Positions 1 to 64,000 of a stretch of 64,000 bases of DNA are shown here, in pieces (positions within the stretch are counted from its first letter, which is position 1; each line of letters begins with the position of its first letter). Both the position numbers and the translations under genes were made by a program. Below the pieces are notes generated by a model, which was not told where the DNA came from, ran no database searches, and worked only from the letters and a program-made list of their open reading frames with translations. The stretch is from an uncultured Ignavibacteriota bacterium (GTDB taxonomy: Bacteria; Bacteroidota; Ignavibacteria; UBA10030; UBA8401). The stretch is from contig CAIOTF010000017.1 in assembly GCA_903861125.1 (NCBI GenBank), forward strand, positions 1 to 64,000, in the 5' to 3' direction.

Positions 1-531
1 TGGGTGAAGGTTGGTTTGGCGGATGGGAGAACAGGATACATTCAGCAATCCTTCGTGATCGATTATGAAAAATGGGGAACAACACTTACTCCCGTGGCTG
101 ACAATATCGAACGGACGGGAAAATATCTTCTTGGCGTGCCGTATTTGTGGGGAGGCACTTCGACAAAAGGGGTAGACTGTTCCGGTTTTACAAAAACAGT
201 TTATTTGCTCAACGGCCAAATGTTGCGTCGGGATGCAAATCAGCAGGCGGAAGAGGGGGAGGCTATAGAACCGGGTGAAAAATTTGAGAACTTAAAAAAG
301 GGTGACCTGCTCTTTTTTGGGAGAAAAGCAGAGTATGGAAAATCAGAAAAGATCGTTCATGTCGCGATATTTCTCGGCAATAGAAAATATATCCATTCAT
401 CAGGCAGTGTGCGTATTAACAGTTTCGATCCAGATTCTCCTCTCTTTAATGAAGGAAATTTGAACCGCTTTGTCCGCGCACGAAGGGTGATCGCCTCTAC
501 GCCAAAAGTGGCAGAAGTGAAGATGAAATAA
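1..531 (+). CDS. NlpC/P60 family cell-wall hydrolase, 5' end outside window
   Basis: The reading frame is open from base 1 (Trp, then a GTG-encoded Val), so the true start lies upstream and only the C-terminal part is seen. Numbering from base 4, residues 1-20 look like the end of a bacterial SH3 domain (GYIQQSFV). An NlpC/P60 domain follows, with the catalytic Cys in DCSGF (Cys59), His119 in VHVAIF and a third polar residue at His131. Family members cleave gamma-D-Glu-diamino acid bonds in peptidoglycan peptides and act outside the inner membrane. A signal peptide, if present, would be upstream of the window. The gene ends about 40 bases before a block of tandem repeats. The family call is firm; the exact bond cleaved is inference. 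Confidence 0.9.
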   Translation, partial: WVKVGLADGRTGYIQQSFVIDYEKWGTTLTPVADNIERTGKYLLGVPYLWGGTSTKGVDCSGFTKTVYLLNGQMLRRDANQQAEEGEAIEPGEKFENLKKGDLLFFGRKAEYGKSEKIVHVAIFLGNRKYIHSSGSVRINSFDPDSPLFNEGNLNRFVRARRVIASTPKVAEVKMK

Positions 532-573
532 AAGATACATCATGTTCGAAGAGGGAAGTGCGTTATTATGTGC

Positions 574-705
574 TAAAAGCAACCACGGATTGCACGGAAA
601 GAACTGATTTGCTCGGTTAAAAGCAACCACGGATTACATGGAAAGAACTGATTCGCATTGTTAAATGTAATCACGGATTAAATGAAAAGAACGAATTAAC
701 ACGAA
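574..705. repeat. Three tandem 44-bp repeats
   Basis: Three consecutive units start at 574, 618 and 662 with an exact 44-base period. Each begins with taaa and carries a core of the type aaycacggatt followed by gaaaagaac or ggaaagaac. Units 1 and 2 are close copies; unit 3 is more diverged. They fill most of the gap (532-807) between the NlpC/P60 gene and the polymerase gene. Similar CACGGATTACACGG-type intergenic repeats are known from several bacterial genomes, but their function is not established. No open frame with coding character covers them. Confidence 0.75.
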
Positions 706-807
706 TTATCGTAGCAGAAAACATTTGATTTATTCAAAACCCGCAGTTAAATAAATCCAAATAAATTAATAGTCATGTAGTATTTAATTATTTTTGGATT
801 ATGATCT

Positions 808-2103
808 ATGTCGTTACAATTCCTCTTTATTGACTTCAATGCATTCTTTGCGTCGGTTGAACAGCAGGAGCGTCCGGAACTTCGGGGAAAACCTGTTGTC
901 GTGCTCCCGGTGATGGCAGAGAATACCGCCTGTATCGCAGCAAGTTACGAAGCTAAAAAATATGGTATTAAGACCGGCACCTCGGCAAAAGAAGCACGTA
1001 ATCTATGTCCGGAGATAATCATACTCGCTGCACGTCCTTCTCTTTATGTGCAATATCATAAACGTCTGATTGAAACGGTAGAATCGTGTATTCCCGTCCA
1101 TACAGTTAAATCCATTGATGAAATGGCGTGTGAACTGAGCGGCAGTCAGAAGTTGAAAGAGAATGCCATTGCACTGGCGCAAAAGATTAAACAGACCATT
1201 GCAGAAAATGTCGGCGAATACATGCGTGCATCAATCGGTATTGCGCCGAACATCTTTCTTGCAAAAACTGCATCCGATATGCAAAAGCCGAACGGACTGA
1301 TCGTGATCGAACAGAAAGACCTTCCGCAGATACTCTATAGACTGGAATTGCAGGAACTGACCGGCATCGGACGTAACATGGTGAAGCGATTGTACCGCGA
1401 TGGAATATACACAGTGGAGCAGTTATGTTCGGCAGACAAAGAACTGCTTCGTAAAGTGTGGCATGGTGTTGAAGGTGAGCGGATGTATGAACGTCTGCGC
1501 GGTATCGAACCGCCGCTTCCGCCGACACATCATACAACCATCGGACATTCCCATATGCTCACGCCGAACGAGAGAAATACCGAAGGGGCGAACGCTGTGA
1601 TGCATAGGATGCTTCAAAAGGCAGCAATGCGTTTACGGAATATGAAGTACCGGACAAAGACGATGCATGCCGGTATCCGCTATTATAATGATCAGCAATG
1701 GAGTGACGAACTTACGTTCGATGACACATCTGATACGATGAAATTAACGCAGGCACTTACCAAACTTCTTGAAAGAAAACCGGATATACAGGAAAAGCCG
1801 CTGCAGGTATCGATCACTCTCATAAATCTTACGCCGCAAGAAGAACACACACCATCCCTATTTGAAAATGAAGAGCGCAACTCCGCTCTGAATACCGCCG
1901 TTGATGAGTTGAATCTCCGTTTCGGTAAAACAGCGCTGTATTTTGGCGATGCACATAACGCACTGGAATCATCGCCGGCTCGTATAGCATTTAATCATAT
2001 CCCTGATATTGAAATTGAAGATGGAAAAGGGGGAAGGGCAAAACAAAAAAAGAAACAGGAAAAAAGAGAAACAGACTTAACGGAAGAGATCGATCCATTG
2101 TAG
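808..2103 (+). CDS. dinB: Y-family DNA polymerase (DinB/Pol IV-like)
   Basis: This 431-residue protein is a translesion DNA polymerase. The N-terminal palm motif is FIDFNAFFASVEQ with catalytic Asp9; the second carboxylate pair is Asp104-Glu105 in SIDEM. A helix-hairpin-helix region around residues 180-200 contains LTGIGRNMVKRL. The little-finger domain follows, with a SLFEN segment near residue 350 that may act as a clamp-binding motif, and a lysine-rich tail (QKKKQEK). The DFN form of the first motif is closer to UmuC (DVN) than to E. coli DinB (DMD), so a UmuC-like assignment is possible, but no umuD partner is adjacent. The ATG at 808 places the palm motif at the expected distance. The gene stands alone, downstream of a repeat block and convergent with the polyprenyl synthetase gene. 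Confidence 0.88.
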   Translation: MSLQFLFIDFNAFFASVEQQERPELRGKPVVVLPVMAENTACIAASYEAKKYGIKTGTSAKEARNLCPEIIILAARPSLYVQYHKRLIETVESCIPVHTVKSIDEMACELSGSQKLKENAIALAQKIKQTIAENVGEYMRASIGIAPNIFLAKTASDMQKPNGLIVIEQKDLPQILYRLELQELTGIGRNMVKRLYRDGIYTVEQLCSADKELLRKVWHGVEGERMYERLRGIEPPLPPTHHTTIGHSHMLTPNERNTEGANAVMHRMLQKAAMRLRNMKYRTKTMHAGIRYYNDQQWSDELTFDDTSDTMKLTQALTKLLERKPDIQEKPLQVSITLINLTPQEEHTPSLFENEERNSALNTAVDELNLRFGKTALYFGDAHNALESSPARIAFNHIPDIEIEDGKGGRAKQKKKQEKRETDLTEEIDPL

Positions 2104-2221
2104 CGAAGAAATTCGTTCAGGACGATTGTTCAGAGATGTATAGCCCTTTGGTTTCCCTTAGCTAAAATTGGCTTTAGCCATTATCTCATTTCCACAATTA
2201 CGCGAGATTCTGATATGAAAA

Positions 2222-2250
2222 AAAAATCCCGACCTATAGCCGGGATTTTT
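2222..2250. terminator. Bidirectional intrinsic terminator
   Basis: A perfect 10-bp stem, AAAAATCCCG (2222-2231) with CGGGATTTTT (2241-2250), closes a 9-base loop. The A-run on one side and T-run on the other give a U-tract on both strands. It lies between the convergent polymerase and polyprenyl synthetase genes and probably ends both transcripts. Confidence 0.85.
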
Positions 2251-2272
2251 AGCATGAAGAGTTACAATTGAA

Positions 2273-3262
2273 TTATTTCTCCCGCTCCATCACAAAATCG
2301 ATGAAGAATTCGAGAGATTCTTTTGCATCTGAAGGGGGGAGCGTTTTCAGGCATTCGCGCGCGGCATTGCCGTAAGCATGTGCACACTGTTCAGCGTATT
2401 GAATTCCGCCATTCTTCTTTACAAAATCAACAATAAATTCAACATCCTTATCCTTTGCTCCGCTTTTTATCATTTTCAACACTTTGCGGGCATCCTGCTT
2501 CGATGATTGTTTTAATGCATGGATCAGCGGCAGTGTGATCTTCTTTTCCTTCATATCTCCGCCGATAGGTTTTCCCAGGATACTTTTTCGCGATGTAAAA
2601 TCCAAAATATCGTCGCGGATCTGGAATGCCATACCGACATTCTCTCCATACTCTTTCATCGCTTTGCGCACTGCGGCATTTTCCGTTACGCTGGCCGCAC
2701 CGATCTCGGAGCAGGTTGAAAGAAGTGATGCAGTTTTATTGGAAATGATCTTGAGATAGGTCGATTCGTCTATGTTCAGTTCACGGCTTTTTTGGATCTG
2801 CAGGATCTCGCCTTCACTCATTCTGCGGACAGAATCAGAGGTTACCTTGAGGAAGTAAACATCATCGTGATTCAGCGAGATCATCAATCCCGTTGAAAGA
2901 AGGTAGTCGCCCATTAAAACAGCGATCTTATTTTTCCACACCGCATTGATCGAAGCCAGGCCGCGACGCATATCAGCATCATCCACAACATCATCATGGA
3001 CAAGAGTTGCGGTATGGAGGATCTCGACCAGCGTAGCGCCGCGGAACGTGCTCGGATTGATTGTGCCGCATGCCTTAGCGCAGAGGAACACTACGATCGG
3101 ACGGATCCGTTTCCCTTTTTGTTTGACGATATACCGCGCGATCGTGTCCACAAGAGAGACATTCGAACGCATCGCATTCTTGAAGAAAACGGAAAATTCT
3201 TTGATCTCTTTGTCGACAGGAGCTTTAATATCATCAAGCGAATGTGTGACTGCTTTTCCCAT
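2273..3262 (-). CDS. Polyprenyl diphosphate synthase (long chain)
   Basis: This 329-residue protein belongs to the trans-isoprenyl diphosphate synthase family, which adds isopentenyl units to allylic diphosphates. The first aspartate-rich motif is DDVVDDADMRRG (Asp90 onward); the second is RDDILDFTSR near residue 218, followed by GKPIGGDMKEKKITLP, typical of octaprenyl/heptaprenyl synthases. It probably makes the side chain of menaquinone, which fits the menaquinone genes at the other end of the window. Chain length cannot be read from the sequence with certainty. It is the last gene of a leftward run, 11 bases after tatC, and is followed by the bidirectional terminator. Confidence 0.9.
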   Translation of the reverse strand: MGKAVTHSLDDIKAPVDKEIKEFSVFFKNAMRSNVSLVDTIARYIVKQKGKRIRPIVVFLCAKACGTINPSTFRGATLVEILHTATLVHDDVVDDADMRRGLASINAVWKNKIAVLMGDYLLSTGLMISLNHDDVYFLKVTSDSVRRMSEGEILQIQKSRELNIDESTYLKIISNKTASLLSTCSEIGAASVTENAAVRKAMKEYGENVGMAFQIRDDILDFTSRKSILGKPIGGDMKEKKITLPLIHALKQSSKQDARKVLKMIKSGAKDKDVEFIVDFVKKNGGIQYAEQCAHAYGNAARECLKTLPPSDAKESLEFFIDFVMEREK

Positions 3263-3273
3263 GAAATTCTTTT

Positions 3274-4026
3274 CTACGCGGATTCTTTCGCGGATTTTTT
3301 CTGTGCAAACATTGAGATGAAAATGCTGAGTTCATATAAAATAATCATAGGTGCAGCCAGAAGACTTTGTGTCAGCATATCCGGTGTTGGAGTGACAATA
3401 GCCGAAATGATGAGAATGACAACGATGGCATGCCGGCGGTATTTCCTCATAAACTTCGGGTTCAGGATACCGATTTTCGTGAGGAAATAGGCGATCATCG
3501 GAAGTTCGAAAACCAGTCCGGAACCAAGGATGAGGCTCAGCATAAAGCTGATATATTCGTTGATAGCAATATTCAGTTGAAAGACATCGGTGCCGAAGGT
3601 TGAAAAGAATTTAAGTGCTGTCGGCACAAGAATGAAATACGCGAACGAGATTCCGGAAAGGAAACATAATGAAGTGAAGAAGACGATCCAGAACGCATAC
3701 TTCCGTTCATTCGGCATCAGTCCCGGCGAAACGAACTTCCATAATTCATATAAGATCACCGGCATTGCTCCGATAATCCCCACAACAATTACAACCTGCA
3801 TGTACGTGAGCATAATACCGTACGGCGTCAGCACCTGTGCTTTTAGACCAACGGCAAGCAAAGGACCGAGCAGTACATCTTTAACCAGAAAATCTGCAAA
3901 GAATGCCGCGATGATGGAGATGATCAGGACGGACATTACAGCAACGAGAATTCTTACGCGCAATTCCTCAAGATGATCGAGGAATCCCATTTCTCTTTCT
4001 TCGGTATTTGGCTGATCGTTCGGCAT
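3274..4026 (-). CDS. tatC: Sec-independent protein translocase TatC
   Basis: This 250-residue integral membrane protein shows the TatC pattern: a charged N-terminus with the conserved MGFLDHLEELR motif, then six hydrophobic segments, including the conserved LYELWKFVSPGL region. TatC is the receptor for twin-arginine signal peptides in the inner membrane. Its ATG overlaps the stop codon of glyA by one base (TAATG), so the two are probably translationally coupled. No tatA or tatB gene is adjacent, so they must lie elsewhere. The length matches the family. Confidence 0.95.
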   Translation of the reverse strand: MPNDQPNTEEREMGFLDHLEELRVRILVAVMSVLIISIIAAFFADFLVKDVLLGPLLAVGLKAQVLTPYGIMLTYMQVVIVVGIIGAMPVILYELWKFVSPGLMPNERKYAFWIVFFTSLCFLSGISFAYFILVPTALKFFSTFGTDVFQLNIAINEYISFMLSLILGSGLVFELPMIAYFLTKIGILNPKFMRKYRRHAIVVILIISAIVTPTPDMLTQSLLAAPMIILYELSIFISMFAQKKSAKESA

Positions 4027-5321
4027 TAGATAAGTTTCTTATACAGAGGGAAACCTGTGCAGAGATCGGCGACTTTTTTCTTCACGGATTCATAGACATC
4101 TGTTTTTCCGATATTCCGGAGCACTTCGTCAATCAAATCACCGACGATCTTCATTTCGTTTTCTTTCATACCGCGTGTTGTCAGCGCCGGCGTGCCTATG
4201 CGGATACCGCTTGTGATAAGCGGGGACTTGTCGTCGAACGGAACGCCGTTTTTGTTCACGGTAATTCCGGCTTCATCCAATGCTTCCTGAGCATCTTTAC
4301 CGGTAACATTTTTATTTCGCAGATCAAGAAGCATCAAGTGATTGTCTGTTCCGTTGGAGCAGACCATATATCCTTTTGACATTAAATGCGATGAAAGCGC
4401 CTGAGCATTTTTTATAATCTGCTCTGCATACGTTTTGAATTCGGGTTGGAGAGCTTCTTTGAATGCAATCGCTTTAGCGGCGATAATGTGCATCAATGGT
4501 CCTCCCTGAATGCCCGGTATAACCATAGAATCGAGCAGTTCGGAGATCATTTTTTTTCTTCCCGATTTCGGAGCGACGATTCCGAACGGATTTTCATAAT
4601 CTTTTCCGACAAGAATAATTCCGCCGCGCGGTCCGCGGAGAGTTTTGTGCGTTGTAGAAGTCACGACGTGACAATGGGGGATCGGATCGTTCAACAGATC
4701 GGCTGCGATCAGTCCGGCCGGATGAGCGATATCGGCAAAAAGGAATGCACCGACCTTATCGGCGATCTCACGGAATTTTTTATAATCAATGTTGCGGGAA
4801 TAGGCGCTTGCACCGACGGTGATGAGTTTCGGTTTCTCTCGCTTCGCAACGTCTTCAACTTCGTTGTAATCGATAAAGCCGGTCTCTTTTTTTACGCCGT
4901 ATGCTGAAAAATTATACAACTGTCCGGAAAAATTCACTGCGGCGCCGTGCGTTAAATGTCCGCCGTGCGAAAGGTTCATTCCGACAACTTTATCACCCGG
5001 TTTAATAAAGGTGAAATACACTGCGGTATTTGCCTGCGAGCCGGAGTGAGGCTGTACGTTGGCGTATTCTGCGCCAAACAATTGCTTCACGCGGTCCCGT
5101 GCAATATTCTCTACCACATCCACATATTCGCAGCCGCCGTAATAGCGTTTACCCGGATATCCTTCAGCGTATTTATTTGTCAGAACGGATCCTGCGGCTT
5201 CCAGCACTGCCTGTGAAACAAAATTTTCAGATGCGATCAGCTCAAGTTTGGTATTCTGCCGATTCTGTTCGTTCTGAATAGCCGAGTAGATCTCCGGATC
5301 GAATTGTTTTACGTTGTTCAT
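4026..5321 (-). CDS. glyA: Serine hydroxymethyltransferase
   Basis: The 431-residue product is a PLP-dependent enzyme that interconverts serine plus tetrahydrofolate with glycine plus methylene-tetrahydrofolate in the cytoplasm. Diagnostic segments are IASENFVS near the N-terminus, [16 protein letters not shown], the PLP-lysine motif [14 protein letters not shown] and the C-terminal [11 protein letters not shown]. Length and motif order match the family. It lies two bases after rpiB and overlaps tatC by one base, in the middle of a tight leftward operon. Confidence 0.97.
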
Positions 5322-5323
5322 TT

Positions 5324-5761
5324 TTACCGTCCCGTTAATGAGTGGATTTTTTCAACTCTTCGCGTATGCCGTCCTGCTTCAAAATTTGTATTCAGGAAAA
5401 CAGTGATCATTTCTTCTGCAACACCCCAGCCAACAAGCCGTTCGCCGAAACAAAGTACATTTGCATTATTATGCTTGCGGGAAAGTTCTGCTGCCGTAAC
5501 CGATTCGCAGGCGGCGGCGCGGACACCTTTATGTTTGTTTGCAACAATAGAAACACCTATGCCTGACCCACAAATGAAGATACCCTGATCGCAAAGTCCA
5601 CTTGAGACCGCTTCCGAGGCGGCATGTGCAAAGTCAGGATAGTCGACAGGTTCAGGGGAGTGTGTTCCAAAATCCTTGCATTCAAGTTTCATCTGAAGAA
5701 GGAGGGCTTTCACCTTTTCTTTATAATGAAATCCCCCGTGGTCGCTCGCAATGGCAATCAT
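5324..5761 (-). CDS. rpiB: Ribose 5-phosphate isomerase B
   Basis: This 145-residue RpiB/LacAB-family sugar isomerase interconverts ribose 5-phosphate and ribulose 5-phosphate. The N-terminal ASDHGG motif (Asp7-His8) and the active-site Cys64 in [14 protein letters not shown] are present. The length is typical. It is packed between an outer-membrane protein gene (5 bases upstream) and glyA (2 bases downstream), so it is certainly co-transcribed with glyA. Confidence 0.95.
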
Positions 5762-5766
5762 AATTG

Positions 5767-6999
5767 TTATTCAATTGGTGGCTGAATGAACATCATTTCC
5801 GAAGCGGAAACAGAGAGGGTGAAACGGAGCATCGAATCTTTTATGAGTGCAGACGATGTCGTTCCGCGGATGCCGTATTCAAGTCCGAGATGGAGACGCG
5901 TTTCAATGCTCATCGGCAGACTTATACCTGCGGACACGAACATTTCATTGATCGATTGGCCCTTCATATTCAGATTGGTGACACGGTAGTAACCGCCGAA
6001 ACGGTACGAGAGTCGTTTCATAAGATCGTCGCTGACGAAATCCGACGACGGTAAAAATTCCACTCCGCCGCTGTAACGAATGCTGTTCTGTATCTCGGCA
6101 GGATGCACGCCGCCGACTTTGAAATTATCCCAATTCTGGAAATGAACATCTGCAGCATAAACGGTCCGGTTCTTCAAGTAAGCCAGTCCATACGAGAATC
6201 CGAAGGGAAGATCCATGCTTTTGTCCGCCGGACTGACTGTATCCTGATTGATCGGGAAATTCCGGAGAGTCTGCACATGGTAATTAAGCGATGAACCGCT
6301 GAAAAGTGTTGCTCCAATATTCAATTGTTTTGTATCGGATAAACCGAGTGCTTTATCTACGCCGGAATAGATACCGCCGAGAGTGAGGGCTACACCGCTG
6401 AGTGAATATGTCTGGTTGAATGATCCGCCGAAATATGTCCCGGTTAAAAATGTGATACTTTGGTCGCGGTAGATCGATCCGAAAAGATAGTGGGCCGTGA
6501 GTCCGACAATGAAATCCGGATCAACTGAATACGATGCACTTATTTGTCCCGAGGAAACACCGCCGCGTCCGTCAAATGATTGAACAAATTTATTCCCTGA
6601 TCTTGTTGTATCGCTGAAGGACTGTTCGTACCCCACCGAAGAGAAGGGAAGAATTCCAAGCGTGACGACAATTTTTTTCGGAGCATATACCGGGAACGCC
6701 AGGGCGAACGAACTGATGTTGCCTGTACCAAAGATTGATGAACCGGAAGCATCTTGTGAATTGAAATTGCTGTATTGATATGATGCCGACAAGATTGTAG
6801 TCGTGATATTTGCTGATGAAGCCGGGTTCAGCAAACTGATATGCGTTTCACCGAACATTGCAACGCCGGTATTACCCATGCCGACATTTTTTCCGCTCAG
6901 GAAAGGATTGATATCGCCGATCCCGTATCGGGAATAGATCGAGCCTTTGCCGGCGAAAGCGTACGATACCAGAAACAGAAGAACGAAAAGTCTTTTCAT
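5767..6999 (-). CDS. Predicted outer-membrane beta-barrel protein
   Basis: I do not recognise a named function. Starting at the ATG at 6999, the protein has 410 residues and a clean signal peptide (Met-Lys-Arg, a hydrophobic stretch, then SYAFA). The mature start, SIYSRYGIGDI, is followed by MGNTGVAM and a LNPAS segment that recalls the N-termini of FadL/PorV-type barrels. The rest alternates polar and hydrophobic residues as in beta strands, and the protein ends in a typical C-terminal strand region. An alternative ATG at 7014 would overlap the lipoprotein gene and add MQKNN; the internal start one base after the upstream stop is preferred. A paired role with the upstream lipoprotein at the cell surface is inference. 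Confidence 0.75.
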   Translation of the reverse strand: MKRLFVLLFLVSYAFAGKGSIYSRYGIGDINPFLSGKNVGMGNTGVAMFGETHISLLNPASSANITTTILSASYQYSNFNSQDASGSSIFGTGNISSFALAFPVYAPKKIVVTLGILPFSSVGYEQSFSDTTRSGNKFVQSFDGRGGVSSGQISASYSVDPDFIVGLTAHYLFGSIYRDQSITFLTGTYFGGSFNQTYSLSGVALTLGGIYSGVDKALGLSDTKQLNIGATLFSGSSLNYHVQTLRNFPINQDTVSPADKSMDLPFGFSYGLAYLKNRTVYAADVHFQNWDNFKVGGVHPAEIQNSIRYSGGVEFLPSSDFVSDDLMKRLSYRFGGYYRVTNLNMKGQSINEMFVSAGISLPMSIETRLHLGLEYGIRGTTSSALIKDSMLRFTLSVSASEMMFIQPPIE

Positions 7000-7000
7000 G

Positions 7001-8173
7001 TTATTTTTTTGCATAAGTGATTTTCAACTTCGGACGTTTGGTGATATCGGTGTTTGCAGTGGAATAGAATACCGCTTTTTCCACTGTTCCATACTCTGAG
7101 GCCCATCGCAATGTGATTCCATAATTTGGATTGACTGCGCGAACCCAGCGATCGGCGATGGATGTCAGTTTAATTGAATACACCGGCGGCTGGCCGGCGG
7201 CCGTATTGGTTCTGAAACCATACGCATAAATAGTTGAATCGGATTGGTCGGTAATTGTGTTCGACATTCCCAGCAGCGCGGTAATGGTATCCGGCGAGAA
7301 ACCACCGAACGAACTTGCTGCTGTATCCAGCGTAAGTTCAAGCGAAGCATTATTGACGATCGGTTTGTCAACAAGCGAACTGATGTCGAAGCGGATTTTA
7401 GAACGGATGCCGAATCCTCCACGGACGATCAAAGGGGAATACGTGGTTGGACCTGTATATTTGGTTGCATACGTGTCCTGACCGCTGTAAAATGTCAGTG
7501 AATCTCTTCTGCCGTTCCTAGTGTAACGGATAAAAATCTGAGGAACGAAACTGACAAAATCATCGAATGTGCTGAATCCTATAATGCCGTTCGTTACTCC
7601 GGAGGGAGCCTGAATAGCAAAGCCGTAAAATTTCGGCTGAAGGGTGTCGATGTAGGAATTAGCCCATTTCCTGATCTCGAGTGTATCTAATCGGGCCATA
7701 GATGTTACGGTATAATTCATGGTGTCGGAAAAGGTTCCGATAATTTTCGTTCCCAGCGTCAGTGATGCGAGCGAATCAGAAGTAAAAGTGGATTGCGACC
7801 AAGACCGCTGCACTTCAACAACATTAAAAACTACAGGGACGGCAGAAGATTTATACCGGTAATTGACCGTCAATCTGAATTCTACCGTATCGATCTTCGC
7901 ACCTTTTAGAGAATCGATCGAAGCATCGGGAAGAAAATTTACGAGCGAAACGGCCTCTTCGGTTGCAGAGATTCTTCCGGCAAGGTTGCTGAGTCCGGAT
8001 CCTTTTGCAAACGTAACCGCATAGGTTGTTTCACTTGCAGCGTAGAATGTCGTATCGGTGATATTGAAAACGCCGTCGATGTTTGGCAAACCGTTCCCGA
8101 CGGATTTTGGTTTCTCTGCGCAACCGAAGAACAGAATGAGGAAAAGGAATGCAAGTCGTGTGTGTATTTTCAT
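7001..8173 (-). CDS. Putative exported lipoprotein of unknown function
   Basis: The 390-residue product starts with a short signal peptide ending in FFGCA, where Cys18 is the likely lipidated residue; the lipobox is somewhat atypical because Phe is at -3. The rest is predicted extracytoplasmic, rich in Ser, Thr and aromatic residues, with repeated beta-type segments such as RFDISSLVDKPIVNNASLEL that resemble DNRLRE-like carbohydrate-associated domains. That resemblance is not strong enough to name a function. The start ATG overlaps the gmhB stop (ATGA, 8170-8173), and the next gene downstream encodes a barrel protein, so the two may form a surface pair. Confidence 0.7.
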   Translation of the reverse strand: MKIHTRLAFLFLILFFGCAEKPKSVGNGLPNIDGVFNITDTTFYAASETTYAVTFAKGSGLSNLAGRISATEEAVSLVNFLPDASIDSLKGAKIDTVEFRLTVNYRYKSSAVPVVFNVVEVQRSWSQSTFTSDSLASLTLGTKIIGTFSDTMNYTVTSMARLDTLEIRKWANSYIDTLQPKFYGFAIQAPSGVTNGIIGFSTFDDFVSFVPQIFIRYTRNGRRDSLTFYSGQDTYATKYTGPTTYSPLIVRGGFGIRSKIRFDISSLVDKPIVNNASLELTLDTAASSFGGFSPDTITALLGMSNTITDQSDSTIYAYGFRTNTAAGQPPVYSIKLTSIADRWVRAVNPNYGITLRWASEYGTVEKAVFYSTANTDITKRPKLKITYAKK

Positions 8174-8742
8174 TGGTTCAGTTTTGTTTTAATAAATTGC
8201 ACTGCATCATACAGATCCAGTGCATAATAATCACGAAGTTCGTTGCACAATTCTTTTTCCGCCGCACCATATCCGGTCGCGACCTGCACTGAAACAGCGC
8301 CAACTGATTTGCCCGTCTGTACATCAACACATTTATCGCCGACAACAAACGAACGTTTCAGATCGAAACCGAAATCTTTTTGTGCTTCCAACAGCATGCC
8401 CGCATTCGGTTTCCGGCATTCACATTTTTTTACAAACGGCGCGATTCCGTCCGTGGGATGATGCGGGCAGTAATAATATGCCAGGATCGTCGCCTGCGAA
8501 GATCGGAGCATGGTATCCATCGCATCATGAACAGCTTCAAGATCTTCTTCGGAATAGAAACCGCGCGCAATACCCGACTGGTTCGTAATGACAACGACGG
8601 GAATATTGAGTTCGTTCAATTCTCGAATTGCATCAGCACTTCGGGGAATAAGTTGAATCTGGCTCGGGGAAGAGAGATAATCCACATCCACATTGATTGT
8701 GCCGTCACGATCAACAAACACAGCAAAGTTCGCGTGCGCCAT
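8170..8742 (-). CDS. gmhB: D-glycero-manno-heptose 1,7-bisphosphate 7-phosphatase-like HAD enzyme
   Basis: This 190-residue HAD-IIIA phosphatase has the nucleophile motif VDRDGTIN (Asp11, Asp13), the TNQSG motif near residue 55, a zinc-loop pattern (YYCPHHP followed by CECRKP) and the late GDKCVD motif. The zinc loop with CxH and CxC pairs is typical of GmhB, which removes the 7-phosphate during ADP-heptose synthesis for lipopolysaccharide core. Related histidinol-phosphate phosphatases share this fold, so substrate choice is inferred. The gene lies 6 bases after glgA and overlaps the lipoprotein gene by 4 bases. Confidence 0.85.
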   Translation of the reverse strand: MAHANFAVFVDRDGTINVDVDYLSSPSQIQLIPRSADAIRELNELNIPVVVITNQSGIARGFYSEEDLEAVHDAMDTMLRSSQATILAYYYCPHHPTDGIAPFVKKCECRKPNAGMLLEAQKDFGFDLKRSFVVGDKCVDVQTGKSVGAVSVQVATGYGAAEKELCNELRDYYALDLYDAVQFIKTKLNQ

Positions 8743-8748
8743 TTTCTG

Positions 8749-10227
8749 CTATTTCAACAAACTGCGGTACAGGTTGATATATTTTTTCGCTGATGATTCC
8801 CACGAAAAATCTTTCGCCATTCCGTTGCGCATCACCTTTTGCCATGTTTTCTGGTCGCCATACATCTTCACGGCGCGCTGGATTGTTTTGAGCAGCTCTT
8901 TCCCCTCATACTTCTGGAACTTAAAGCCAGTACCGTTCCCTGTTGTGCCTACATCCTGGATCGTATCGTCCAGTCCGCCGGTAGCGCGGACGATCGGTAC
9001 TGTTCCGTATTTCAGACTGTAGAGTTGATTCAGCCCGCACGGTTCATATCGTGAAGGCATAAGATACATATCGCTGCCTGCTTCGATCAGATGCGCAATC
9101 TCTTCGCTCATGCCGAACATGATCCCGGCTTTTTTTGCATGTTTCTTTTTCAGCGTTTCAAAATATTCGTGGTAACGTTTCTCTCCCTGTCCGATCATAA
9201 TGAACTGAACGTCGAGTTTCAGCATATCGTCGGCGATCTCCTTTATCAGGTCGATCCCTTTTTGATCCACAAGTCGTGTAATGCAACCGATGACCGGAAC
9301 GCCTGCTTTGTACTGCAGTCCGAACTTCGTGCATAATGCCATCTTGTTCTGTTCTTTTCCTTCCAGCGACTGAATATCGTAACGCTGATCGATGACCGGG
9401 TCTGTTTCCGGATTCCAGACTGTATAATCTATCCCGTTCACAATTCCGAAAAGGTCTTTCTTCCTTTTTTTCAGGATTCCTTCCATTCCGGCGCCGAACT
9501 CTTCATTGGTCGTGATCTCTTGCGCGTATTTTTCGCTGACGGTCGTTATGATATCTGAATAGACGAGTCCCGCCTTCATAAAGTTCAATTTTCCGTAGAA
9601 CTCTACCCCTTCGTGATGGAACGCTGTTCCCGGGAGACCTGTTTTATCGAACGCTTTATCGTCAAATGCCCCTTGATATCCGAGGTTATGGACGGTAAAA
9701 ACGGTCTTGATATTTTTGAATGTCGGTTCATCCTTGTAGATCGTTTTCATATACGCCGGGATGAGACCTGACTGCCAATCGTTGCAATGGATGATATCGG
9801 GCTGCCAGCCGAGTTTTTTCAGTGTTTCCAGTACGCCGCGGCAGAAGAAGATAAACCGTTCGTCGTTGTCGGCATAATCCTTGTTCGATTTGGGGTCAGT
9901 ATAGAGCCCTGCGCGGTAGTACATATCCTTATTCGCAAGGAAATAGACCTGTACTTTTGCTTTTAGACTGGAAATGAACGAAGAATTGACACTGGCTACT
10001 TTTGTTTCAGTCCCGACCGGGATCTGAATTTCACGAAGCCGGATGACGTCGTGAAGTTTAAATTTTCGTTCGCTGATTGTACCATAACGAGGCGTCATGA
10101 TACGTATATCATGGCCTAATTCGCGGATCATTTTGGGAAGTGCGCTTGATACATCTGCTAGTCCGCCGGTTTTTGAAAAAGGTTCTGCTTCGCTGGTAAT
10201 AAAGAGGATATTAAGGGGTTTCGACAT
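8749..10227 (-). CDS. glgA: Glycogen synthase (ADP-glucose type)
   Basis: The 492-residue GT5 glycosyltransferase transfers glucose from ADP-glucose to alpha-1,4-glucan. Evidence includes the N-terminal KTGGLADV motif (Lys19), HCNDWQSGLIP, TVHNLGYQG, the VNGIDYTVWNP segment and the C-terminal MPSRYEPCGLNQLYSLKYGT region with its catalytic Glu. Length and motif order are those of bacterial GlgA. A candidate promoter lies about 40 bases upstream (10266-10294), so the gene may start a transcription unit running through gmhB to the polyprenyl synthetase. No glgB or glgC gene is nearby. Confidence 0.96.
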   Translation of the reverse strand: MSKPLNILFITSEAEPFSKTGGLADVSSALPKMIRELGHDIRIMTPRYGTISERKFKLHDVIRLREIQIPVGTETKVASVNSSFISSLKAKVQVYFLANKDMYYRAGLYTDPKSNKDYADNDERFIFFCRGVLETLKKLGWQPDIIHCNDWQSGLIPAYMKTIYKDEPTFKNIKTVFTVHNLGYQGAFDDKAFDKTGLPGTAFHHEGVEFYGKLNFMKAGLVYSDIITTVSEKYAQEITTNEEFGAGMEGILKKRKKDLFGIVNGIDYTVWNPETDPVIDQRYDIQSLEGKEQNKMALCTKFGLQYKAGVPVIGCITRLVDQKGIDLIKEIADDMLKLDVQFIMIGQGEKRYHEYFETLKKKHAKKAGIMFGMSEEIAHLIEAGSDMYLMPSRYEPCGLNQLYSLKYGTVPIVRATGGLDDTIQDVGTTGNGTGFKFQKYEGKELLKTIQRAVKMYGDQKTWQKVMRNGMAKDFSWESSAKKYINLYRSLLK

Positions 10228-10265
10228 ACGTCCTTTATCTTGTGAAGAACTGACTTTACTTCACT

Positions 10266-10294
10266 AAGATACGGAAATTTTGCGGAATTTACAA
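10266..10294 (-). promoter_or_regulatory. Candidate promoter of glgA
   Basis: Read on the minus strand, TTGTAA (10294-10289) is separated by 17 bases from TATCTT (10271-10266). The predicted start is near 10259, about 32 bases before the glgA ATG. The -10 region and the bases before it (CCGTATCTTA) are nearly identical to those of the candidate ychF promoter at 53610-53638, which supports a recurring promoter type. Confidence 0.55.
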
Positions 10295-10306
10295 GAATGA
10301 TGCACT

Positions 10307-11182
10307 TTAGAAAGAAATCCCTAAGACAACAGTATAAATAGAGACGGATTGCCGATAGGTTGAAAGTGGAAGTGTGGGATGAAGGACCGAAGGATCCAAC
10401 AATTCAGGATTGCTCAGCGCTGTTACAGGGAGCGATGGTTCCGAATGAAAATATTTAATTCCGAATGTAAAAAAATCAAACACGGCGCCGCCGATAGAAA
10501 CGGAATATCCCGATTGCGTGCCCGAATTTGACGGCGAGGTTAAGGCACTATATTTATCGGAAAGGAATATAACGGGAGACCGTACCGTTGCCCACCCATA
10601 GTTCACACTTGCATACAATGATACATTACCAAGCGTTGTCTGCGAGCGCACGCCCGGCAGTATCCATAGACAAGTCCAATTCTCAATCCGGGTTGTAATT
10701 GTTGCGGGAATATTATTTAATCGAAACGATCCCTCGTCGACACCGTTACTGATTACGGCAACTGTTGCATTGACGTATAACGACCGTATGAGAGGAAAAT
10801 TTACTTCAGCTCCGATAATCGTTCCTGATGTTGCATAGCCTGCTGCAGAATGGCTGTTATCGCCGAATTCATCTGCCGGCAGGGCAAGACCGGCAAAGAG
10901 GGAATACGTAATTCCGCGCGCGTAAATAGTTGTGTCGGTTGTTTCGGAATAATAATCCATCCGTTCATTCCCGACATAAGAAATATCGGCATAGGTGATG
11001 GTGTAAACAACATTTTCACCGGTTATGATTTTCAATTGCTGATCAGGAATGATCTCAATGATTGTTCCGGAAATGATGCGCCCGTTCTTAAGATATACAA
11101 CGTTCTTCTTCCTGTCCTGCGAAATAAGATTGAAGGTGAGAACGATAACCAGAAAAACCATTGCAATAGGGCGTGAAATCAT
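10307..11182 (-). CDS. Predicted outer-membrane protein with N-terminal SH3/LSm-like strand region
   Basis: No named function is recognised. The preferred start is the ATG at 11182, which overlaps the upstream stop as ATGA and puts a hydrophobic signal sequence at the very N-terminus (MISRPIAMVFLV); the ATG at 11212 would add ten residues. Residues 25-70 contain VVYLKNGRIISGTIIE followed by ITYADISYVG, a pattern common at the start of Bacteroidota surface proteins. The remaining 200 residues alternate like a beta barrel and end in a terminal Phe (LGISF), typical of barrel insertion signals. It lies between the M61 peptidase and glgA genes. Confidence 0.7.
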   Translation of the reverse strand: MISRPIAMVFLVIVLTFNLISQDRKKNVVYLKNGRIISGTIIEIIPDQQLKIITGENVVYTITYADISYVGNERMDYYSETTDTTIYARGITYSLFAGLALPADEFGDNSHSAAGYATSGTIIGAEVNFPLIRSLYVNATVAVISNGVDEGSFRLNNIPATITTRIENWTCLWILPGVRSQTTLGNVSLYASVNYGWATVRSPVIFLSDKYSALTSPSNSGTQSGYSVSIGGAVFDFFTFGIKYFHSEPSLPVTALSNPELLDPSVLHPTLPLSTYRQSVSIYTVVLGISF

Positions 11183-12966
11183 CTCTTGACGTCCCACGAT
11201 TCTTTCAGCCATTCTTCATAGATCGCTTTCTGTAGTGCGGTCGGCGAAGCAATTTTTTTCACCGCATAATTTATTGTGCCGGAGTAACCGAGTTGTACCT
11301 TCAACTCTTTTAATCGGTCGTTTCTGAAGATCGTCAGTATGATCTCATCACCGGCGTTCATGGAGGAAATTCGTTCATAAAAATCGTTTGTCCGAACGCG
11401 GTATCCGTTAAGTGCAACGATTTCATCATAGATCTCAAGCCCTGCTTTTTCTCCGGGAGAATCCGGAGTGATACCGGATATCCTTGTGCTTTCACCGGCA
11501 TCCTGTGTTGTTATTCCAATACTAATTCTTTTCGTAGAATCGCGCCGAGTGATCTCAAGTCCCGCGTAGGAAAGTGTTTGATCCCACGGAAGAGAAACAG
11601 TGGAGAAGACATAGTCATGGAAGAACTCACGGAAGCTGCCGCCGCCGAATTCTTCGCATGTTTTTTGAAGATCGGCATTCGTAAATCCTTGGGTCGGCGT
11701 AAACCGTTTGAACATTGCCCGCATCACATCGTCCAGGGAATGGACATTCTTTGAACGCTGACGGATTTCAAGATCGAGAAGCAGACTTACCTGCGAACCC
11801 TTTCCATAATAATCGCTTTCGGCATTCTGGGCATTCTGTCTTCCGCGCCAGTATTTTATCCACGCATCAAAACTTGCTTCGGCAACGGATTGAATGGTAT
11901 TGCCGTAGCGCATGCGTTCGTTCGTCACCATTTGACCGACCTTGTCCAGATACGACCGAGCATCCGAAAATTTTGCACGCAATATTATGAGATCATCAAA
12001 ATACGATGTTGTGCCTTCGCTCACCCAGAGTTCTTCGGAATAATTTTCTTTCGAAAAATCGTAGGGTGCGATCGCTTTCGGCCTCAGGCGTTTCACGTTC
12101 CATGTATGGAAATATTCGTGGGAAATCAATCCGAGAAAACCTTTATAGGCAGCGGGATTTGAAAAAATGAACGGACGAACGCCCATAATGGTGGAGTTCA
12201 GATGTTCCGTTCCCCCTCCGGCGTTCGGCTGACAGTGGATCTGGAAAATGAATTTCTTATACGGCAGTTCACCCCAGAATTCCTTATTGGCAATGACGAT
12301 CTTGGTCACATCGTTGATCAGCGTATCGATGTTCCAATTTCCTTCGCCGTAAATGCTGATGATATGTCTTTTCCCGTCAACAAAAAAATCGAAATCTTTT
12401 TGATGGCCGATCTCAAGAGGACAATCGCCGAAATGCTCGAAGGTGGGAGCTGAAAATGTGAACGGTGCACCGTCCGATTCATCAAGACCTGTTGTTACCT
12501 TCCAGTCGCCAAACGGTACGACAGTCAGTTGAAGGGGCTTATTTTTTAATTCGTCAACATACATGAAAACTGAGAGGGGATCGACAAATGCATGTTCGCT
12601 GTTCAATTCGCGGGTCCGCATATTGAATTCATTTGCATATACCTTGTACCGTGCGGTCACCGATTTTGAACTTCCTTGTTCGATCCGCCAGGTATCTTTA
12701 TCGGTTTTCTTGTAAGGAAGGAGATTGTTCTTTTCATCAACCGCGGAAAATTCCTGCACGCCTCCGGAAAAATCCAGCAGAAGGTACCGTCCTGTCCGCC
12801 ATGCCGGCATATGAAGATCCAGAATTTTAGTTTTATGATTCTCTATACGAATCTCTACTTCAAACAGATGAGTGGCCGGTTTGGGCATTGAGAGTCTATA
12901 AAAGACCGCAGGTTGTGAATGTGCCATAAGGGTTGTGAGTATGAGAAGAAATTGGAATATTTTCAT
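11179..12966 (-). CDS. M61-family glycyl aminopeptidase-like metalloprotease with PDZ domain
   Basis: From the ATG at 12966 the protein has 595 residues and begins with a signal peptide (MKIFQFLLILTTLMAHSQ). The N-terminal beta domain is followed by the zinc-peptidase core: GGGTEH near residue 258, HEYFH at 283-287 with zinc ligands His283 and His287, and a third ligand Glu317 in WVSEGTTSYF. A PDZ domain (about residues 490-570, ISGITPDSPGEKAGLEIYDEIV) follows. M61 enzymes are exported aminopeptidases preferring N-terminal Gly or Ala. An upstream in-frame ATG at 13059 would bury the signal peptide and is rejected. It starts the leftward run ending at 2273. Confidence 0.9.
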   Translation of the reverse strand: MKIFQFLLILTTLMAHSQPAVFYRLSMPKPATHLFEVEIRIENHKTKILDLHMPAWRTGRYLLLDFSGGVQEFSAVDEKNNLLPYKKTDKDTWRIEQGSSKSVTARYKVYANEFNMRTRELNSEHAFVDPLSVFMYVDELKNKPLQLTVVPFGDWKVTTGLDESDGAPFTFSAPTFEHFGDCPLEIGHQKDFDFFVDGKRHIISIYGEGNWNIDTLINDVTKIVIANKEFWGELPYKKFIFQIHCQPNAGGGTEHLNSTIMGVRPFIFSNPAAYKGFLGLISHEYFHTWNVKRLRPKAIAPYDFSKENYSEELWVSEGTTSYFDDLIILRAKFSDARSYLDKVGQMVTNERMRYGNTIQSVAEASFDAWIKYWRGRQNAQNAESDYYGKGSQVSLLLDLEIRQRSKNVHSLDDVMRAMFKRFTPTQGFTNADLQKTCEEFGGGSFREFFHDYVFSTVSLPWDQTLSYAGLEITRRDSTKRISIGITTQDAGESTRISGITPDSPGEKAGLEIYDEIVALNGYRVRTNDFYERISSMNAGDEIILTIFRNDRLKELKVQLGYSGTINYAVKKIASPTALQKAIYEEWLKESWDVKR

Positions 12967-13193
12967 AAGAAGAGTTTGGCTTAACCTAAAAGACAGCAAA
13001 ACGATATTTCGTCCGGTCTGACGGTATGGCAGAATTTTTCGGGATGGCAAAAAAGACACTAATCCGTTTTTTCGCTGTCATACGTCCGGTATAAAGACAA
13101 TGTAGGGCGTATGCTGTCTTCATAGATACGGTTCAGGAATAATCTACCGAAAGTGACTTCGGAGAGCAAGAAAAAATCCCTTTGAAAAAACAG
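12967..13193. other. Divergent intergenic region, M61 peptidase / porU
   Basis: About 230 bases between the M61 peptidase start and the porU promoter. It should carry the M61 promoter, but I could not pick out a convincing -35/-10 pair on the minus strand. A 60-codon minus-strand frame (13059-13241) overlaps the porU promoter and shows no protein features. Nothing else supportable is seen. Confidence 0.5.
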
Positions 13194-13224
13194 TTGACAA
13201 ACAAAACATGCTTCTCTATATTTG
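13194..13224 (+). promoter_or_regulatory. Strong promoter of the porU operon
   Basis: TTGACA (13194-13199) is followed after exactly 17 bases by TATATTTG (13217-13224). It matches both the sigma-70 consensus and the Bacteroidota -7 consensus TAnnTTTG. Transcription should start near 13229-13231, giving a leader of about 155 bases before porU. Confidence 0.75.
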
Positions 13225-13249
13225 TAGGAGAAGTTCATCAAACATAAGG

Positions 13250-13335
13250 AGCAACAAGTATAGATTTTTTGTTAAAGGTTGTAGGTCAGCTAATGGTCGT
13301 TTGACACCTTTAACGTTTATACTCGTTGCTTTTTT
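13250..13335 (+). promoter_or_regulatory. Long structured leader hairpin with U-tract before porU
   Basis: The outer stem pairs 13250-13262 (AGCAACAAGTATA) with 13318-13330, 12 of 13 pairs with one A-C mismatch. An inner stem pairs 13271-13279 (GTTAAAGGT) with 13306-13314, all 9 pairs. A third short stem, GTCA (13285-13288) with TGAC (13302-13305), lies inside. Six Ts (13330-13335) follow directly. The element lies inside the predicted 5' leader, so it could be an attenuator, the 3' end of a small RNA, or a leader that senses a signal. I recognise no known riboswitch family in it. Confidence 0.65.
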
Positions 13336-13386
13336 ATTGTACCGAGCGTGAAGGTGTATCTGCAACTCATGATTCGGTATTTTATT

Positions 13387-16300
13387 ATGTTCAAACAATC
13401 AATTTTATTTTTGTTTTTTTTCTGCGCTTACCTTGTTGCGCAGAACACTTCAACGTATTCCGATGTCAGGGTCATTGAGTCTGATGAGAAGGGAATCACG
13501 CTGGAGTTCCGTCCGCACTATCTTGCCAATAGGCTGATCACTGCCGAGGGAAAAACATTTGAGATACCGCAGTTCACATCAGGCATAATGGTCGGCCGGA
13601 ATGAACCCGGCAGAGAAGATATTCGAAGCAGGATACTATCCGTTGCACTTCCGTCGTATCAGGGAAACACGGTTACTGTTACAGCCTCCGATTTTGAAAG
13701 GATACAATCATTTCCCCTCGCACCGATTCCTACAGTGGAAGCATACGATAATTTAGGACCATCAAAGTACGGATACTCTGCAAATTTTATTTCCAAACAG
13801 AATTTCTATCCTGCTCAGATCGCTGAATTGAAGAACATCGGTAAAGTAAAAGGAATTGTGACGGGAAATATTGTTGTTTCTCCCACCCAATTCCAATCTG
13901 CTACAAGCACCCTGAAACGGTATTCCCGTATTGTTATTCGTATTGATTTCGGTGCAAAGGATGCTCTTATCGAAAATTCAGGAAACGACGAATGGGCCCA
14001 GGCATCGCTGCTAAATTATTCTATGGTGAAAAAATGGAGTATGCCGGCACTGATGCGGAAAGTTTCTACTGTCAGTTCGGTGCTTTCTTCCGGAACGTGG
14101 TTCAAGATGGAAGTGGTCGATGAGGGGATGTACAAAATCACTGCTGCGTATTTGCGTGCAGCGGGTATTGAACCCGGATCTCTTTCATCGATCTATGACG
14201 TGAAAATATTCGGAGCGGACGGGAGAAGAATTCCCGAGAGTCTCGTAGCTGTCCGGCCTGCCGATCTTCCTCAAGCAGCCGTTGAATATGTAGATAATAA
14301 TTCCAATTCAAAGTTTGACGCCGATGACTATATTCTGTTCTACGGACAGGGAGTGAATGGTTGGAACTACGATCCTGTTCAGAAGCAATTTCAGAATTAC
14401 GTTAATCCGTACACATTCAGCAACTACTATTTTTTCAGTGTCGGCGCCAATGTTCCTGTAAAACAGATCGTATCTGTTTCGGTTCCCGGCACAACCGGCG
14501 GATCTGTTTCGCAAACGCTCGGGAAAGTTTTCTTTAACGAACAAAAATATAATCTCAATGCATCCGGCCAGCAATGGTTCAGTCCGCCGATGAATGCAAA
14601 TGAATCGCGCGTACTAAGCAATAAGTTGACAGGAAGGATCACTGGAACACCGGTTACGTACCGATACAGCCTGCTATCCCGTTCGAATGCAACGTCGCAA
14701 TTCATTCTGGAAGAGACCGGCACTCCGGTTTCAACGGAATCCATATCCGGAAAACCGGACTATAATCTTAACTCTCCAATAGAAACGTATGCCGAAGTCA
14801 GCGGTCCTCGTCAGGCGACGATCGTTCCCGTACTGAGCGATGACCGCAGTAATTTAAAATTGACATATTCCGTTCCGTCCACAGTTGCCTTTGGTTTTAT
14901 CGATTGGGTGAATATCTTCTACCGGCAGGGCTTAACGGCATCAAACGATTTGCTGCAGTTCTCCTCGCCGGATTCCAGCGGAACAGTAGAATATTCGGCA
15001 ACAGGTTTTTCCACAAATGCAGTAAAAGTGTATGAAGTGTCCAGCGTGAACAGCGTGCGTAGGATATCCTCCCGTTCAGATCTTGTGCTTGGATCGATCC
15101 TTTTTAAGGATACATTGAGCGCGGGAAAGATCCGCAAATACTGGGCCGGCACGGAAGCAAAATATCTTACTCCGAAGTCGATTGTGAAGATTCCCAATTC
15201 GGACCTGCACGGATTCAGCGGTGCGGAATTTATTATTATCACGCACGCTGATTTCAAGTCGGAAGCTGTTCGTTTGAAGAACCACAAGGAGAATCTTCCG
15301 GGGACGAAAAAAATCACGACAACCGTCGTAGACGTTGATACCATCTACAATGAATTCGGAATAGGCATGCCCGATCCGACCGCATTGCGCGATTTTATCC
15401 GTTACGCTTCGAACAATTGGAGTGTGAAGCCGAAATATGTTCTCCTTTTTGGCGATGCAAGTTATGATTACCGTTCAATTCTGCAGAACGACCGGTCATT
15501 TGTTCCCACATACGAAACGTTGGAATCGAACAGCAAGATTTCGACACTGAACAACGAGGACTATTTTACGTACATCGACGTACAGAATACGGTTTCCATA
15601 GCACAAGGTCGATTAACGCCCCGCACGTCTGAAGAGGCCCGGGTGATCGTAGACAAAATTATTATGTACGAATCGGCAATTCCCAAAGGGACATGGAAGA
15701 ACTTGATCACGATTGTTGCCGACGACAAGTGGTCAACGGATGATCAAAATGAAGGTGACCATACAACCCAGGCGGAGGATCTTGCTACGTTTTATACTCC
15801 AAAAGATTTTGAAATCAAAAAAATATTTATGGAGGAATATCCGGTTGTCTATACGTCATCGGGAAGAAGGAAACCGGATGCACGGAAAGCAATGCTCGAC
15901 CAGGTGAACAATGGAACGCTGATCCTGAATTTTGTAGGGCACGGTAACCCCAAAGTATGGGCTCACGAGAATATTCTTACGCTTGATGATGTTCGTACGC
16001 AATTCCTCAATCAGGATAAGGAGACTTTTATTGTAGCGGCAACGTGTGACTGGGGACGGTTTGACGAAGCCGGCGAATCAAGTTCGGCCGAAGAGGTTGT
16101 AATCAATAAAAAAGGGGGAGCAATCGGCGTGCTGAGTGCAACACGAGCGGTCTATGCAAGTTACAATGCCGCAACGAATCAAAGTTTCTATCAATATGTC
16201 TTTTCGCAAAAGCCTTCCATGCGCATTGGCGATGCATATATGCTGACGATGAATGCTCCAAACGATCTAGAAAACAAGCAGAAATATTTTTTATTAGGTG

Positions 16301-17385
16301 ATCCGACGCTTCGGCTCGCCGTTCCATCCGAGGTAATCGTCATCGATTCTCTCCAAACGGAAACCACTACCGTTGCCGATACGCTGCACGCACTGGAAAA
16401 GATCAATGTGAAGGCAACGGTACGGGATATGGCGAATGCCATTTCAACTAATTTTTCCGGCAGCGCACAAATCACCGTGTTCGACGCCGATAGAAAAAAA
16501 ACGATATCAACGATGCCGGGGTGGGATTATGAAGACAACGGCGGCATCATCTATAAGGGGGAAAATTCCATTAAAAATGGAGTGCTGAATGCGGCATTCA
16601 TCGTACCTAAAGATATTGCGTACCAGAACAAAAATGGACGTATTTCAGTCTATTTTTCGGATGCATCGTCCGACGGACGGGGATATACAAGAAACTTCAT
16701 CGTCGGTGGTGCCAGCAGAAATGTTCGTCCGGATTCACTTGGTCCGGACATTGCCATCTATTTAGACAATACAAATTTCCGTGCAGGCGATGTTGTTACT
16801 GAGAATCCCACGCTGATTGTTACGTTGATCGATAGCAGCGGTATCAATTCATCAACGAACAGCATCGGTCACAGGCTTGAGGCATGGATCGATGGGAATG
16901 CGAAGAGTGTTGATCTGACAGAATTCTATAAGGGAAAGATTGACAGCTATCAGGGAGGATCTGCGGAATATTCGATGAGTAATCTTTCCTTGGGGAACCA
17001 TACCATTAAAGTGCGGGCTTGGGATGTACATAACAATTCCTCTACGGCTGAATCGTATTTTATGGTTGCATCCGGAAGCGGATTGTCGATCCAGCAGTTG
17101 TATAATTTCCCGAATCCGGTGACAACGGCTACGACATTCACCTTTCAGCACAATCAACTTACGCCGGTCGATGTTACAGTAAATATCTATACCGTCGCCG
17201 GTCGTTTGATACGAACGATCGAACGGTTCGCCGTTCCGGATCGCTTCGTGAAGATCGATTGGAACAGGACCGATTCCGACGGCGATGAAATCGGGAATGG
17301 AATATATTTCTACAAGGTTATTGCAAAGACAATTGATGGAAAATATTCAAGCGAAGCATTGGGGAAAATGGCAATTGTCCGGTAA
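13387..17385 (+). CDS. porU: Type IX secretion system sortase PorU (C25 peptidase family)
   Basis: The 1332-residue product starts at the ATG at 13387, which gives a signal peptide (MFKQSILFLFFFCAYLVAQ); a GTG at 13348 in the same frame would precede it. The central C25 (gingipain-type) domain has its catalytic pair at His852 (FVGHGNPKVW) and Cys887 (VAATCDWGRF). The C-terminus is a T9SS sorting domain starting at FPNPVTTATTF and ending in GKMAIVR. PorU is the outer-membrane enzyme that removes sorting domains from T9SS cargo and attaches the cargo to the surface. It is directly followed by porV, its known partner. It is longer than the P. gingivalis protein, mainly in the N-terminal half. 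Confidence 0.92.
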   Translation: MFKQSILFLFFFCAYLVAQNTSTYSDVRVIESDEKGITLEFRPHYLANRLITAEGKTFEIPQFTSGIMVGRNEPGREDIRSRILSVALPSYQGNTVTVTASDFERIQSFPLAPIPTVEAYDNLGPSKYGYSANFISKQNFYPAQIAELKNIGKVKGIVTGNIVVSPTQFQSATSTLKRYSRIVIRIDFGAKDALIENSGNDEWAQASLLNYSMVKKWSMPALMRKVSTVSSVLSSGTWFKMEVVDEGMYKITAAYLRAAGIEPGSLSSIYDVKIFGADGRRIPESLVAVRPADLPQAAVEYVDNNSNSKFDADDYILFYGQGVNGWNYDPVQKQFQNYVNPYTFSNYYFFSVGANVPVKQIVSVSVPGTTGGSVSQTLGKVFFNEQKYNLNASGQQWFSPPMNANESRVLSNKLTGRITGTPVTYRYSLLSRSNATSQFILEETGTPVSTESISGKPDYNLNSPIETYAEVSGPRQATIVPVLSDDRSNLKLTYSVPSTVAFGFIDWVNIFYRQGLTASNDLLQFSSPDSSGTVEYSATGFSTNAVKVYEVSSVNSVRRISSRSDLVLGSILFKDTLSAGKIRKYWAGTEAKYLTPKSIVKIPNSDLHGFSGAEFIIITHADFKSEAVRLKNHKENLPGTKKITTTVVDVDTIYNEFGIGMPDPTALRDFIRYASNNWSVKPKYVLLFGDASYDYRSILQNDRSFVPTYETLESNSKISTLNNEDYFTYIDVQNTVSIAQGRLTPRTSEEARVIVDKIIMYESAIPKGTWKNLITIVADDKWSTDDQNEGDHTTQAEDLATFYTPKDFEIKKIFMEEYPVVYTSSGRRKPDARKAMLDQVNNGTLILNFVGHGNPKVWAHENILTLDDVRTQFLNQDKETFIVAATCDWGRFDEAGESSSAEEVVINKKGGAIGVLSATRAVYASYNAATNQSFYQYVFSQKPSMRIGDAYMLTMNAPNDLENKQKYFLLGDPTLRLAVPSEVIVIDSLQTETTTVADTLHALEKINVKATVRDMANAISTNFSGSAQITVFDADRKKTISTMPGWDYEDNGGIIYKGENSIKNGVLNAAFIVPKDIAYQNKNGRISVYFSDASSDGRGYTRNFIVGGASRNVRPDSLGPDIAIYLDNTNFRAGDVVTENPTLIVTLIDSSGINSSTNSIGHRLEAWIDGNAKSVDLTEFYKGKIDSYQGGSAEYSMSNLSLGNHTIKVRAWDVHNNSSTAESYFMVASGSGLSIQQLYNFPNPVTTATTFTFQHNQLTPVDVTVNIYTVAGRLIRTIERFAVPDRFVKIDWNRTDSDGDEIGNGIYFYKVIAKTIDGKYSSEALGKMAIVR

Positions 17386-17464
17386 TGGAACATTGCTGGT
17401 AACGTAAAGCAACTATAGTATTAAATTTTTTTATTAACTATATTTTATAAAGGAAATAACCATT

Positions 17465-17470
17465 GAGGAG
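17465..17470 (+). promoter_or_regulatory. Shine-Dalgarno site fixing the porV start
   Basis: GAGGAG lies 7 bases before the ATG at 17478. Good Shine-Dalgarno sites are rare in this window, and this one selects that ATG over the in-frame TTG at 17463, which overlaps the site itself. It also suggests high translation of porV. Confidence 0.7.
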
Positions 17471-17477
17471 CTATAAA

Positions 17478-18590
17478 ATGAAAAAGGCGTTCAGTACTGT
17501 CGGCGCGGTACTATTAATGTTCAGCGTCACGCAATCGGTGTTTGCTCAGGCAGGATCGACAGCAGTTCCGTTTTTGATGATCTCACCAAATTCCCGTGCC
17601 AGCGGCATGGGTGAAGCAGGCACAGGAATTGCGGATGATGCAGCGTCCATCCACTGGAATCCCGCAGGACTTGCTTTCCAAAAAGGTGGGGAAGTAAGCA
17701 TTACGCATTCGAACTGGCTTCCGCAGTTCAATCTCTCTGACCTGTTTTACGATTATTTCAATATTAAACAGGAGATGCCGGAATACGGCGGAACATTCGG
17801 TGCCAGTATTACATATCTGAATCTCGGTGAGTTTATTGTTACCACAGAAAAAGGTCCTGATGCTGTCGATAAATTTAAGGGTTTTGAGTTTGCCGTCACT
17901 GCGGGGTACGGAACACAAGTGACCGATGATTTTGGTCTTGGATTAAATCTGCGGTATATCAACTCCAGTCTGTCACCGATCGGAACAGCGCAGGAAAAAG
18001 GATCCGGCATTGCCAATGATTTTAGTTTTGATCTTGGATTTTTATACCGTCCGAAGTCGCTGATTATTCCGGTGGTCGATGAAGATATCGGTGGACTGTT
18101 CAGTGTAGGGGTCAATGTAACAAATCTTGGTCCGAAAGTGACATACATCGATGCTGCGCAGGCTGATCCGCTTCCAACGCAATTACGGGTCGGTTTCGGT
18201 ATCACGCCGATGAAAGATCAGTATAACAGCTTAACGCTGGCGGTCGATTTTGCAAAACTTCTTGTCTATCGTGAACCGAACGGAGCTTCGCACGAACTTC
18301 CTAAGTCTATAATAACTTCATTCAGCCAAAATTCGTTGGACCAGAATATTAAATACGTTAATACATCTGTCGGTCTTGAATATTGGTACGATAAAAAAGT
18401 GGCGCTGCGTATGGGATACTTCTTTGAAGATCCGTTGAACGGAAACCGTAATTTCATGACGTTCGGTGCCGGTTTACGGTATGATATCTACGGATTTGAT
18501 TTTAGTTACATCTCCGCGAAAGAAGAAAACCATCCGCTCTCCGAAACCCTTCGTTTTACACTGCTCATTTTGTGGAACGAAATCTTATAA
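17478..18590 (+). CDS. porV: Type IX secretion outer-membrane shuttle protein PorV (LptO)
   Basis: The 370-residue protein starts with a signal peptide (MKKAFSTVGAVLLMFS...VFAQ). The mature N-terminus, AVPFLMISPNSRASGMGEAGTG, then NPAGLAF, is the typical PorV/FadL-like barrel start. Many alternating beta segments follow, and the protein ends in a strand with LLILWNEIL. PorV binds the sorting domain of T9SS cargo and delivers it to the PorU attachment complex. Adjacency to porU supports this over a generic FadL-type barrel. It is 92 bases downstream of porU, and a GC-rich hairpin lies behind it. Confidence 0.9.
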   Translation: MKKAFSTVGAVLLMFSVTQSVFAQAGSTAVPFLMISPNSRASGMGEAGTGIADDAASIHWNPAGLAFQKGGEVSITHSNWLPQFNLSDLFYDYFNIKQEMPEYGGTFGASITYLNLGEFIVTTEKGPDAVDKFKGFEFAVTAGYGTQVTDDFGLGLNLRYINSSLSPIGTAQEKGSGIANDFSFDLGFLYRPKSLIIPVVDEDIGGLFSVGVNVTNLGPKVTYIDAAQADPLPTQLRVGFGITPMKDQYNSLTLAVDFAKLLVYREPNGASHELPKSIITSFSQNSLDQNIKYVNTSVGLEYWYDKKVALRMGYFFEDPLNGNRNFMTFGAGLRYDIYGFDFSYISAKEENHPLSETLRFTLLILWNEIL

Positions 18591-18609
18591 GATTTCCTGA
18601 ATGATTCAG

Positions 18610-18636
18610 GCGGCGCGATAGTTATCAGCGCGCCGC
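18610..18636 (+). terminator. GC-rich hairpin between porV and the next gene
   Basis: A perfect 8-bp stem, GCGGCGCG (18610-18617) with CGCGCCGC (18629-18636), closes an 11-base loop 20 bases after the porV stop. No U-tract follows, so it is more likely a processing or stability element, or a partial terminator that lowers expression of the downstream genes relative to porV. Confidence 0.6.
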
Positions 18637-18667
18637 TGTGCCGGTGTTCTTTCAATGTTGGATCGAA

Positions 18668-21600
18668 ATGAAAAATAAAATAATACTTGCTGCACTTCTA
18701 TTGCTCCAGCTTCTTTTCTCACAAAAGCTGTCCCATACCCTGCGTGCGGCTTCCAATAGTGCCGTGGCGAATCCGGCGGTGAACACTTTTCCCGATACGC
18801 TGAATGTTCTGGCGATCCGCGTGCAGTTCCAGACCGATAATGATTCGCGGACGTCGGGGAACGGACAATTCGATCTCTCCGCTGCGGGTGAACGAATCAT
18901 CGATGCAGCGCCTCACGATTCCGCATACTTCAGCGATCATTTTGTTTTTGCCCATAACTATTTTTTCAAGGCATCCAACGGTAAACAGCATATTCGAACA
19001 ACCGTGTTGGGAAAAGTTATTACCGTAAAAAAGCAGATGAAAGAGTACGCTCCGGTCAGCGGAAATCTGCCTATGGCTCAACTGATTGAAGAAGCGTGGA
19101 GAGCGGCGGATTCGTTGTACCCAGGATATCAATTCCAGAAGTACGATCTGTTCACACTCTTTCATGCCGGCGTTGGTAGAGATATCGATCTTCGGGCAGC
19201 ACTCGGGTACGACCCAACACCGCTTGATCTTCCTTCACTCTATTTTAATTTGAACTCGCTGAAAACGCTCTTTGGAAATTCGTATCAGGGAGTTGTGCTG
19301 AACAACTCGTCATTCAAAATTCCTAATTGCGTGGTGCTGCCTGAAACGGAAGTGCGCCGCATACCTTCCGTTGGAGGTGATTTTATATTAAAGTTAGGAA
19401 TTAACGGACTGCTTGTGGCGAGCATCGGTAGTCATTTGGGACTTCCTGATCTCTTCGATACAAAGACAGGCAAATCCGGGATCGGTCGATTTGGTTTAAT
19501 GGATGGACAGGCGATCTTCAGTTTTTCCGGTATTGCTCCGCCGGAACCGAGTGCGTGGGAAAAAATTTATCTCGGATGGACTACGCCGATCGAAATAACA
19601 GGAACAAAAACTTTACGCGTTCCGGCGGCAGGACTATATTCGTCGGGAAACGACACGATCTACAAGATCCCGATCAGTGCCAAGGAATATTTTCTTGTTG
19701 AGAACAGATGCCGCGATGCAAAGGAAAACAATCATTCCATCACAACAAAATGGAACGGTCAGGTGTTGACCAGACAATTTTCGCAGGATGAGGAGTATTT
19801 TTCCAATTCGAACATCGATTCCGCCTACGGCGTAATAACGGATGTTGATGAATTGGACTGGAGTCTGCCGGGACTGATCAACGCGAATAACAGCTACAAG
19901 GGAGGAATCCTTGTCTGGCATATCGATGAAACGATCATTGAGAAAAATTTTGCCGCAAACACCATCAATGCAGATCCGGCGAAGCGCGGAGTCGATCTTG
20001 AGGAAGCGGACGGTTCACAGGATATCGGTCAAACATATGATTTCGGATCTGCCGGTTCGGGCACCGAGGATGGATCGCCGCTCGATTACTGGTTCAGCGG
20101 AAATATTTTCCCGCAATACACGAACGAATTTTCGGGAACGACAAATCCGAATTCGCTCAGCAACACTATGTCTAAATCCCATATAACACTCAAGAATTAT
20201 TCGGGCAGAGCGTCGCTCATGACGTTTGATGCAGTTGTCGGCGATGCCGATGTTCAATTGGTAAAAACGGTCAAACGACGCAATCTGAAATTGAATAATA
20301 ACGATGCACCGCTTGCCTCCGATCTGAACGGCGACGGGAAACAGGAGTTGATCTATACCAGCGGCGATTCGATCTTCGTGCTGAAGGATGATCTGACTCC
20401 GTATCTTAACAATTTGACCGGATTATTTTCTGCAGTAGGAGGGCGGTTTCAACCTGCTCCGCTGAGAATCTATTCCTCATCGGAAAATGCGCTGATCGGT
20501 GTGCAGGACAAAAAAGTATATCTTCTTTCTTCTAAAGACAACAATGCTGATGGTCTCGCTGATACGATTCGGACATTCACAGTCTCTTCCGCTCTGACGA
20601 TGCCACCTTCAACTTATCAGGATACACAAAGCGGTCAAAGCCTTATTATTGCAGGTGACAGTGCGGGCCGGAGGGTTATGTTTGCGAATATAAACCCGTC
20701 GGTATGGATTAAGGATTCTACGTCGTATTTTAAATCTCCAGTGATCGGCCAATCGATTGCGATCACCTATTCTCAGGATTCAGTCTCTCTCTCAGGGGTC
20801 AAGATCGGCTTTCAGGGAAAAAAGATTAAAGCCGTTGCTTCACGATACCAGGTAAACAACGACATTCTTTTTGATGATAATACATTCGGGACCATTCTCT
20901 CGAATGCAGTTTCAAATACAATGAAGACTTTTACTGTCCCGGATCAGGTCACCGGTTCATTCGCAGTGTATGATGTCAATAATGACGGGAGTTCTGATTT
21001 TGTCATAGGTGCAGGGAACAAACTCTATGCATACAATTCCAACGGTGTTCTGATTGAAAATTTCCCTTTCCAAACAAAAGACGGTGGGTCGGTCGTCGGC
21101 AGTCCGGTTATTGCAAAACAGAAAAACGGGAGTGACATTCTGATTATTTTTGGTTCAACAAACGGACAGATGTATGCAATTGATTCGAAAGCAAAGTTAG
21201 CGTCGGGATTTCCGCTGCAAACCGGCGGCATTGTTTCATCCCCCTTATTATGGAATGACTTCCTTGCCGTGGCATCAACGGATAGTTCCATCTACATCTG
21301 GAAAATTCCGGGGCTTGCTGACACGTCAAAGATTTATTGGAAAGGTTTTTTGGCGGACTATTCTCACAGTAATTATGTGAATAATTCTACTGCATCGAAC
21401 CCGAAATCATCCGAACTGCTTCCGAAAAAATTAGCATACAACTGGCCGAATCCGGTGTACAGCGGCGTGACGAATATCCGGTATTATTTGGGCAAACCGG
21501 CGACGGTGAAAATAAAAATCGTGAATCTGGCCGGCGAACTTGTAGAAGAACTTCGCGGAACAAATTATGCCGGACTTGATAATGAAGTGCAGTGGAATAT

Positions 21601-21697
21601 TACCAACGTGCAGAGTGGAATTTATTTTGCACAGATCACCGCCAGCGGAAGCGGGGAAGAGATGAGTCAGATTGTGAAAATTGCGGTGGTGAAATGA
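18668..21697 (+). CDS. T9SS cargo: inactive M6-metalloprotease-like surface protein with FG-GAP-type repeats
   Basis: From the ATG at 18668 the protein has 1009 residues with a signal peptide (MKNKIILAALLLLQLLFS). It shows several marks of the M6 (immune inhibitor A) family: GLPDLFD, FGLMDG, ILVWHIDE and GVDLEEADG. Where the zinc motif HExGH should precede LGLPDL, the sequence reads ASIGSH (residues 251-256), so the two His ligands and the Glu are missing. Residues around 570 (DLNGDGKQEL) and 765 (DVNNDGSSDF) form FG-GAP/VCBS-type propeller repeats. The last 80 residues are a type A sorting domain (NWPNPVYSG to IVKIAVVK). It is probably exported by PorUV and surface-bound as a non-enzymatic scaffold or adhesin. 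An ATG-like start at 18638 would hide the signal peptide. Confidence 0.82.
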   Translation: MKNKIILAALLLLQLLFSQKLSHTLRAASNSAVANPAVNTFPDTLNVLAIRVQFQTDNDSRTSGNGQFDLSAAGERIIDAAPHDSAYFSDHFVFAHNYFFKASNGKQHIRTTVLGKVITVKKQMKEYAPVSGNLPMAQLIEEAWRAADSLYPGYQFQKYDLFTLFHAGVGRDIDLRAALGYDPTPLDLPSLYFNLNSLKTLFGNSYQGVVLNNSSFKIPNCVVLPETEVRRIPSVGGDFILKLGINGLLVASIGSHLGLPDLFDTKTGKSGIGRFGLMDGQAIFSFSGIAPPEPSAWEKIYLGWTTPIEITGTKTLRVPAAGLYSSGNDTIYKIPISAKEYFLVENRCRDAKENNHSITTKWNGQVLTRQFSQDEEYFSNSNIDSAYGVITDVDELDWSLPGLINANNSYKGGILVWHIDETIIEKNFAANTINADPAKRGVDLEEADGSQDIGQTYDFGSAGSGTEDGSPLDYWFSGNIFPQYTNEFSGTTNPNSLSNTMSKSHITLKNYSGRASLMTFDAVVGDADVQLVKTVKRRNLKLNNNDAPLASDLNGDGKQELIYTSGDSIFVLKDDLTPYLNNLTGLFSAVGGRFQPAPLRIYSSSENALIGVQDKKVYLLSSKDNNADGLADTIRTFTVSSALTMPPSTYQDTQSGQSLIIAGDSAGRRVMFANINPSVWIKDSTSYFKSPVIGQSIAITYSQDSVSLSGVKIGFQGKKIKAVASRYQVNNDILFDDNTFGTILSNAVSNTMKTFTVPDQVTGSFAVYDVNNDGSSDFVIGAGNKLYAYNSNGVLIENFPFQTKDGGSVVGSPVIAKQKNGSDILIIFGSTNGQMYAIDSKAKLASGFPLQTGGIVSSPLLWNDFLAVASTDSSIYIWKIPGLADTSKIYWKGFLADYSHSNYVNNSTASNPKSSELLPKKLAYNWPNPVYSGVTNIRYYLGKPATVKIKIVNLAGELVEELRGTNYAGLDNEVQWNITNVQSGIYFAQITASGSGEEMSQIVKIAVVK

Positions 21698-24600
21698 TGG
21701 TGAGCAATAAAAGATTTTTCCATATTATTCTTGTGCTATGTGTGCTCCTTCCTTTTTCTTTTCTCTTCCCTCAGGAGAATCACTACAATCACGGCGAACT
21801 GGAATGGAGAACGATCGAGACGCAGCATTTCTTCATCAATTACCATAAAGGGGCAGAACGGACTGCGAATGTAATTGCCAAGGTCGCTGAAGATATTTAC
21901 GGTCCGGTAACATCGCTGTATCAACACGAGCCGGACCATAAGGTGAGTTTCATCATTAAAGATTTCGATGACTACTCAAATGGTGCAGCATATTTTTACG
22001 ACAATAAGATCGAGATATGGGCTCCGTCGCTGGATTTTGTTTTTCGCGGATCACATAACTGGCTGCGCAATGTTATCACACACGAATTTACGCATATCAT
22101 TCAGATACAAACATCCATGAAATTCGGCCGGCGGTTTCCCGGATTGTATCTTCAATGGCTTAATTACGAAGAAGAACGGCGTCAGGATGTTCTGTACGGA
22201 TATCCGAATACCGTCGTCTCGTATCCGTTGTCGGGCTTCGTTATACCAAGCTGGTTTGCAGAAGGGGTTGCGCAATATAACCGTCCGGAACTCAGTTATG
22301 ATTTTTGGGATTCTCACCGGGATATGATCTTGCGGTCATATGTCCTTGATTCGTGTATGCTCTCCTGGAGCGAAATGAGCGTCTTCGGCAAAACATCGCT
22401 CGGTAACGAATCTTCATACAATGCCGGTTTTGCATTGTCAAAATATATTTCAGAAAAATATGGTCAGGATGCGATTCCGAAGATCGCCAAAAATATTTCC
22501 CGCGTCGATAATGTGATGATCGATCAGGCAATCGAACGGGCTTTGGGAATTAGCGGGCAGACGCTGTATAATGAATGGAAAGACACACTGACAGTGCGCT
22601 ATCAACGTCAGACTTCAGCTATTGCGAATAATCTTGTTGAGGGACGGAAAATTTTCCTTAATGACGAAGATAGCATTGTCACAGGAATCGGTTTTGGAAA
22701 TCTCAATCCTTCGTTTTCGCCTACGGAAAATCAGTTCGTCTATACTTCAAATAAGGACCAGGATTATCTTGGTAATTCGGGAGTATTTCTTGCAAACTTT
22801 GAAACTAAAAAAGAAAAACAGTTGGTAAGTGGTGTCCGTTCGAGATTATCCTGGTCGCCTGACGGAAAAAAAATCTATTACACGAAGCATTCTAATGAGA
22901 ATCCTAACGGATCCGAAGTTTCCGATATCTATGTGTATGACATTGCTCAGGATGAAGAAACACGGATCACTTATGGCATGAGGGCCATCAGCGCAACGAT
23001 GTCGCCTGACGGATCGAAGATCGTATTTACGTTTGAACATGACGGGACAATGAACCTGGCTACAGTGGACAGCGCAGGAAAGAATTTCCGACAGCTCACA
23101 CCGTTTGCAAACGGTGAACAGACGTATCATCCCAACTGGTCGCCGGACGGCAAAACAATCGTGTTCGGTTATTCGGCAAATGATGGTCAGGATGTTGCAC
23201 GTATTTCCGGCGACAGCAGCGCCGTTGATTTTCTTGTCCCGGGAGAAGATGATTCACGGGATCCCGTCTATTCGGCGGACGGCTCTGCGATAATATTTTC
23301 ATCCGACAGGACAGGCATCTTCAATCTCTATCGTTTAGAATTATCAAACGGGACTATCTCACAGCTTACCAACGTTCTCGGCGGAACATTTATGCCGGCT
23401 GTTGACCGGAACGGTTCGGTTTTGTACGCCGGATATACTTCCGGAGGATATAAATTAAGGTTGCTCGATAATCCGCGTCCGCATGATTTTTCCACCGTTT
23501 CTTATGCCTATACGAAACCTGGTCCCAAAACAGAAATAGATGCATCGCTTCCACGCAATCAGTTTGATTTTACTTCGTTAAGAAAATACGATGATACAAA
23601 CCTGCTTGGTAAAGAGAGCAGAACCTATACGAATATTTTCAGCAGCCTTTCAATCATTCCTTTTCTGCGGATCGACAACTATAACACGAAAAGCAGCGGA
23701 CTCGATTTTCTGAAACCGGGTTTCTATTTTGTCTCCGGCGACATGCTTGAAAAATTCAATATGTTCGGCGGTGCAGCGATCAACCATATATTGGAACGCG
23801 ACCTGTTCCTGATCTTTGAATACCGCGACCACCTGATCGGTCTCCACCAGCTGGGATGGCATCCGACTCTGTCGCTTGAGATCTATAATGTTTCGCGCAA
23901 ACGGACGAATGAAAAGATTACGATCGTGGAACAGTTCGAAGAGACAACAGCCGATGTCACCTATAGTCTGTTCGAAGTGGATCTTTTTTTGAAGCAGCAT
24001 ATTTTAGGACAGTTTGATCTATTGACACTCGGATTCACGTACAGCCAATACAGCAGTGCATTGAGTTCTTTTCTGGTAAAGAGCAGTTCACTTCTTGTTC
24101 CTGCTTCTTCCGAAGTGTATTTCAGCGGAAAGAATCTGTCGATGCTGTATAATATTTCTGCGATACTTCCGTCTAGAACGAGCGAAATCAATCCAGTCGG
24201 CCGTTCTTTATCCCTTAAACTCGATAACGAATTCGCTCACTTTGTTTCGGAAGATTCGACCGGAGCATCAGAATTTGAAGCGACCGGTACGGGAATAAAG
24301 TTAAAACTTATTCCGTTCACGGTCCGCCGTGCAGAGGTGAGGTATACGGAACATCTCAAACTGCCGTTCTGGAAACATACGCTATCGTTTACGTTACGCG
24401 GTGGCACAATTTTCGGAAGGAAGGTTCCTGACTTTTTTGACTTCTATGCAGGCGGTCTTGTCGGGATGAAAGGGTATCCATTCTATTCAATCAGCGGAAA
24501 TGAAATAACGACGCTGAATATCGCTTACCGTTTCCCGATTTGGGAAAACATCGATTTCAGGATCCTGCAATTATATTTTGACCGATTGTACGGAGAATTC

Positions 24601-24876
24601 CATGCCGATTATGGTAATGCGTGGGACGGACTGCCCGATATCCGCGACTTCAAACGTGATGCTGGATTTGAATTGCGGCTCGATGCATTCTCATGGTATG
24701 CATATCCTACGAGGATCTTTGTGAACGGAACATACGGACTTGATGCATTTACTTATCAGCGACGTACGGTGACGGCAAATTACGGCAAAGAATGGCGGTT
24801 CTATTTCGGTGTACTCTTTGGATTTGATTTCAGCAACGACATACAACGATTGGTGAGGAATATCGATGGGTTCTAA
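21694..24876 (+). CDS. Gluzincin peptidase-MA / TolB-propeller / Omp85-like barrel fusion
   Basis: The start is the tandem ATGATG at 21694, overlapping the previous stop. The 1060-residue product has a signal peptide ending near LFPQ. Residues 20-300 hold a gluzincin domain with HEFTH (zinc ligands His130, His134) and a downstream WFAEGVAQY with Glu190 as third ligand. Residues about 330-600 carry repeated WSPDGKKI-type PD40/TolB beta-propeller blades. The C-terminal 400 residues look like an outer-membrane barrel ending in an Omp85-type region (GGLVGMKGYPF then NIAYRFPIWENI). The order suggests a periplasmic protease tethered to a pore. Function is unknown; translational coupling to a T9SS cargo gene suggests a role in surface-protein handling. 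Confidence 0.78.
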   Translation: MMVSNKRFFHIILVLCVLLPFSFLFPQENHYNHGELEWRTIETQHFFINYHKGAERTANVIAKVAEDIYGPVTSLYQHEPDHKVSFIIKDFDDYSNGAAYFYDNKIEIWAPSLDFVFRGSHNWLRNVITHEFTHIIQIQTSMKFGRRFPGLYLQWLNYEEERRQDVLYGYPNTVVSYPLSGFVIPSWFAEGVAQYNRPELSYDFWDSHRDMILRSYVLDSCMLSWSEMSVFGKTSLGNESSYNAGFALSKYISEKYGQDAIPKIAKNISRVDNVMIDQAIERALGISGQTLYNEWKDTLTVRYQRQTSAIANNLVEGRKIFLNDEDSIVTGIGFGNLNPSFSPTENQFVYTSNKDQDYLGNSGVFLANFETKKEKQLVSGVRSRLSWSPDGKKIYYTKHSNENPNGSEVSDIYVYDIAQDEETRITYGMRAISATMSPDGSKIVFTFEHDGTMNLATVDSAGKNFRQLTPFANGEQTYHPNWSPDGKTIVFGYSANDGQDVARISGDSSAVDFLVPGEDDSRDPVYSADGSAIIFSSDRTGIFNLYRLELSNGTISQLTNVLGGTFMPAVDRNGSVLYAGYTSGGYKLRLLDNPRPHDFSTVSYAYTKPGPKTEIDASLPRNQFDFTSLRKYDDTNLLGKESRTYTNIFSSLSIIPFLRIDNYNTKSSGLDFLKPGFYFVSGDMLEKFNMFGGAAINHILERDLFLIFEYRDHLIGLHQLGWHPTLSLEIYNVSRKRTNEKITIVEQFEETTADVTYSLFEVDLFLKQHILGQFDLLTLGFTYSQYSSALSSFLVKSSSLLVPASSEVYFSGKNLSMLYNISAILPSRTSEINPVGRSLSLKLDNEFAHFVSEDSTGASEFEATGTGIKLKLIPFTVRRAEVRYTEHLKLPFWKHTLSFTLRGGTIFGRKVPDFFDFYAGGLVGMKGYPFYSISGNEITTLNIAYRFPIWENIDFRILQLYFDRLYGEFHADYGNAWDGLPDIRDFKRDAGFELRLDAFSWYAYPTRIFVNGTYGLDAFTYQRRTVTANYGKEWRFYFGVLFGFDFSNDIQRLVRNIDGF

Positions 24877-25750
24877 AATTGTTTTTTTGTTTTTGTTCAT
24901 CGGCGTGTATTTCGCGTTCAGCGGAGATAAAAATATTACGGGAAATTTCCGTTGGGACATTCTGCAACTGCAGCAGGATACAGCTGCAGCCGAAAAATCT
25001 GTTGTCATTCATTCGGATCGCCATCAGAATGCGTTTATGAATGGATTATTTTCTCTGGTAATTCCCGGTGCGGGCCAATTTCGGACAGAACGATATACGA
25101 AAGCAGCTATCTTTTTTGCAGCTGAGATAGCACTTGCTACATATGCGGTGGTCAAGACTCACAGCGGTGATACTAAAACGACTGAATTCCAAACGTATGC
25201 TGAAGCGCATTGGGATGCAGTGCGGTACGCAAAGTGGATCGAAACATATGGCAAGGCTGAATATGGGCCATCGAATGTGACGTTCACTCAAACGGATTAT
25301 GATATTATCCAGAACGCCAAGGATTTTTCAAAGATAAATGCCTGGGAACAAGGGGCGCATAAATTGGGATTTTCACACCAACTACCCAAATTTCGAGAGC
25401 AACAATACTTTGAACTGATTGGAAAATACAATCAATTCAAATTCGGATGGGATGAGTATCCACGTGACGCGAACGGAGTTCCCATCTCCGATGCAGGACG
25501 ATACGACGATCTTATTCCACAGCAGCTAAAGAACTATGCGGTGGAGAGAGGGAAGGCGAACGATTATTATTATGCAGCAAGTTTTGCCATGAGTGCTCTT
25601 GTTATCAACCACGTTCTCAGTGCCGTTGATGCATTATTATTTACGAAGAGCTATAATAATGAGGTTACTGCGTCTCTGAATATGAAACCGGTTGATGGGT
25701 TCGAAGGGAAGAGGTTGTTATCGGAGCTGACGATCAGTGTTGGTCTTTAG
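24866..25750 (+). CDS. DUF5683-like exported or membrane protein
   Basis: The 294-residue product starts with a hydrophobic N-terminus (GSKIVFLFLFIGVYFAF). Residues 55-90 contain NGLFSLVIPGAGQFRTERYTKAAIFFAAE, with the pattern PGxGQ, a charged turn and a hydrophobic segment known from DUF5683 proteins of Bacteroidota. A second hydrophobic segment lies near residue 240 (FAMSALVINHVLSAVDALLF). It overlaps the preceding gene by 11 bases, so it is the last member of the porU operon. No function can be named. Confidence 0.7.
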   Translation: MGSKIVFLFLFIGVYFAFSGDKNITGNFRWDILQLQQDTAAAEKSVVIHSDRHQNAFMNGLFSLVIPGAGQFRTERYTKAAIFFAAEIALATYAVVKTHSGDTKTTEFQTYAEAHWDAVRYAKWIETYGKAEYGPSNVTFTQTDYDIIQNAKDFSKINAWEQGAHKLGFSHQLPKFREQQYFELIGKYNQFKFGWDEYPRDANGVPISDAGRYDDLIPQQLKNYAVERGKANDYYYAASFAMSALVINHVLSAVDALLFTKSYNNEVTASLNMKPVDGFEGKRLLSELTISVGL

Positions 25751-25800
25751 TAATCGCTATTACCAATATTTAATTTGCAAATCAATTCGTATCTCTGTAA

Positions 25801-25832
25801 TTGTCATACCAAGCGGAGACAAGGTATGACAA
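25801..25832. terminator. Hairpin between convergent genes
   Basis: A perfect 10-bp stem, TTGTCATACC (25801-25810) with GGTATGACAA (25823-25832), closes a 12-base loop in the 168-base gap between the DUF5683-like gene and lptG. It has no U-tract on either strand, so it is a candidate for termination or 3'-end protection only. Confidence 0.55.
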
Positions 25833-25918
25833 ACCTGCCTGAATAAATTATTTTCCGTTGATCTAATGCTATTTTAACAGCACAACGAAGATGATTTTAT
25901 TTTTGAGAAACCAGCCGT

Positions 25919-27004
25919 TTATTTATTCACCCGCAAAATATTCACCACCCCGGCCGTAAAGAAGATAATGTTCGCAAGCCACGCCGTCAATAAAGGATTA
26001 AGATCCCCGTTATAGCCGAACACATTGCTGATCTTCATGAAGACCATGTAGATAAAAACAACTGCGGCCGAGATGCCAACTTGAATGGCGATTCCTCCTT
26101 TTCGTTTCCCAAAGGAGAACGGTATTCCGAACAATACAACAATAACGCTAGCAAAGGGGAAAGAAACTTTGCCGTAATAATCGACCATCCATCGGGCAAC
26201 ATCGTTGCCGCTGTTTTGCTGGTGAGTGATGAACTCTCGCAATTCAGTAAAATTCATCTCTTCCGGCTTCTCCACTTTTTTGATGATGTCTTTTGGCGAA
26301 AATGAAAGATCGTTGAATGTGAATTCGTCAAATTGATTGAAGCGTTCGCCGGTTGGCGTTACAATTCTGTGTTGACCGACGCGCAACGTCCATTGCTGCT
26401 TGGTACTGTCCCACGAGAACTGCAGTCCGTCCCAACGCTGCGAAATACTGATCAGACTTGTATCGCTGAATTCCTGGATCGAAGCACGCGTACCGTTGCC
26501 GTTCGTTCTGTCAAAATATGAGATATAGACGATTCTCCGCTTGCCGTCCTGGAGATAGATATTCGTTCTCGCAGTCGTTTCCAGATTCTTGTTCAAATAT
26601 CTCCGCTCGATTGCCAGTTTATGTTGATTGGCGTACGGTACGATCCATCCATTAAAATAAACAGAAAGAATGCTGACGATAAATGCAACGCTCACCAGCG
26701 GCAGCATATATCGGTAGATGCTCATCCCTCCGGCTTTCATAGCCGTTAGTTCATTGTTTGAGGCTAGTTTTCCGGTGGTAAACAGACTTGCCAGAAGTAC
26801 TGCAACCGGAGTCATCAGTTTAATGATCTCGGGTAAAAAGGCAATGTAATATTGCACGATGATCGGATTGGCGACATTGTTGTCAAGAAAATCGTCAAGA
26901 TTCTCCATCAGATCAATGATCAGGAATATCGCCATAAAAGTGATTAATCCGAAGATTGTCGTTACAATGAACTGTTTCAAAAGATATCGATCGAAGATTT
27001 TCAC
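25919..27004 (-). CDS. lptG: Lipopolysaccharide export permease LptG
   Basis: A YjgP/YjgQ-family permease of 361 residues from the GTG at 27004. That start overlaps the lptF stop as GTGA; a TTG at 27016 is the alternative. It begins KIFDRYLLKQF, the typical cytoplasmic anchor, and shows six membrane segments (three at each end) around a periplasmic beta-jellyroll domain (residues about 120-270). MKAGGMSIYRYMLP is the coupling-helix region. With LptF and LptB it extracts lipopolysaccharide from the inner membrane. Adjacency to a second family member supports the LptFG pair; which of the two is F or G is by convention of order. Confidence 0.9.
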   Translation of the reverse strand: MKIFDRYLLKQFIVTTIFGLITFMAIFLIIDLMENLDDFLDNNVANPIIVQYYIAFLPEIIKLMTPVAVLLASLFTTGKLASNNELTAMKAGGMSIYRYMLPLVSVAFIVSILSVYFNGWIVPYANQHKLAIERRYLNKNLETTARTNIYLQDGKRRIVYISYFDRTNGNGTRASIQEFSDTSLISISQRWDGLQFSWDSTKQQWTLRVGQHRIVTPTGERFNQFDEFTFNDLSFSPKDIIKKVEKPEEMNFTELREFITHQQNSGNDVARWMVDYYGKVSFPFASVIVVLFGIPFSFGKRKGGIAIQVGISAAVVFIYMVFMKISNVFGYNGDLNPLLTAWLANIIFFTAGVVNILRVNK

Positions 27005-28371
27005 CGGGTACTCCAATCGATCAGTTTCTTCGGCACAAGTTTTTTGAACCAGTCAAAGTTCAGCTCGATATTTTCTTTCCCGACTTTATAGGTCAGATAC
27101 ATGCCCAACACTCCGATGAAAATGTTTGCGCCCCACATGCCAACCCATGGTTCGATCACGTGACGATCGGCAAGTTTTTCTCCTCCGATCAGGGATGACC
27201 AATATAAAAGAAAGAATCCCAGGCTCAGAGACGCCGCTATTCCAAATCCGCCGCGCCGTGCCATAACCCCCAGCGGAGCGCCGACAAGGATGAAGACGAA
27301 GCACGCAACAGGAATGGAATATTTTTTGTGGATCTCTACGAGATATTCCCGTATCTGTTTTTCCTGATATTCGTAATTTGAGATCTCGCTTTCAATATTA
27401 TTCCGGTAGAACATCATTTGGCTCTTCATATCCGAATATTGCTCAATATTTTTCCAAAAATCTTTTGATGGCAGCCGCGGATCTACAGATCCGGTGAAGA
27501 GTTTTGCTTCCAAACCGGCCGTGTACTGATCGATCCGAAGTTCTATCTCTTTCGTCAAACCTTCGAGACTGTCCACCATGTACCGCATTTCGCCGGAACT
27601 GAGTTCCCGGTCACCTCTGGAAAATTTATCAACCTCTGATCGTTCAAAGTCGAATCCTTCGGTGACTGTTGTTATCCTCTGACGGTGAAATTGAATCACG
27701 CGGTACATCTTCGGACGCGAATGATCCAATTCATGAATCTCGCCTTCATAGAGATCCATCACCAACTTTCTGTAATCCTGAGAAAAGGAGAGTAGTCCGT
27801 GTTTAGCGGTGATCACTGTATTTTTATTCGGATCGGAGTGATTATAGATTGTTACCCCTTCGAGCTCATTCGATTCTTCAAATGTCTTACGCACTAGCAT
27901 GCTCATGCCGGGCATATCCTGATTGAATAATCCCGGAACAAGAGAGAGGGTCGGCTTTTTTCTACGGATGTCGATCGTCAGTGATTTAGAGCGGTGGTTT
28001 GCTTCCGGCAGCACTTTATTGTTGAACTCAATCATCAAATATGTTACGATCATCGCGGCAATGGCTACGGGGAACATCATTCTAAATAGACTGACACCGC
28101 CGGCTTTCATCGCCGTTACCTCGTTTGTTGAGGCCATTGCACCGAAGGCCATGAGTGTTGCAACAAGTACCGCCATCGGTACGGCAAGAACCACCATCCA
28201 GGCAAGGTTCAGCATCATCAATTCCGCGATCACAGCTCCGCTCAATCCTTTTCCGACAAGCTGATCCATGAATTTCATCACGAATTGCAGCACGAAGACG
28301 GACATCAGAAATAGGAATGAACCGAAGAAAGGTGCCCCGTGACGCTTAAGAATATAGAGTGAAAGTATCAT
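27001..28371 (-). CDS. lptF: Lipopolysaccharide export permease LptF
   Basis: The 456-residue YjgP/YjgQ-family permease begins LSLYILKRHGAPF and has membrane segments near residues 15-35, 50-75, 95-120 and three near the C-terminus. The conserved coupling segment ATNEVTAMKAGGVSLFRMM-type is present around residue 80. It is longer than the usual 360-390 residues because of an extra charged, helical insertion at about residues 245-335 (QMMFYRNNIESEISNYEYQEKQ) within the periplasmic part. It is translationally coupled to lptG. A candidate promoter with almost no leader lies directly upstream. Confidence 0.9.
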   Translation of the reverse strand: MILSLYILKRHGAPFFGSFLFLMSVFVLQFVMKFMDQLVGKGLSGAVIAELMMLNLAWMVVLAVPMAVLVATLMAFGAMASTNEVTAMKAGGVSLFRMMFPVAIAAMIVTYLMIEFNNKVLPEANHRSKSLTIDIRRKKPTLSLVPGLFNQDMPGMSMLVRKTFEESNELEGVTIYNHSDPNKNTVITAKHGLLSFSQDYRKLVMDLYEGEIHELDHSRPKMYRVIQFHRQRITTVTEGFDFERSEVDKFSRGDRELSSGEMRYMVDSLEGLTKEIELRIDQYTAGLEAKLFTGSVDPRLPSKDFWKNIEQYSDMKSQMMFYRNNIESEISNYEYQEKQIREYLVEIHKKYSIPVACFVFILVGAPLGVMARRGGFGIAASLSLGFFLLYWSSLIGGEKLADRHVIEPWVGMWGANIFIGVLGMYLTYKVGKENIELNFDWFKKLVPKKLIDWSTR

Positions 28372-28376
28372 GCTAC

Positions 28377-28406
28377 AAGATACCTCTCAATTGGTTTGAC
28401 AATCAA
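28377..28406 (-). promoter_or_regulatory. Candidate promoter giving a leaderless lptF transcript
   Basis: On the minus strand, TTGATT (28406-28401) is separated by 18 bases from TATCTT (28382-28377). Only five bases lie between the -10 element and the lptF ATG at 28371, so transcription would start at or next to the start codon. The -10 element matches those proposed for glgA and ychF. Confidence 0.45.
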
Positions 28407-28625
28407 GAAAATATTTCTAATTTACAGCACAATTTTCATCACGGGAGAGGGTGCTCTGGAAATTATCCTTCACGGTCAATGTATGACATTTCGTGATACG
28501 GTAAACAAAAATACAAACGTGAAGGCAGGCGGAATAAACTCAGCAATTCTTGGATGTTGCCGTATGGCACGAAGAGCTGAACGCACACTTTCGTTCTTAC
28601 ATAAACGATCACCGATACTATCAAG

Positions 28626-28666
28626 TGGGAAATATTCCCAATATTATTTGAATATGAAACGTTTCA
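28626..28666 (+). promoter_or_regulatory. Two palindromic operator candidates upstream of the oxidoreductase gene
   Basis: TGGGAAATATTCCCA (28626-28640) is a 15-base palindrome with a 3-base centre. TGAAACGTTTCA (28655-28666) is a perfect 12-base palindrome with the central CG typical of LacI/GalR-family operators. The second ends 36 bases before the ATG at 28703, a position suited to repression. No LacI-family gene is in the window. Confidence 0.5.
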
Positions 28667-28702
28667 GATCAGTCTCTATCATAAAATGGAAATAATACTA
28701 AT

Positions 28703-29698
28703 ATGAAAAAAATACGGTACGGAATCATCGGCTTTGGAACTTTTGCAGAACTGTTTATCATGCCGGCTATACGGGCCGCAAATAATTCCGAACTTGTTGC
28801 AATACAAAAGCGTTCGATTGATGCTGCAAAAATGAAAGCATCGGAACATTCGATTCCATTATATTTTGATTCCGTGGAAGCACTTGTTGCATCAAAGGAA
28901 GTTGATGCGGTGTTCATTGTCTCTGCAAATTCACAGCATCATGCCGAAACGCTCGCAGCGGCAGCAGCTGGGAAACATGTTCTTGTGGAAAAACCGATGG
29001 CGGTAAGTTATGCTCAAGCACAGGAAATGACCGATGCGTGCGACCGTGCCGGTGTTACATTCATGGTGGCACACATGCTTCGCTTCTCTCCGCTTCTCCG
29101 GCGGATGAAAGATATCATTCAGTCCGGTCTGATCGGCGATGTAACGTTTGCGCAATCTCACTTTATTTATGACGTTCGAAATTCTAAGCGGAACTGGGTC
29201 TTGGATAAACACGCTGCCGGAGGGGGGCCGCTGTTTGATATTGCCATTCATTGTCTTGACTCACTCCGTTTCGTCCTGAATGACGATCGCATTCAATCCG
29301 TGAAAAGTATTTTAATGCCGGTCCATTCCGCTGGGAACGTTGAAATGACGAGTGTTCTTTCCCTGCAGTTTTCAACGGGAATACTTTCAACTATTTATTC
29401 TTCCTATCAATCATCATACCGGCAGGGTTTCATAGAGTTTTTCGGCACGAAAGGATCGGTCTCTGCATACCAATTCACTCCAAGCAATGTTGATGCGCAG
29501 CTTGAGATCAAGTTCGGTAAAGAAGGGAAGATCGAGAGAGTGGAGAAGGAAGATATCCATGTCCCGAATCTCTACATAAGTGAGATCGAACATTTTTCCG
29601 AATGCATTTTGAATAACACAAAACCAGTTGTAACGGCGATGAACTCGCTGCATAATCAGGAAATTCTTGAAATGGCGCTGAATGATTCTAAAAAATAG
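28703..29698 (+). CDS. Gfo/Idh/MocA family NAD(P)-dependent oxidoreductase
   Basis: The 331-residue product has an N-terminal Rossmann fold with GIIGFGTFAELF, the DAVFIVSANSQHHAE segment, and the family motif EKPMAVSYAQA with Lys at the active site near residue 97. A C-terminal GFO_IDH_MocA domain includes GGGPLFDIAIHCLDSLRF, with the catalytic His. Such enzymes oxidise or reduce sugars, inositols or bile pigments; the substrate cannot be read here. It is the first gene of a rightward stretch and has palindromic operator candidates upstream. Confidence 0.9.
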   Translation: MKKIRYGIIGFGTFAELFIMPAIRAANNSELVAIQKRSIDAAKMKASEHSIPLYFDSVEALVASKEVDAVFIVSANSQHHAETLAAAAAGKHVLVEKPMAVSYAQAQEMTDACDRAGVTFMVAHMLRFSPLLRRMKDIIQSGLIGDVTFAQSHFIYDVRNSKRNWVLDKHAAGGGPLFDIAIHCLDSLRFVLNDDRIQSVKSILMPVHSAGNVEMTSVLSLQFSTGILSTIYSSYQSSYRQGFIEFFGTKGSVSAYQFTPSNVDAQLEIKFGKEGKIERVEKEDIHVPNLYISEIEHFSECILNNTKPVVTAMNSLHNQEILEMALNDSKK

Positions 29699-29760
29699 CT
29701 TTTAAAAGTTATCAAATTTTCTTACATTGTGATGTCAAAACTGGAGAGTAATTAGAAAAT

Positions 29761-30861
29761 ATGTCAACCAAAAAAGTTAAACGACTTGGAATATTGACCG
29801 GCGGCGGAGATTGTCCGGGATTAAATGCAGTTATCCGCGGCGTGGCAAAACCTGCCATGAATGACCATGGTCTTACCATAGTCGGTATTGAGGATGGATT
29901 TGAAGGATTTGTTGAAGGTAAAATGAGAGAGATCTCCCGCGATGATATTGCGGGGATTATCGGACAGGGAGGAACGATACTCGGAACATCGAATAAAGGG
30001 GACCCATTCCATTATCCGATGGAAGGGCAGAACGGTATTGAGATCGTTGATGCATCACACCGTGTGATGAAACATTACAAAGGCTGGGGACTTGATGCAC
30101 TGATCACCATCGGCGGTGATGGCACAATGCATATTTCAAATAAGTTGGCAGATCTTGGAATGAATATCGTTGGCGTGCCGAAAACGATCGACAATGATCT
30201 TGATGCAACGGATCAGACGTTTGGATTTGATACCGCTCTTTCCATCGCGACCGAAGCGATCGATCGTTTGCATACAACCGCCTCTGCGCATCACCGTGTT
30301 ATGGTGATCGAAGTAATGGGCCGTTATGCCGGGTGGATTGCATTGGAAGCCGGACTTGCCGGCGGGGCAGATATTATTCTGATTCCGGAAATGCCGTTCA
30401 AATGGGAGAGCGTAATGCGCCGGGTGATTGAGCGCAGTACGCGGGGTAACCGGTATTCCATTATCTGTATCGCTGAAGGTGCAAAGGCGGCAGACGAAGC
30501 AATTGTTATTAAGGAAACAGATGTGAAACGAACGGATCCAATCCGTTTCGGTGGCATCGGTGAACATGTCGGCCGTCATATTTCTCTAGAGACCGGACTG
30601 GAGACGCGTACAACGATTCTCGGACATTTGCAGCGCGGCGGAAGCCCAACGGCATTCGATCGTGTTCTTGCTACACGGTATGGTACAAAAGCGGTTGAAC
30701 TTGCCGTGAATGGAGAATTCGGACGTATGGTGAGTTTACGCGGCTTGACCGTAACAAGCGTAACGATCAAGGATGCGATCTCGAAACAGCGTCTTGTTCC
30801 TGTTGACGGCGAGATCATCAATACAGCCCGTGCGGTCGGAACAAGTTTTGGCGACGAATAA
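29761..30861 (+). CDS. pfkA: 6-phosphofructokinase
   Basis: The 366-residue PfkA-family enzyme phosphorylates fructose 6-phosphate. Key segments are TGGGDCPGLNAVIRG (residues 13-27), TIGGDGTMH (Gly121), PKTIDNDLDAT (Lys141, then the catalytic Asp) and MGRYAGWIALEAG. Gly121 at the GGDG position is the ATP-using form, while Lys141 in PKTIDND is more usual in pyrophosphate-using enzymes. Enzymes with both residues (group III) are known and mostly use ATP. The phosphate donor is therefore probably ATP but not certain. A terminator hairpin follows 40 bases after the stop. Confidence 0.93.
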   Translation: MSTKKVKRLGILTGGGDCPGLNAVIRGVAKPAMNDHGLTIVGIEDGFEGFVEGKMREISRDDIAGIIGQGGTILGTSNKGDPFHYPMEGQNGIEIVDASHRVMKHYKGWGLDALITIGGDGTMHISNKLADLGMNIVGVPKTIDNDLDATDQTFGFDTALSIATEAIDRLHTTASAHHRVMVIEVMGRYAGWIALEAGLAGGADIILIPEMPFKWESVMRRVIERSTRGNRYSIICIAEGAKAADEAIVIKETDVKRTDPIRFGGIGEHVGRHISLETGLETRTTILGHLQRGGSPTAFDRVLATRYGTKAVELAVNGEFGRMVSLRGLTVTSVTIKDAISKQRLVPVDGEIINTARAVGTSFGDE

Positions 30862-30900
30862 TGTCCGCTGAAACGACTCTGTAGATTTCAATTATCTTTA

Positions 30901-30936
30901 ATGCCGAGTTCTTCATATTACATGGAAACTCGGCAT
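30901..30936 (+). terminator. Terminator hairpin after pfkA
   Basis: A perfect 10-bp stem, ATGCCGAGTT (30901-30910) with AACTCGGCAT (30927-30936), closes a 16-base loop and is followed by TGGATTTTA. The U-tract is weak. The structure covers the TTG at 30936 that could otherwise start aat, which favours the GTG at 30951. Confidence 0.7.
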
Positions 30937-30950
30937 TGGATTTTAGGACT

Positions 30951-31559
30951 GTGAGAACAATTTCAGCATTATCGAACGGTGCAAAGATTATTGATGGGCA
31001 GTTTCTGCTGAAAGCCTATTGCAACGGACTGTTCCCAATGGCTGACGGCAGGGATGGTGACATACATTGGTTCTCACCTGAACGACGCGGGATCATCCCT
31101 CTGGATGGTCTGATAATATCTCGCAGCCTACGTCAGACGATCCGCAAAAAAATATTTGAAACGCGTATAGATACCGATTTTGAATTGACCATCCGTTCCT
31201 GTGCAGAACGGGACGAGGTCTGGATATCAGAAACAATTGTTCAAAGTTATTTGCATCTTCATCAGATCGGGTTTGCTCACTCCGTAGAATGCTGGAACAA
31301 TAACACGATGGTTGGCGGTCTGTACGGTGTTGCGATCGGGGGTGCATTTTTCGGAGTATCGATGTTCAGCAGAATGACCGATGCTTCAAAGGTAGCACTT
31401 GTCTGCTTGGTAGAACGGCTGAATGCAAATGGATTTTCACTTCTGGACACGCAGTATGTCAATCCGCATCTTGCCACACTAGGATGCGTTGAGATATCAC
31501 AACAGGATTATCTAGACCAGCTGAACAATGCACTGCAACGGCAATGCAATTTTGTATAA
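30951..31559 (+). CDS. aat: Leucyl/phenylalanyl-tRNA-protein transferase
   Basis: The product (about 202 residues from the GTG at 30951; a TTG at 30936 lies in the pfkA terminator stem) adds Leu or Phe to proteins with N-terminal Arg or Lys, marking them for ClpS-ClpAP. The Aat pattern is clear: YCNGLFPMAD, IHWFSPERRGIIPLD, FAHSVECW, GGLYGVAIGGAFFGVSMFSR and LLDTQYVNPHLATLG. Length is near the family norm. The gene is 9 bases before purC and probably co-transcribed with it. Confidence 0.93.
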   Translation: MRTISALSNGAKIIDGQFLLKAYCNGLFPMADGRDGDIHWFSPERRGIIPLDGLIISRSLRQTIRKKIFETRIDTDFELTIRSCAERDEVWISETIVQSYLHLHQIGFAHSVECWNNNTMVGGLYGVAIGGAFFGVSMFSRMTDASKVALVCLVERLNANGFSLLDTQYVNPHLATLGCVEISQQDYLDQLNNALQRQCNFV

Positions 31560-31568
31560 GGAAAATGT

Positions 31569-32459
31569 ATGCGCGTACTGACCGAAACAAATTTCCCCGA
31601 ATTATCATTCCTTAAACGCGGCAAGGTGAGAGATATTTATGATGCCGGGGAATATCTTCTGTTCGTAGCTACGGATCGTTTATCCGCTTTCGATGTTGTT
31701 ATGCCGCAGGGAATCCCGGGCAAAGGGAAAGTTCTCACCCAGATTTCGGCATTCTGGTTTGAACAAACGAAGGATATTATACAGAATCACGTTGTGTCGA
31801 CGAATGTCGACGATTTTCCGGCTGAGTGCATTCCATATAAGGAAGACCTGCGCGGGAGGAGTATGCTCGTAAAGAAAACGGATCCTCTTTCGGTTGAATG
31901 CATCATCCGCGGTTATATTTCAGGTTCCGGCTGGACTGACTACAAGAACAGCGGCGCTATATGCGGGATTCGGCTTCCCGGCGGTTTGGTTGAAAGCCAG
32001 AAACTTCCCACACCGATCTTTACCCCCTCAACAAAAGCGGAATTAGGCGTGCACGACGAGAACATCTCTTTCGAAGAAATGATCGCAAAAGAAGGGAAGG
32101 AACGGAGCGAACAAGTGCGTGACGTTGCCACAAGGGTCTTCCTGCGTGCGTCGGAGATAGCTGAATCAAAGGGAATCATAATAGCAGACACCAAGATGGA
32201 ATATGGAATGAAGGATGGGAAATTAATGTTGATCGATGAACTGCTGACCCCCGATTCGTCACGGTTCTGGCCGAAAGCCTCCTATGTTTCCGGTAAAGCT
32301 CAACAAAGTTACGATAAACAGTTTGTCCGCGATTATCTTCTCTCGATCGACTTCAACAAAAAGCCCCCCGGACCGATGATGCCGGAAGACATTTTACAAA
32401 AAACAGCGGATCTTTATCAGCAAGCGTTGTTTTTATTGACGGGAAAAACTATAGAATGA
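31569..32459 (+). CDS. purC: Phosphoribosylaminoimidazole-succinocarboxamide synthase
   Basis: The 296-residue SAICAR synthase joins aspartate to CAIR in purine synthesis, using ATP. Motifs include [10 protein letters not shown] near residue 16, [28 protein letters not shown], and IADTKMEYG with [14 protein letters not shown]. The longer C-terminus is usual in the about 290-310 residue subgroup. It overlaps the following isomerase gene by four bases (ATGA), so translation is coupled. No other purine gene is adjacent. Confidence 0.96.
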
Positions 32460-34303
32460 AAATGTTCTTCTGCACCGTCATTGTAGTTTCGATTTCTTTT
32501 GCGCAATTCGGAAATCGCTCGACCGAATTGCCTCAGGATACTCTGGCTAAGATCGGTTCGCATATCGTTACCGCTTCGGATTTTTTGGAACGGTTTGAAT
32601 TGATGCCGTGGCCGAATAAAGAGCAAGCGTCAAGAATTGAGTTTTCCAAACTGCAATTTCTATATTCAATGGTGGCAGAAAAATTACTTGCCATAGAGGC
32701 CTCAGCCCAGAACATCGGCAACGATTCGACTTCGCTGAACTTTCAGCGCAACCTGGAGCGGCTGCTGGTCCGCGACGAATTGTATAAACAAGAAGTCCTT
32801 CCGAATGTCTCCATTTCCGATGCGGAACGGTCGGAAGGTATGCATCGTTTTCCGCTGACAATCGAAACACAGATATTAGGAATAATTTCGCGGCAAGAAG
32901 GGGAAATGCTGAGAAAAAAAATTCTATCCAGCAGGAACAAAAATGCTGCGTTTAAACGTTTCTATGATTCATTGTATGTTCCGCTTGATACACTGGAAAT
33001 GACATTTGGTTATGCAGATAAGAAAATCGAAGACGCAATATTTTCCATGGAAAAGGATAGCATATCGTTGCCGGTGGAAATGGAGCGGTATGGTTTGGTG
33101 ATGTTCCGGCTGCTGAAACGATATTCCCATCCGGAAAACTCGCGTCTGTCAATTCCGGACAGACTCCATAAGGTTGAAAATATTATTTCACGCCGGAAGG
33201 AAGATTCTCTGGCTGTCAGAACGTTTGCTGCAATTACCTCGCCTCAACGAGCGGAGGCGGATACGAAGATATTCCTGCGGCTTGCAGACTCAGTGCTATC
33301 AATTCTGAAATCCGATTCGATGAACTATCAGTCAAACGGAATATACAAATTCCCCGCGACAGCCGTTAATCTTCTGGCTAAAGAATTTGCTCCGGATCTT
33401 TCTCAACAATTTGTTACGATCGCTTCCGGTGCGATGACGATCGGTGACGTGCTGCAGGGATTAGGCAATAATAATATTGTGTTTCCGTCGTTGAATCATG
33501 ACCATATACGGATCGTTCTGAATAAAAACATAAAGACCGTCATACAGAACGAATTGCTTTCCAGGGAAGGAATGAAAAATAATCTTCAGCAGTCGAAAAC
33601 CGTGAGGCACGATGTTGCAACGTGGATGGACAGTAAGAAAAGCTGGCTATTGACGCGTGCGGTAATCGATTCCGTTCGGGTTACCGGCGAAGAGATAGAA
33701 GCAGAATATCAAAAACATCCTCAGATGTATGGAGCAACGGTAATGGCACGCGTGCGCGAGATACTTGTTGATAGTATCAAACTCGCAAAAGAGATCAGAG
33801 CGAGACTCAATAACGGTGAAGCATTTTCAACACTTGCAAAACAATATTCAAAAAGAAAAGAATGGGCTCTTCAGGGGGGCGAATCTCCATGGTTCAACGT
33901 AACTTCCTACGGTGAGTTGGGAATGTATGCGTCAGCGGCGAAGATCGGAGAGATGAACGGTCCGTTACGGATAAGCAATGGTTTGACAATTTATTCGGTG
34001 ATTGAGAAAAAAATCATTGATGATTCATTAAGGGAAAATTTTGGAAAGACAACATCTGCCATCGAACATAAGCTGTTAGCTGAAAAACAAAAGCAGTCAC
34101 TTGACAAATATATCGGAACATTAGCAAAAAAATATAATGTTGCGATCCGTGAGTCTGCGCTGCGGAATGTAAAGACGACAACAACAAGTATGGTCACCTG
34201 GCGTAATATCGGTTTTGGAGGGAAGATCGTTGCCGTGCCGCAGATGATCCCTCAAACGGAATGGGTGTATGAATGGCTAAAACAACAACAACTGAATCAG
34301 TAA
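32456..34303 (+). CDS. Exported parvulin-type peptidyl-prolyl isomerase (SurA/PpiD-like)
   Basis: The 615-residue product begins with a short signal peptide ([16 protein letters not shown]). A long helical N-terminal part resembles the chaperone region of SurA/PpiD-type proteins. One parvulin (PpiC) domain lies at about residues 420-525: [33 protein letters not shown] and [12 protein letters not shown] helical C-terminal segment follows. Such proteins assist folding of outer-membrane and secreted proteins in the periplasm. It is probably soluble, because no further membrane segment is seen. It overlaps purC by four bases. Confidence 0.85.
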
Positions 34304-34326
34304 TGTAATTTATAAAAAGGAAAACA

Positions 34327-35421
34327 ATGAGTTCTTTGAACAGCGAAAATATTCTCAGCGCACTTCGTGCGGTTCGTGATCCGGATCTGAACCGCGACAT
34401 TGTCGCACTGAATTTTGTAAAAGATATCAAGATCGATGGAAAGAATGTCAGTTTCTCGATCGAGTTGACAACTCCGGCATGTCCCGTAAAAGATCAAATG
34501 AAGGCACAGGCGGAACTTGTTGTTAAGCAATCGATCCCGGAGATTGAAAAGCTGACTGTGACAATGACGGCAAGCGTCTCGAAGCGGGCGAATATGCAGG
34601 TGACGCCGGTACTGACAGGCGTAAAAAATACGATTGCTGTTGCAAGCGGTAAAGGAGGCGTAGGAAAATCCACTGTTGCCGTGAATCTTGCCGTTGCTCT
34701 TGCCAAGGAAGGAGCCAGTGTCGGGCTGATTGATTGTGATATCTATGGTCCGAGCATTCCGTTGATGTTCAACATCAATGAAAAACCGGGAATGCATAAT
34801 CAAAAACTCCTTCCGCTGGAAAAATACGGCGTCAAAGTGATGTCCATCGGTTTTCTTATCGATGCAACCCAGGCGGTGATCTGGCGCGGACCGATGGCAA
34901 GCGGGGCTGTGAAACAGTTCATGACGGACGTTGAATGGGGCGAACTGGATTATCTCGTGTTCGATCTTCCTCCGGGAACCGGAGATATTCAATTGACTAT
35001 CGTTCAGCAGATTCCGTTGACCGGTGCAGTCATCGTTACCACGCCGCAGGAAATGTCGCTGGCAGATGCCCGCCGCGGAATGGCAATGTTTCAAAAGGTG
35101 AGTGTGCCGATCCTCGGCGTTGTTGAAAATATGAGTTATTTCGTCAGTGCAAACGGCGAAAGAGAAAATATTTTTGATAACGGTGGCGGAAAAATTGTTG
35201 CTGAACAATTCAAAGTTCCGTTCCTGGGTGAGATCCCAATCTATACGAAGATCCGTATCGGTGGTGATACCGGAAGACCGATAACCGATTCCGAACCGCT
35301 TAGTGAGCCGGCGAAAATCTTCAGCAATATCGCAAAGAATCTTGCTGCGCAGATCAGCATCAGTAACTATTCAAAACAAGCTGCACCGATTGAAATATCA
35401 CTGGGGAATAATAACCAATAA
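34327..35421 (+). CDS. mrp: Mrp/NBP35-type P-loop ATPase with N-terminal MIP18 domain, cluster CxxC missing
   Basis: The 364-residue protein has an N-terminal MIP18 (DUF59) domain (residues 1-90, with TTPACPVKDQM) and a deviant Walker A GKGGVGKST (108-116) of the Mrp family. DCDIYGPSIP and VFDLPPGTGDIQLT are further family motifs. These ATPases are scaffolds or carriers for iron-sulfur clusters. The usual CPxC after ENMSYF is replaced by Ser274-Ala-Asn-Gly277, so the canonical bridging-cluster ligands are absent; Cys52 in the MIP18 domain remains. A good Shine-Dalgarno (AAGGA) precedes the ATG. nfu follows after a hairpin. Confidence 0.92.
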   Translation: MSSLNSENILSALRAVRDPDLNRDIVALNFVKDIKIDGKNVSFSIELTTPACPVKDQMKAQAELVVKQSIPEIEKLTVTMTASVSKRANMQVTPVLTGVKNTIAVASGKGGVGKSTVAVNLAVALAKEGASVGLIDCDIYGPSIPLMFNINEKPGMHNQKLLPLEKYGVKVMSIGFLIDATQAVIWRGPMASGAVKQFMTDVEWGELDYLVFDLPPGTGDIQLTIVQQIPLTGAVIVTTPQEMSLADARRGMAMFQKVSVPILGVVENMSYFVSANGERENIFDNGGGKIVAEQFKVPFLGEIPIYTKIRIGGDTGRPITDSEPLSEPAKIFSNIAKNLAAQISISNYSKQAAPIEISLGNNNQ

Positions 35422-35431
35422 TAATTTAATG

Positions 35432-35457
35432 GCATGACGGCGTTCGTGCCGTCATGC
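35432..35457 (+). terminator. Hairpin between mrp and nfu
   Basis: A perfect 10-bp stem, GCATGACGGC (35432-35441) with GCCGTCATGC (35448-35457), has a 6-base loop and is followed by GGCTGTTTCTT. The U-tract is broken. It ends 11 bases before the nfu ATG at 35469 and covers the alternative ATG at 35454, so it decides the start. Confidence 0.65.
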
Positions 35458-35468
35458 GGCTGTTTCTT

Positions 35469-35699
35469 ATGACCCTGAATGAAAGAGTCTTGAAATCACT
35501 TGATTCGGTCCGTCCGTTCCTGCAGGCAGACGGCGGTGATGTTGAATTGGTCCGCGTAACCGATGACGGCTTTGTGGAGGTGCGACTTATCGGTTCATGT
35601 CTCTTATGCCCAATGTCGAAAATGACACTGCGCGCAGGCGTTGAACGGAAACTATTGAAAGATATTCCGGAGATACGGCGTGTGGAGCAGGTACCGTAG
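35469..35699 (+). CDS. NifU C-terminal-domain iron-sulfur scaffold (Nfu)
   Basis: A small protein of 76 residues, essentially a bare Nfu domain. It has FLQADGGDVELV and the cluster-binding pair Cys44-x-x-Cys47 in IGSCLLCPMS. Nfu proteins carry a 4Fe-4S cluster, usually bridged between two subunits, to target enzymes. It lies directly after mrp, whose own CxxC is missing. The upstream ATG at 35454 is within the hairpin arm and is rejected. Confidence 0.9.
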   Translation: MTLNERVLKSLDSVRPFLQADGGDVELVRVTDDGFVEVRLIGSCLLCPMSKMTLRAGVERKLLKDIPEIRRVEQVP

Positions 35700-35724
35700 A
35701 GGGGACTGTTTCAAAATCGGATGG

Positions 35725-36393
35725 TTACTGCTTTAGCTGAACTTCTCTTACTTGCCAATCCTTAATCTGCATAATCTTTCCCTGCGCTTTTCTTACCAGA
35801 TCATAATTGTGCGTTGTCATCAGCACGGCGGTTCCCTTATGGTTGATATCGAGCAGCAATTTTAAGATTTCCAAAGATGTTCCGGGATCAAGATTACCGG
35901 TTGGTTCGTCCGCCAGGATTAAAAACGGCTCATTCACTAATGCCCGGGCTATGCACACACGCTGCTGCTCGCCGCCGGAAAGTTGGTGAGGCATTGCATT
36001 CCTCTTATGGCTTAAACCAACCTGCGTTAATACCGTAACAACTTTTTTCTTGATCTCATTTGATGATGCTCCGGTAACGTGCAATGCAAAAGCGACATTG
36101 TCATACACATTACGGTCTTCCATCAGTTTAAAATCCTGGAACACTATGCCGAGCTTACGACGCAGAAATGGAACCTGCTGGGAGGTGATGGTTTTTGAAG
36201 AGAATTCACCGACAGTTACCACGCCGTTCGTTGGCATTAAATCCATATACATCAACCGCAGCAGACTACTTTTCCCTGACCCCGATTCGCCGACGAAAGA
36301 AACAAAATCACCGGGTTCGATAAGAAGATTGATATCGCGAAGGATCGAATGGCGGTCGAATGATACGCTGACATCTTCAAATTTTACGAGCAT
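35725..36393 (-). CDS. ftsE: FtsE-type ABC transporter ATPase
   Basis: The 222-residue ATPase has Walker [10 protein letters not shown] (about residues 35-43), signature LSGGEQQR and Walker [14 protein letters not shown], with an H-loop TTHNYDL. The [13 protein letters not shown] start and [20 protein letters not shown] segment are typical for FtsE, which with FtsX controls peptidoglycan hydrolases at the division site. No ftsX gene is adjacent; the neighbour is pdxA, which overlaps by one base. A LolD-type ATPase is the main alternative. Confidence 0.85.
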
Positions 36394-37388
36394 TATTTTT
36401 TCCGTTGTTCAATGATTGATGCTGCCAGTTGGATAGCCGAGATCATGCTTCCGGGATTTGCGATGTTTTTTCCGGCAATGTCGAACGCAGTTCCATGATC
36501 GGGTGAGGTTCGAATGATCTTTAATCCGGCAGAAAAATTCACTCCTTCATCAAATCCGCTCATCTTTAAAGGGATCAAGCCCTGGTCATGATACATTGCA
36601 AGAATTGCATCATATTTTTTGTATGAGTGGGAAGCAAAAAATCCGTCAGCGGGGAATGGACCCATGACATTGATCTCTTTATCCTGTGCTTTCTTAATGG
36701 CAGGTATGATTATTTCCAGTTCTTCTGTTCCGATCGCACCGTTTTCACCCGCGTGCGGATTCAAGCCGAGGACAGCAATGGAAGGCTTCGCTATTCCTAA
36801 ATCACGTCTCAGCGACGTACTGACAGTGTCAAGTTTCTCTATGATGCGGTCGATAAAAAGATTCTCGGGGACTTTTTTTATCGGTACGTGAACTGTCGCT
36901 AATGCCACGCGCATTGTTTTTGAAATCAGCATCATTGTTACTCTGTCCGAACGGGTCAGCATTGCAAGCATTTCTGTTTGCCCGGGAAAATTGTAACCGG
37001 CAAAATGCAACGCTTCCTTTGAAACGGGGGCCGTAACCATAGCATCAACTTCTTTATCGAGGCAGAGCTTTATCGCACGCTCTATCGAAGCGCCTGCACA
37101 TACCCCGGCGTCCGGTGACGTTATTCCTATCTGAATATTTTTGACCGTTGCGTTATGAACGGTGATTACCGGGATCGATCCGCTTTTGTATTTCGTAGTG
37201 ATGTTGTTAACGGGAACAAGGTCCGCTTTAATCTTCAATTTCTTTGCATAATATTGGAAGATATCGTACGATCCGATGAGAACAGGCTGGATAGAGTTGA
37301 CGATTATTTTTGATGTAATGCTTTTCAGGACAACTTCAGGGCCGATGCCGTTAAAATCTCCGATGGTGATTGCAATGGTAGGTTTCAT
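36393..37388 (-). CDS. pdxA: 4-hydroxythreonine-4-phosphate dehydrogenase
   Basis: The 331-residue PdxA family enzyme oxidises 4-phosphohydroxy-threonine in the DXP-dependent route to pyridoxal phosphate. Motifs are TIGDFNGIGPEVVLK at the N-terminus, MVTAPVSKEALH with FPGQTEMLA, GLNPHAGENGAIGTEE and a metal-site segment AMYHDQGLIPLK. Length matches the family. It overlaps the GWxTD gene by four bases and ftsE by one, so it belongs to a tight operon. Confidence 0.95.
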   Translation of the reverse strand: MKPTIAITIGDFNGIGPEVVLKSITSKIIVNSIQPVLIGSYDIFQYYAKKLKIKADLVPVNNITTKYKSGSIPVITVHNATVKNIQIGITSPDAGVCAGASIERAIKLCLDKEVDAMVTAPVSKEALHFAGYNFPGQTEMLAMLTRSDRVTMMLISKTMRVALATVHVPIKKVPENLFIDRIIEKLDTVSTSLRRDLGIAKPSIAVLGLNPHAGENGAIGTEELEIIIPAIKKAQDKEINVMGPFPADGFFASHSYKKYDAILAMYHDQGLIPLKMSGFDEGVNFSAGLKIIRTSPDHGTAFDIAGKNIANPGSMISAIQLAASIIEQRKK

Positions 37389-38683
37389 TTATTCTCTGCG
37401 AGTTTATAATTCCCTTGTTTACTGGGGTCTTCAAATGTGAATGTTTTATTCAATGAATTGTATTTCCAAATCTCTCGCGGCGCACCGTCGGGATTTAACA
37501 GCCGTTCTGTACTGCCTGGTTTTCCATACAAGAGATAGATTTTGCCTCTGTCCGTGATTACGCCGTTCATATCACGTAATGTTCTAAACGCCGTCATAGA
37601 AAAATCGACCCGTCGATAGAATTCGTGCATCACTTCGTTATATGCTGTCAGCGGTGTTGTATCTTTTTTCTTCCAAAACTCTTCAAAACGTTTTATCCGT
37701 GTTTCTCTGCTCCCTTTGCGGAGATCGGAATATTCACTTTTCGTTGTGATGAATTGTATCGGTTCAGTTGCGAGATCAAGATCATTAAGGGAAACGGGCA
37801 TATCCTGCCATCGCGCAGCAAAAGTAGTCTTTATTTTTGTTGAATCTGGCAACGTCAAGGTCAATTCATACCGTCCTTGACGCAGGAGCAATCCATTAAA
37901 AACAGCGTAATGAATGTTGCTTCCCTTAACTCCCTGGCACGACAGTGACACCGTGTTGTTGCTCTCCATCGATCCGGTGATTGTTTGATTCTGAAACAGT
38001 GTTAGGGGAGTAGTTACGTTCGTGTCAATAATATCCTTCTGCTCTTCATCCAATTGAAGTTTTGAGAGTGAATAGGATGCAGTCGTGAACACTTTTTGTG
38101 AGAGAAAAACAAATCCATAATTCTGAGAGAACAATACGTCACCGCCAAGATTGAACAGCGAGAACTTTTGAGCTTTCATATCCTGAACCGGAATGAGTCC
38201 CGACAGTATTGAATCCGTCTTCGGAATGGTGATTCTTTTCTTATCGTCCACGAATTGCCGCTTCGATTCCTTGTCTTCCACCTTGAATACGATTGAATAC
38301 CGTCCGCTCGGCAGGTGAAACGTGAAAAGATTCTGAGTGAATTGTTCACGTAATGAAGATGATGTGTTTTCTTTCGCCGTGACGACGATCTGTTGGATAC
38401 TGCGTGCAACGGATGTTCCTGTTGAATCGAGCAGTTCTACTGCCACTTCACCATGTGCGGAAAAAAGTTCTACTGCGGATGTTAACGATCGGGTGAAAAC
38501 AAAGAAATCATAACGGATGCGGAAGGGAATGATAACGGAATTCGTAGAATCCTGAGCAATATAATGCTGCTCGAATTGTATGGCATTTGCCCCCGTCTGC
38601 TCTCGTACGACCTTCTCCTGCGCTATAATGGCACTTAAAGAGCCCATCAGCAGCACCAAAACGATTGTCATACACTTCTTCAT
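37385..38683 (-). CDS. Exported GWxTD-domain protein
   Basis: From the ATG at 38683 the protein has 432 residues and a signal peptide (MKKCMTIVLVLLMGSLSAIIAQ); an in-frame ATG at 38839 lies inside the upstream gene and is rejected. The last 100 residues form a GWxTD domain: FEEFWKKKDTTP, EFYRRVDF, then GVITDRGKIYLLYGKPG where the motif reads GVITD, and PREIWKYN. The domain is named only by its motif and is common in Bacteroidota, Acidobacteria and relatives. The N-terminal part is beta-rich. Function is unknown; it acts outside the inner membrane. Confidence 0.82.
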   Translation of the reverse strand: MKKCMTIVLVLLMGSLSAIIAQEKVVREQTGANAIQFEQHYIAQDSTNSVIIPFRIRYDFFVFTRSLTSAVELFSAHGEVAVELLDSTGTSVARSIQQIVVTAKENTSSSLREQFTQNLFTFHLPSGRYSIVFKVEDKESKRQFVDDKKRITIPKTDSILSGLIPVQDMKAQKFSLFNLGGDVLFSQNYGFVFLSQKVFTTASYSLSKLQLDEEQKDIIDTNVTTPLTLFQNQTITGSMESNNTVSLSCQGVKGSNIHYAVFNGLLLRQGRYELTLTLPDSTKIKTTFAARWQDMPVSLNDLDLATEPIQFITTKSEYSDLRKGSRETRIKRFEEFWKKKDTTPLTAYNEVMHEFYRRVDFSMTAFRTLRDMNGVITDRGKIYLLYGKPGSTERLLNPDGAPREIWKYNSLNKTFTFEDPSKQGNYKLAENK

Positions 38684-38798
38684 GGAATTACCTGAATGGT
38701 AGTTAAATCCGTCATTTGCATTAAAACTGTGTGTAATATGAAGTAAAGTCGATTCAATGCTCAAAGATAATGAAATTGTGTAAAAGGATGAAGGGAAT

Positions 38799-40169
38799 TT
38801 ATTCGAACAGTGTGATCTGCTTCCCGACCTCGGCTGCATGGAGTTTTACGTGAGGGAATTGTTTCATAATGGAATATCCCATCCAATCGATCGATTCGTG
38901 TTCACCGTGAACTAATATAACGGTGGAAGGGCGGAGACGTTCGACGATGGAAAGTATGCCGTCGCGGTTGCTGTGAGCCGAAAAACGGAAACGCTCAATA
39001 TCACAGGAAACATTCTGCGGTTCATGGGTATCGGTCAATTGAATGAGATTTCCCTTGTTGGAATTGCTGATGCGGAACCCGGGAGTTTCCTGATCCATGT
39101 AGCCTACAGTGAAGATGCCGGCTTTCGGATTCGTCAGCCACCTCTGTGCCAATTTAAATGAAAGGGTATTTTGTATCACCATTCCGCTGCCGGCAAGCAC
39201 GATGCATTGATGCCGAAGAAGATCATCGATCTGTTCTACTTCATAGAGATCCCTCTGCGGTATATCGGAGAGAACAAAATCGGTATCATTATAGCCCACT
39301 GTATAACGATTTTTATCATACACACTGCATAATTTCTTCCCAACTCCGCCGGTATAAATATCGGTCTTTGCAATTGCACCTTTCAGCATCAGTTTCCAGA
39401 ACAGAGAAAGCATTTCCTGCATTTTCCCCAGTGCAAATACAGGTACAAGGATCGAGCCTCCGCGATTCAGAATTTTATTTGTCGTTGTTGCAAGCCTTGC
39501 CAGTTCTGATGTGCGCGACGGAAGCAATGATGAATCAGTAGCACCGTGCGTACATTCCATGATCAGAACATCGACATGCTTTTTCGGCAGAACAGCTCCG
39601 GCGAGGAGCGATTGTTTTTCAAGATTGACGTCGCCTGTATAGAAGAACGATCGGCCGTTATGTTCTATCAACATTCCCGCAGAACCGAGGATATGTCCGG
39701 CATCAAAAAATGTTGCATGCACAGGATCTGCACTTTCGTGGCGGTAGCCATTCACCGTGAATTGTTTCTCATACTCCTGCCATTCCACGCTTTGGATAAG
39801 AAGGTCGATCTCTTCGTGTGTGTACGCCCGCATCGTCATCTCATCCTTCAGCTGTTCCTGGAGAATGTTGACGGTATTGTGAAGGGTGATCTCGGCAACA
39901 GCTCTTGTTTGCGGAGTTGTCACGATCCGAATGTAGGGATGATGCTGAACAAGATACGGGAGTGAATCTATATGGTCCTGATGTGCATGCGAGATCAGTG
40001 CAACATCAACATTTTTTTCTTTCAGTAGTTCAAAACGGGGGAGAGAGTCGATGCCTGATTTGCGCGGATGAGTTCCGCTGTCCAGTATGATTCCTGTTCC
40101 TTCAACGTTGAGGTAAAAACATGAAGAGCCGATATCACTTGCACCGCCAAGAGGTAGGAAAGAGATCAT
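38799..40169 (-). CDS. Metallo-beta-lactamase/beta-CASP RNA-processing nuclease family protein
   Basis: The 456-residue protein has an MBL core with the zinc motif SHAHQDHIDSLP near residue 60 and GHILGSAG and TGDVNLE later, then a beta-CASP cap and the RNA-specificity C-terminus (HSNRDGIL, VILVHGEHES). This layout is that of bacterial CPSF-73-like nucleases. It likely cuts RNA in the cytoplasm, as no signal peptide is present. It starts 12 bases after the thioesterase gene in the korA-to-ftsE run. Confidence 0.87.
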   Translation of the reverse strand: MISFLPLGGASDIGSSCFYLNVEGTGIILDSGTHPRKSGIDSLPRFELLKEKNVDVALISHAHQDHIDSLPYLVQHHPYIRIVTTPQTRAVAEITLHNTVNILQEQLKDEMTMRAYTHEEIDLLIQSVEWQEYEKQFTVNGYRHESADPVHATFFDAGHILGSAGMLIEHNGRSFFYTGDVNLEKQSLLAGAVLPKKHVDVLIMECTHGATDSSLLPSRTSELARLATTTNKILNRGGSILVPVFALGKMQEMLSLFWKLMLKGAIAKTDIYTGGVGKKLCSVYDKNRYTVGYNDTDFVLSDIPQRDLYEVEQIDDLLRHQCIVLAGSGMVIQNTLSFKLAQRWLTNPKAGIFTVGYMDQETPGFRISNSNKGNLIQLTDTHEPQNVSCDIERFRFSAHSNRDGILSIVERLRPSTVILVHGEHESIDWMGYSIMKQFPHVKLHAAEVGKQITLFE

Positions 40170-40181
40170 ACTATTACACTA

Positions 40182-40592
40182 CTAGATGCTGTATTTTTGG
40201 ATGATGTCATCCGGTAATTTTTCCGCACGACCTGTTTTGAGATTGATTAGCGTATATTCAAAATACCCGTCGGCAGATAGCTTGTTCGTCTCTTTCCTGA
40301 AGATCTCAAATCCTACTTTGGCCGAATGTGTTCCATATTCCATAATCCCTGTCTTTACAACAGCCGTATCGCCAAGAACAAGAGCGCGTTTGAATTGAAT
40401 GAAACAAGCACTGACAACCCAGCCAAGTCCACGCTGGATGAAATCATCCATGGACATCTTATAATCGCGCGTCATTTGTTCATATCGAGCTGCCAGTACC
40501 AGATCGAGATATTTCGAATTATGCACATGATTGTTCATGTCAATATCGTCCGGACGAACGAGAACTTCCGATATAAAGTGTGAATACGCCAT
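40182..40592 (-). CDS. Acyl-CoA thioesterase, hot-dog fold (4HBT)
   Basis: The 136-residue protein carries the 4-hydroxybenzoyl-CoA thioesterase pattern VRPDDIDMNNHVHNSKYLD near the N-terminus, with the catalytic Asp and the NHV helix start, and a central helix YEQMTRDY. Family members hydrolyse acyl-CoA or acyl-ACP thioesters. The natural substrate cannot be read. It is part of a closely spaced leftward gene run. Confidence 0.85.
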   Translation of the reverse strand: MAYSHFISEVLVRPDDIDMNNHVHNSKYLDLVLAARYEQMTRDYKMSMDDFIQRGLGWVVSACFIQFKRALVLGDTAVVKTGIMEYGTHSAKVGFEIFRKETNKLSADGYFEYTLINLKTGRAEKLPDDIIQKYSI

Positions 40593-40631
40593 AATCTTTA
40601 TTGCAGTTAATAAATCTTGAAAAAGTGTTGT

Positions 40632-42125
40632 CTATTTCCAGTTTCGCAAGAATTCTATGAGCAATCGTACGCCGGCGCCGGAACCACCACGGGGAATGTA
40701 GTCCTGATTCGCTTCCTGGATCGCCGTTCCTGCAATATCAAGATGTACCCATTTATAATCACCGATGAATTTCTTCAGGAACCATCCGGCGGTTATTGCA
40801 CCGGCCCACCGTCCACCCACATTTTTAACATCGGCTATGTCGCTCTTGATCAGTTTCTCATATTCATCGAACATCGGAAGTTGCCAAACACGGTCGTATG
40901 TTTTTTCGCCGGCAGTTTCCAGTGCGTCCATCACTTCCTGGTCATTACCCATCATTCCGCTAGCGTAATGTCCGAGCGCTACAACGCATGCGCCGGTCAG
41001 TGTCGCCAAATCGATAACAACGCTCGGTTTGTATGTGGAGGCATACGAAAGTGCATCGGCTAGGATCAAACGGCCTTCAGCATCGGTATTATCTACTTCA
41101 GAGGTTTTTCCATTGTAATGACGAATGATATCTCCCGGCTTTACTGCGGAACCGCTCGGCATATTTTCCACGGAGGGAATAAGTCCGATAACGTGTCTCT
41201 TCAATTTCAATTCCGGCAGTGCGTGGAAAGTTCCGATCACGGCTGCACCGCCGGCCATATCCATCTTCATCTCCGCCATTCCGGCAGAAGGCTTAATGGA
41301 TATTCCGCCTGTATCGAATGTGACCCCTTTACCGACTAAAATAATCGTACCGCGTTTTTTGTATTGCTTTCCGTATTCCATAATAATAAAACGAGGGTCT
41401 TTATCGCTTCCTTTGCTGACGCCTATCAATCCCCCCATGCGAAGACTGAGTATCTTTTTCTTATCAAACACCGTAACAGAAAATCCCATTTTTCTGCCGA
41501 GTTGTTTCGCATCGTTTGCAAGCGTTTCAGGATAGATTTCACTTCCGGGTGCGTTGGAGAGATCGCGAGCATGAATTGTTGCTTCTGCAATGGTCTGACC
41601 CTGGCGGACTCCCTGTTGGATCTCGCTTGTATATTTTGAAGCGGTAATAAATTCTATTCGTGATAATTTTTTACCATCCTTCGCTTTGGAAATATATTTA
41701 TCATATTTATACAGAGAGAGGAGGGATGCTTCAGACATTGCCAAAGCAACATCTTCTATCGATTCAGGAAGCACTACCTCAGTATCAGGTATTTCGATAC
41801 CTACAGAGGTAACCTTCAATGAATTTCCTTTTTTTGCCGCTGTGGCTGCTGCACGCCGAAGTTTTTCAATAGTAAATTTTTTCGATTCGCCGAGACCTAC
41901 AACGAACAATCGCGGAGACCGTTTGTTTCCGGTATACAGGTGTAATGTCTCTCCTTCTTTTCCGGAAAAATCTTTTGATGAGAGTGCCGATTGCAGTGGT
42001 GCTCCAAAAAGTGAGATGAGATCATCGGATTTTTGTTTGAACAGTCTTTCATCCTGAAAAATAAATGCTGTCAGAAGGTCTGTTGAAATTTTGCCGATGG
42101 ATGATTTCACCGCAGATACGATCAT
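40632..42125 (-). CDS. pepA: Leucyl aminopeptidase (M17)
   Basis: The 497-residue cytosol aminopeptidase has an N-terminal macrodomain-like region and the C-terminal catalytic domain with VGKGVTFDTGGISIKPS (metal-binding Lys and Asp), MKMDMAGGAAV, and the signature NTDAEGRLILADAL. It releases N-terminal amino acids using two metal ions and works as a hexamer. Length and order fit the family. It is 13 bases after the phosphoesterase gene. Confidence 0.95.
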   Translation of the reverse strand: MIVSAVKSSIGKISTDLLTAFIFQDERLFKQKSDDLISLFGAPLQSALSSKDFSGKEGETLHLYTGNKRSPRLFVVGLGESKKFTIEKLRRAAATAAKKGNSLKVTSVGIEIPDTEVVLPESIEDVALAMSEASLLSLYKYDKYISKAKDGKKLSRIEFITASKYTSEIQQGVRQGQTIAEATIHARDLSNAPGSEIYPETLANDAKQLGRKMGFSVTVFDKKKILSLRMGGLIGVSKGSDKDPRFIIMEYGKQYKKRGTIILVGKGVTFDTGGISIKPSAGMAEMKMDMAGGAAVIGTFHALPELKLKRHVIGLIPSVENMPSGSAVKPGDIIRHYNGKTSEVDNTDAEGRLILADALSYASTYKPSVVIDLATLTGACVVALGHYASGMMGNDQEVMDALETAGEKTYDRVWQLPMFDEYEKLIKSDIADVKNVGGRWAGAITAGWFLKKFIGDYKWVHLDIAGTAIQEANQDYIPRGGSGAGVRLLIEFLRNWK

Positions 42126-42138
42126 TATTGCTCCTTGA

Positions 42139-43119
42139 TTATAAGATTTCTTTTGTTTTTTCGATGACTGCTTCCACTGCTTCGCGTAACCCGATATTTT
42201 TAAGACGCGCGCCTGAAGCGTTCATATGGCCGCCGCCGCCGAATTGTTTCGCTACTGTATTGATGGCAATATTGCCTTTCGACCGGAAACTGACCTTTAC
42301 TCCCTCATCAAGTTCTATAAAGACAAGGCCCACTACCACATTTTTGATGGATAACACATACTGCGTAAGATTCTCAACATCGGCTTCATTGGTTTTCGTT
42401 TCGTTGAAGACCGAACGGGGTAGAACCATTGAAGCTATCAATCCGTTATGACAGACTTCTATCCGCTCCAGCGCCTTTCCGAGCAAATGAAGATTGTTGA
42501 TCTCACCGCTTTCAAAAACGGATTGGTAGATCGAATACGGATCGACTCCGCGTTTCAACAGATCAGCGGTGATGATGTGTGTCTCAGCGTCCGTCTTTGG
42601 GAATTTGAACGAACCAGTATCGGTCATAATACCGGTGTACAAAGCGTCGGCGATCGGTTTTGTGATGGACTCCGGATTATCGGATTTGAATATTCGATAG
42701 AGCAATTCACTTGTTGCCGGTACATCGGTGTCAACAATATACTGATCGGCAAAGTGTTCCTGCTCAAGATGATGGTCAATACAGATTTTATATGCTTTGC
42801 TCTTGTGGACCGCATCCGCCAGCGCGCTGAACCGTTTCGGGGAATTTGTATCTACGACACAAAAACAATCGGTGTTCAGTATATGGTGATCAAGCGAACC
42901 GCTATAGATCTTCACGGGAAAAAAATCAGTCAAGAAAAGCAGGTGGTCCGGTGTTTCGCTTTGGTTGATGATTGTTACTTTTTTCCCTTTGTTGCTTAGG
43001 AACAAGGCTAACGCAACTTCGCTTCCGATCGCGTCTCCGTCCGGATTGACATGTGTGGTAATAACAAAAGATTGTTTGGAATTGAAAATGGTGTGAAGAT
43101 TGGCAAATTGTTCAGTCAT
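42139..43119 (-). CDS. DHH/DHHA1 phosphoesterase (NrnA-like nanoRNase)
   Basis: The 326-residue protein contains the DHH-domain motifs THVNPDGDAIGSE, VVDTNSP, and CIDHHLEQ, plus DTGSF, and ends with a DHHA1 domain containing GGGGHMNASGAR. This is the order of NrnA, which degrades short oligoribonucleotides and dephosphorylates pAp, and of related cyclic-dinucleotide phosphodiesterases. Without N-terminal sensor domains, NrnA is the better match. A strong hairpin separates it from korB. Confidence 0.9.
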   Translation of the reverse strand: MTEQFANLHTIFNSKQSFVITTHVNPDGDAIGSEVALALFLSNKGKKVTIINQSETPDHLLFLTDFFPVKIYSGSLDHHILNTDCFCVVDTNSPKRFSALADAVHKSKAYKICIDHHLEQEHFADQYIVDTDVPATSELLYRIFKSDNPESITKPIADALYTGIMTDTGSFKFPKTDAETHIITADLLKRGVDPYSIYQSVFESGEINNLHLLGKALERIEVCHNGLIASMVLPRSVFNETKTNEADVENLTQYVLSIKNVVVGLVFIELDEGVKVSFRSKGNIAINTVAKQFGGGGHMNASGARLKNIGLREAVEAVIEKTKEIL

Positions 43120-43170
43120 ATAAACAAAATACGAAAAAATGAGTTGGCTTCAAAGATTGGCGAAGGCATA

Positions 43171-43207
43171 AAACGATCATGCCCGACTTTCGTCAGGCAT
43201 GATCGTT
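43171..43207 (-). terminator. Terminator hairpin between korB and the phosphoesterase gene
   Basis: AAACGATCATGCC (43171-43183) pairs perfectly with GGCATGATCGTTT (43195-43207); after one mismatch, three more pairs (GAC/GTC) close a TTTC loop. On the minus strand a short T-run (GTTT) follows. It lies 27 bases after the korB stop and probably ends or attenuates the korAB transcript. Confidence 0.75.
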
Positions 43208-43233
43208 TACGTACTACACTACTTTGAGCAGTC

Positions 43234-44283
43234 TTACTGAATCACCCACGTATCGCCCGAGTTCAGCAGTTTTTCCAAAGCGCCTTTTCCACGCTTTGAA
43301 ATGGCAGAATCGATCTGTTTTTCCATTTCTACTTCGTATCGGGGCCGATCAATCGCTAAAAATATTCCAACGGGTCTCGGAAGGTCATGGTTGTAGGTCA
43401 TATTTGCCAAGATGAATGCAAGTGTTGAATCAGTTTCGTTATGCACCAGCAGATCATTCACCGAATGACTTCCATCCTTTAATGAAACTACAACGGGGGA
43501 GAATCCATCGAGTTTTATCCCTTTATCGCCATCTTTACCAAAGACCAGAGGTTTGCCGTGCTCCAGGAAAACGACGGTGTCGGATTTCGTTTCTTTTTCG
43601 GTGAACTGAAAGAATGCACCATCGTTGAACACGTTACAGTTCTGATAGATTTCGACGAATGACGTTCCTTTATGTTCTGCCGCACGTTTGATGATGGTCT
43701 GCATATGCTTCGGATCACGATCCAAAGAACGGGCTACAAATGTTCCGCCGGAACCGAGCGCCAACGCTGCGGGATTGAAGGGCATATCAACGGAACCAAA
43801 CGGAGATGATTTTGTTATTTTTCCCATCTCAGACGTCGGCGAGTATTGACCTTTGGTCAAGCCGTAGATCTGATTGTTGAACATGAGGATATTCACATCT
43901 ACATTGCGCCGTAGAATATGGATCATGTGATTTCCGCCGATCGAAAGACCGTCACCGTCGCCGGTGGCTACCCAGACGCTCAGGTCAGGGCGGGCAATTT
44001 TAAGACCGGATGCAATGGCTGTTGCGCGTCCGTGAATGCTGTGGAAACCGTATGTGTTCATGTAGTACGGGAAACGGCTTGAACAGCCGATCCCCGAAAT
44101 GAAGACGATCTTTTCTTTCGGAATGTTCAGGTCAGGCATAACACGCTGCACCTGTGCGAGGATGGAATAATCGCCGCAACCTGGACACCATCGTACATCC
44201 TGATCGGAGCTGAATTCTTTTGCCGTATACTTTACTGAAGGAACCGTTGATTTATTGATAACGCCGTTTACTAAAGTGCTCAT
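43234..44283 (-). CDS. korB: 2-oxoacid:ferredoxin oxidoreductase, beta subunit
   Basis: The 349-residue subunit binds thiamine diphosphate: [14 protein letters not shown] is the TPP/Mg motif, and WCPGCGDYS with GIGCSS supplies cluster cysteines. With the KorA subunit it oxidatively decarboxylates a 2-oxoacid (probably 2-oxoglutarate) to acyl-CoA, or runs in reverse, with ferredoxin as electron carrier. Substrate cannot be fixed from sequence. It overlaps korA by one base. Such enzymes suit low-potential metabolism and are common in anaerobes. Confidence 0.92.
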
Positions 44284-46127
44284 TATTTTTTTCCTCCTAA
44301 GATCTCGTCAATTTTCTGTTCGATTTCGATCGAACGGAATGGTAATCCCTGAACTTTATTTAATCCGATTGCCGGCACGAGAAATTTCTCGCGCAAAATC
44401 TTGATCAGTTGTCCAAGATTGATCTCGGGAACAAGGATCGTTTTGTATTGAGAGAGAATCTCTCCGACATTTTTCGGCAGCGGATTGATGTAGTGAAGAT
44501 GCAAATGTGTGACCGATTTTCCTTCTTTTCGTTTTTTCTCGACCGCTGTTTTGATCGTTCCATACGTACCGCCCCATCCGACAACAAGCACATCGCCGCT
44601 TTTATCTCCTTCAACTTCTGCAAGAGGAATATCGTTCGCAATGCGTTCAATTTTTTCCGCCCGCAGTTTAATCATTTTGTCATGATTTTCCGGTTCATAG
44701 TTGATGTTACCGGTCTTATCCTGTTTTTCCAATCCGCCGATGCGGTGTTCAAGTCCGGGTGTTCCCGGTATTGCCCATTCGCGGGAAAGTGTTACATCAT
44801 CGCGCATATACGGCAGATAGTTTACGGGATCGGTGCGGAATTTTACAGGGATCTCTTTAAGGTCTTTTGCTTCAGGAATAAGCCACGGTTCGGAACCATT
44901 GGCGATGTACCCGTCCGTTAAAAGAATGACCGGTGTCATATATTTTAAGGCAATGCGTGATGCTTCAAATGCGCCATAGAAACAATCGGAGGGTGATGAA
45001 GAGGCGATCACCGGAACCGGCGCTTCGCCGTTCCTTCCGTACACAGCCTGAAGCAGGTCTGCTTGTTCTGTTTTTGTCGGCAATCCGGTACTCGGTCCGC
45101 CGCGCTGAACGTTCACGATCACCAACGGAAGTTCCGTCATCACTGCAAGTCCGATCGCTTCGGTCTTCAGTGCAACACCGGGACCGCTCGTTGTCGTAAT
45201 TGCCAGTGAACCGCCGAACGCAGCGCCGATTGCGCTTGTGATGCCTGCGATCTCATCTTCGCATTGGAATGTCTTGACGCCGAAATTCTTGAAATAGGAA
45301 AGTTCATGCAGAATATCGCTCGCCGGTGTAATGGGATAGGAACCGAGGAAGAGGGGGAGATTTGATTTTTCTGCTGCAGCAACAAATCCAAGTGCCGTTG
45401 CCTGGTTGCCATTGATGTTGCGGTATTTTCCCGGTTTCAATGGTGCCGGCTTTACGTCGTACTTCACGGCAAAGATATCCGTTGTTTCGCCGTAATTCCA
45501 TCCCGCTTTCATCACCCGCGTATTGGCTTCGATCAATTCAGGCTTCTTCTCAAATTTTTCCGTGATCCATTGAATGGTATTGTCCAGTGTCCGGTTGAAC
45601 ATCCAATACATCATTCCCAGCGCAAAAAAGTTCTTCGTCTTATCCACAACCTTCTGGTTAAGATTCAAATCGGCCAGAGCAAGGTTCGTCAATTTGGTGA
45701 TGTCGACTTGAAAGACCTGAAATTTTGAAAGTGAATCATCGGCAAGCGGACTTTGCGTATATCCTGCAAGTTTTAAATTCTTATCACCGAAACCGTCGGT
45801 GTTCACGATAATGATACCGCCGTCGATCAACGAACGAAGATTCACTTTAAGTGATGCAGCATTCATCGCAACGAGAATATCGCAGTGATCGCCCGGAGTG
45901 TTGATCTCCGTAGTACCGAAATGAATTTGAAATCCGCTGACGCCGTATGTGGTTCCAATTGGAGCACGGATCTCAGCAGGATAATCAGGAAACGTTGATA
46001 GATCGTTTCCCATGGCTGCGGAAGTATTGGTAAATTGACCGCCGGTCAATTGCATACCGTCGCCGGAATCTCCGGCAAAGCGTATCGTTACTTCATCAAG
46101 AACACGAGTTTCTTTTTCCATATTCAC
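44283..46127 (-). CDS. korA: 2-oxoacid:ferredoxin oxidoreductase, fused gamma-alpha subunit
   Basis: The 614-residue protein has a gamma domain at the N-terminus (residues 1-190, [17 protein letters not shown]) fused to the alpha subunit, with [34 protein letters not shown] and [19 protein letters not shown]. This gamma-alpha fusion is typical of the KorA/OorA group. It forms a heterodimer with KorB. The start is preceded by a 512-base intergenic region that should contain the operon promoter. Confidence 0.93.
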
Positions 46128-46639
46128 GTCTTTCTTAATATTTTGCCATTTCCCGATTAGTTGTAAACACTTTTCGGAAAGGCGATGAAAAAAATGTTAT
46201 AAACACTTATAAAAAGATCGGATTCTTACTGCACCCAATTGCCTATAATGTAACAAAAAAGGCCCTATTCACAGCATCTATTATGCAAAAGCCGAGCCAA
46301 AAGTAAAAGCACCTAAAATGCCGAGTTTTTTCTCCTGTAAAAGGAATCATTTTTCATTAGTGAGAAATTAAGACATTAAAATCGCACTCATATGAAGTAT
46401 TTTGAACATTGGAGGGCATTATCTTATCTGTTGCCCTAATGTTCACCCCATAATGTAGAAGATTGTGTAGTCAGTTTCAAGGTTGCGTCTGACAATGGGT
46501 TGTTTCACACAAACACAGAAAAGGAATTAGAGTTGAAATATTCCATATTAAATTAATACAAATTAGTCTGATTTAGAGGTATATTGTATTGTAAACAGTT
46601 TTTTTTGATTTGCATCTGCTATTTTTTATGGAGTGAAAA
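46128..46639. other. 512-base AT-rich divergent intergenic region
   Basis: Between korA and the pirin gene. It should hold promoters for both, but I cannot choose a convincing pair. It contains an inverted repeat at 46404-46444 and two copies of TAAACACTT about 41 bases apart near the korA side. No open frame with coding character and no RNA gene is seen. Confidence 0.5.
46404..46444. promoter_or_regulatory. Inverted repeat upstream of the pirin gene
   Basis: GAACATT-gg-AGGGCA (46404-46418) pairs with TGCCCTAATGTTC (46432-46444): 13 pairs with a two-base bulge around a 13-base loop. It is about 195 bases before the pirin ATG and has no U-tract. It may be a regulator-binding site or an orphan terminator. 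Confidence 0.45.
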
Positions 46640-47539
46640 ATGTCTATACGTTCTGTTAAACGAATTGTGCAAGCCCAGCCGACATTGGAAGGAGCCGGTG
46701 TTCATCTGCGTCGAGCATTTGGATTCGGTGATCCCGGTGAATTCGATCCGTTTCTGCTGCTCGATGATTTTCGCAATGATGTTCCAGAAAAATATCTGGC
46801 AGGATTTCCGTGGCACCCACATCGCGGGATAGAAACGATAACGTACGTATTGGCAGGAAACGTTGAACACAGTGACAGTTTGGGAAATAACGGCTCGCTT
46901 GGTGCAGGGGATGTGCAGTGGATGACAGCGGGACGCGGTATCCTTCACCAGGAAATGCCGCATGGTGATATGAATGGCAGAATGCATGGGTTTCAGCTGT
47001 GGGCAAATCTTCCTTCATCAATGAAAATGACTGCGCCGAGATATCAAGATGTGAATGCAAAAGAAATTCCTGTTGTTACTGACGATGACGGAACAATTGT
47101 AAAAATCATTTGCGGAGATTTTTGGGGAAAGAAAGGACCGGTGGATGGTATTGCAGCTGATCCCCGATATCTTGATGTATTTGTTCCGCCGGGAAAACGG
47201 AAGACGCTGAAAGTAGAAACAAACAGGCACGCTTTTGCCTATATCTTCGAGGGAACGGGAACATTCCGCGATGCGTCACTGCCGCAGGATACGCTGAGAG
47301 AAACGCTTCAGATGAATGGCGATGAAAGAATCGAATGGTCCGGCAATCGTTCACTGATACTTTTTGACAACGGTGACGATGTAACCGTTCAAGCAGGCGA
47401 GAATGGAATTCGATTTCTGCTTGTTTCCGGGAAGCCGTTGAAGGAACCGGTTGCATGGGGCGGACCGATCGTGATGAACACACAGCAGGAATTACAACAG
47501 GCCTTTGTTGAGTTGAGGAATGGAACTTTCATAAAATAA
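46640..47539 (+). CDS. Pirin family protein
   Basis: The 299-residue bicupin protein has the full pirin metal site in the N-terminal cupin: His59 and His61 in WHPHRG, His103 and Glu105 in ILHQEMPHG. The second cupin domain begins near residue 165. Bacterial pirins bind iron and include quercetin dioxygenases and regulators of central metabolism, so the function is not decided by sequence. The gene stands alone between a long intergenic region and a terminator shared with argG. Confidence 0.93.
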   Translation: MSIRSVKRIVQAQPTLEGAGVHLRRAFGFGDPGEFDPFLLLDDFRNDVPEKYLAGFPWHPHRGIETITYVLAGNVEHSDSLGNNGSLGAGDVQWMTAGRGILHQEMPHGDMNGRMHGFQLWANLPSSMKMTAPRYQDVNAKEIPVVTDDDGTIVKIICGDFWGKKGPVDGIAADPRYLDVFVPPGKRKTLKVETNRHAFAYIFEGTGTFRDASLPQDTLRETLQMNGDERIEWSGNRSLILFDNGDDVTVQAGENGIRFLLVSGKPLKEPVAWGGPIVMNTQQELQQAFVELRNGTFIK

Positions 47540-47561
47540 TTTATTAGCACTTTCGTAAAAT

Positions 47562-47592
47562 AAAAAACCGAAGATTGCTCTTCGGTTTTTTT
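47562..47592. terminator. Bidirectional terminator between the pirin gene and argG
   Basis: ACCGAAGA (47567-47574) pairs with TCTTCGGT (47579-47586) over a TTGC loop; the flanking A-run (47562-47566) and T-run (from 47586) extend the stem and provide U-tracts on both strands. It ends the pirin and argG transcripts. Confidence 0.9.
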
Positions 47593-47616
47593 TATTTGTT
47601 ATACCTCGAACAGAAT

Positions 47617-48855
47617 TTATTTTTTACGTTTGAGAGCTTTTTTTACCTTCGCGAACTTTTCTTTGTTTACACGGCTATATGTTTTTAACGGCAGACCGTA
47701 GATCTTGATGAATCCTTCAGCAGCTGAATGATCGAACTTGTCCTCAATAGTATAGGTTGCAAGTTTCATATCATACAACGAGAAGGGTGATGTCCGTCCG
47801 GCAATTTCGATATTCCCTTTGTAGAGTTTCAGTTTAACGATACCGGTTACATTTTTCTGGGTTTCGTTGATGAAACCATCCAGCGCTTTTTTAAGTGGCG
47901 AGAACCAGAGTCCGTTGTAGATGATGTTGGCGTAGTCGTTTGCTAATTTAATTTTGTAATGCGTCACTTCTTTGTCCAACGTCAGTCGTTCCAATTCGCG
48001 GTGTGCAAAATGGAGAGTGACGGCAGCGGGTGCTTCGTAGATTTCGCGTGATTTGATGCCGACCAAACGGTTCTCAACAAGATCAAGACGGCCGACGCCA
48101 TTGGCACCGGCGATCTCATTCAATTTGTGGATCAGCGACACGCCATCCATTTTCTTTCCGTTCATGGCGATTGGTACACCGGCTTTGAATTCAAGCGTTA
48201 CATATGTTGGTTTATCCGGCGCATTTTCCGGTGACACGGTGCGCTGATACGCATCCTGCGGAGCGACTTCCATCGGATCTTCAAGAATTCCGCATTCGAT
48301 ACTTGTTCCCCAGATGTTTTCATCGATCGAATAGGGACTATCCTTTGTCGCACTAACCGGGATATCATGTTTTTGGCAGTAATCGACCTCTTCTTCGCGT
48401 GATTTGAATTCCCACTCGCGAAGCGGTGCAATTACCTTCATATCCGGTGCGAGGGACATAACGGCAACCTCAAAACGGACCTGGTCATTTCCTTTTCCGG
48501 TGCAGCCGTGAGCCACAGCCGTGCAGTGTTCCCGTTTTGCTACATCAACGAGCGCTTTTGCCAGCAGCGGTCGGCCGAGTGATGTTGCCATCGGATAGGT
48601 ATGCTCATAAAGTGCGCCTGCTTTGAGTGCGGGGAAGATATAGTCATAGACAAATTCTTTTTCAAGATTCTGCATGAATACTTTTTTTGCTCCGGATTTA
48701 TACGCTTTTTCCGGTACGCCGATCAGTTCTTTTTTCTGTCCTAAATTTCCTGTGACGGTGATGACATCGGCATTATATTTTTCCTGAAGCCACTTCACGA
48801 TGACCGAAGTATCAAGACCGCCGGAATATGCGACAGCAATTTTTTCTTTTTTCAT
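47617..48855 (-). CDS. argG: Argininosuccinate synthase
   Basis: The 412-residue enzyme joins citrulline and aspartate with ATP. Motifs are [10 protein letters not shown] (pyrophosphate-binding loop, residues 9-18), [14 protein letters not shown], and [11 protein letters not shown]. The lysine-rich C-terminus ([10 protein letters not shown]) extends a little beyond the usual end. It is the last gene of the arg operon, 64 bases after argR, with an ARG box overlapping the argR stop that may control it separately. argH is not in the window. Confidence 0.97.
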
Positions 48856-48912
48856 TTTTTTCTTCTTTCTTATTGTTTGAGTTGTACGTAACCGTGGTTG
48901 TACGGATGACGG

Positions 48913-48926
48913 TATATAATTATTCG
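48913..48926 (-). promoter_or_regulatory. ARG-box-like site at the end of argR, upstream of argG
   Basis: On the minus strand, CGAATAATTATATA matches the palindromic ARG box core TGAATAATTATTCA at 11 of 14 positions. It covers the argR stop codon and lies about 58 bases before the argG ATG. It may be an internal operator for argG. No clear promoter is evident beside it. Confidence 0.45.
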
Positions 48927-49363
48927 AACAGCAGTTCTTTTATTTGTTTTATTAATGCCGGTATTTTTTTTACGGAAGCCGGTGTGACCAATACTGTATC
49001 ATCTCCCGCCAGCGTTCCCAGGATCAAACGATTGCGCGTGGAGTCGATATACGATGCTACGCCGCCGGCGCGTCCGGGCAGCGTGCGGACCACGATTACC
49101 GATTCATTCGATTCGATACCAACAACCTCATGTGTGACAAGCGGCGTTATGGATGTATCTTCAGTTTGCGTAGAGAGTGAATATTTTGTTTTCCCGCCGG
49201 AATGGATCCGGACAATACCGAGCATCGCAAAATCGCGGGAAAGAGTTGCCTGTGTGACCATCGTACCGCGTTTTTTCAATAGCGCAACAAGTTCTTCCTG
49301 ATTCGCTATGTCGTGGTCCTGAATGATCTCTTTGATGATAAATTGCCGTTGATTTTTGTTCAT
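48920..49363 (-). CDS. argR: Arginine repressor ArgR
   Basis: The 147-residue regulator has an N-terminal winged helix (residues 1-70, [24 protein letters not shown]) and a C-terminal hexamerisation and arginine-binding domain with [11 protein letters not shown], the Asp pair that contacts arginine. With arginine bound it represses biosynthetic genes by binding ARG boxes. It sits inside the operon it most likely controls, overlapping argF by four bases. Confidence 0.95.
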
Positions 49364-50268
49364 GACATTTTTCCGATCAATGTTGCCATGATGGCTTTTT
49401 GAATGTGCAGACGATTCTCTGCCTGATCGTTCACGACGGATTGTTTGCCGTCCAATACATCGTTTGTAATTTCCTCACCGCGATGGGCAGGGAGACAATG
49501 CATTACAATGACATCCTTTTTTGCCTGACGTACCAACGATGCATTCACCTGGTATTCCCAGAAATCAAAAATTCGTTTGGTCTTCTCTTTCTCACGATCC
49601 AAACTTGTCCATGCATCGGTGTATACAACATCCGCTTTGTTCACCGCATTTCTGGGGTCGCGGATGATTTCGACCTTGCTGACATTTGCCTGAACGGCTT
49701 TTTCGAAGAGTGACGAATCCGGTTCATAGCCGAACGGGATTGCAAGCGTTAGATGGATCGGAATAATGGAGGCTAACTCCAGCCATGAATTGACAATGTT
49801 ATTTCCGTCTCCAACATACGCGATCTTTACATGGTCGCGCAACTTGCCGTGCTGGCGGATGGTGTACAGGTCTGCAAGAATCTGGCACGGATGCGAAAGA
49901 TCGGAAAGTGCGTTGATGACGGGAACGGTTGCGTATTGTGCAAGTTCCAACAATAACCGGTGGTCGTACACACGGGCAATGATCGCATCGTTAAAACGCG
50001 ACAGCACATTGGCAACATCTGCGGCTGATTCCCGCGCACCGAGTCCGACGCTTTCATCGGTCAGGAAGATTGTTTGTCCGCCAAGTTGAATCACTCCAAC
50101 CTCAAAAGAGACGCGAGTGCGGAGTGACGGTTTCTGAAAGATCATCGCTACCGTTTTACCGGAGAGCGGTTTGATATCTTTTTGGGTTTTCAGAGAGTCG
50201 GCAAGAGCAAGAAGTTGAAACACTTCCTCTTTTGTTAATTCTGCGATAGATAGAAAATCTTTTTTCAT
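49360..50268 (-). CDS. argF: Ornithine carbamoyltransferase
   Basis: The 302-residue enzyme transfers carbamoyl phosphate to ornithine, giving citrulline. The carbamoyl-phosphate site is SLRTR (48-52); HPCQ (126-129) and HCLPAHRGEE (257-266) are as expected. The ornithine loop, usually DxWxSMG, reads DAWTSLD (218-224), so Met and Gly are replaced. This could reflect altered substrate preference, as in N-acylornithine transcarbamylases of Bacteroidota, but the HCLP segment favours ornithine. It overlaps argR and follows argB by 68 bases. Confidence 0.9.
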   Translation of the reverse strand: MKKDFLSIAELTKEEVFQLLALADSLKTQKDIKPLSGKTVAMIFQKPSLRTRVSFEVGVIQLGGQTIFLTDESVGLGARESAADVANVLSRFNDAIIARVYDHRLLLELAQYATVPVINALSDLSHPCQILADLYTIRQHGKLRDHVKIAYVGDGNNIVNSWLELASIIPIHLTLAIPFGYEPDSSLFEKAVQANVSKVEIIRDPRNAVNKADVVYTDAWTSLDREKEKTKRIFDFWEYQVNASLVRQAKKDVIVMHCLPAHRGEEITNDVLDGKQSVVNDQAENRLHIQKAIMATLIGKMS

Positions 50269-50336
50269 GCTGTTTTAAATATTTCCAAAGTAACGGTACT
50301 TTGCTAAGTCATTTGGTTCTGAAGTGAATCTTCAGT

Positions 50337-51185
50337 TTACAAAACAAGTTCCGTTCCGATTCCTTCATCGGTAAAGATCTCGAGGAGCAGGGAGTGTTTC
50401 TTCCGTCCGTCGATCATATGCACTTTTTTCACTCCTGCGTGAAGCGTGGAGAATGCCGACTTTACTTTTGGTATCATGCCGCCGTTGATGATTCCTTCGC
50501 CGAATAATTCGCGCGCATGCTGCTCCGTCAATGTCGATACAAGTTGTTTGTTGGCGATAACACCTTCAACATCGCTGAGATAGACAAGTTTTTCAGCCTT
50601 TAACGCGGAAGCTACAGCTGCAGCGGCAAGGTCTGCATTTACATTGTATATCGTCCCGTCCGTGCCAACGCCGAATGGAGCGATTACCGGCATCAATCTG
50701 TTCGTTAGGAACATTTGAAGAAAGGGGATGTTTACATCCACAATGTGTCCGACCAGGCCGATATCCTGACCATCTTCAAAATATTTTTCTGCGGTGAGAA
50801 GATTGTTGTCAACGCCGCTGATCCCCACCGATTCACCGTCGTTCTGGTTGATAAGGTTGACGATCTCTTTATTGATCTTTCCTGCAAGAACCATTTGAAC
50901 GACATCAACCATTTTTTTGTCGGTAAATCGGTGTCCGTTCACAAACTGCGTTTCGATCCCGAGTTTATAGGCTGTGTCGGTAATCTCTTTTCCGCCGCCG
51001 TGAACAATTACGATATTGATGCCGATCTTTTTTAGGATCGTAACGTCTTTAGCAAACCGGTGCTTCAGTTCCGTTTCGGTTTGCGCGGCACCGCCGTATT
51101 TCACAACGAATGTTTTCCCCTCATATTTTTGAATGTAGGGAAGGGCTTCGATCAGTATTTCTTCTTTAGATTGTGACATATTCAT
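50337..51185 (-). CDS. argB: Acetylglutamate kinase
   Basis: The 282-residue amino-acid kinase phosphorylates N-acetylglutamate. KYGGAA near residue 25, IVIVHGGGKEI with the nucleotide loop, and GMIPKVKSA near the C-terminus mark the family, including a conserved Lys for phosphate transfer. Length is typical. Feedback inhibition by arginine usually needs an N-terminal helix; the start here (MNMSQSKEEILIEALPYIQKY) has such a helix, so inhibition is plausible. It lies between argJ and argF. Confidence 0.95.
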   Translation of the reverse strand: MNMSQSKEEILIEALPYIQKYEGKTFVVKYGGAAQTETELKHRFAKDVTILKKIGINIVIVHGGGKEITDTAYKLGIETQFVNGHRFTDKKMVDVVQMVLAGKINKEIVNLINQNDGESVGISGVDNNLLTAEKYFEDGQDIGLVGHIVDVNIPFLQMFLTNRLMPVIAPFGVGTDGTIYNVNADLAAAAVASALKAEKLVYLSDVEGVIANKQLVSTLTEQHARELFGEGIINGGMIPKVKSAFSTLHAGVKKVHMIDGRKKHSLLLEIFTDEGIGTELVL

Positions 51186-51236
51186 TAAAATTAAACGCCA
51201 ATAAGATGTACGGTAACGGAGTAATACGGTTCACTT

Positions 51237-52454
51237 TTAACTCCGGTAAGAACCATTAATCCTTACATACTCCGCCGAAAGATCGCAGGTCCAGAATGTT
51301 GCCGAATGCTTGCCGCTGTTCAAGTTGACGGTGACTGTGATCTCTTTTTGCTGAAGGATCTTTTTTGCATTTTCTTCTGAAAAACTGATGTCATAGTTCT
51401 TTCCGAGGATCCTCAGTTCGTCAAAATAAATCTCGGTTGTGTCAGGATTAAAATGAATTCCTGAACGTCCTGCAGCGGCGAGAATTCTTCCCCAATTCGC
51501 ATCTTCGCCGTGTATGGCTGTTTTCACCAGCGGTGAATTGCAGATTGTTCTGCAGGCAAGTTCTGCGTCCTGTTTGGATTTAGCGCCGCACACAGTGATT
51601 TCCACAAACTTTGTTGCCCCTTCGCCGTCTTTTACAATCAATTTTGAAAGGTGGATCAGCATATGTTCCAGCGCGGCATAGAATTTCCTGTAATCGGAAG
51701 TCCCTTCGCGGATCTCGACGTTCTCTGCTTTCCCATTGGCGAGAATAAGGGACATATCATTAGTGCTGGTGTCACCGTCAACGGTGATCCTGTTAAACGA
51801 CATGTTGTTTGCTTCAGCAAATGCTTTTTTCAAGGCACCGTATGAAATTCTTGCATCTGTTGTAATGAAGGCGAGCATGGTGGCCATATTAGGAGCGATC
51901 ATTCCCGAACCTTTCGCCATTCCTCCGATACGTACGGTGGCGCCGCCGATCTCGATTTCAATCGCATATTCTTTGGGGAATGTATCGGTAGTGCAGATAC
52001 CTTCGGCAGCATCGCTGTTGCCGTCATTCCGCAAGTGTTTTGCCGCATCATTAATCCCCGATATCATTTTTTCCATCGGAAGGAATTGTCCGATAACACC
52101 GGTGGATGCCGTTAGGACATTCGATTCTTTGATGCCAAGCGCATCGGCTACAGCAGTAACGGATTGTTTTGCATTCAGCATTCCCCGTTTGCCGGTGCAC
52201 GCGTTTGCATTGCCGCTATTAACGAGAATTGCCTGAGCAGTTCTGGAGCGCTTTAATTGTTTTTGATTAAGGGTGACACAGGCGGCAACGGTTGCACTTT
52301 GCGTGAAAACGCCGGCTGCGAACGCAGGAATTTCGGAGAAGATGATTGCAATATCTTTTTTCGATTTTTTTATTCCTGCGCGGATCCCCGATGCAAAGAA
52401 TCCATTGGGTGCACAGACACCGCCGTCAATATGTTTTATTTTTTTTGTTTTCAT
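51237..52454 (-). CDS. argJ: Bifunctional ornithine acetyltransferase/N-acetylglutamate synthase
   Basis: The 405-residue ArgJ recycles the acetyl group from acetylornithine to glutamate. The self-cleavage site is in GSGMIAPNMATMLAF, with the catalytic Thr after Ala; VNSGNANACTG lies near the start and IHGEDANWGRI in the C-terminal half. Whether it is mono- or bifunctional (using acetyl-CoA) cannot be read, but no argA is present in the operon. It is 40 bases after argC. Confidence 0.95.
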   Translation of the reverse strand: MKTKKIKHIDGGVCAPNGFFASGIRAGIKKSKKDIAIIFSEIPAFAAGVFTQSATVAACVTLNQKQLKRSRTAQAILVNSGNANACTGKRGMLNAKQSVTAVADALGIKESNVLTASTGVIGQFLPMEKMISGINDAAKHLRNDGNSDAAEGICTTDTFPKEYAIEIEIGGATVRIGGMAKGSGMIAPNMATMLAFITTDARISYGALKKAFAEANNMSFNRITVDGDTSTNDMSLILANGKAENVEIREGTSDYRKFYAALEHMLIHLSKLIVKDGEGATKFVEITVCGAKSKQDAELACRTICNSPLVKTAIHGEDANWGRILAAAGRSGIHFNPDTTEIYFDELRILGKNYDISFSEENAKKILQQKEITVTVNLNSGKHSATFWTCDLSAEYVRINGSYRS

Positions 52455-52494
52455 CTGTTATTACATTCTCTTCATTTGTTACGCGAAATCAATA

Positions 52495-53514
52495 CTACAA
52501 GAGACCTGCGGTTTCACCAAATCCAAATCTAAGATTCATATTTTGAACCGCCTGTCCGGCAGCACCCTTTACAAGGTTATCGATGACGGAGTGAAGAATG
52601 ATTTGATTGTTTCTTTCATAAATTTTCCAGCCGATGTCGCAAAAATTGGTATGCTGAACATGTTTAATTTCGGGCGCGGCACTGCCGATCATGCGTACAA
52701 ACGGCGCTCCGGAATAATATTTTTCAAAAGCTGATTCGATCTGATCCTTTGAAACCGACCCTCTCGGGGTGACAAAAATTGAAGAATAAATCCCGCGCGT
52801 AATCGGTATCAAATGTGGAACAAAAGTGACCGTGGATTGCATTCCTCCCAAATCGTGCAACAGCGTTTCAATTTCCGGAGTGTGCTGGTGAATGCCGGTT
52901 TTGTAAGCCTTTACTGTTTCATTTGCTTCTGAAAATGAAAGGTCAATGGACACGCTTCGTCCTGCACCGGAAACGCCGGATAATGAACTGATGGTGATTC
53001 CTTTTGTTTCTATCAGTTCCTCTTTTACAAGAGGCAGCAGAGGAAGAAGCACGCTTGTGACATAGCATCCGGGATTTGCGATCAATTGAGCAGAACGGAT
53101 ATTAGCGCTATTCCACTCCGGCAGTCCATAGACAGCATCGGAAAGGTAGCGCGATGCTGTATGATCGTGTTTATAATATTTTGTGTAGAGCAGGGGATCA
53201 TGCAACCGGAAATCTCCGCCAAGGTCGATCACATTCTTACCCACATCGATCAATGACGGAACGACTTTCATCGCTTCTCCGGAAGGGAGGGCAATGAAGA
53301 TAAGATCGTCATTGATAACTTTCTCGATTGAGTATTCTTCAAATACAAGACCTGTGAGTGAACGGAAATGCGGATAGAGTTCGTCCGCCCGTTTTCCCGC
53401 CGACGAATTTGCGAACACGCGGGTCACCGCAACGTCAGGGTGACGAAGAAGGATCTTTAATAATTCTGCGCCTGAATAACCCGAAGCGCCGATAATGGAA
53501 ATGTTCTTTTTCAT
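52495..53514 (-). CDS. argC: N-acetyl-gamma-glutamyl-phosphate reductase
   Basis: The 339-residue reductase has the NADP-binding start IIGASGYSGAELLKIL and catalytic Cys150 in ANPGCYVTS. It is the first gene of the arg operon. The ATG at 53514 is only about three bases downstream of the predicted transcription start, so the message is nearly leaderless. argD and argH are missing from the cluster and must lie elsewhere. Confidence 0.96.
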   Translation of the reverse strand: MKKNISIIGASGYSGAELLKILLRHPDVAVTRVFANSSAGKRADELYPHFRSLTGLVFEEYSIEKVINDDLIFIALPSGEAMKVVPSLIDVGKNVIDLGGDFRLHDPLLYTKYYKHDHTASRYLSDAVYGLPEWNSANIRSAQLIANPGCYVTSVLLPLLPLVKEELIETKGITISSLSGVSGAGRSVSIDLSFSEANETVKAYKTGIHQHTPEIETLLHDLGGMQSTVTFVPHLIPITRGIYSSIFVTPRGSVSKDQIESAFEKYYSGAPFVRMIGSAAPEIKHVQHTNFCDIGWKIYERNNQIILHSVIDNLVKGAAGQAVQNMNLRFGFGETAGLL

Positions 53515-53517
53515 TGG

Positions 53518-53552
53518 TGCATAATTATACTGAAAAATGGATAATTATGCAA
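53518..53552 (-). promoter_or_regulatory. argC promoter overlapped by two ARG boxes
   Basis: On the minus strand TTGCAT (53552-53547) is followed after 17 bases by TATAAT (53529-53524). The start would be near 53517, three bases before the ATG. Two ARG-box-like palindromes cover it, given on the plus strand: TGCATAATTATACT (53518-53531) and TGGATAATTATGCA (53538-53551), 11 and 12 of 14 matches to TGAATAATTATTCA, with centres 20 bases apart. One covers the -10 and the other the -35 element, so ArgR should block polymerase directly. Confidence 0.75.
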
Positions 53553-53609
53553 TAGTGTGCATGAAAAATTCTGTGCCTGGAATGACCAGGTGGTACAATG
53601 CCGGCTTTT

Positions 53610-53638
53610 TTGGAACCCCTGCAATTTTTCCGTATCTT
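53610..53638 (+). promoter_or_regulatory. Candidate promoter of ychF
   Basis: TTGGAA (53610-53615), 17 bases, TATCTT (53633-53638); transcription would start near 53645. A small perfect hairpin, GCCAAAG (53653-53659) with CTTTGGC (53663-53669), would lie in the short leader. The -10 context (CCGTATCTTA) recurs at the glgA promoter. Confidence 0.5.
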
Positions 53639-53698
53639 AATCAATAGTTTACGCCAAAGCATCTTTGGCATTCGATCATTGTTAAATGGTATTTGAAC

Positions 53699-54793
53699 AT
53701 GGGTTTTAATTGCGGTATTGTCGGACTTCCAAATGTCGGTAAATCAACTCTTTTTAATGCGATCACAGCCGCTGGAGCGGAAGCCGCTAACTATCCTTTC
53801 TGCACGATCGAACCGAACGTAGGCGTTGTTCTTGTTGCCGATGAAAGGATCGATAAGCTTGTAAGCGTGTACGGTTCAAAAAAAATTGTTCCGTCATCGA
53901 TCGAATTTGTTGATATTGCCGGATTGGTAAAAGGAGCGAGCAAAGGCGAAGGACTCGGGAATCAATTTCTTTCGCATATTCGTGATGTTGATGCCATTGC
54001 ACACGTGGTGCGGTGTTTCGACGATCCGAATGTGATCCACGTAGACGGAAGCGTCAATCCGAAACGGGATATTGAAGTGATCGAAACGGAACTGATCCTG
54101 AAAGATCTTGATACGATCGACAAGAAATCGAGAGATGCAGAGCATCGGGCGAAGAACGATAAGAAAGCGCGTCCCGAAGCGGATTTTTACATCAAGGTGA
54201 AAGACCATCTCGCCACCGGACGTCTTGCCCGTTATGTTGTTGTGCACAATGAGGAGGAAAAATTATTCCTGCGCGATATGCATCTGCTGACGAATAAACC
54301 GGTGATGTATGTGTGCAATGTTCACGAAAAAGAAATTTCTGTCGGCAATGCATATGTTGAAGAAGTTCGGGAGATTGCTGCAAAAGAAGGTGCTAAGGTT
54401 GTTATCGTGAGTGCGGCCGTTGAGGCCGAAGTTGCCGAACTTCCCGCAGAAGAGCGTTCAGGTTTCCTTGAAGGTTTAGGTCTAAAAGAATCAGGTCTTC
54501 AGCAAGTAGTGCGAGAAGGGATGGAATTGCTGGGTTTGATCACCTTCTTTACGGCTGGACCGAAAGAAGTTCATGCATGGACGCTTCGCAAAGGGGCGAT
54601 GGCGCCGGAAGCAGCAGGAGTGATCCACACAGATTTCGAAAAAGGTTTTATCCGTGCGGAAATTATGAAATGCGATGATCTGTTCCGCCTGAAGACAGAA
54701 GCGGCCGTGAAAGAAAACGGATTACTGCATGTAGAAGGGCGCGACTATGTGATGGAAGACGGGGATATTTGTCATTTTCGGTTTAACGTTTAA
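53699..54793 (+). CDS. ychF: Ribosome-binding ATPase YchF (OLA1 family)
   Basis: The 364-residue protein starts at the ATG at 53699 (an in-frame TTG precedes it at 53693). It has the P-loop [13 protein letters not shown] near residue 10, the switch [20 protein letters not shown] and a C-terminal TGS-type domain with the ending [12 protein letters not shown]. YchF binds ATP rather than GTP because the G4 motif is altered, here NVHEKE after VMYVC. It associates with ribosomes and is linked to stress responses. Length is exactly that of the family. Confidence 0.97.
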
Positions 54794-54822
54794 TTGCAGC
54801 CGTCAAGGCTGCCAAGGCTATC

Positions 54823-55404
54823 ATGAAATACTGCCCGGAATGCAAAACAGAATATACTAATGATGCGATCTTTTGTTCCGATTGCGATATCCTCCTTGTT
54901 GAAACACTGCCCGTTCCTTTGCCAATGAACCAATGCGATAAATGCAGCGGTGAGGTCGATCTTGATTCCGATTTCTGTCCGCAATGCGGAACATTATATG
55001 CAGAAGATCAATATTCATGCACCAATCATCCTACAGGAGTAGCAGCCGGGGTTTGTGTTGTCTGTCAGAAATTATTCTGCGCTGAATGTCTTACCGAAAA
55101 GAAAAATCGGTTCTATTGCAGTGATCACGCAAATATTGAAACACTGGAAGGGTGGACGGTAATATTCACCTCGTCGGATTATTATGAGGCCGAGATTGTC
55201 CGAGGAAAGTTGGACAGTGCCGGGATTACGACACATTCTACGAATACCACGAACATAGGCGTGCTTGCCGACGGATTTATGGACAACGCCCTTGGACGTA
55301 CGATCTTCAAATATCCGATCAAGGTTTTTGTCCCTGCCGATCAGCATCTTGCAGCATTAGAAATTCTATCCGAAAATCCTGCCGTTAATGATACAGAAGA
55401 TTAA
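54823..55404 (+). CDS. Zinc-ribbon / B-box-like / DUF2007 protein
   Basis: The 193-residue protein starts MKYCPECK. Two zinc ribbons are seen: Cys4, 7, 18, 21 and Cys38, 41, 52, 55. A B-box-like Cys/His cluster follows (Cys66, His69, Cys78, 81, 86, 89, 99, His102). Residues 111-184 form a DUF2007-type domain (TSSDYYEAEIVRGKLDSAGI, then FVPADQHLAALEIL). No signal peptide is present. Such arrangements point to protein-binding or regulatory roles, but the function is unknown. It overlaps the phosphohexomutase gene by 17 bases, so co-translation is likely. Confidence 0.8.
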   Translation: MKYCPECKTEYTNDAIFCSDCDILLVETLPVPLPMNQCDKCSGEVDLDSDFCPQCGTLYAEDQYSCTNHPTGVAAGVCVVCQKLFCAECLTEKKNRFYCSDHANIETLEGWTVIFTSSDYYEAEIVRGKLDSAGITTHSTNTTNIGVLADGFMDNALGRTIFKYPIKVFVPADQHLAALEILSENPAVNDTED

Positions 55405-56821
55405 ATTTGGAAACGATGGCTGGCGAGCGTTGGTCGGCGACTATTTCAACGAAACGAATCTTTTCCGCGTTGCCGAAGCATTTGTCCGTTATCTCCGTTC
55501 AGAAAACCTTGCATCAAAACCGGTTGCAGTCGGTTTTGACGGGCGTATCAATTCCAAACAATATGCCGAACTTTTTGCAGGAGTACTATCTGCAAACGAT
55601 GTGACTGTGTTTCTCTCAGACCGAATAATACCAACGCCGGTTCTTTCCTTTGCAGTGAAGCATCGTAATTGCGGCGCCGGGATCATGATTACGGCAAGCC
55701 ATAATCCGTCAACCTATAACGGTGTGAAATTCAAAGCGGGTTACGGCGGCCCCTTCGTTGTTGAAGAAACGCGCAAAGTTGCAGGATTCGTCCGCGACGA
55801 GGCAGAAAAAAAACGAAGTGCGGATAATATTATCTCAGCCGATTTCCTTCCGGAATACCTTGCACATCTGAACACAATCATCGACTTCACATCAATGCGG
55901 TTATATGCGGAAGATCCGAAGAACAATCCAAGTGTTATGATTGATTCGATGGGTGGGGCAGGACAATCGATTATTGAAGACATACTGAATAGCGTCGGGT
56001 GGCGCGCACAGACTATCTTCGGAACGGCAGAATCGAATTTTTACGACCGGCATCCCGAACCGATAGAAAAAAATCTTGAGCCGTTGTTCTATAATGTGAG
56101 CGTTACCGATGCGATCATCGGGATTGCGACAGACGGTGATGCAGACCGGTGCGCCGTCTGTTTTGAAGATGGCAAATGGATTTCTGTTCAGCAAACGATT
56201 CTGCTTCTGCTGTGGCATCTGCATCAGTATAAAAATTTGAGCGGCGCAGTGATTAAATCTGTACCGGTGACGGATAAGGTTCGTGTTCTTGCGGAGCGAT
56301 GGAAGCTGCCGTATTATGATGTGAATGTCAGTTTCCAAAATATTACTGACATTATGATGAAGACTGATTACCTGATCGGCGTGGAAGAGAGTGCAGGTTT
56401 CGGCATAAAGGGTCATCTGCCTGAACGGGATGGGATACTTTCCGGATTATTATTTTGCGAACTGCTTGCGAAAAGCGGCAAATCTCTCTATGAACTTTGG
56501 GAAGAGATAAAAGCTATCGTCGGTGAATTGCATTATCAGAGACTGGATATTCCTGCCGGTACGATGGACAGAGGCGAGATCATGTCACACTGCGAACATT
56601 TCAAACCGTCAAAGAACCTTGAGGAATTCTTTATCGAAAAAGTCCGCAAGTTGTATGACAAAGAGGCATTGCACGGTATTAAGTACCTTTTCGGCGATTC
56701 CCGCTGGCTTCTTATTCGCGCTTCGCAGACCGAGCCGATGATACGGATCTATGCTGAAGGAAGAAGTGACGATGAATTGAAAAGACTCCTGCAGGAGGGA
56801 AGAGACCTTGTAGGTATCTAG
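55388..56821 (+). CDS. Phosphoglucomutase/phosphomannomutase family protein
   Basis: The 477-residue alpha-D-phosphohexomutase has the phosphoserine loop ITASHNPSTY (Ser104), the metal loop TDGDADRC near residue 240, the sugar loop GVEESAGFGIKGHL and the phosphate-binding segment SQTEPMIRIYAEG at the C-terminus. It shifts phosphate between C1 and C6 of a hexose; glucose versus mannose is not decidable from the motifs. It could feed glycogen synthesis with glgA. The stop codon is shared on both strands (CTAG) with the convergent gene. Confidence 0.92.
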   Translation: MIQKIKFGNDGWRALVGDYFNETNLFRVAEAFVRYLRSENLASKPVAVGFDGRINSKQYAELFAGVLSANDVTVFLSDRIIPTPVLSFAVKHRNCGAGIMITASHNPSTYNGVKFKAGYGGPFVVEETRKVAGFVRDEAEKKRSADNIISADFLPEYLAHLNTIIDFTSMRLYAEDPKNNPSVMIDSMGGAGQSIIEDILNSVGWRAQTIFGTAESNFYDRHPEPIEKNLEPLFYNVSVTDAIIGIATDGDADRCAVCFEDGKWISVQQTILLLLWHLHQYKNLSGAVIKSVPVTDKVRVLAERWKLPYYDVNVSFQNITDIMMKTDYLIGVEESAGFGIKGHLPERDGILSGLLFCELLAKSGKSLYELWEEIKAIVGELHYQRLDIPAGTMDRGEIMSHCEHFKPSKNLEEFFIEKVRKLYDKEALHGIKYLFGDSRWLLIRASQTEPMIRIYAEGRSDDELKRLLQEGRDLVGI

Positions 56822-57450
56822 AAATTAGTGAACCGCACGCCGACCGAAATTCCTCTTTCACTTTCCTTTCCGACCCTGCCGTTGAGAAATAAAAATTTAT
56901 TTTCCTGAAATGGGAATTCAATTTGCGCGGCAGCTCCCGGAGTATCGTAAGGAATTACATTTGAACCGAACCACATGCTTGTGCCGGAATCCTTCAATCG
57001 TAATCCGAAACCAGCGCGGATTGCACCTTTTCCCGATTGAAACGGCGGCTGATCAAGCCATTTGCCTTCAAGGTAGAATTCATTCCGTGATCCTATCCGA
57101 ATGCCTGTTGTACCAAGTGAAAACATCTTCCAGTCAAGTGCCAGATCAGGAAAGGCAAAAAGGACCGTTTGCTCACTGCCGTTCGACCACGTACCGGCTG
57201 CGAGACCTATTCTGTATGGCCCTTCGAATTTTTTGCCCACGTACACACCGGCATCGTTAAACTGACGTGTATGTGAGCCGGAACAATCATGGTAAACATA
57301 TTGTCCGGTACCTACGGCAATAAGTGCTTCTGTATATGCCGAGGTTGAATCGGATGTGAATCCGACAATGTAGGGGAAGAGGAGTATGAAAATAAAAAGC
57401 GGAGTAAGACTATGCCGCTTTTGTTCTCGTGATGACCTTTTTAATGTCAT
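56818..57450 (-). CDS. Small exported protein, probable outer-membrane beta-barrel
   Basis: From the ATG at 57450 the protein has 210 residues and overlaps mqnC by 41 bases; an ATG at 57489 would overlap more. A hydrophobic signal follows charged residues (RHSLTPLFIFILLFPYIVGF). The mature part is Gly- and aromatic-rich with alternating strands (RIGLAAGTW, GIRIGSRNEFYLEGKW, AIRAGFGLRL) and ends GISVGVRFTNF, with a C-terminal Phe typical of barrels. I recognise no named family. It is the last gene of the leftward menaquinone run. Confidence 0.65.
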   Translation of the reverse strand: MTLKRSSREQKRHSLTPLFIFILLFPYIVGFTSDSTSAYTEALIAVGTGQYVYHDCSGSHTRQFNDAGVYVGKKFEGPYRIGLAAGTWSNGSEQTVLFAFPDLALDWKMFSLGTTGIRIGSRNEFYLEGKWLDQPPFQSGKGAIRAGFGLRLKDSGTSMWFGSNVIPYDTPGAAAQIEFPFQENKFLFLNGRVGKESERGISVGVRFTNF

Positions 57451-58504
57451 AAAGCGTTCCTCGCTGTACTGCATCAAAACCGGATTCATGAATAAGCTGA
57501 ATGCATTCTTCCGTATTGGTCTTGTTCACAAAGTTTGCTGCTGCATGAACGTTCTCTTCAAGCAGCGTTCCGCCGAAGTCGTCCGCGCCGAAGTGGAGTG
57601 CTATCTGTCCTGTCTTTTTTCCTTCGCTGAACCACGACGCCTGAACATGGTCGAAGTTATCAAGATAGATTCTTGAAAAAGCGATCATTTCCAGATAGCG
57701 TTTTGGTGTTGCATAGGTAGGGATAATTTTTTCTAACGGTGTATTTCCCGGTTTGAAACTCCACGGCACGAATGCGGTGAAGCCGTGGAACTCATCCTGC
57801 AATTGCCGGACCACTTCCAGGTGCTCAATAATATCTTCATCTTTTTCCAAATGTCCGTACATCATTGTTGCCGTCGATTTGAAACCGATCTTGTGGGCCT
57901 CACGCATAACATTCAGCCAGTCTGCCGATGTTCCTTTTTGACTGCTGATCTTTTTCTTTACGCGGTCGGAAAGAATTTCTGCGCCTCCTCCGGGAATGGA
58001 TCGCTGACCGGCATCCCATAACCGTTGAAGTACTTGTGTAAGGGTCAAACCCGAAACGCGTGCCATCTCGATAATTTCTGAAGTAGAAAAAAAGTGCGGA
58101 TAGACTTCCGGAACTTCTTTTACCGTACGCTCGACCATTTCAACATAATATTCAAAAGGCAAGTTCGGATTCACACCGCCCTGCAGAAGTATCGTTGTAA
58201 TACCTTTCGCGGCGGATTCCTTGAACTTCTGCAGCATCTGATCGACGGTGAAGGTGTATTCACCTTTTTCGCCGGGATGCCGGTAAAAAGCACAAAAGAT
58301 ACAATCAATGGTACAGATGTTAGAATAGTTAGGATTGGAGTCGAGAACGAATGTCACCTGCGGGTCAGGATTCTTCTTGAAGCGAATCTCGTTTGCAAGA
58401 TCGCCAAGATCGAGCAGCTGTGCATTTCGGAAAAGAAATAATCCTTCTTCGCGGTCGATGCGCCGGCCGCTGCGGATTTTGGAGTAGATTTCTGTAAGAG
58501 TCAT
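57410..58504 (-). CDS. mqnC: Cyclic dehypoxanthine futalosine synthase MqnC
   Basis: The 364-residue radical-SAM enzyme cyclises dehypoxanthine futalosine in the futalosine route to menaquinone. Its CxxxCxxC cluster motif is Cys64, Cys68, Cys71 (SNICTIDCIFC). SIPGGGAEILSD and TSADWLNVMREAHKIG are typical of MqnC rather than MqnE. The ATG at 58504 matches the family N-terminus (LTEIYSKIRSGRRIDREEGL); the in-frame start at 58564 would lie inside a terminator-like hairpin region. Its ATG follows the hairpin U-tract by three bases. Confidence 0.93.
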   Translation of the reverse strand: MTLTEIYSKIRSGRRIDREEGLFLFRNAQLLDLGDLANEIRFKKNPDPQVTFVLDSNPNYSNICTIDCIFCAFYRHPGEKGEYTFTVDQMLQKFKESAAKGITTILLQGGVNPNLPFEYYVEMVERTVKEVPEVYPHFFSTSEIIEMARVSGLTLTQVLQRLWDAGQRSIPGGGAEILSDRVKKKISSQKGTSADWLNVMREAHKIGFKSTATMMYGHLEKDEDIIEHLEVVRQLQDEFHGFTAFVPWSFKPGNTPLEKIIPTYATPKRYLEMIAFSRIYLDNFDHVQASWFSEGKKTGQIALHFGADDFGGTLLEENVHAAANFVNKTNTEECIQLIHESGFDAVQRGTLYDIKKVITRTKAA

Positions 58505-58507
58505 AGT

Positions 58508-58545
58508 AAAAAAACCTTTCAAAGGGTGTAACGCTTTGAAAGGTT
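58508..58545 (-). terminator. Strong intrinsic terminator or attenuator abutting the mqnC start codon
   Basis: On the minus strand AACCTTTCAAAG (58545-58534) pairs perfectly over 12 bp with CTTTGAAAGGTT (58524-58513) around a 9-base loop, and a run of seven T (58514-58508, overlapping the last stem bases) follows. Only ACT separates the run from the mqnC ATG at 58504. It should stop transcription from the TIR-like gene, so mqnC expression depends on read-through or on release of the hairpin. Confidence 0.85.
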
Positions 58546-58564
58546 GCGTGTTAATCGAATTCAA

Positions 58565-59413
58565 TTAAAATGTTACGGTATATCCTGCAGCTTTAAGATC
58601 CTTCATAAGACTGAAACTAATCTCTTCCAGTTTTACAACGATCTCTTTGTAGATGATTCCCGGGAGCCCTTTCGGCGGAGCATCATCTTTTTTATGAATG
58701 CAGCAGACGTGGTTAGATCCAATCTTCCCGACAAGGAACCCAAGTTCAAACATTGCACTGTTAATGTCAGCCGGGTTGTAAATATAAAACGCATATTTCA
58801 CCGTTGGGTATTGTTCCAAAAATCCGGTGACTGTATTCTCAGCTGTTCCGCGTTGAAACATAACTCCATCGATTCCCATTTCTTTCAGCAGAGTTGATAA
58901 CTGATTCTGCTGTTCAGTTTGTGATGAAGCAAGAATGAGAACATTCTTGCTTGACACGGACTCAGCGATATTTATTTTTTCCTGCGGCGGAACCGGTGCC
59001 TCAGATTTTGACACTTCCGGTTTTACAACAACTGGTGCTTGCTGCGGTGCCGGCTTTGGTTGTACCGGTAACGGTTTTTGCACAGCCGGTGCAGGCGCAG
59101 GTTTTGGGGGCGGAGGTGAATTTTTTTTCAGTTCCGCTTCTGCAAGCGGAATAGATAGTTTTACAGCTTCAAGAATTAACTGAGCTGAATTTTGATAAAA
59201 ATAAGCTCCGTTCTCATCTTTAGTGATCTTCTCTCTCAGATGAGTTGCTTTTTCACCGATCTTTGTAATTACATCAAGGCACGACTTCCGCCAGATCAAA
59301 TATTGACCTTGCATCTTCGCATTGTACCCGGAAAATTCATGGCCGCCTTCCGGCGCCAATTTTTCCCCTTGAAGAAGTAATTCCTGAAGTTTCGTAAATG
59401 TTTGTTGATCCAT
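58565..59413 (-). CDS. TIR-like (CAP12-type) nucleotide-binding protein with helical N-terminus and proline linker
   Basis: The 282-residue protein has three parts. Residues 1-98 are helical, with SGYNAKMQGQYLIWRKSCLDV and later KLSIPLAEAEL, similar to N-terminal regions seen on TIR-like and abortive-infection proteins. Residues 99-145 are a Pro/Ala-rich linker. Residues 155-282 match the CAP12 TIR-like fold: SKNVLILASSQTEQ, GTAENTVTGFLEQY, YAFYIYNPAD, then FELGFLVGKIGSNHVCCIH with Glu223 at the position of the NADase glutamate, and DLKAAGYTV at the end. In defence systems such domains degrade NAD. No cyclase or STING partner is nearby, so the role is open. The gene is 28 bases after mqnEA and followed by a terminator. 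Confidence 0.72.
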   Translation of the reverse strand: MDQQTFTKLQELLLQGEKLAPEGGHEFSGYNAKMQGQYLIWRKSCLDVITKIGEKATHLREKITKDENGAYFYQNSAQLILEAVKLSIPLAEAELKKNSPPPPKPAPAPAVQKPLPVQPKPAPQQAPVVVKPEVSKSEAPVPPQEKINIAESVSSKNVLILASSQTEQQNQLSTLLKEMGIDGVMFQRGTAENTVTGFLEQYPTVKYAFYIYNPADINSAMFELGFLVGKIGSNHVCCIHKKDDAPPKGLPGIIYKEIVVKLEEISFSLMKDLKAAGYTVTF

Positions 59414-59441
59414 TATCCCAATCGAATTTTATATAGTCAAG

Positions 59442-61304
59442 TTATGAAATTACCTCAACTTCTTCAATAAGTTTCTTGAAAATGCTCATTGCTTCTTTTT
59501 CGCGTTCTCCAAGATGATAATTGAATCCTTCAAGATATTCCGACGTTTCGTGTTTTGTAAGCGTGATTGCCTGACCATGAACCTTTCCGATAGTATCAAG
59601 GTGGCTTTCTCCTTTTTCGAGTGATTGCTGAACAATTTCCAGAAGTTCCGACCTCTTCTCAACTGTTAAAGACTTTTTGTGAGCCCACACGGCAAAGACA
59701 AAAGGAAGTTTTTTCCAATCGTACCATTCTTTTGCGAGATCGAACACAAGATCGTATCCCGATAGTCCTGTCTTGTTTGCCTTTAGTGCTTCATCGCCGA
59801 TTAAAAGCACCGCATCGTATAGTGAATGATCGTTCACGCTTGCATGCATACGGACGAACTGTGCTTTTACATCGTATTTTTTTTCCAGCAGCACCTGCAA
59901 CAGCCGTACCGACGTTGCGGTATCATCGATGATACCGATCTTCTTGCCATTTAATCCCTGCCATCCCTCTTTTGAAAAAAGCATCACGCTCTTTACCTGA
60001 TCGCGTGTAGCTATGCAGTAATTCATCAGTTCCAGCGAAGTCTCTTGCGCGAAATAATCCATCAGCGAGAATAATCCGGCATCGATCTGGCCCTTTTGAG
60101 AAAGCTGTCCCATTCTTCTCGGAACAATAGGAAGAATTTTGAATTGACGCTTTTCAAAATGTGTGTAAAATGGGACGGAGTTGAGATAGGGGATCTTGCC
60201 GATAACATTTTCGGTATTCACATTCAGCGCATTATAATACACATCGCGCTCGACGGGAATTTTTCCTGCATCGTTGATGATCTTGATCAATTTGTCTTTT
60301 GCCATCGTCATCGGACTGGTGGCGCCGGCATCATGCGCAATCTTTTCACCGCCGACTGTTCCGTCCATATCATCAGCTCCGAAATTAAGAGCAACGGATG
60401 CGACCTCTTCCGTCAGCATCACCCAGTATGCTTTGATATGCGGAAAATTGTCGAGCATCAGCCGCGAGATCGCAATTGTTTTAAGATCCTCGATAGCTGA
60501 GGTAAAATCATTCTTTGGTTTGATACCCGTGTCGCCCGGCTGGAATGCAAGTGGAATGAACGAAAGGAATCCATGAGTTTCATCCTGTGCTTTGCGCAAT
60601 TTTACCATGTGCATCACACGTTCTTCATACGTCTCTATGTGTCCGTATAATAGTGTGGCATTTGAAGGAATGCCGAGTTTGTGCGCCGTTGTGTGAACTT
60701 CAAACCACGTTTTAGCGCCGATCTTTTGATTGAAGAGCAGTTTGCGGATCCTTTCAGAAAATACTTCTGCGCCGCCTCCCGGCATGGTGCGTAGTCCGGC
60801 TGCATACAACTGCCGTAGGATTTCATCGATCGGCATCTTAAATTTTTTGTGAAAGAAATCAATCTCTACTGCCGTAAATGCTTTCACATCGACTTGCGGA
60901 AAATTCTTTTTAATGTCCCGTACCATTCCCAGATAATATTCCCACGGCCAGTCCGGATGCAGACCCCCGGTGATGTGAACTTCGTGAACATCGGAGTTGA
61001 GCTTCGAAAGGATCTCTGCGATCGTCATTTCGTATGCATTGGCCGAACCTTGTTTCACGGCAAAGTCGCAGAATGTACAGGAGAGGACGCAGATGTTCGT
61101 CGGTTCGATCTTCTGGTTGACGACGTAATAAACGGCATCGCCGCTTTTTAACTGCTGCACGGCATGCGCCATCTTTCCGATTGAAATCAGATCCTGCGAA
61201 CGGAACATCGTTACGCCGTCTTCCAATGTCAGGCGTTGGCCGTTTTGAACTTTATCCCAAATAGGGAAGAGATTATTGTCTCTAAAATGTATTGATGTAT
61301 TCAT
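59442..61304 (-). CDS. Fused aminofutalosine synthase (MqnE) and chorismate dehydratase (MqnA)
   Basis: The 620-residue protein from the ATG at 61304 (an ATG at 61376 overlaps ubiD and is rejected) joins two enzymes. Residues 1-355 are MqnE, a radical-SAM enzyme with Cys72, Cys76, Cys79 (NICVLSCTFC), GGLHPDWPWEYY and TMPGGGAEVFSERIR. Residues from 368 are MqnA, starting GKIPYLNSVPFYTHF with RRMGQLSQKGQIDAGLFSLMDY. MqnA makes 3-enolpyruvyl-benzoate from chorismate, the substrate that MqnE then joins to the SAM-derived adenosyl radical. Fusion of two consecutive steps suggests channelling. Usually the two genes are separate. Confidence 0.9.
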   Translation of the reverse strand: MNTSIHFRDNNLFPIWDKVQNGQRLTLEDGVTMFRSQDLISIGKMAHAVQQLKSGDAVYYVVNQKIEPTNICVLSCTFCDFAVKQGSANAYEMTIAEILSKLNSDVHEVHITGGLHPDWPWEYYLGMVRDIKKNFPQVDVKAFTAVEIDFFHKKFKMPIDEILRQLYAAGLRTMPGGGAEVFSERIRKLLFNQKIGAKTWFEVHTTAHKLGIPSNATLLYGHIETYEERVMHMVKLRKAQDETHGFLSFIPLAFQPGDTGIKPKNDFTSAIEDLKTIAISRLMLDNFPHIKAYWVMLTEEVASVALNFGADDMDGTVGGEKIAHDAGATSPMTMAKDKLIKIINDAGKIPVERDVYYNALNVNTENVIGKIPYLNSVPFYTHFEKRQFKILPIVPRRMGQLSQKGQIDAGLFSLMDYFAQETSLELMNYCIATRDQVKSVMLFSKEGWQGLNGKKIGIIDDTATSVRLLQVLLEKKYDVKAQFVRMHASVNDHSLYDAVLLIGDEALKANKTGLSGYDLVFDLAKEWYDWKKLPFVFAVWAHKKSLTVEKRSELLEIVQQSLEKGESHLDTIGKVHGQAITLTKHETSEYLEGFNYHLGEREKEAMSIFKKLIEEVEVIS

Positions 61305-61323
61305 ATTACTATTCTTGTTATAA

Positions 61324-63090
61324 TTATCTCCAGTAACTGTCCCAGCGTTCATCCACTTTTTTAATGACCGCATCATCCATCGTCAGGGGATTCGGATACC
61401 CTTTTTTCCACGTTGCGTCGATTCCCAGAATACCTTTGTAGATAGGAGAGATACCGATCAACTTTTGTTCGGTAAATGTAATATCACGTTCACAATCGAA
61501 ACGGGTGAAAACACCCCACAGGTAACTCTCCTGTTCGTTGATGTCTACATCGAAACTGACTGCGGCGGCAAGTTTCACGCCTTCAAGACCGGGATGTTGT
61601 ACGATCTTTTTAATGACCGCAGCGCCGTCTTTCTTTACTTTTATCAGAAGAAGTGAGCCTTCAATAAGGCGAGCATCAATGATCCGTCTGTCGTAAGCAG
61701 AAAGAGATTTCACGACGTCTGTGAGTTTCTTTACATTCACCTTTTGTTTCGGTTTTTTCTTTTCAGTTGCATCAACGATCATCTTGCTGCCGAGATTCAT
61801 TTTGAGTGACGTAAAATCGAGCGTGTCGAGCGGTACCTTCGGTATCATAATGAAATCAAAATGCGGGTCGAAATTATCGCGGACCGCTTTCAGCACGTCA
61901 TTGAAATTTCTGACGTCAACGTTTTCGGAGACAGTGATCAGGCATTTGGTGAGCGATAACTGCCCTGTTCCCATGAGACCTAACGCAGCCTTCATCGCTT
62001 CTTTTTGATACCGTTCATTCACAGAAACTACAAGCAAGTTGTGGAATCCCGTTTCGTAATAGGCCCAGACATTCTTCACTTCATGGTGGATCAACCGAGC
62101 CAACGGTGCAAGAATCTGTTGCGTTGCATCGCCGATAAACTTGTCTTCCATCGGAGGGATGCCGACAATTGTTGCCGGATAGATCGGATCTTTTCTGCGC
62201 GTTGCAGTTTGAATATGGAACACCGGGAATTCTGCTGCATTGGAATAGTGTCCGAAATGATCGCCGAACGGTCCTTCCATTTTTCGTTCGCGCGGCTTGA
62301 CGATTCCTTCAAAAATAAACTCCGCATTGGCCGGGACGGCTATATTAAGCGAACGTGCACTGACGAATTCCGTTGGTTTGCCGCGCAAGAAACCGGCGAA
62401 CATAGCTTCATCGATCCCTTCGGGAAGTGCAGCTACCGTTGCAAGAAGAAGTGCGGGATCGCTGCCGATGATAAGGGCAACTTCCAACGGCACATTCATT
62501 TTTTCCGCAGTGTGATAATGATATCCGCCTCCTTTGCCGATCTGCCAGTGCATTCCGGTGGTCTGGTCGTCGAATTTCTGGATGCGGTACATGCCTATAT
62601 TCCGTTTTCCGCTTTTCGGATCATAGGTGATCACTTGCGGAAGCGTAACGAATCGTCCACCGTCTTCGGGCCAGGTCTTCAAAATGGGAAGAGAGGAGAG
62701 GTTCGGTTTTTCGATCACCGCCTGCGAGCGTGCAAGCGTAACATTTTTTGGTCTGGAATTATAGATACGGCGGATCATCGCCGATTCTTCAAAAAGAATC
62801 TTTGGTGATGGAGGCATTACTTTTTCCGCGAAGGAAATAAGCTGTTCGCCAAGTTCGTCCGGATGTTTTCCGAGTGCCAGTTCTATACGGCGTTCACTTG
62901 CTAAAATATTGATGACAAGCGGAAAGTCTGCTCCTTTAACATTTTCGAACAGCAATGCCGGCTTGCCGAGATGCAACGCACGCGTTGCAATTTCGGTAAT
63001 CTCCAAATCGGGATCCACTTCAACTTTTACGCGGTGAAGTTCGCCGTTCTTTTCGAGATGCTTTACAAAATCCTGCAGGTTATCGAACAT
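61324..63090 (-). CDS. UbiD-family decarboxylase (menaquinone pathway, MqnL-like)
   Basis: The 588-residue protein is a prenylated-FMN-dependent decarboxylase of the UbiD family. It shows HRVKVEVDPDLEITEIATR at the N-terminus, GMHWQIGKGGGYHYH, and EGPFGDHFGHYSNAAEFP with the conserved Glu. In the futalosine pathway UbiD/UbiX homologues carry out the late decarboxylation of the naphthoate. Its place between ubiX and mqnEA supports that role; the alternative is a 4-hydroxybenzoate-type substrate. Confidence 0.9.
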   Translation of the reverse strand: MFDNLQDFVKHLEKNGELHRVKVEVDPDLEITEIATRALHLGKPALLFENVKGADFPLVINILASERRIELALGKHPDELGEQLISFAEKVMPPSPKILFEESAMIRRIYNSRPKNVTLARSQAVIEKPNLSSLPILKTWPEDGGRFVTLPQVITYDPKSGKRNIGMYRIQKFDDQTTGMHWQIGKGGGYHYHTAEKMNVPLEVALIIGSDPALLLATVAALPEGIDEAMFAGFLRGKPTEFVSARSLNIAVPANAEFIFEGIVKPRERKMEGPFGDHFGHYSNAAEFPVFHIQTATRRKDPIYPATIVGIPPMEDKFIGDATQQILAPLARLIHHEVKNVWAYYETGFHNLLVVSVNERYQKEAMKAALGLMGTGQLSLTKCLITVSENVDVRNFNDVLKAVRDNFDPHFDFIMIPKVPLDTLDFTSLKMNLGSKMIVDATEKKKPKQKVNVKKLTDVVKSLSAYDRRIIDARLIEGSLLLIKVKKDGAAVIKKIVQHPGLEGVKLAAAVSFDVDINEQESYLWGVFTRFDCERDITFTEQKLIGISPIYKGILGIDATWKKGYPNPLTMDDAVIKKVDERWDSYWR

Positions 63091-63127
63091 TGTCAGTCTT
63101 GAGTAAAATTATTTTCTATGCTAAACA

Positions 63128-63679
63128 TTATTCAAACTCTTCCGCTCGCCAGCCCTTGCTCCGTTTTTCTCCGATTACGCCGAGAACTTTATCCGTAAAG
63201 GCACCGACATATTCATCAACGCTTTTCGGAACGAAATACAGCGGCGATGAAATCGGCATGATGACTGCGCCGTAACTTGAGAGTTTGCTCAATTGTTCCA
63301 GTGTTAACGTTGACAGCGGTGTCTCGCGTACGCAGATCACCAGTTTATACCGTTCTTTTAATGCGACCTGCGCAGTCCGCGTGATCAGTGAATCGCCGAT
63401 GCCGGACGCGATCTTCCCGATCGTTGATGTGGAACAGGGAAGGATGACATATGCATCGAAAAAGTTTGAACCGGAAGCGATCGGCGCCGTGAGATCCTTA
63501 TCGTCGAACCGGCGTTTCACAAAAGGATCGAGATCGGTCTCGTCCATGTTCAATTCGTCTTTCAGCAACGCTTTGCCCCATTTGCTGACGACGAGGAATT
63601 TATCCGAATCTGATTTTTTAAGAAAATCAAGTGCGTATACTGCGCCGGAACTTCCTGTGATGCCTAAAACTATTTTCAT
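63128..63679 (-). CDS. ubiX: Flavin prenyltransferase UbiX
   Basis: The 183-residue protein from the ATG at 63679 begins KIVLGITGSSGAVYAL, the FMN-binding start; an ATG at 63697 would add six residues. It contains PIASGSNFFDAYVILPCSTSTIGKIASG and LVICVRETPLS, the UbiX signature region. It makes the prenylated FMN cofactor for the adjacent UbiD. No signal or membrane segment is seen. Confidence 0.95.
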   Translation of the reverse strand: MKIVLGITGSSGAVYALDFLKKSDSDKFLVVSKWGKALLKDELNMDETDLDPFVKRRFDDKDLTAPIASGSNFFDAYVILPCSTSTIGKIASGIGDSLITRTAQVALKERYKLVICVRETPLSTLTLEQLSKLSSYGAVIMPISSPLYFVPKSVDEYVGAFTDKVLGVIGEKRSKGWRAEEFE

Positions 63680-63753
63680 AATAAAGCGGGTATTCAATAC
63701 ATGGTGTTAGCTATTAGGAAGAACTTTGGTCAACAGGAACCACCTAATGCCTT

Positions 63754-64000
63754 TTAGATACTCATAAGAATCATAAACAGAACACTGAACCCAACCACAA
63801 TGTTGATCTTAAAAAATGCCAGTTCAACATCTTCCGCTTTATGCTGTTCAAACCAGAGAAGAAATCCGCTCAGCAGCAGGAATGGTAAAGCTATCAAAGC
63901 CTTTAACGAAATCAAAACAAGGGCTAGAAGGACCAAAAATGCCAGAATATGCAGAACTCCGGAAATTTGTAAAGCCTTCTTTTTCCCAAACCGTGAAGGA
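63754..64000 (-). CDS. UbiA-family prenyltransferase, C-terminal part only
   Basis: The frame stays open to the window edge on the minus strand; the start lies outside. The visible 81 residues begin PSRFGKKKALQISGVLHI, a segment that follows the second Asp-rich site in UbiA enzymes. Two or three hydrophobic helices and the ending ELAFFKINIVVGFSVLFMI match the UbiA C-terminus. With UbiX and UbiD next door it is probably the prenyltransferase that adds the polyprenyl tail in menaquinone synthesis (MqnP role). A TTG at 63936 is an internal codon, not the start. Confidence 0.8.
   Translation of the reverse strand, partial: PSRFGKKKALQISGVLHILAFLVLLALVLISLKALIALPFLLLSGFLLWFEQHKAEDVELAFFKINIVVGFSVLFMILMSI

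Follow-up and report, generated by a model that had tools for sequence, protein, structure and literature searches.

In the window, the 64,000-nucleotide stretch of Ignavibacteriota DNA analysed here, porU is preceded by a structured leader with two hairpins, the first of which probably serves as the sensing part of a transcription attenuator that acts in cis and is specific to this gene. The promoter, the outer and inner stems of the first hairpin (P1 and P2), a putative terminator and an alternative pairing between P2 and the terminator are all supported by comparison of leader sequences. The first-pass annotation had described three stems and a T-run about 50 bases before porU, and had read them as an attenuator or a small RNA. 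The stems and the T-run are real, with 12 of 13 positions paired in the outer stem, 9 of 9 in the inner stem and GTCA/TGAC in the third, but that description missed the second hairpin at 13339-13380. The attenuator proposal is strongly supported by the structural conservation and by the position of the element, which precedes porU in every match of the wide covariance model within the order, with the correction that the first hairpin and its T-run are not the whole device.

Gene context of the leader

The features of the leader and of the adjoining genes are collected in Table 1. The product of porU has an NF033707 match above cut-off at G000:C17:14080-17376, and the start of the gene was set at the ATG at 13387, from which several homologues align. 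We rejected an in-frame GTG at 13348 as the start, since it falls within the second hairpin and the frame is lost in one relative (L010). The upstream neighbour of porU, an M61 peptidase gene with PDZ domains (11179-13059, minus strand), is divergent, which places both hairpins within the transcription unit of porU rather than at the end of one upstream. The porV gene, downstream on the same strand, is possibly co-regulated with porU. Adjoining this gene pair, at 18638-21697, the window encodes a secreted protein that ends in a T9SS sorting domain (PF18962, C-terminal) and is likely a T9SS cargo.

The promoter first placed at 13194-13224 was recovered as a promoter-like sequence with one departure from consensus (Table 1). 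A match of this kind is present in 61 of 66 leaders and in 3 of 66 shuffled ones, a count that is biased upward because most leaders had been preselected with a similar promoter filter.

Table 1 Features of the porU leader and adjoining genes in the window
Feature	Position (strand)	Description
Sigma-70-type promoter	13194..13222 (+)	TTGACA-17-TATATT, 11/12 consensus matches; the -10 element runs on as TATATTTG
P1 5' strand	13246..13263 (+)	AAGGAGCAACAAGTATAG, includes the conserved GGAG and YAU[A/C]G; from fold and covariation
P2 5' strand	13271..13280 (+)	GTTAAAGGTT, block of highest conservation
P3/apical region	13285..13305 (+)	GTCA...TGAC in the window's genus, outside which both length and sequence vary
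P2 3' strand and flank	13304..13317 (+)	ACACCTTTAACGTT; can pair instead with the terminator arm, putative antiterminator strand
P1 3' strand and T-run	13317..13335 (+)	T-run at 13330-13335
Second hairpin (13339-13380) and short T-tail	13339..13383 (+)	Resembles a terminator, of canonical form in most relatives
Terminator 5' arm and loop	13345..13357 (+)	AGCGTGAAGGTGT; pairs with 13304-13317 (L009, -18.5 kcal/mol)
porU	13387..17385 (+)	T9SS C25-family sortase, the gene proposed to be regulated; Peptidase_C25 3.7e-90, Propeptide_C25
porV	17463..18590 (+)	PF19572 PorV 1.6e-35

Structure and conservation of the first hairpin

P1 pairs 13251-13263 with 13317-13329 over 13 positions, with one A-C mismatch and a G-U pair at the top, while P2 pairs 13271-13279 with 13306-13314 throughout and P3 joins GTCA (13285-13288) to TGAC (13302-13305). 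The porU ATG lies 52 bases downstream of the T-run, which also pairs with AAGGAG (13246-13251), so that P1 is longer than had been annotated. The predicted RNA fold of 13220-13400 has an energy of -48.5 kcal/mol (z = -4.19), with none of 200 shuffled sequences equally stable, and the first hairpin and its 5' flank by themselves give a z of -5.5. Among 67 leaders, 61 fold with a z below -2, and the minimum free energy (MFE) folds contain P1 in all 67 and P2 in 65.

Structural conservation, which had been named beforehand as the test of the proposal, is thus seen in these folds, and it is also seen in the covariation of P1. The pairing of this stem is kept despite sequence change: in the family alignment five pairs are changed on both sides, four of them in P1, and 2 of 500 shuffles reach as high a number. 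When the P1 5' strand was paired with the P1 3' strand in the 67 leaders, the cognate combinations gave -13.77 versus -11.20 after within-family permutation (0/5000 as low), and the covariation control of this test against the apical loop was null (67 leaders).

P2 alone shows weak covariation, with one pair changed on both sides (451/500 shuffles as high), because its sequence is too constant. Its 5' strand, GTTAAAGGTT, is identical in 42 of 67 leaders, and most of its columns do not vary in alignment A4, which has 34 rows. The 3' strand varies more than this 5' partner: ACCTTTAAC is found in 20 of 67 leaders, and there are many variants. Upstream of P2, a GGAG/AGGA-like motif is present in 59/67 leaders and a YAU[ACU]G-like motif in 58/67.

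The second hairpin and the alternative pairing

The second hairpin (GTACCGAGCGTGA...TGATTCGGTAT) has a predicted energy of -15.5 kcal/mol and ends beside the porU start codon. Most relatives have a canonical intrinsic terminator at this place (e.g. CCGAATG...CATTCGG-TTTTTT), and a T-run of at least 4 follows the second hairpin in 64 of 67 leaders; the tail in the window itself is weak (TATTTTATT), and in L017 the second hairpin is not recognisable. A T-run directly ahead of the second hairpin was found in 19 of 67 leaders, 14 of which belong to the window's own family, and in the window's genus transcription may also end at this T-run behind P1, as a second site in tandem. Outside the order, in L204 (G131:C3), P1 itself (GGACGGTTGC/GCAACCGTCC-TTTTTT) looks like the sole terminator and a separate second hairpin was not seen.

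The 3' strand of P2 has a second potential partner in the second hairpin, namely its 5' arm and loop. In the window, AGCGTGAAGGTGT (13345-13357) is complementary to ACACCTTTAACGTT (13304-13317) over 13 pairs with one bulged A, and in L065 the corresponding segments are AATGTTAAAGGT in the terminator arm and loop and ACCTTTAACATT in the P2 3' strand. For the 67 leaders the energy of the cognate pairing averages -15.21 kcal/mol, compared with -11.29 for random combinations and -13.05 for within-family permutation, which leaves some relatedness (0/5000 each), and for 46 non-redundant leaders the values are -15.18 and -12.79 (0/5000). The better safeguard is given by the sliding and segment controls. 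In the sliding control (n up to 55), the segments at the P2 3' strand alone reach z values of -6.2 and -7.05 (0/1000 each), the segment 10 nt upstream has a z of -2.9, and the other 13 range from -2.04 to +1.87; in the segment controls, the signal is absent when the terminator arm is set against P1 or the apical loop. This covariation between the P2 3' strand and the terminator arm is the pattern that would be expected for an antiterminator.

The set of 67 comprises those of 70 leaders that could be parsed; the failures were L017, in which no second hairpin was recognised, and L158 and L189, which lie outside the script's regular expressions, the element being visible by eye in L158. One further leader, L068, was excluded as its downstream gene is not porU. 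The antiterminator pairing is poor in L049 (-4.6), and in several leaders of family f5 it is no better than in permuted combinations.

The pairing evidence does not separate attenuation from translational control, in which the same architecture would act as a switch, with the second hairpin hiding the initiation region and the P2 3' pairing opening the site. The short distance from the end of the terminator T-run to the next ATG (median 7 bases in the 53 of 67 leaders where both were found) would suit such a switch, as would the description in PMC6847099 of Bacteroidetes without Shine-Dalgarno sites in which initiation is tuned via mRNA structure. However, translational control has no need of T-runs after the hairpin, which are nearly general in these leaders and reach TTTTTT in many relatives, and we consider this explanation unlikely.

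Distribution of the leader

The leader is found ahead of porU in at least 79 of the 98 genomes of the order, namely 62 genomes detected with a covariance model (R2, below) and 17 more from printed or script-parsed leaders, while in the remaining 19 genomes the porU starts are truncated or unexamined. NF033707 matches are present in all 98. A first covariance model, R1, for which 13 sequences from the family of the window were used, matched 19/98 genomes at E <= 1, which correspond to 18 of the 22 genomes of that family and one weak match elsewhere. The wider model R2, built from 34 sequences, gave 62 matches at E <= 0.01 in 62 of the 98 genomes; as R2 was partly built from the same genomes these matches are not independent, and the informative part is that there is one in each genome, every one before porU. 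This placement was established for 58 matches by coordinates (an NF033707 match shortly downstream, sharing contig and strand) and for 4 by tblastn.

At the DNA level, blastn recovered 19 of 60 relatives, some of them through unrelated short matches, and an exact pattern was found in 25/98 genomes, including families f2-f4, with far fewer matches for the reversed-pattern control. The porU leaders of families f5 and f6 also carry the element, in variants that the exact pattern misses.

A repeat or multicopy family was considered and rejected, since both blastn, apart from short chance matches, and R2 at E <= 0.01 found a single copy in the window's own genome; where R1 matched the own genome a second time, it had read this one hairpin on its other strand. 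Two copies that do not precede porU were seen among the relatives. L053 (G011:C1:13965-14061) is a second copy in one genome, with a P1 that differs in sequence yet pairs by eye, and the next long gene, about 270 bases on, encodes a redoxin/thioredoxin-like protein. L068 (G034:C11:3907-3973) is an element with a perfect terminator before a short secreted-looking protein, near a contig end of a small, incomplete genome that is one of the 19 outside the 79.

When the exact pattern was run over 391 genomes of the class, matches beyond the order were about as frequent as those of the reversed control, and the pattern is uninformative there. From 25 further families a single genome each was taken, and R2 at E <= 1 matched 5 of these and left 20 without a match. 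The matches in G131, G103 and G111 lie directly before porU, whereas in G104 and G169 a flippase gene stands between the match and porU. In these last two (L207, G104:C99; L208, G169:C229) the order of the element, or what is left of it, then the flippase-like gene and then porU suggests a flippase-porU operon in two other families; the L207 leader has a promoter, P1 and two hairpins with T-runs. In several other out-of-order porU leaders no element was seen by eye (e.g. L194, L196, L198-L202). In porU leaders from other families of the class (L185, L188, L190, L192, L193), P2 and the terminator are absent by eye, and a short YAUAGA...UUUUGYUAC-like motif is retained after the promoter. The conserved 5' strand may thus be older than the switch.

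This distribution bears on the second of the initial readings, a separate small RNA, which is unsupported as a conserved function. In this reading a trans-acting RNA of about 105 nt would end at the first T-run (13335), porU being expressed by read-through. The promoter, the stable hairpin with its T-run and the strong sequence conservation within family f1 agree with it, and a transcript of about 105 bases may occur in the window's genus. Nevertheless, the T-run before the second hairpin is missing from 48 of 67 leaders (19/67 have it, versus 64/67 for the second), all R2 matches of the order adjoin porU, and the covarying partner of P2 is located past the first T-run, which makes a trans-acting RNA very improbable. 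Least probable is a DNA operator, with GTTAAAGG/CCTTTAAC as a palindromic protein site and the RNA fold incidental: the block is indeed almost invariant and near-palindromic, and R1 scores the opposite strand too, but the loop between the half-sites is highly variable in length, P1 changes in sequence yet covaries, and the 3' half-site covaries with the terminator arm.

Proposed mechanism

The attenuator reading accounts for the promoter and leader that belong to the regulated gene itself, for an intrinsic terminator ahead of the start codon (with a weak tail in the window) and for a mutually exclusive antiterminator backed by covariation. In the mechanism that we propose, the sigma-70-type promoter would start a leader of about 155 nt. 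In the OFF state P1 and P2, with the variable P3, would sequester the P2 3' strand, so that the second hairpin could form and transcription would end. In the ON state the P1/P2 5' strand would be held or unfolded, and the freed P2 3' strand would invade the second hairpin, pairing with its 5' arm and loop to form an antiterminator that blocks the terminator. Because P1 and P2 are synthesised first, the terminator should form by default, and porU expression would require something that keeps the P2 3' strand free. Actual termination, the default state and the trigger are the parts of this mechanism that we infer.

When the P1/P2 5' strand of the window leader was masked, the MFE fold was still the terminator and not the antiterminator, which indicates that the switch, if real, would be kinetic, with an ON state dependent on co-transcriptional timing. 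By rough energies, which for antiterminator versus terminator compare segments of different length, P1/P2 is far more stable than the antiterminator, and the ON state would thus need active input.

Neither of the two partners of the P2 5' strand is as constant as this strand itself (UUGUUAAAGGUU, preceded by GGAG and YAU[A/C]G), and from this we infer that it would be recognised sequence-specifically by a factor or ligand. A trp-type leader peptide was looked for by eye, and the leaders share no ATG, GTG or TTG at Shine-Dalgarno distance after GGAG and their frames shift. On balance, and with less assurance than for the attenuator itself, we favour a new class of leader RNA that senses a signal and is shared across the order, either riboswitch or factor-bound, which would be dedicated to porU and be recognised at GGAG-YAU[A/C]G-UUGUUAAAGGUU.

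Relation to known systems

None of the RNA families in the searched libraries matched the porU leader. With Rfam 15 at gathering scores there was no match in the window, the leader included, and none in 12 relatives apart from a tRNA, while a permissive search gave three unrelated matches with E of 2.6 or more; the initial statement that no known riboswitch was present therefore holds. Transcription-attenuating riboswitches combine a mutually exclusive antiterminator and intrinsic terminator in a structured 5' leader. The porU leader resembles them in its structured 5' leader with a conserved core and variable apex, and in its putative antiterminator and terminator before one gene. In contrast to riboswitches, most residues conserved in the porU leader belong to a single strand of a helix and not to a junction, and the leader matched no Rfam family.

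Protein-controlled attenuators offer a second comparison. In pyr/PyrR the bound factor decides between folds. A factor on the leader likewise chooses between two folds in B. subtilis trp/TRAP (PMC4027176, PMC3913778), and the choice of two folds is also factor-controlled in ANTAR leaders (PMC3369936, PMC3369931). The choice between two folds by a bound factor that we propose would be of the same kind, whereas the gene of the porU leader is a T9SS sortase; TRAP-like repeats were not seen by eye in the porU leaders.

Leader RNAs are also described from the neighbouring Chlorobi group, as SAM-Chlorobi and Lnt motifs (PMC2864571, as far as its available text goes). SAM-Chlorobi has promoter sequences near the RNA as well but, unlike the porU leader, precedes metK/ahcY, and Lnt appears there as a table row; the words peptidase, sortase and gingipain are absent from the main text of that paper. 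The available part of PMC9723704 lists PorU in a table of sigma-factor promoters and describes its osmotic induction in Flavobacterium psychrophilum, and this part, which excludes a supplement listing 64 structured 5' regions, does not mention an RNA switch for PorU. Word counts in the available parts of PMC11109978 and PMC8632094 were zero. Among the papers searched on T9SS/PorU, Ignavibacteria, motif discovery and porU/porV transcription, which came from outside the subscription journals, a porU leader RNA was not found.

If the proposed attenuator is true, it would mean RNA-level control of type IX secretion. With a single-copy porU leader RNA across the order, the supply of sortase would also be metered to secretion at a layer after initiation, and its conserved strand would be a concrete bait in the search for the signal.

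Follow-up and report, generated by a model that had tools for sequence, protein, structure and literature searches.

The window, a stretch of DNA of 64,000 nucleotides, carries within its menaquinone operon a gene for a TIR-like protein (58565..59413, minus strand), which is best read, with a probability of about 0.55, as a domesticated and probably non-NADase adaptor or sensor with a lineage-specific N-terminal domain. The TIR-like domain, the orthology of the gene with its relatives, the loss of residues from the active-site pocket, the vertical inheritance of the gene and its retention after loss of the futalosine operon were all computed here. Neither the domain nor its fold is new; the novelty lies in the architecture with this N-terminal domain, in a fixed locus with an eroded pocket, and in a gene that has repeatedly outlasted its operon. 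Bacterial TIR domains are mostly discussed as defence NADases, and a vertically inherited TIR-like core gene that has an eroded pocket and has been kept through about five losses of the operon offers a case for what the TIR-like fold does after killing stops.

The open reading frame begins with ATG and encodes 282 amino acids, for which the earlier note had described a helical N-terminus, a proline linker and a C-terminal TIR-like domain of the CAP12 type; this description is confirmed by profile searches, profile-profile alignment and structure prediction. The protein comprises a four-helix N-terminal domain (residues 1-100; 59114..59413, minus strand), a Pro/Ala-rich and probably disordered linker (residues 101-155; 58949..59113, minus strand), which differs greatly in length between orthologues, and a degenerate TIR-like domain of the CAP12/PDC-S35 type (residues 156-282; 58568..58948, minus strand) assigned with hhalign and Foldseek. 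Pfam family PF10137 (CAP12-PCTIR_TIR) matches residues 157-257 (E = 2.5e-8, 34.4 bits versus a cut-off of 24.7), and no other Pfam domain was found in the protein. The PDC-S35 model of PADLOC matches with E = 1.5e-18, the aligned region being the TIR part only, and hhalign pairs the TIR-like domain with 13 PDC-S35-type proteins at a probability of 99.7 (E = 1.2e-25). Among relatives, the PF10137 score is 31-33 bits in two members of family f6 and falls below detection in two members of genus g6. An AlphaFold2 model, built on 23 orthologues, consists of four N-terminal helices (residues 3-97, pLDDT about 93), a disordered stretch of linker (residues 131-153, pLDDT below 50) and a beta/alpha TIR-like domain (residues 157-275, pLDDT mostly about 90). 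The top Foldseek match in the PDB is the CAP12 TIR-STING structure 9lmq (E = 2.2e-4), followed by the TIR domain of TLR1 and by SARM1 at weaker E values; given modest TM-scores (about 0.3 over the full length of the query), the fold search carries less of the TIR-like assignment than the sequence profiles do.

The TIR-like gene lies in a menaquinone operon, as the earlier note had recognized, among mqn and housekeeping genes. Neither a CD-NTase nor a pyrimidine cyclase was found next to it in the window, nor does the protein have a nucleotide-sensor domain of the STING kind. The genes upstream of it, all on the minus strand, are, in order, a UbiA-family prenyltransferase gene that runs off the window (63754..64000, minus strand, L059:13755-14639; PF01040, E = 4.4e-48), the gene of a UbiX flavin prenyltransferase (63128..63697, minus strand; TIGR00421), that of a UbiD-family menaquinone decarboxylase of the MqnL type (61324..63090, minus strand; TIGR03701, 508.8 bits), and mqnEA, a fusion of mqnE with mqnA/D that joins aminofutalosine synthase to a VitK2_biosynth domain (59442..61376, minus strand; TIGR03700, 473.9 bits; PF02621). 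ORFs of about 590-650 amino acids at MqnE matches suggest that this fusion of MqnE with a VitK2_biosynth domain of the MqnA/MqnD type is common in the order. Downstream lies mqnC (57410..58504, minus strand; TIGR03699, 453.4 bits), with an ATG at 58504 and a TTG-started ORF that reaches 58564. It is followed by an ORF (56818-57489) for which neither Pfam nor NCBIfam gives a significant match; in some other genomes, too, mqnC is followed by a relative of this ORF. The stop codon of mqnEA is separated by 28 nucleotides from the start of the TIR-like ORF, and certain relatives have junctions that overlap by 1-4 nucleotides; such short junctions fit co-transcription of the TIR-like gene with the mqn genes. 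A promoter belonging to the TIR-like gene itself was considered and rejected: the minus-strand promoter-like match (59440-59412) overlaps the start codon, and promoter-like matches occur in near chance number (16 versus 10.6, sd 3.7). In the literature searched, no paper connected futalosine genes to a TIR domain.

A search for relatives matched the TIR-like protein in 28 of 60 genomes, and when 391 genomes of the class were searched by alignment, families f1 and f6 alone gave full-length relatives, the few other matches covering just the TIR part. Both families belong to one Bacteroidota (Ignavibacteriales-like) order, and six relatives in named records carry Bacteroidota/Bacteroidetes labels, one of them Ignavibacteriales. 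The gene is present in 31 of the 32 genomes of f6, including all 26 good ones, in one full-length copy each. Within f1, the family of the window, 17 of 22 genomes have it, the window's own included; of the others, G004 has a contig that ends right at mqnC, so that the place is unassembled, G007 is 82% complete and mqnC was not found in it, and the complete genomes G009, G014 and G020 are missing both mqnC and the TIR-like gene. Absence of mqnC thus goes with absence of the gene in these three genomes, and the gene may be linked to the operon in f1. The earlier note had suggested a survey of whether the gene stays inside mqn operons in related genomes; it does, for the gene lies at the mqnEA-mqnC junction in both f1 and f6 wherever the flanking mqn genes are intact. 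Each family is monophyletic in the gene tree (midpoint rooting), and distances in this tree correlate with those in the mqn tree (Spearman 0.71) more strongly than in any of 999 within-family permutations (mean 0.47, maximum 0.66). The fixed position and the agreement of the trees argue for mainly vertical inheritance and rule out a recent mobile insertion; the mqn tree, being unrooted, is compatible with loss of the gene from families f2-f5 or with these families never having had it. At loci of the sister families f3-f5 (L097, L098, L105, L106, L109) the gap between mqnEA and mqnC, without the TIR-like gene, is often occupied by a ParE-type toxin and an antitoxin-like partner, by a gene with a PIN domain or by a nuclease-like gene of the DUF559 kind: a hot spot for insertions within a biosynthetic operon.

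The active-site pocket of the TIR-like domain can be read against that of SfSTING, in which S10, R78 and N80 serve the phosphodiester and ribose, E84 is catalytic, and D110 comes from the dimer mate, the D110A variant being inactive (PMC9402430). Thirteen PDC-S35-type proteins from the phylum have the corresponding residues R202, N204, E208 and D234, as well as H131-G132, all invariant, and have the same spacing as SfSTING (R to N +2, N to E +4, E to D +26). The window protein contains the FELGFLVGKIG segment and Glu223 (codon 58745..58747, minus strand), the equivalent of E84 in the hhalign column; it pairs with E208 and stands where PF10137 proteins have their catalytic Glu, as the earlier note had expected. 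A deletion of 15 residues relative to the PDC-S35-type proteins takes out the RAR segment (the RARQN loop), and three further motifs (HGHD, HEQP...GRT, PSD) have also been lost, whereas the 13 PDC-S35-type proteins keep all four motifs almost fully. Glu223, whose conservation the earlier note had treated as crucial to the TIR assignment, is found in 42 of 44 orthologues, counting sequences with a letter at the column and leaving out two non-orthologous proteins, and is Ala in both exceptions, which belong to genus g6. The equivalents of R78, N80 and D110 have been lost in nearly all orthologues: the R78 and N80 columns, whose placement beside the deletion is uncertain by about one residue, have Arg in 1 of 44 and Asn in 5 of 44, and the dimer-mate column has Asp in 1 of 44, with Gly249 in the window protein (codon 58667..58669, minus strand; position E+26, as for D110 in SfSTING) and mostly Asn, Gly, Ser or Thr elsewhere. 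To judge from these residues, canonical CAP12 NADase chemistry is unlikely in the family as a whole and very unlikely in genus g6.

A pocket so altered could still belong to an active TIR-like hydrolase, a metabolic or signalling enzyme in which Glu223 would cleave NAD+, another nucleotide or an N-glycoside at a low or regulated rate. The TIR-like fold is confidently predicted, and about 95% of orthologues retain Glu223 together with its flank (M-F-E-L-G), a conservation that exceeds the strict need of a purely structural role and may point to residual activity; among real TIR NADases, too, some may diverge at single pocket positions. Such an enzyme seems unlikely, however, given the deletion of the RARQN loop and the replacement of the dimer-mate Asp, and two g6 genomes keep the gene with Ala in place of the Glu.

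One reading put forward in the earlier note, that the protein is a standalone defence effector, is improbable; such an effector would resemble PDC-S35 and act against phages through abortive infection by NAD loss. This reading draws on homology to PDC-S35, a PADLOC candidate described as a 'nucleotide-binding protein containing TIR-like domain' (PF10137) for which a literature search found no paper, and more weakly to the Pycsar effector PycTIR. PDC-S35 models match all 23 aligned orthologues, and the two kinds of protein share a C-terminal PF10137 domain, the possession of an N-terminal module and a similar length; the N-terminal domain of the window protein is, however, unrelated or very distant. 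PycTIR belongs to the same Pfam TIR family and gives a weak match for 20 of the 23 orthologues, but the match is confined to the TIR part (E = 0.025 in the case of the window protein) and there is no neighbouring pyrimidine cyclase. The CAP12/TIR-STING effectors of CBASS (SfSTING, ElSTING) share the TIR-like fold and the Glu at the catalytic position, and one of their kind is the best PDB match, but the window protein lacks both a STING domain and a CD-NTase neighbour. The mqnEA-mqnC junction evidently tolerates conflict-type genes, to judge from its toxin-antitoxin and nuclease-like contents in f3-f5. Defence genes are usually patchy, though, and a vertically inherited, single-copy core gene fixed at one locus among housekeeping neighbours is not patchy or island-like; plasmids and phages gave no full-length match, and the substrate-coordinating and dimer-mate residues of an NADase have been lost. 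Strong PF10137 matches occur in only 3 of 98 genomes of the order, and those of the PDC-S35 type keep the motifs. The case is a warning that profile-based defence annotation (PF10137, PDC-S35) can mark housekeeping genes as defence genes.

The INDEPENDENCE of the TIR-like gene from the futalosine pathway is evident in f6, seven genomes of which keep the gene without a working mqn operon. Five of these (G036, G044, G056, G059, G317) have no match to MqnC and, by way of MqnC, none to MqnE either; the mqnC of G235 is broken, with four stops and frame changes, and of mqnEA just a C-terminal piece remains there; in G279, only the second half of mqnC is left, with one stop, and the locus no longer contains mqnEA, UbiD or UbiX. 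All seven have the TIR-like gene at the same locus, downstream of BamA-like, holB and metG genes (these and further flanking-gene labels were read by eye from the sequences, not by family search), and a UbiA-like gene is also present at the locus in G059, G235 and G279. The TIR-like ORF is uninterrupted in six of the seven, and in G056 it is in two pieces around an assembly run of N. The six mqn-less or mqn-broken genomes that could be placed are spread over about five branches of the gene tree, and persistence of the gene at its locus on these branches indicates that selection retained it without the pathway. The pair G279/G235, in which mqn is broken in both, has dN of 0.085, dS of 0.66 and dN/dS of about 0.13, with the qualification that dS is saturated for most pairs and that much divergence, in part that of G279/G235, may predate the loss of mqn. 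L158 and L162 have an mqn operon in decay, with mqnC broken or truncated beside an intact TIR-like ORF and a UbiA-like gene.

Among these genomes, complex I 49-kDa homologues are present in G036, G044, G056 and G059, which are near-complete genomes without futalosine genes, and COX1 is missing from G059 and present in the other six mqn-less or mqn-broken genomes. The same four (the ones checked of the seven) have no menD above the cut-off. The retention pattern is therefore a test of a link with the futalosine quinone pathway and not with respiration in general. The earlier note had thought of a sensor tied to respiration or NAD status; a role that depends on the surrounding quinone pathway is not supported, the gene having outlived the operon in about five lineages of f6, but a looser NAD- or redox-sensing role may be envisaged. 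It is very improbable that the protein takes part in menaquinone synthesis or its control, as a chaperone or channelling factor for MqnE and MqnC or as a non-homologous replacement for MqnB. In favour of such a part, the gene is placed exactly between those of the enzymes before and after the hydrolase step, and its absence accompanies that of mqnC in f1. Moreover, sampling 16 genomes of the order, that of the window (G000) among them, brought to light no evident PF01048 protein of the MqnB/MTAN kind, although most of the 16 have MqnE and MqnC; ten PF01048 hits were read by eye, of which nine look like purine nucleoside phosphorylases and L224 is unassigned, the remaining hits being outside the count. 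Against it, f2-f5 have the pathway without the gene and likewise show no evident MqnB, genus g6 keeps its mqn genes though Glu223 has become Ala, and the gene persists in f6 without mqn, so that replacement of MqnB in particular is disfavoured.

The preferred reading, a domesticated adaptor or sensor, would start from an ancestor of f1 and f6 with a CAP12/PDC-S35-type TIR protein at the mqnEA-mqnC junction. Its NADase pocket would then have been lost, except for the Glu at the catalytic position, and the gene would have settled into the vertically inherited core, its product having a four-helix domain of its own at the N-terminus and the TIR-like domain serving most likely for self-assembly or nucleotide binding and not for NAD-depleting suicide. 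The absence of NADase activity, the adaptor or sensor mode and the nature of the partner are what we infer. Dictyostelium TirBCD, a domesticated relative of TIR-STING (PMC13142454), shows how a TIR of bacterial immune origin can be recruited into the physiology of a host; TirC is a potent NADase, whereas the window protein is bacterial and has an eroded pocket. A stronger version is tentative: an immune TIR-like module may have turned to essential or near-essential housekeeping, as an NAD- or nucleotide-sensing adaptor whose N-terminal domain controls a core process and which has outlived its operon several times.

Under the preferred reading of an adaptor or sensor, a partner or ligand would most likely be bound by the N-terminal domain, through its invariant GG-x3-SGYNA loop and WRK helix. 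Searches of Pfam, PDB sequences and PDB folds found no relatives of this domain, and a known fold was accordingly rejected; kinship with the W-containing N-terminal domain of some PDC-S35 proteins (hhalign E = 0.03, probability 1.6) is not established. The model of the domain is confident overall (pLDDT 90, pTM 0.83) and least certain in the GG-x3-SGYNA stretch (mean 66 over residues 21-30). An alignment of 34 sequences places the strongest motifs of the protein in residues 1-97, among them the near-invariant L19-x-P-x-GG-x3-SGYNA-x2-Q...W41-R-K and D66-x-NG-x2-F-x-Q-x-S; the invariant residues are L12, G16, L19, P21, G23, G24, S28, G29, N31, A32, Q35, W41-R42-K43, F72, Q74 and S76. In genus g6 the TIR domain, which is below Pfam detection, decays faster than the N-terminal domain, the identity to the rest being 25% in the former and 43% in the latter.
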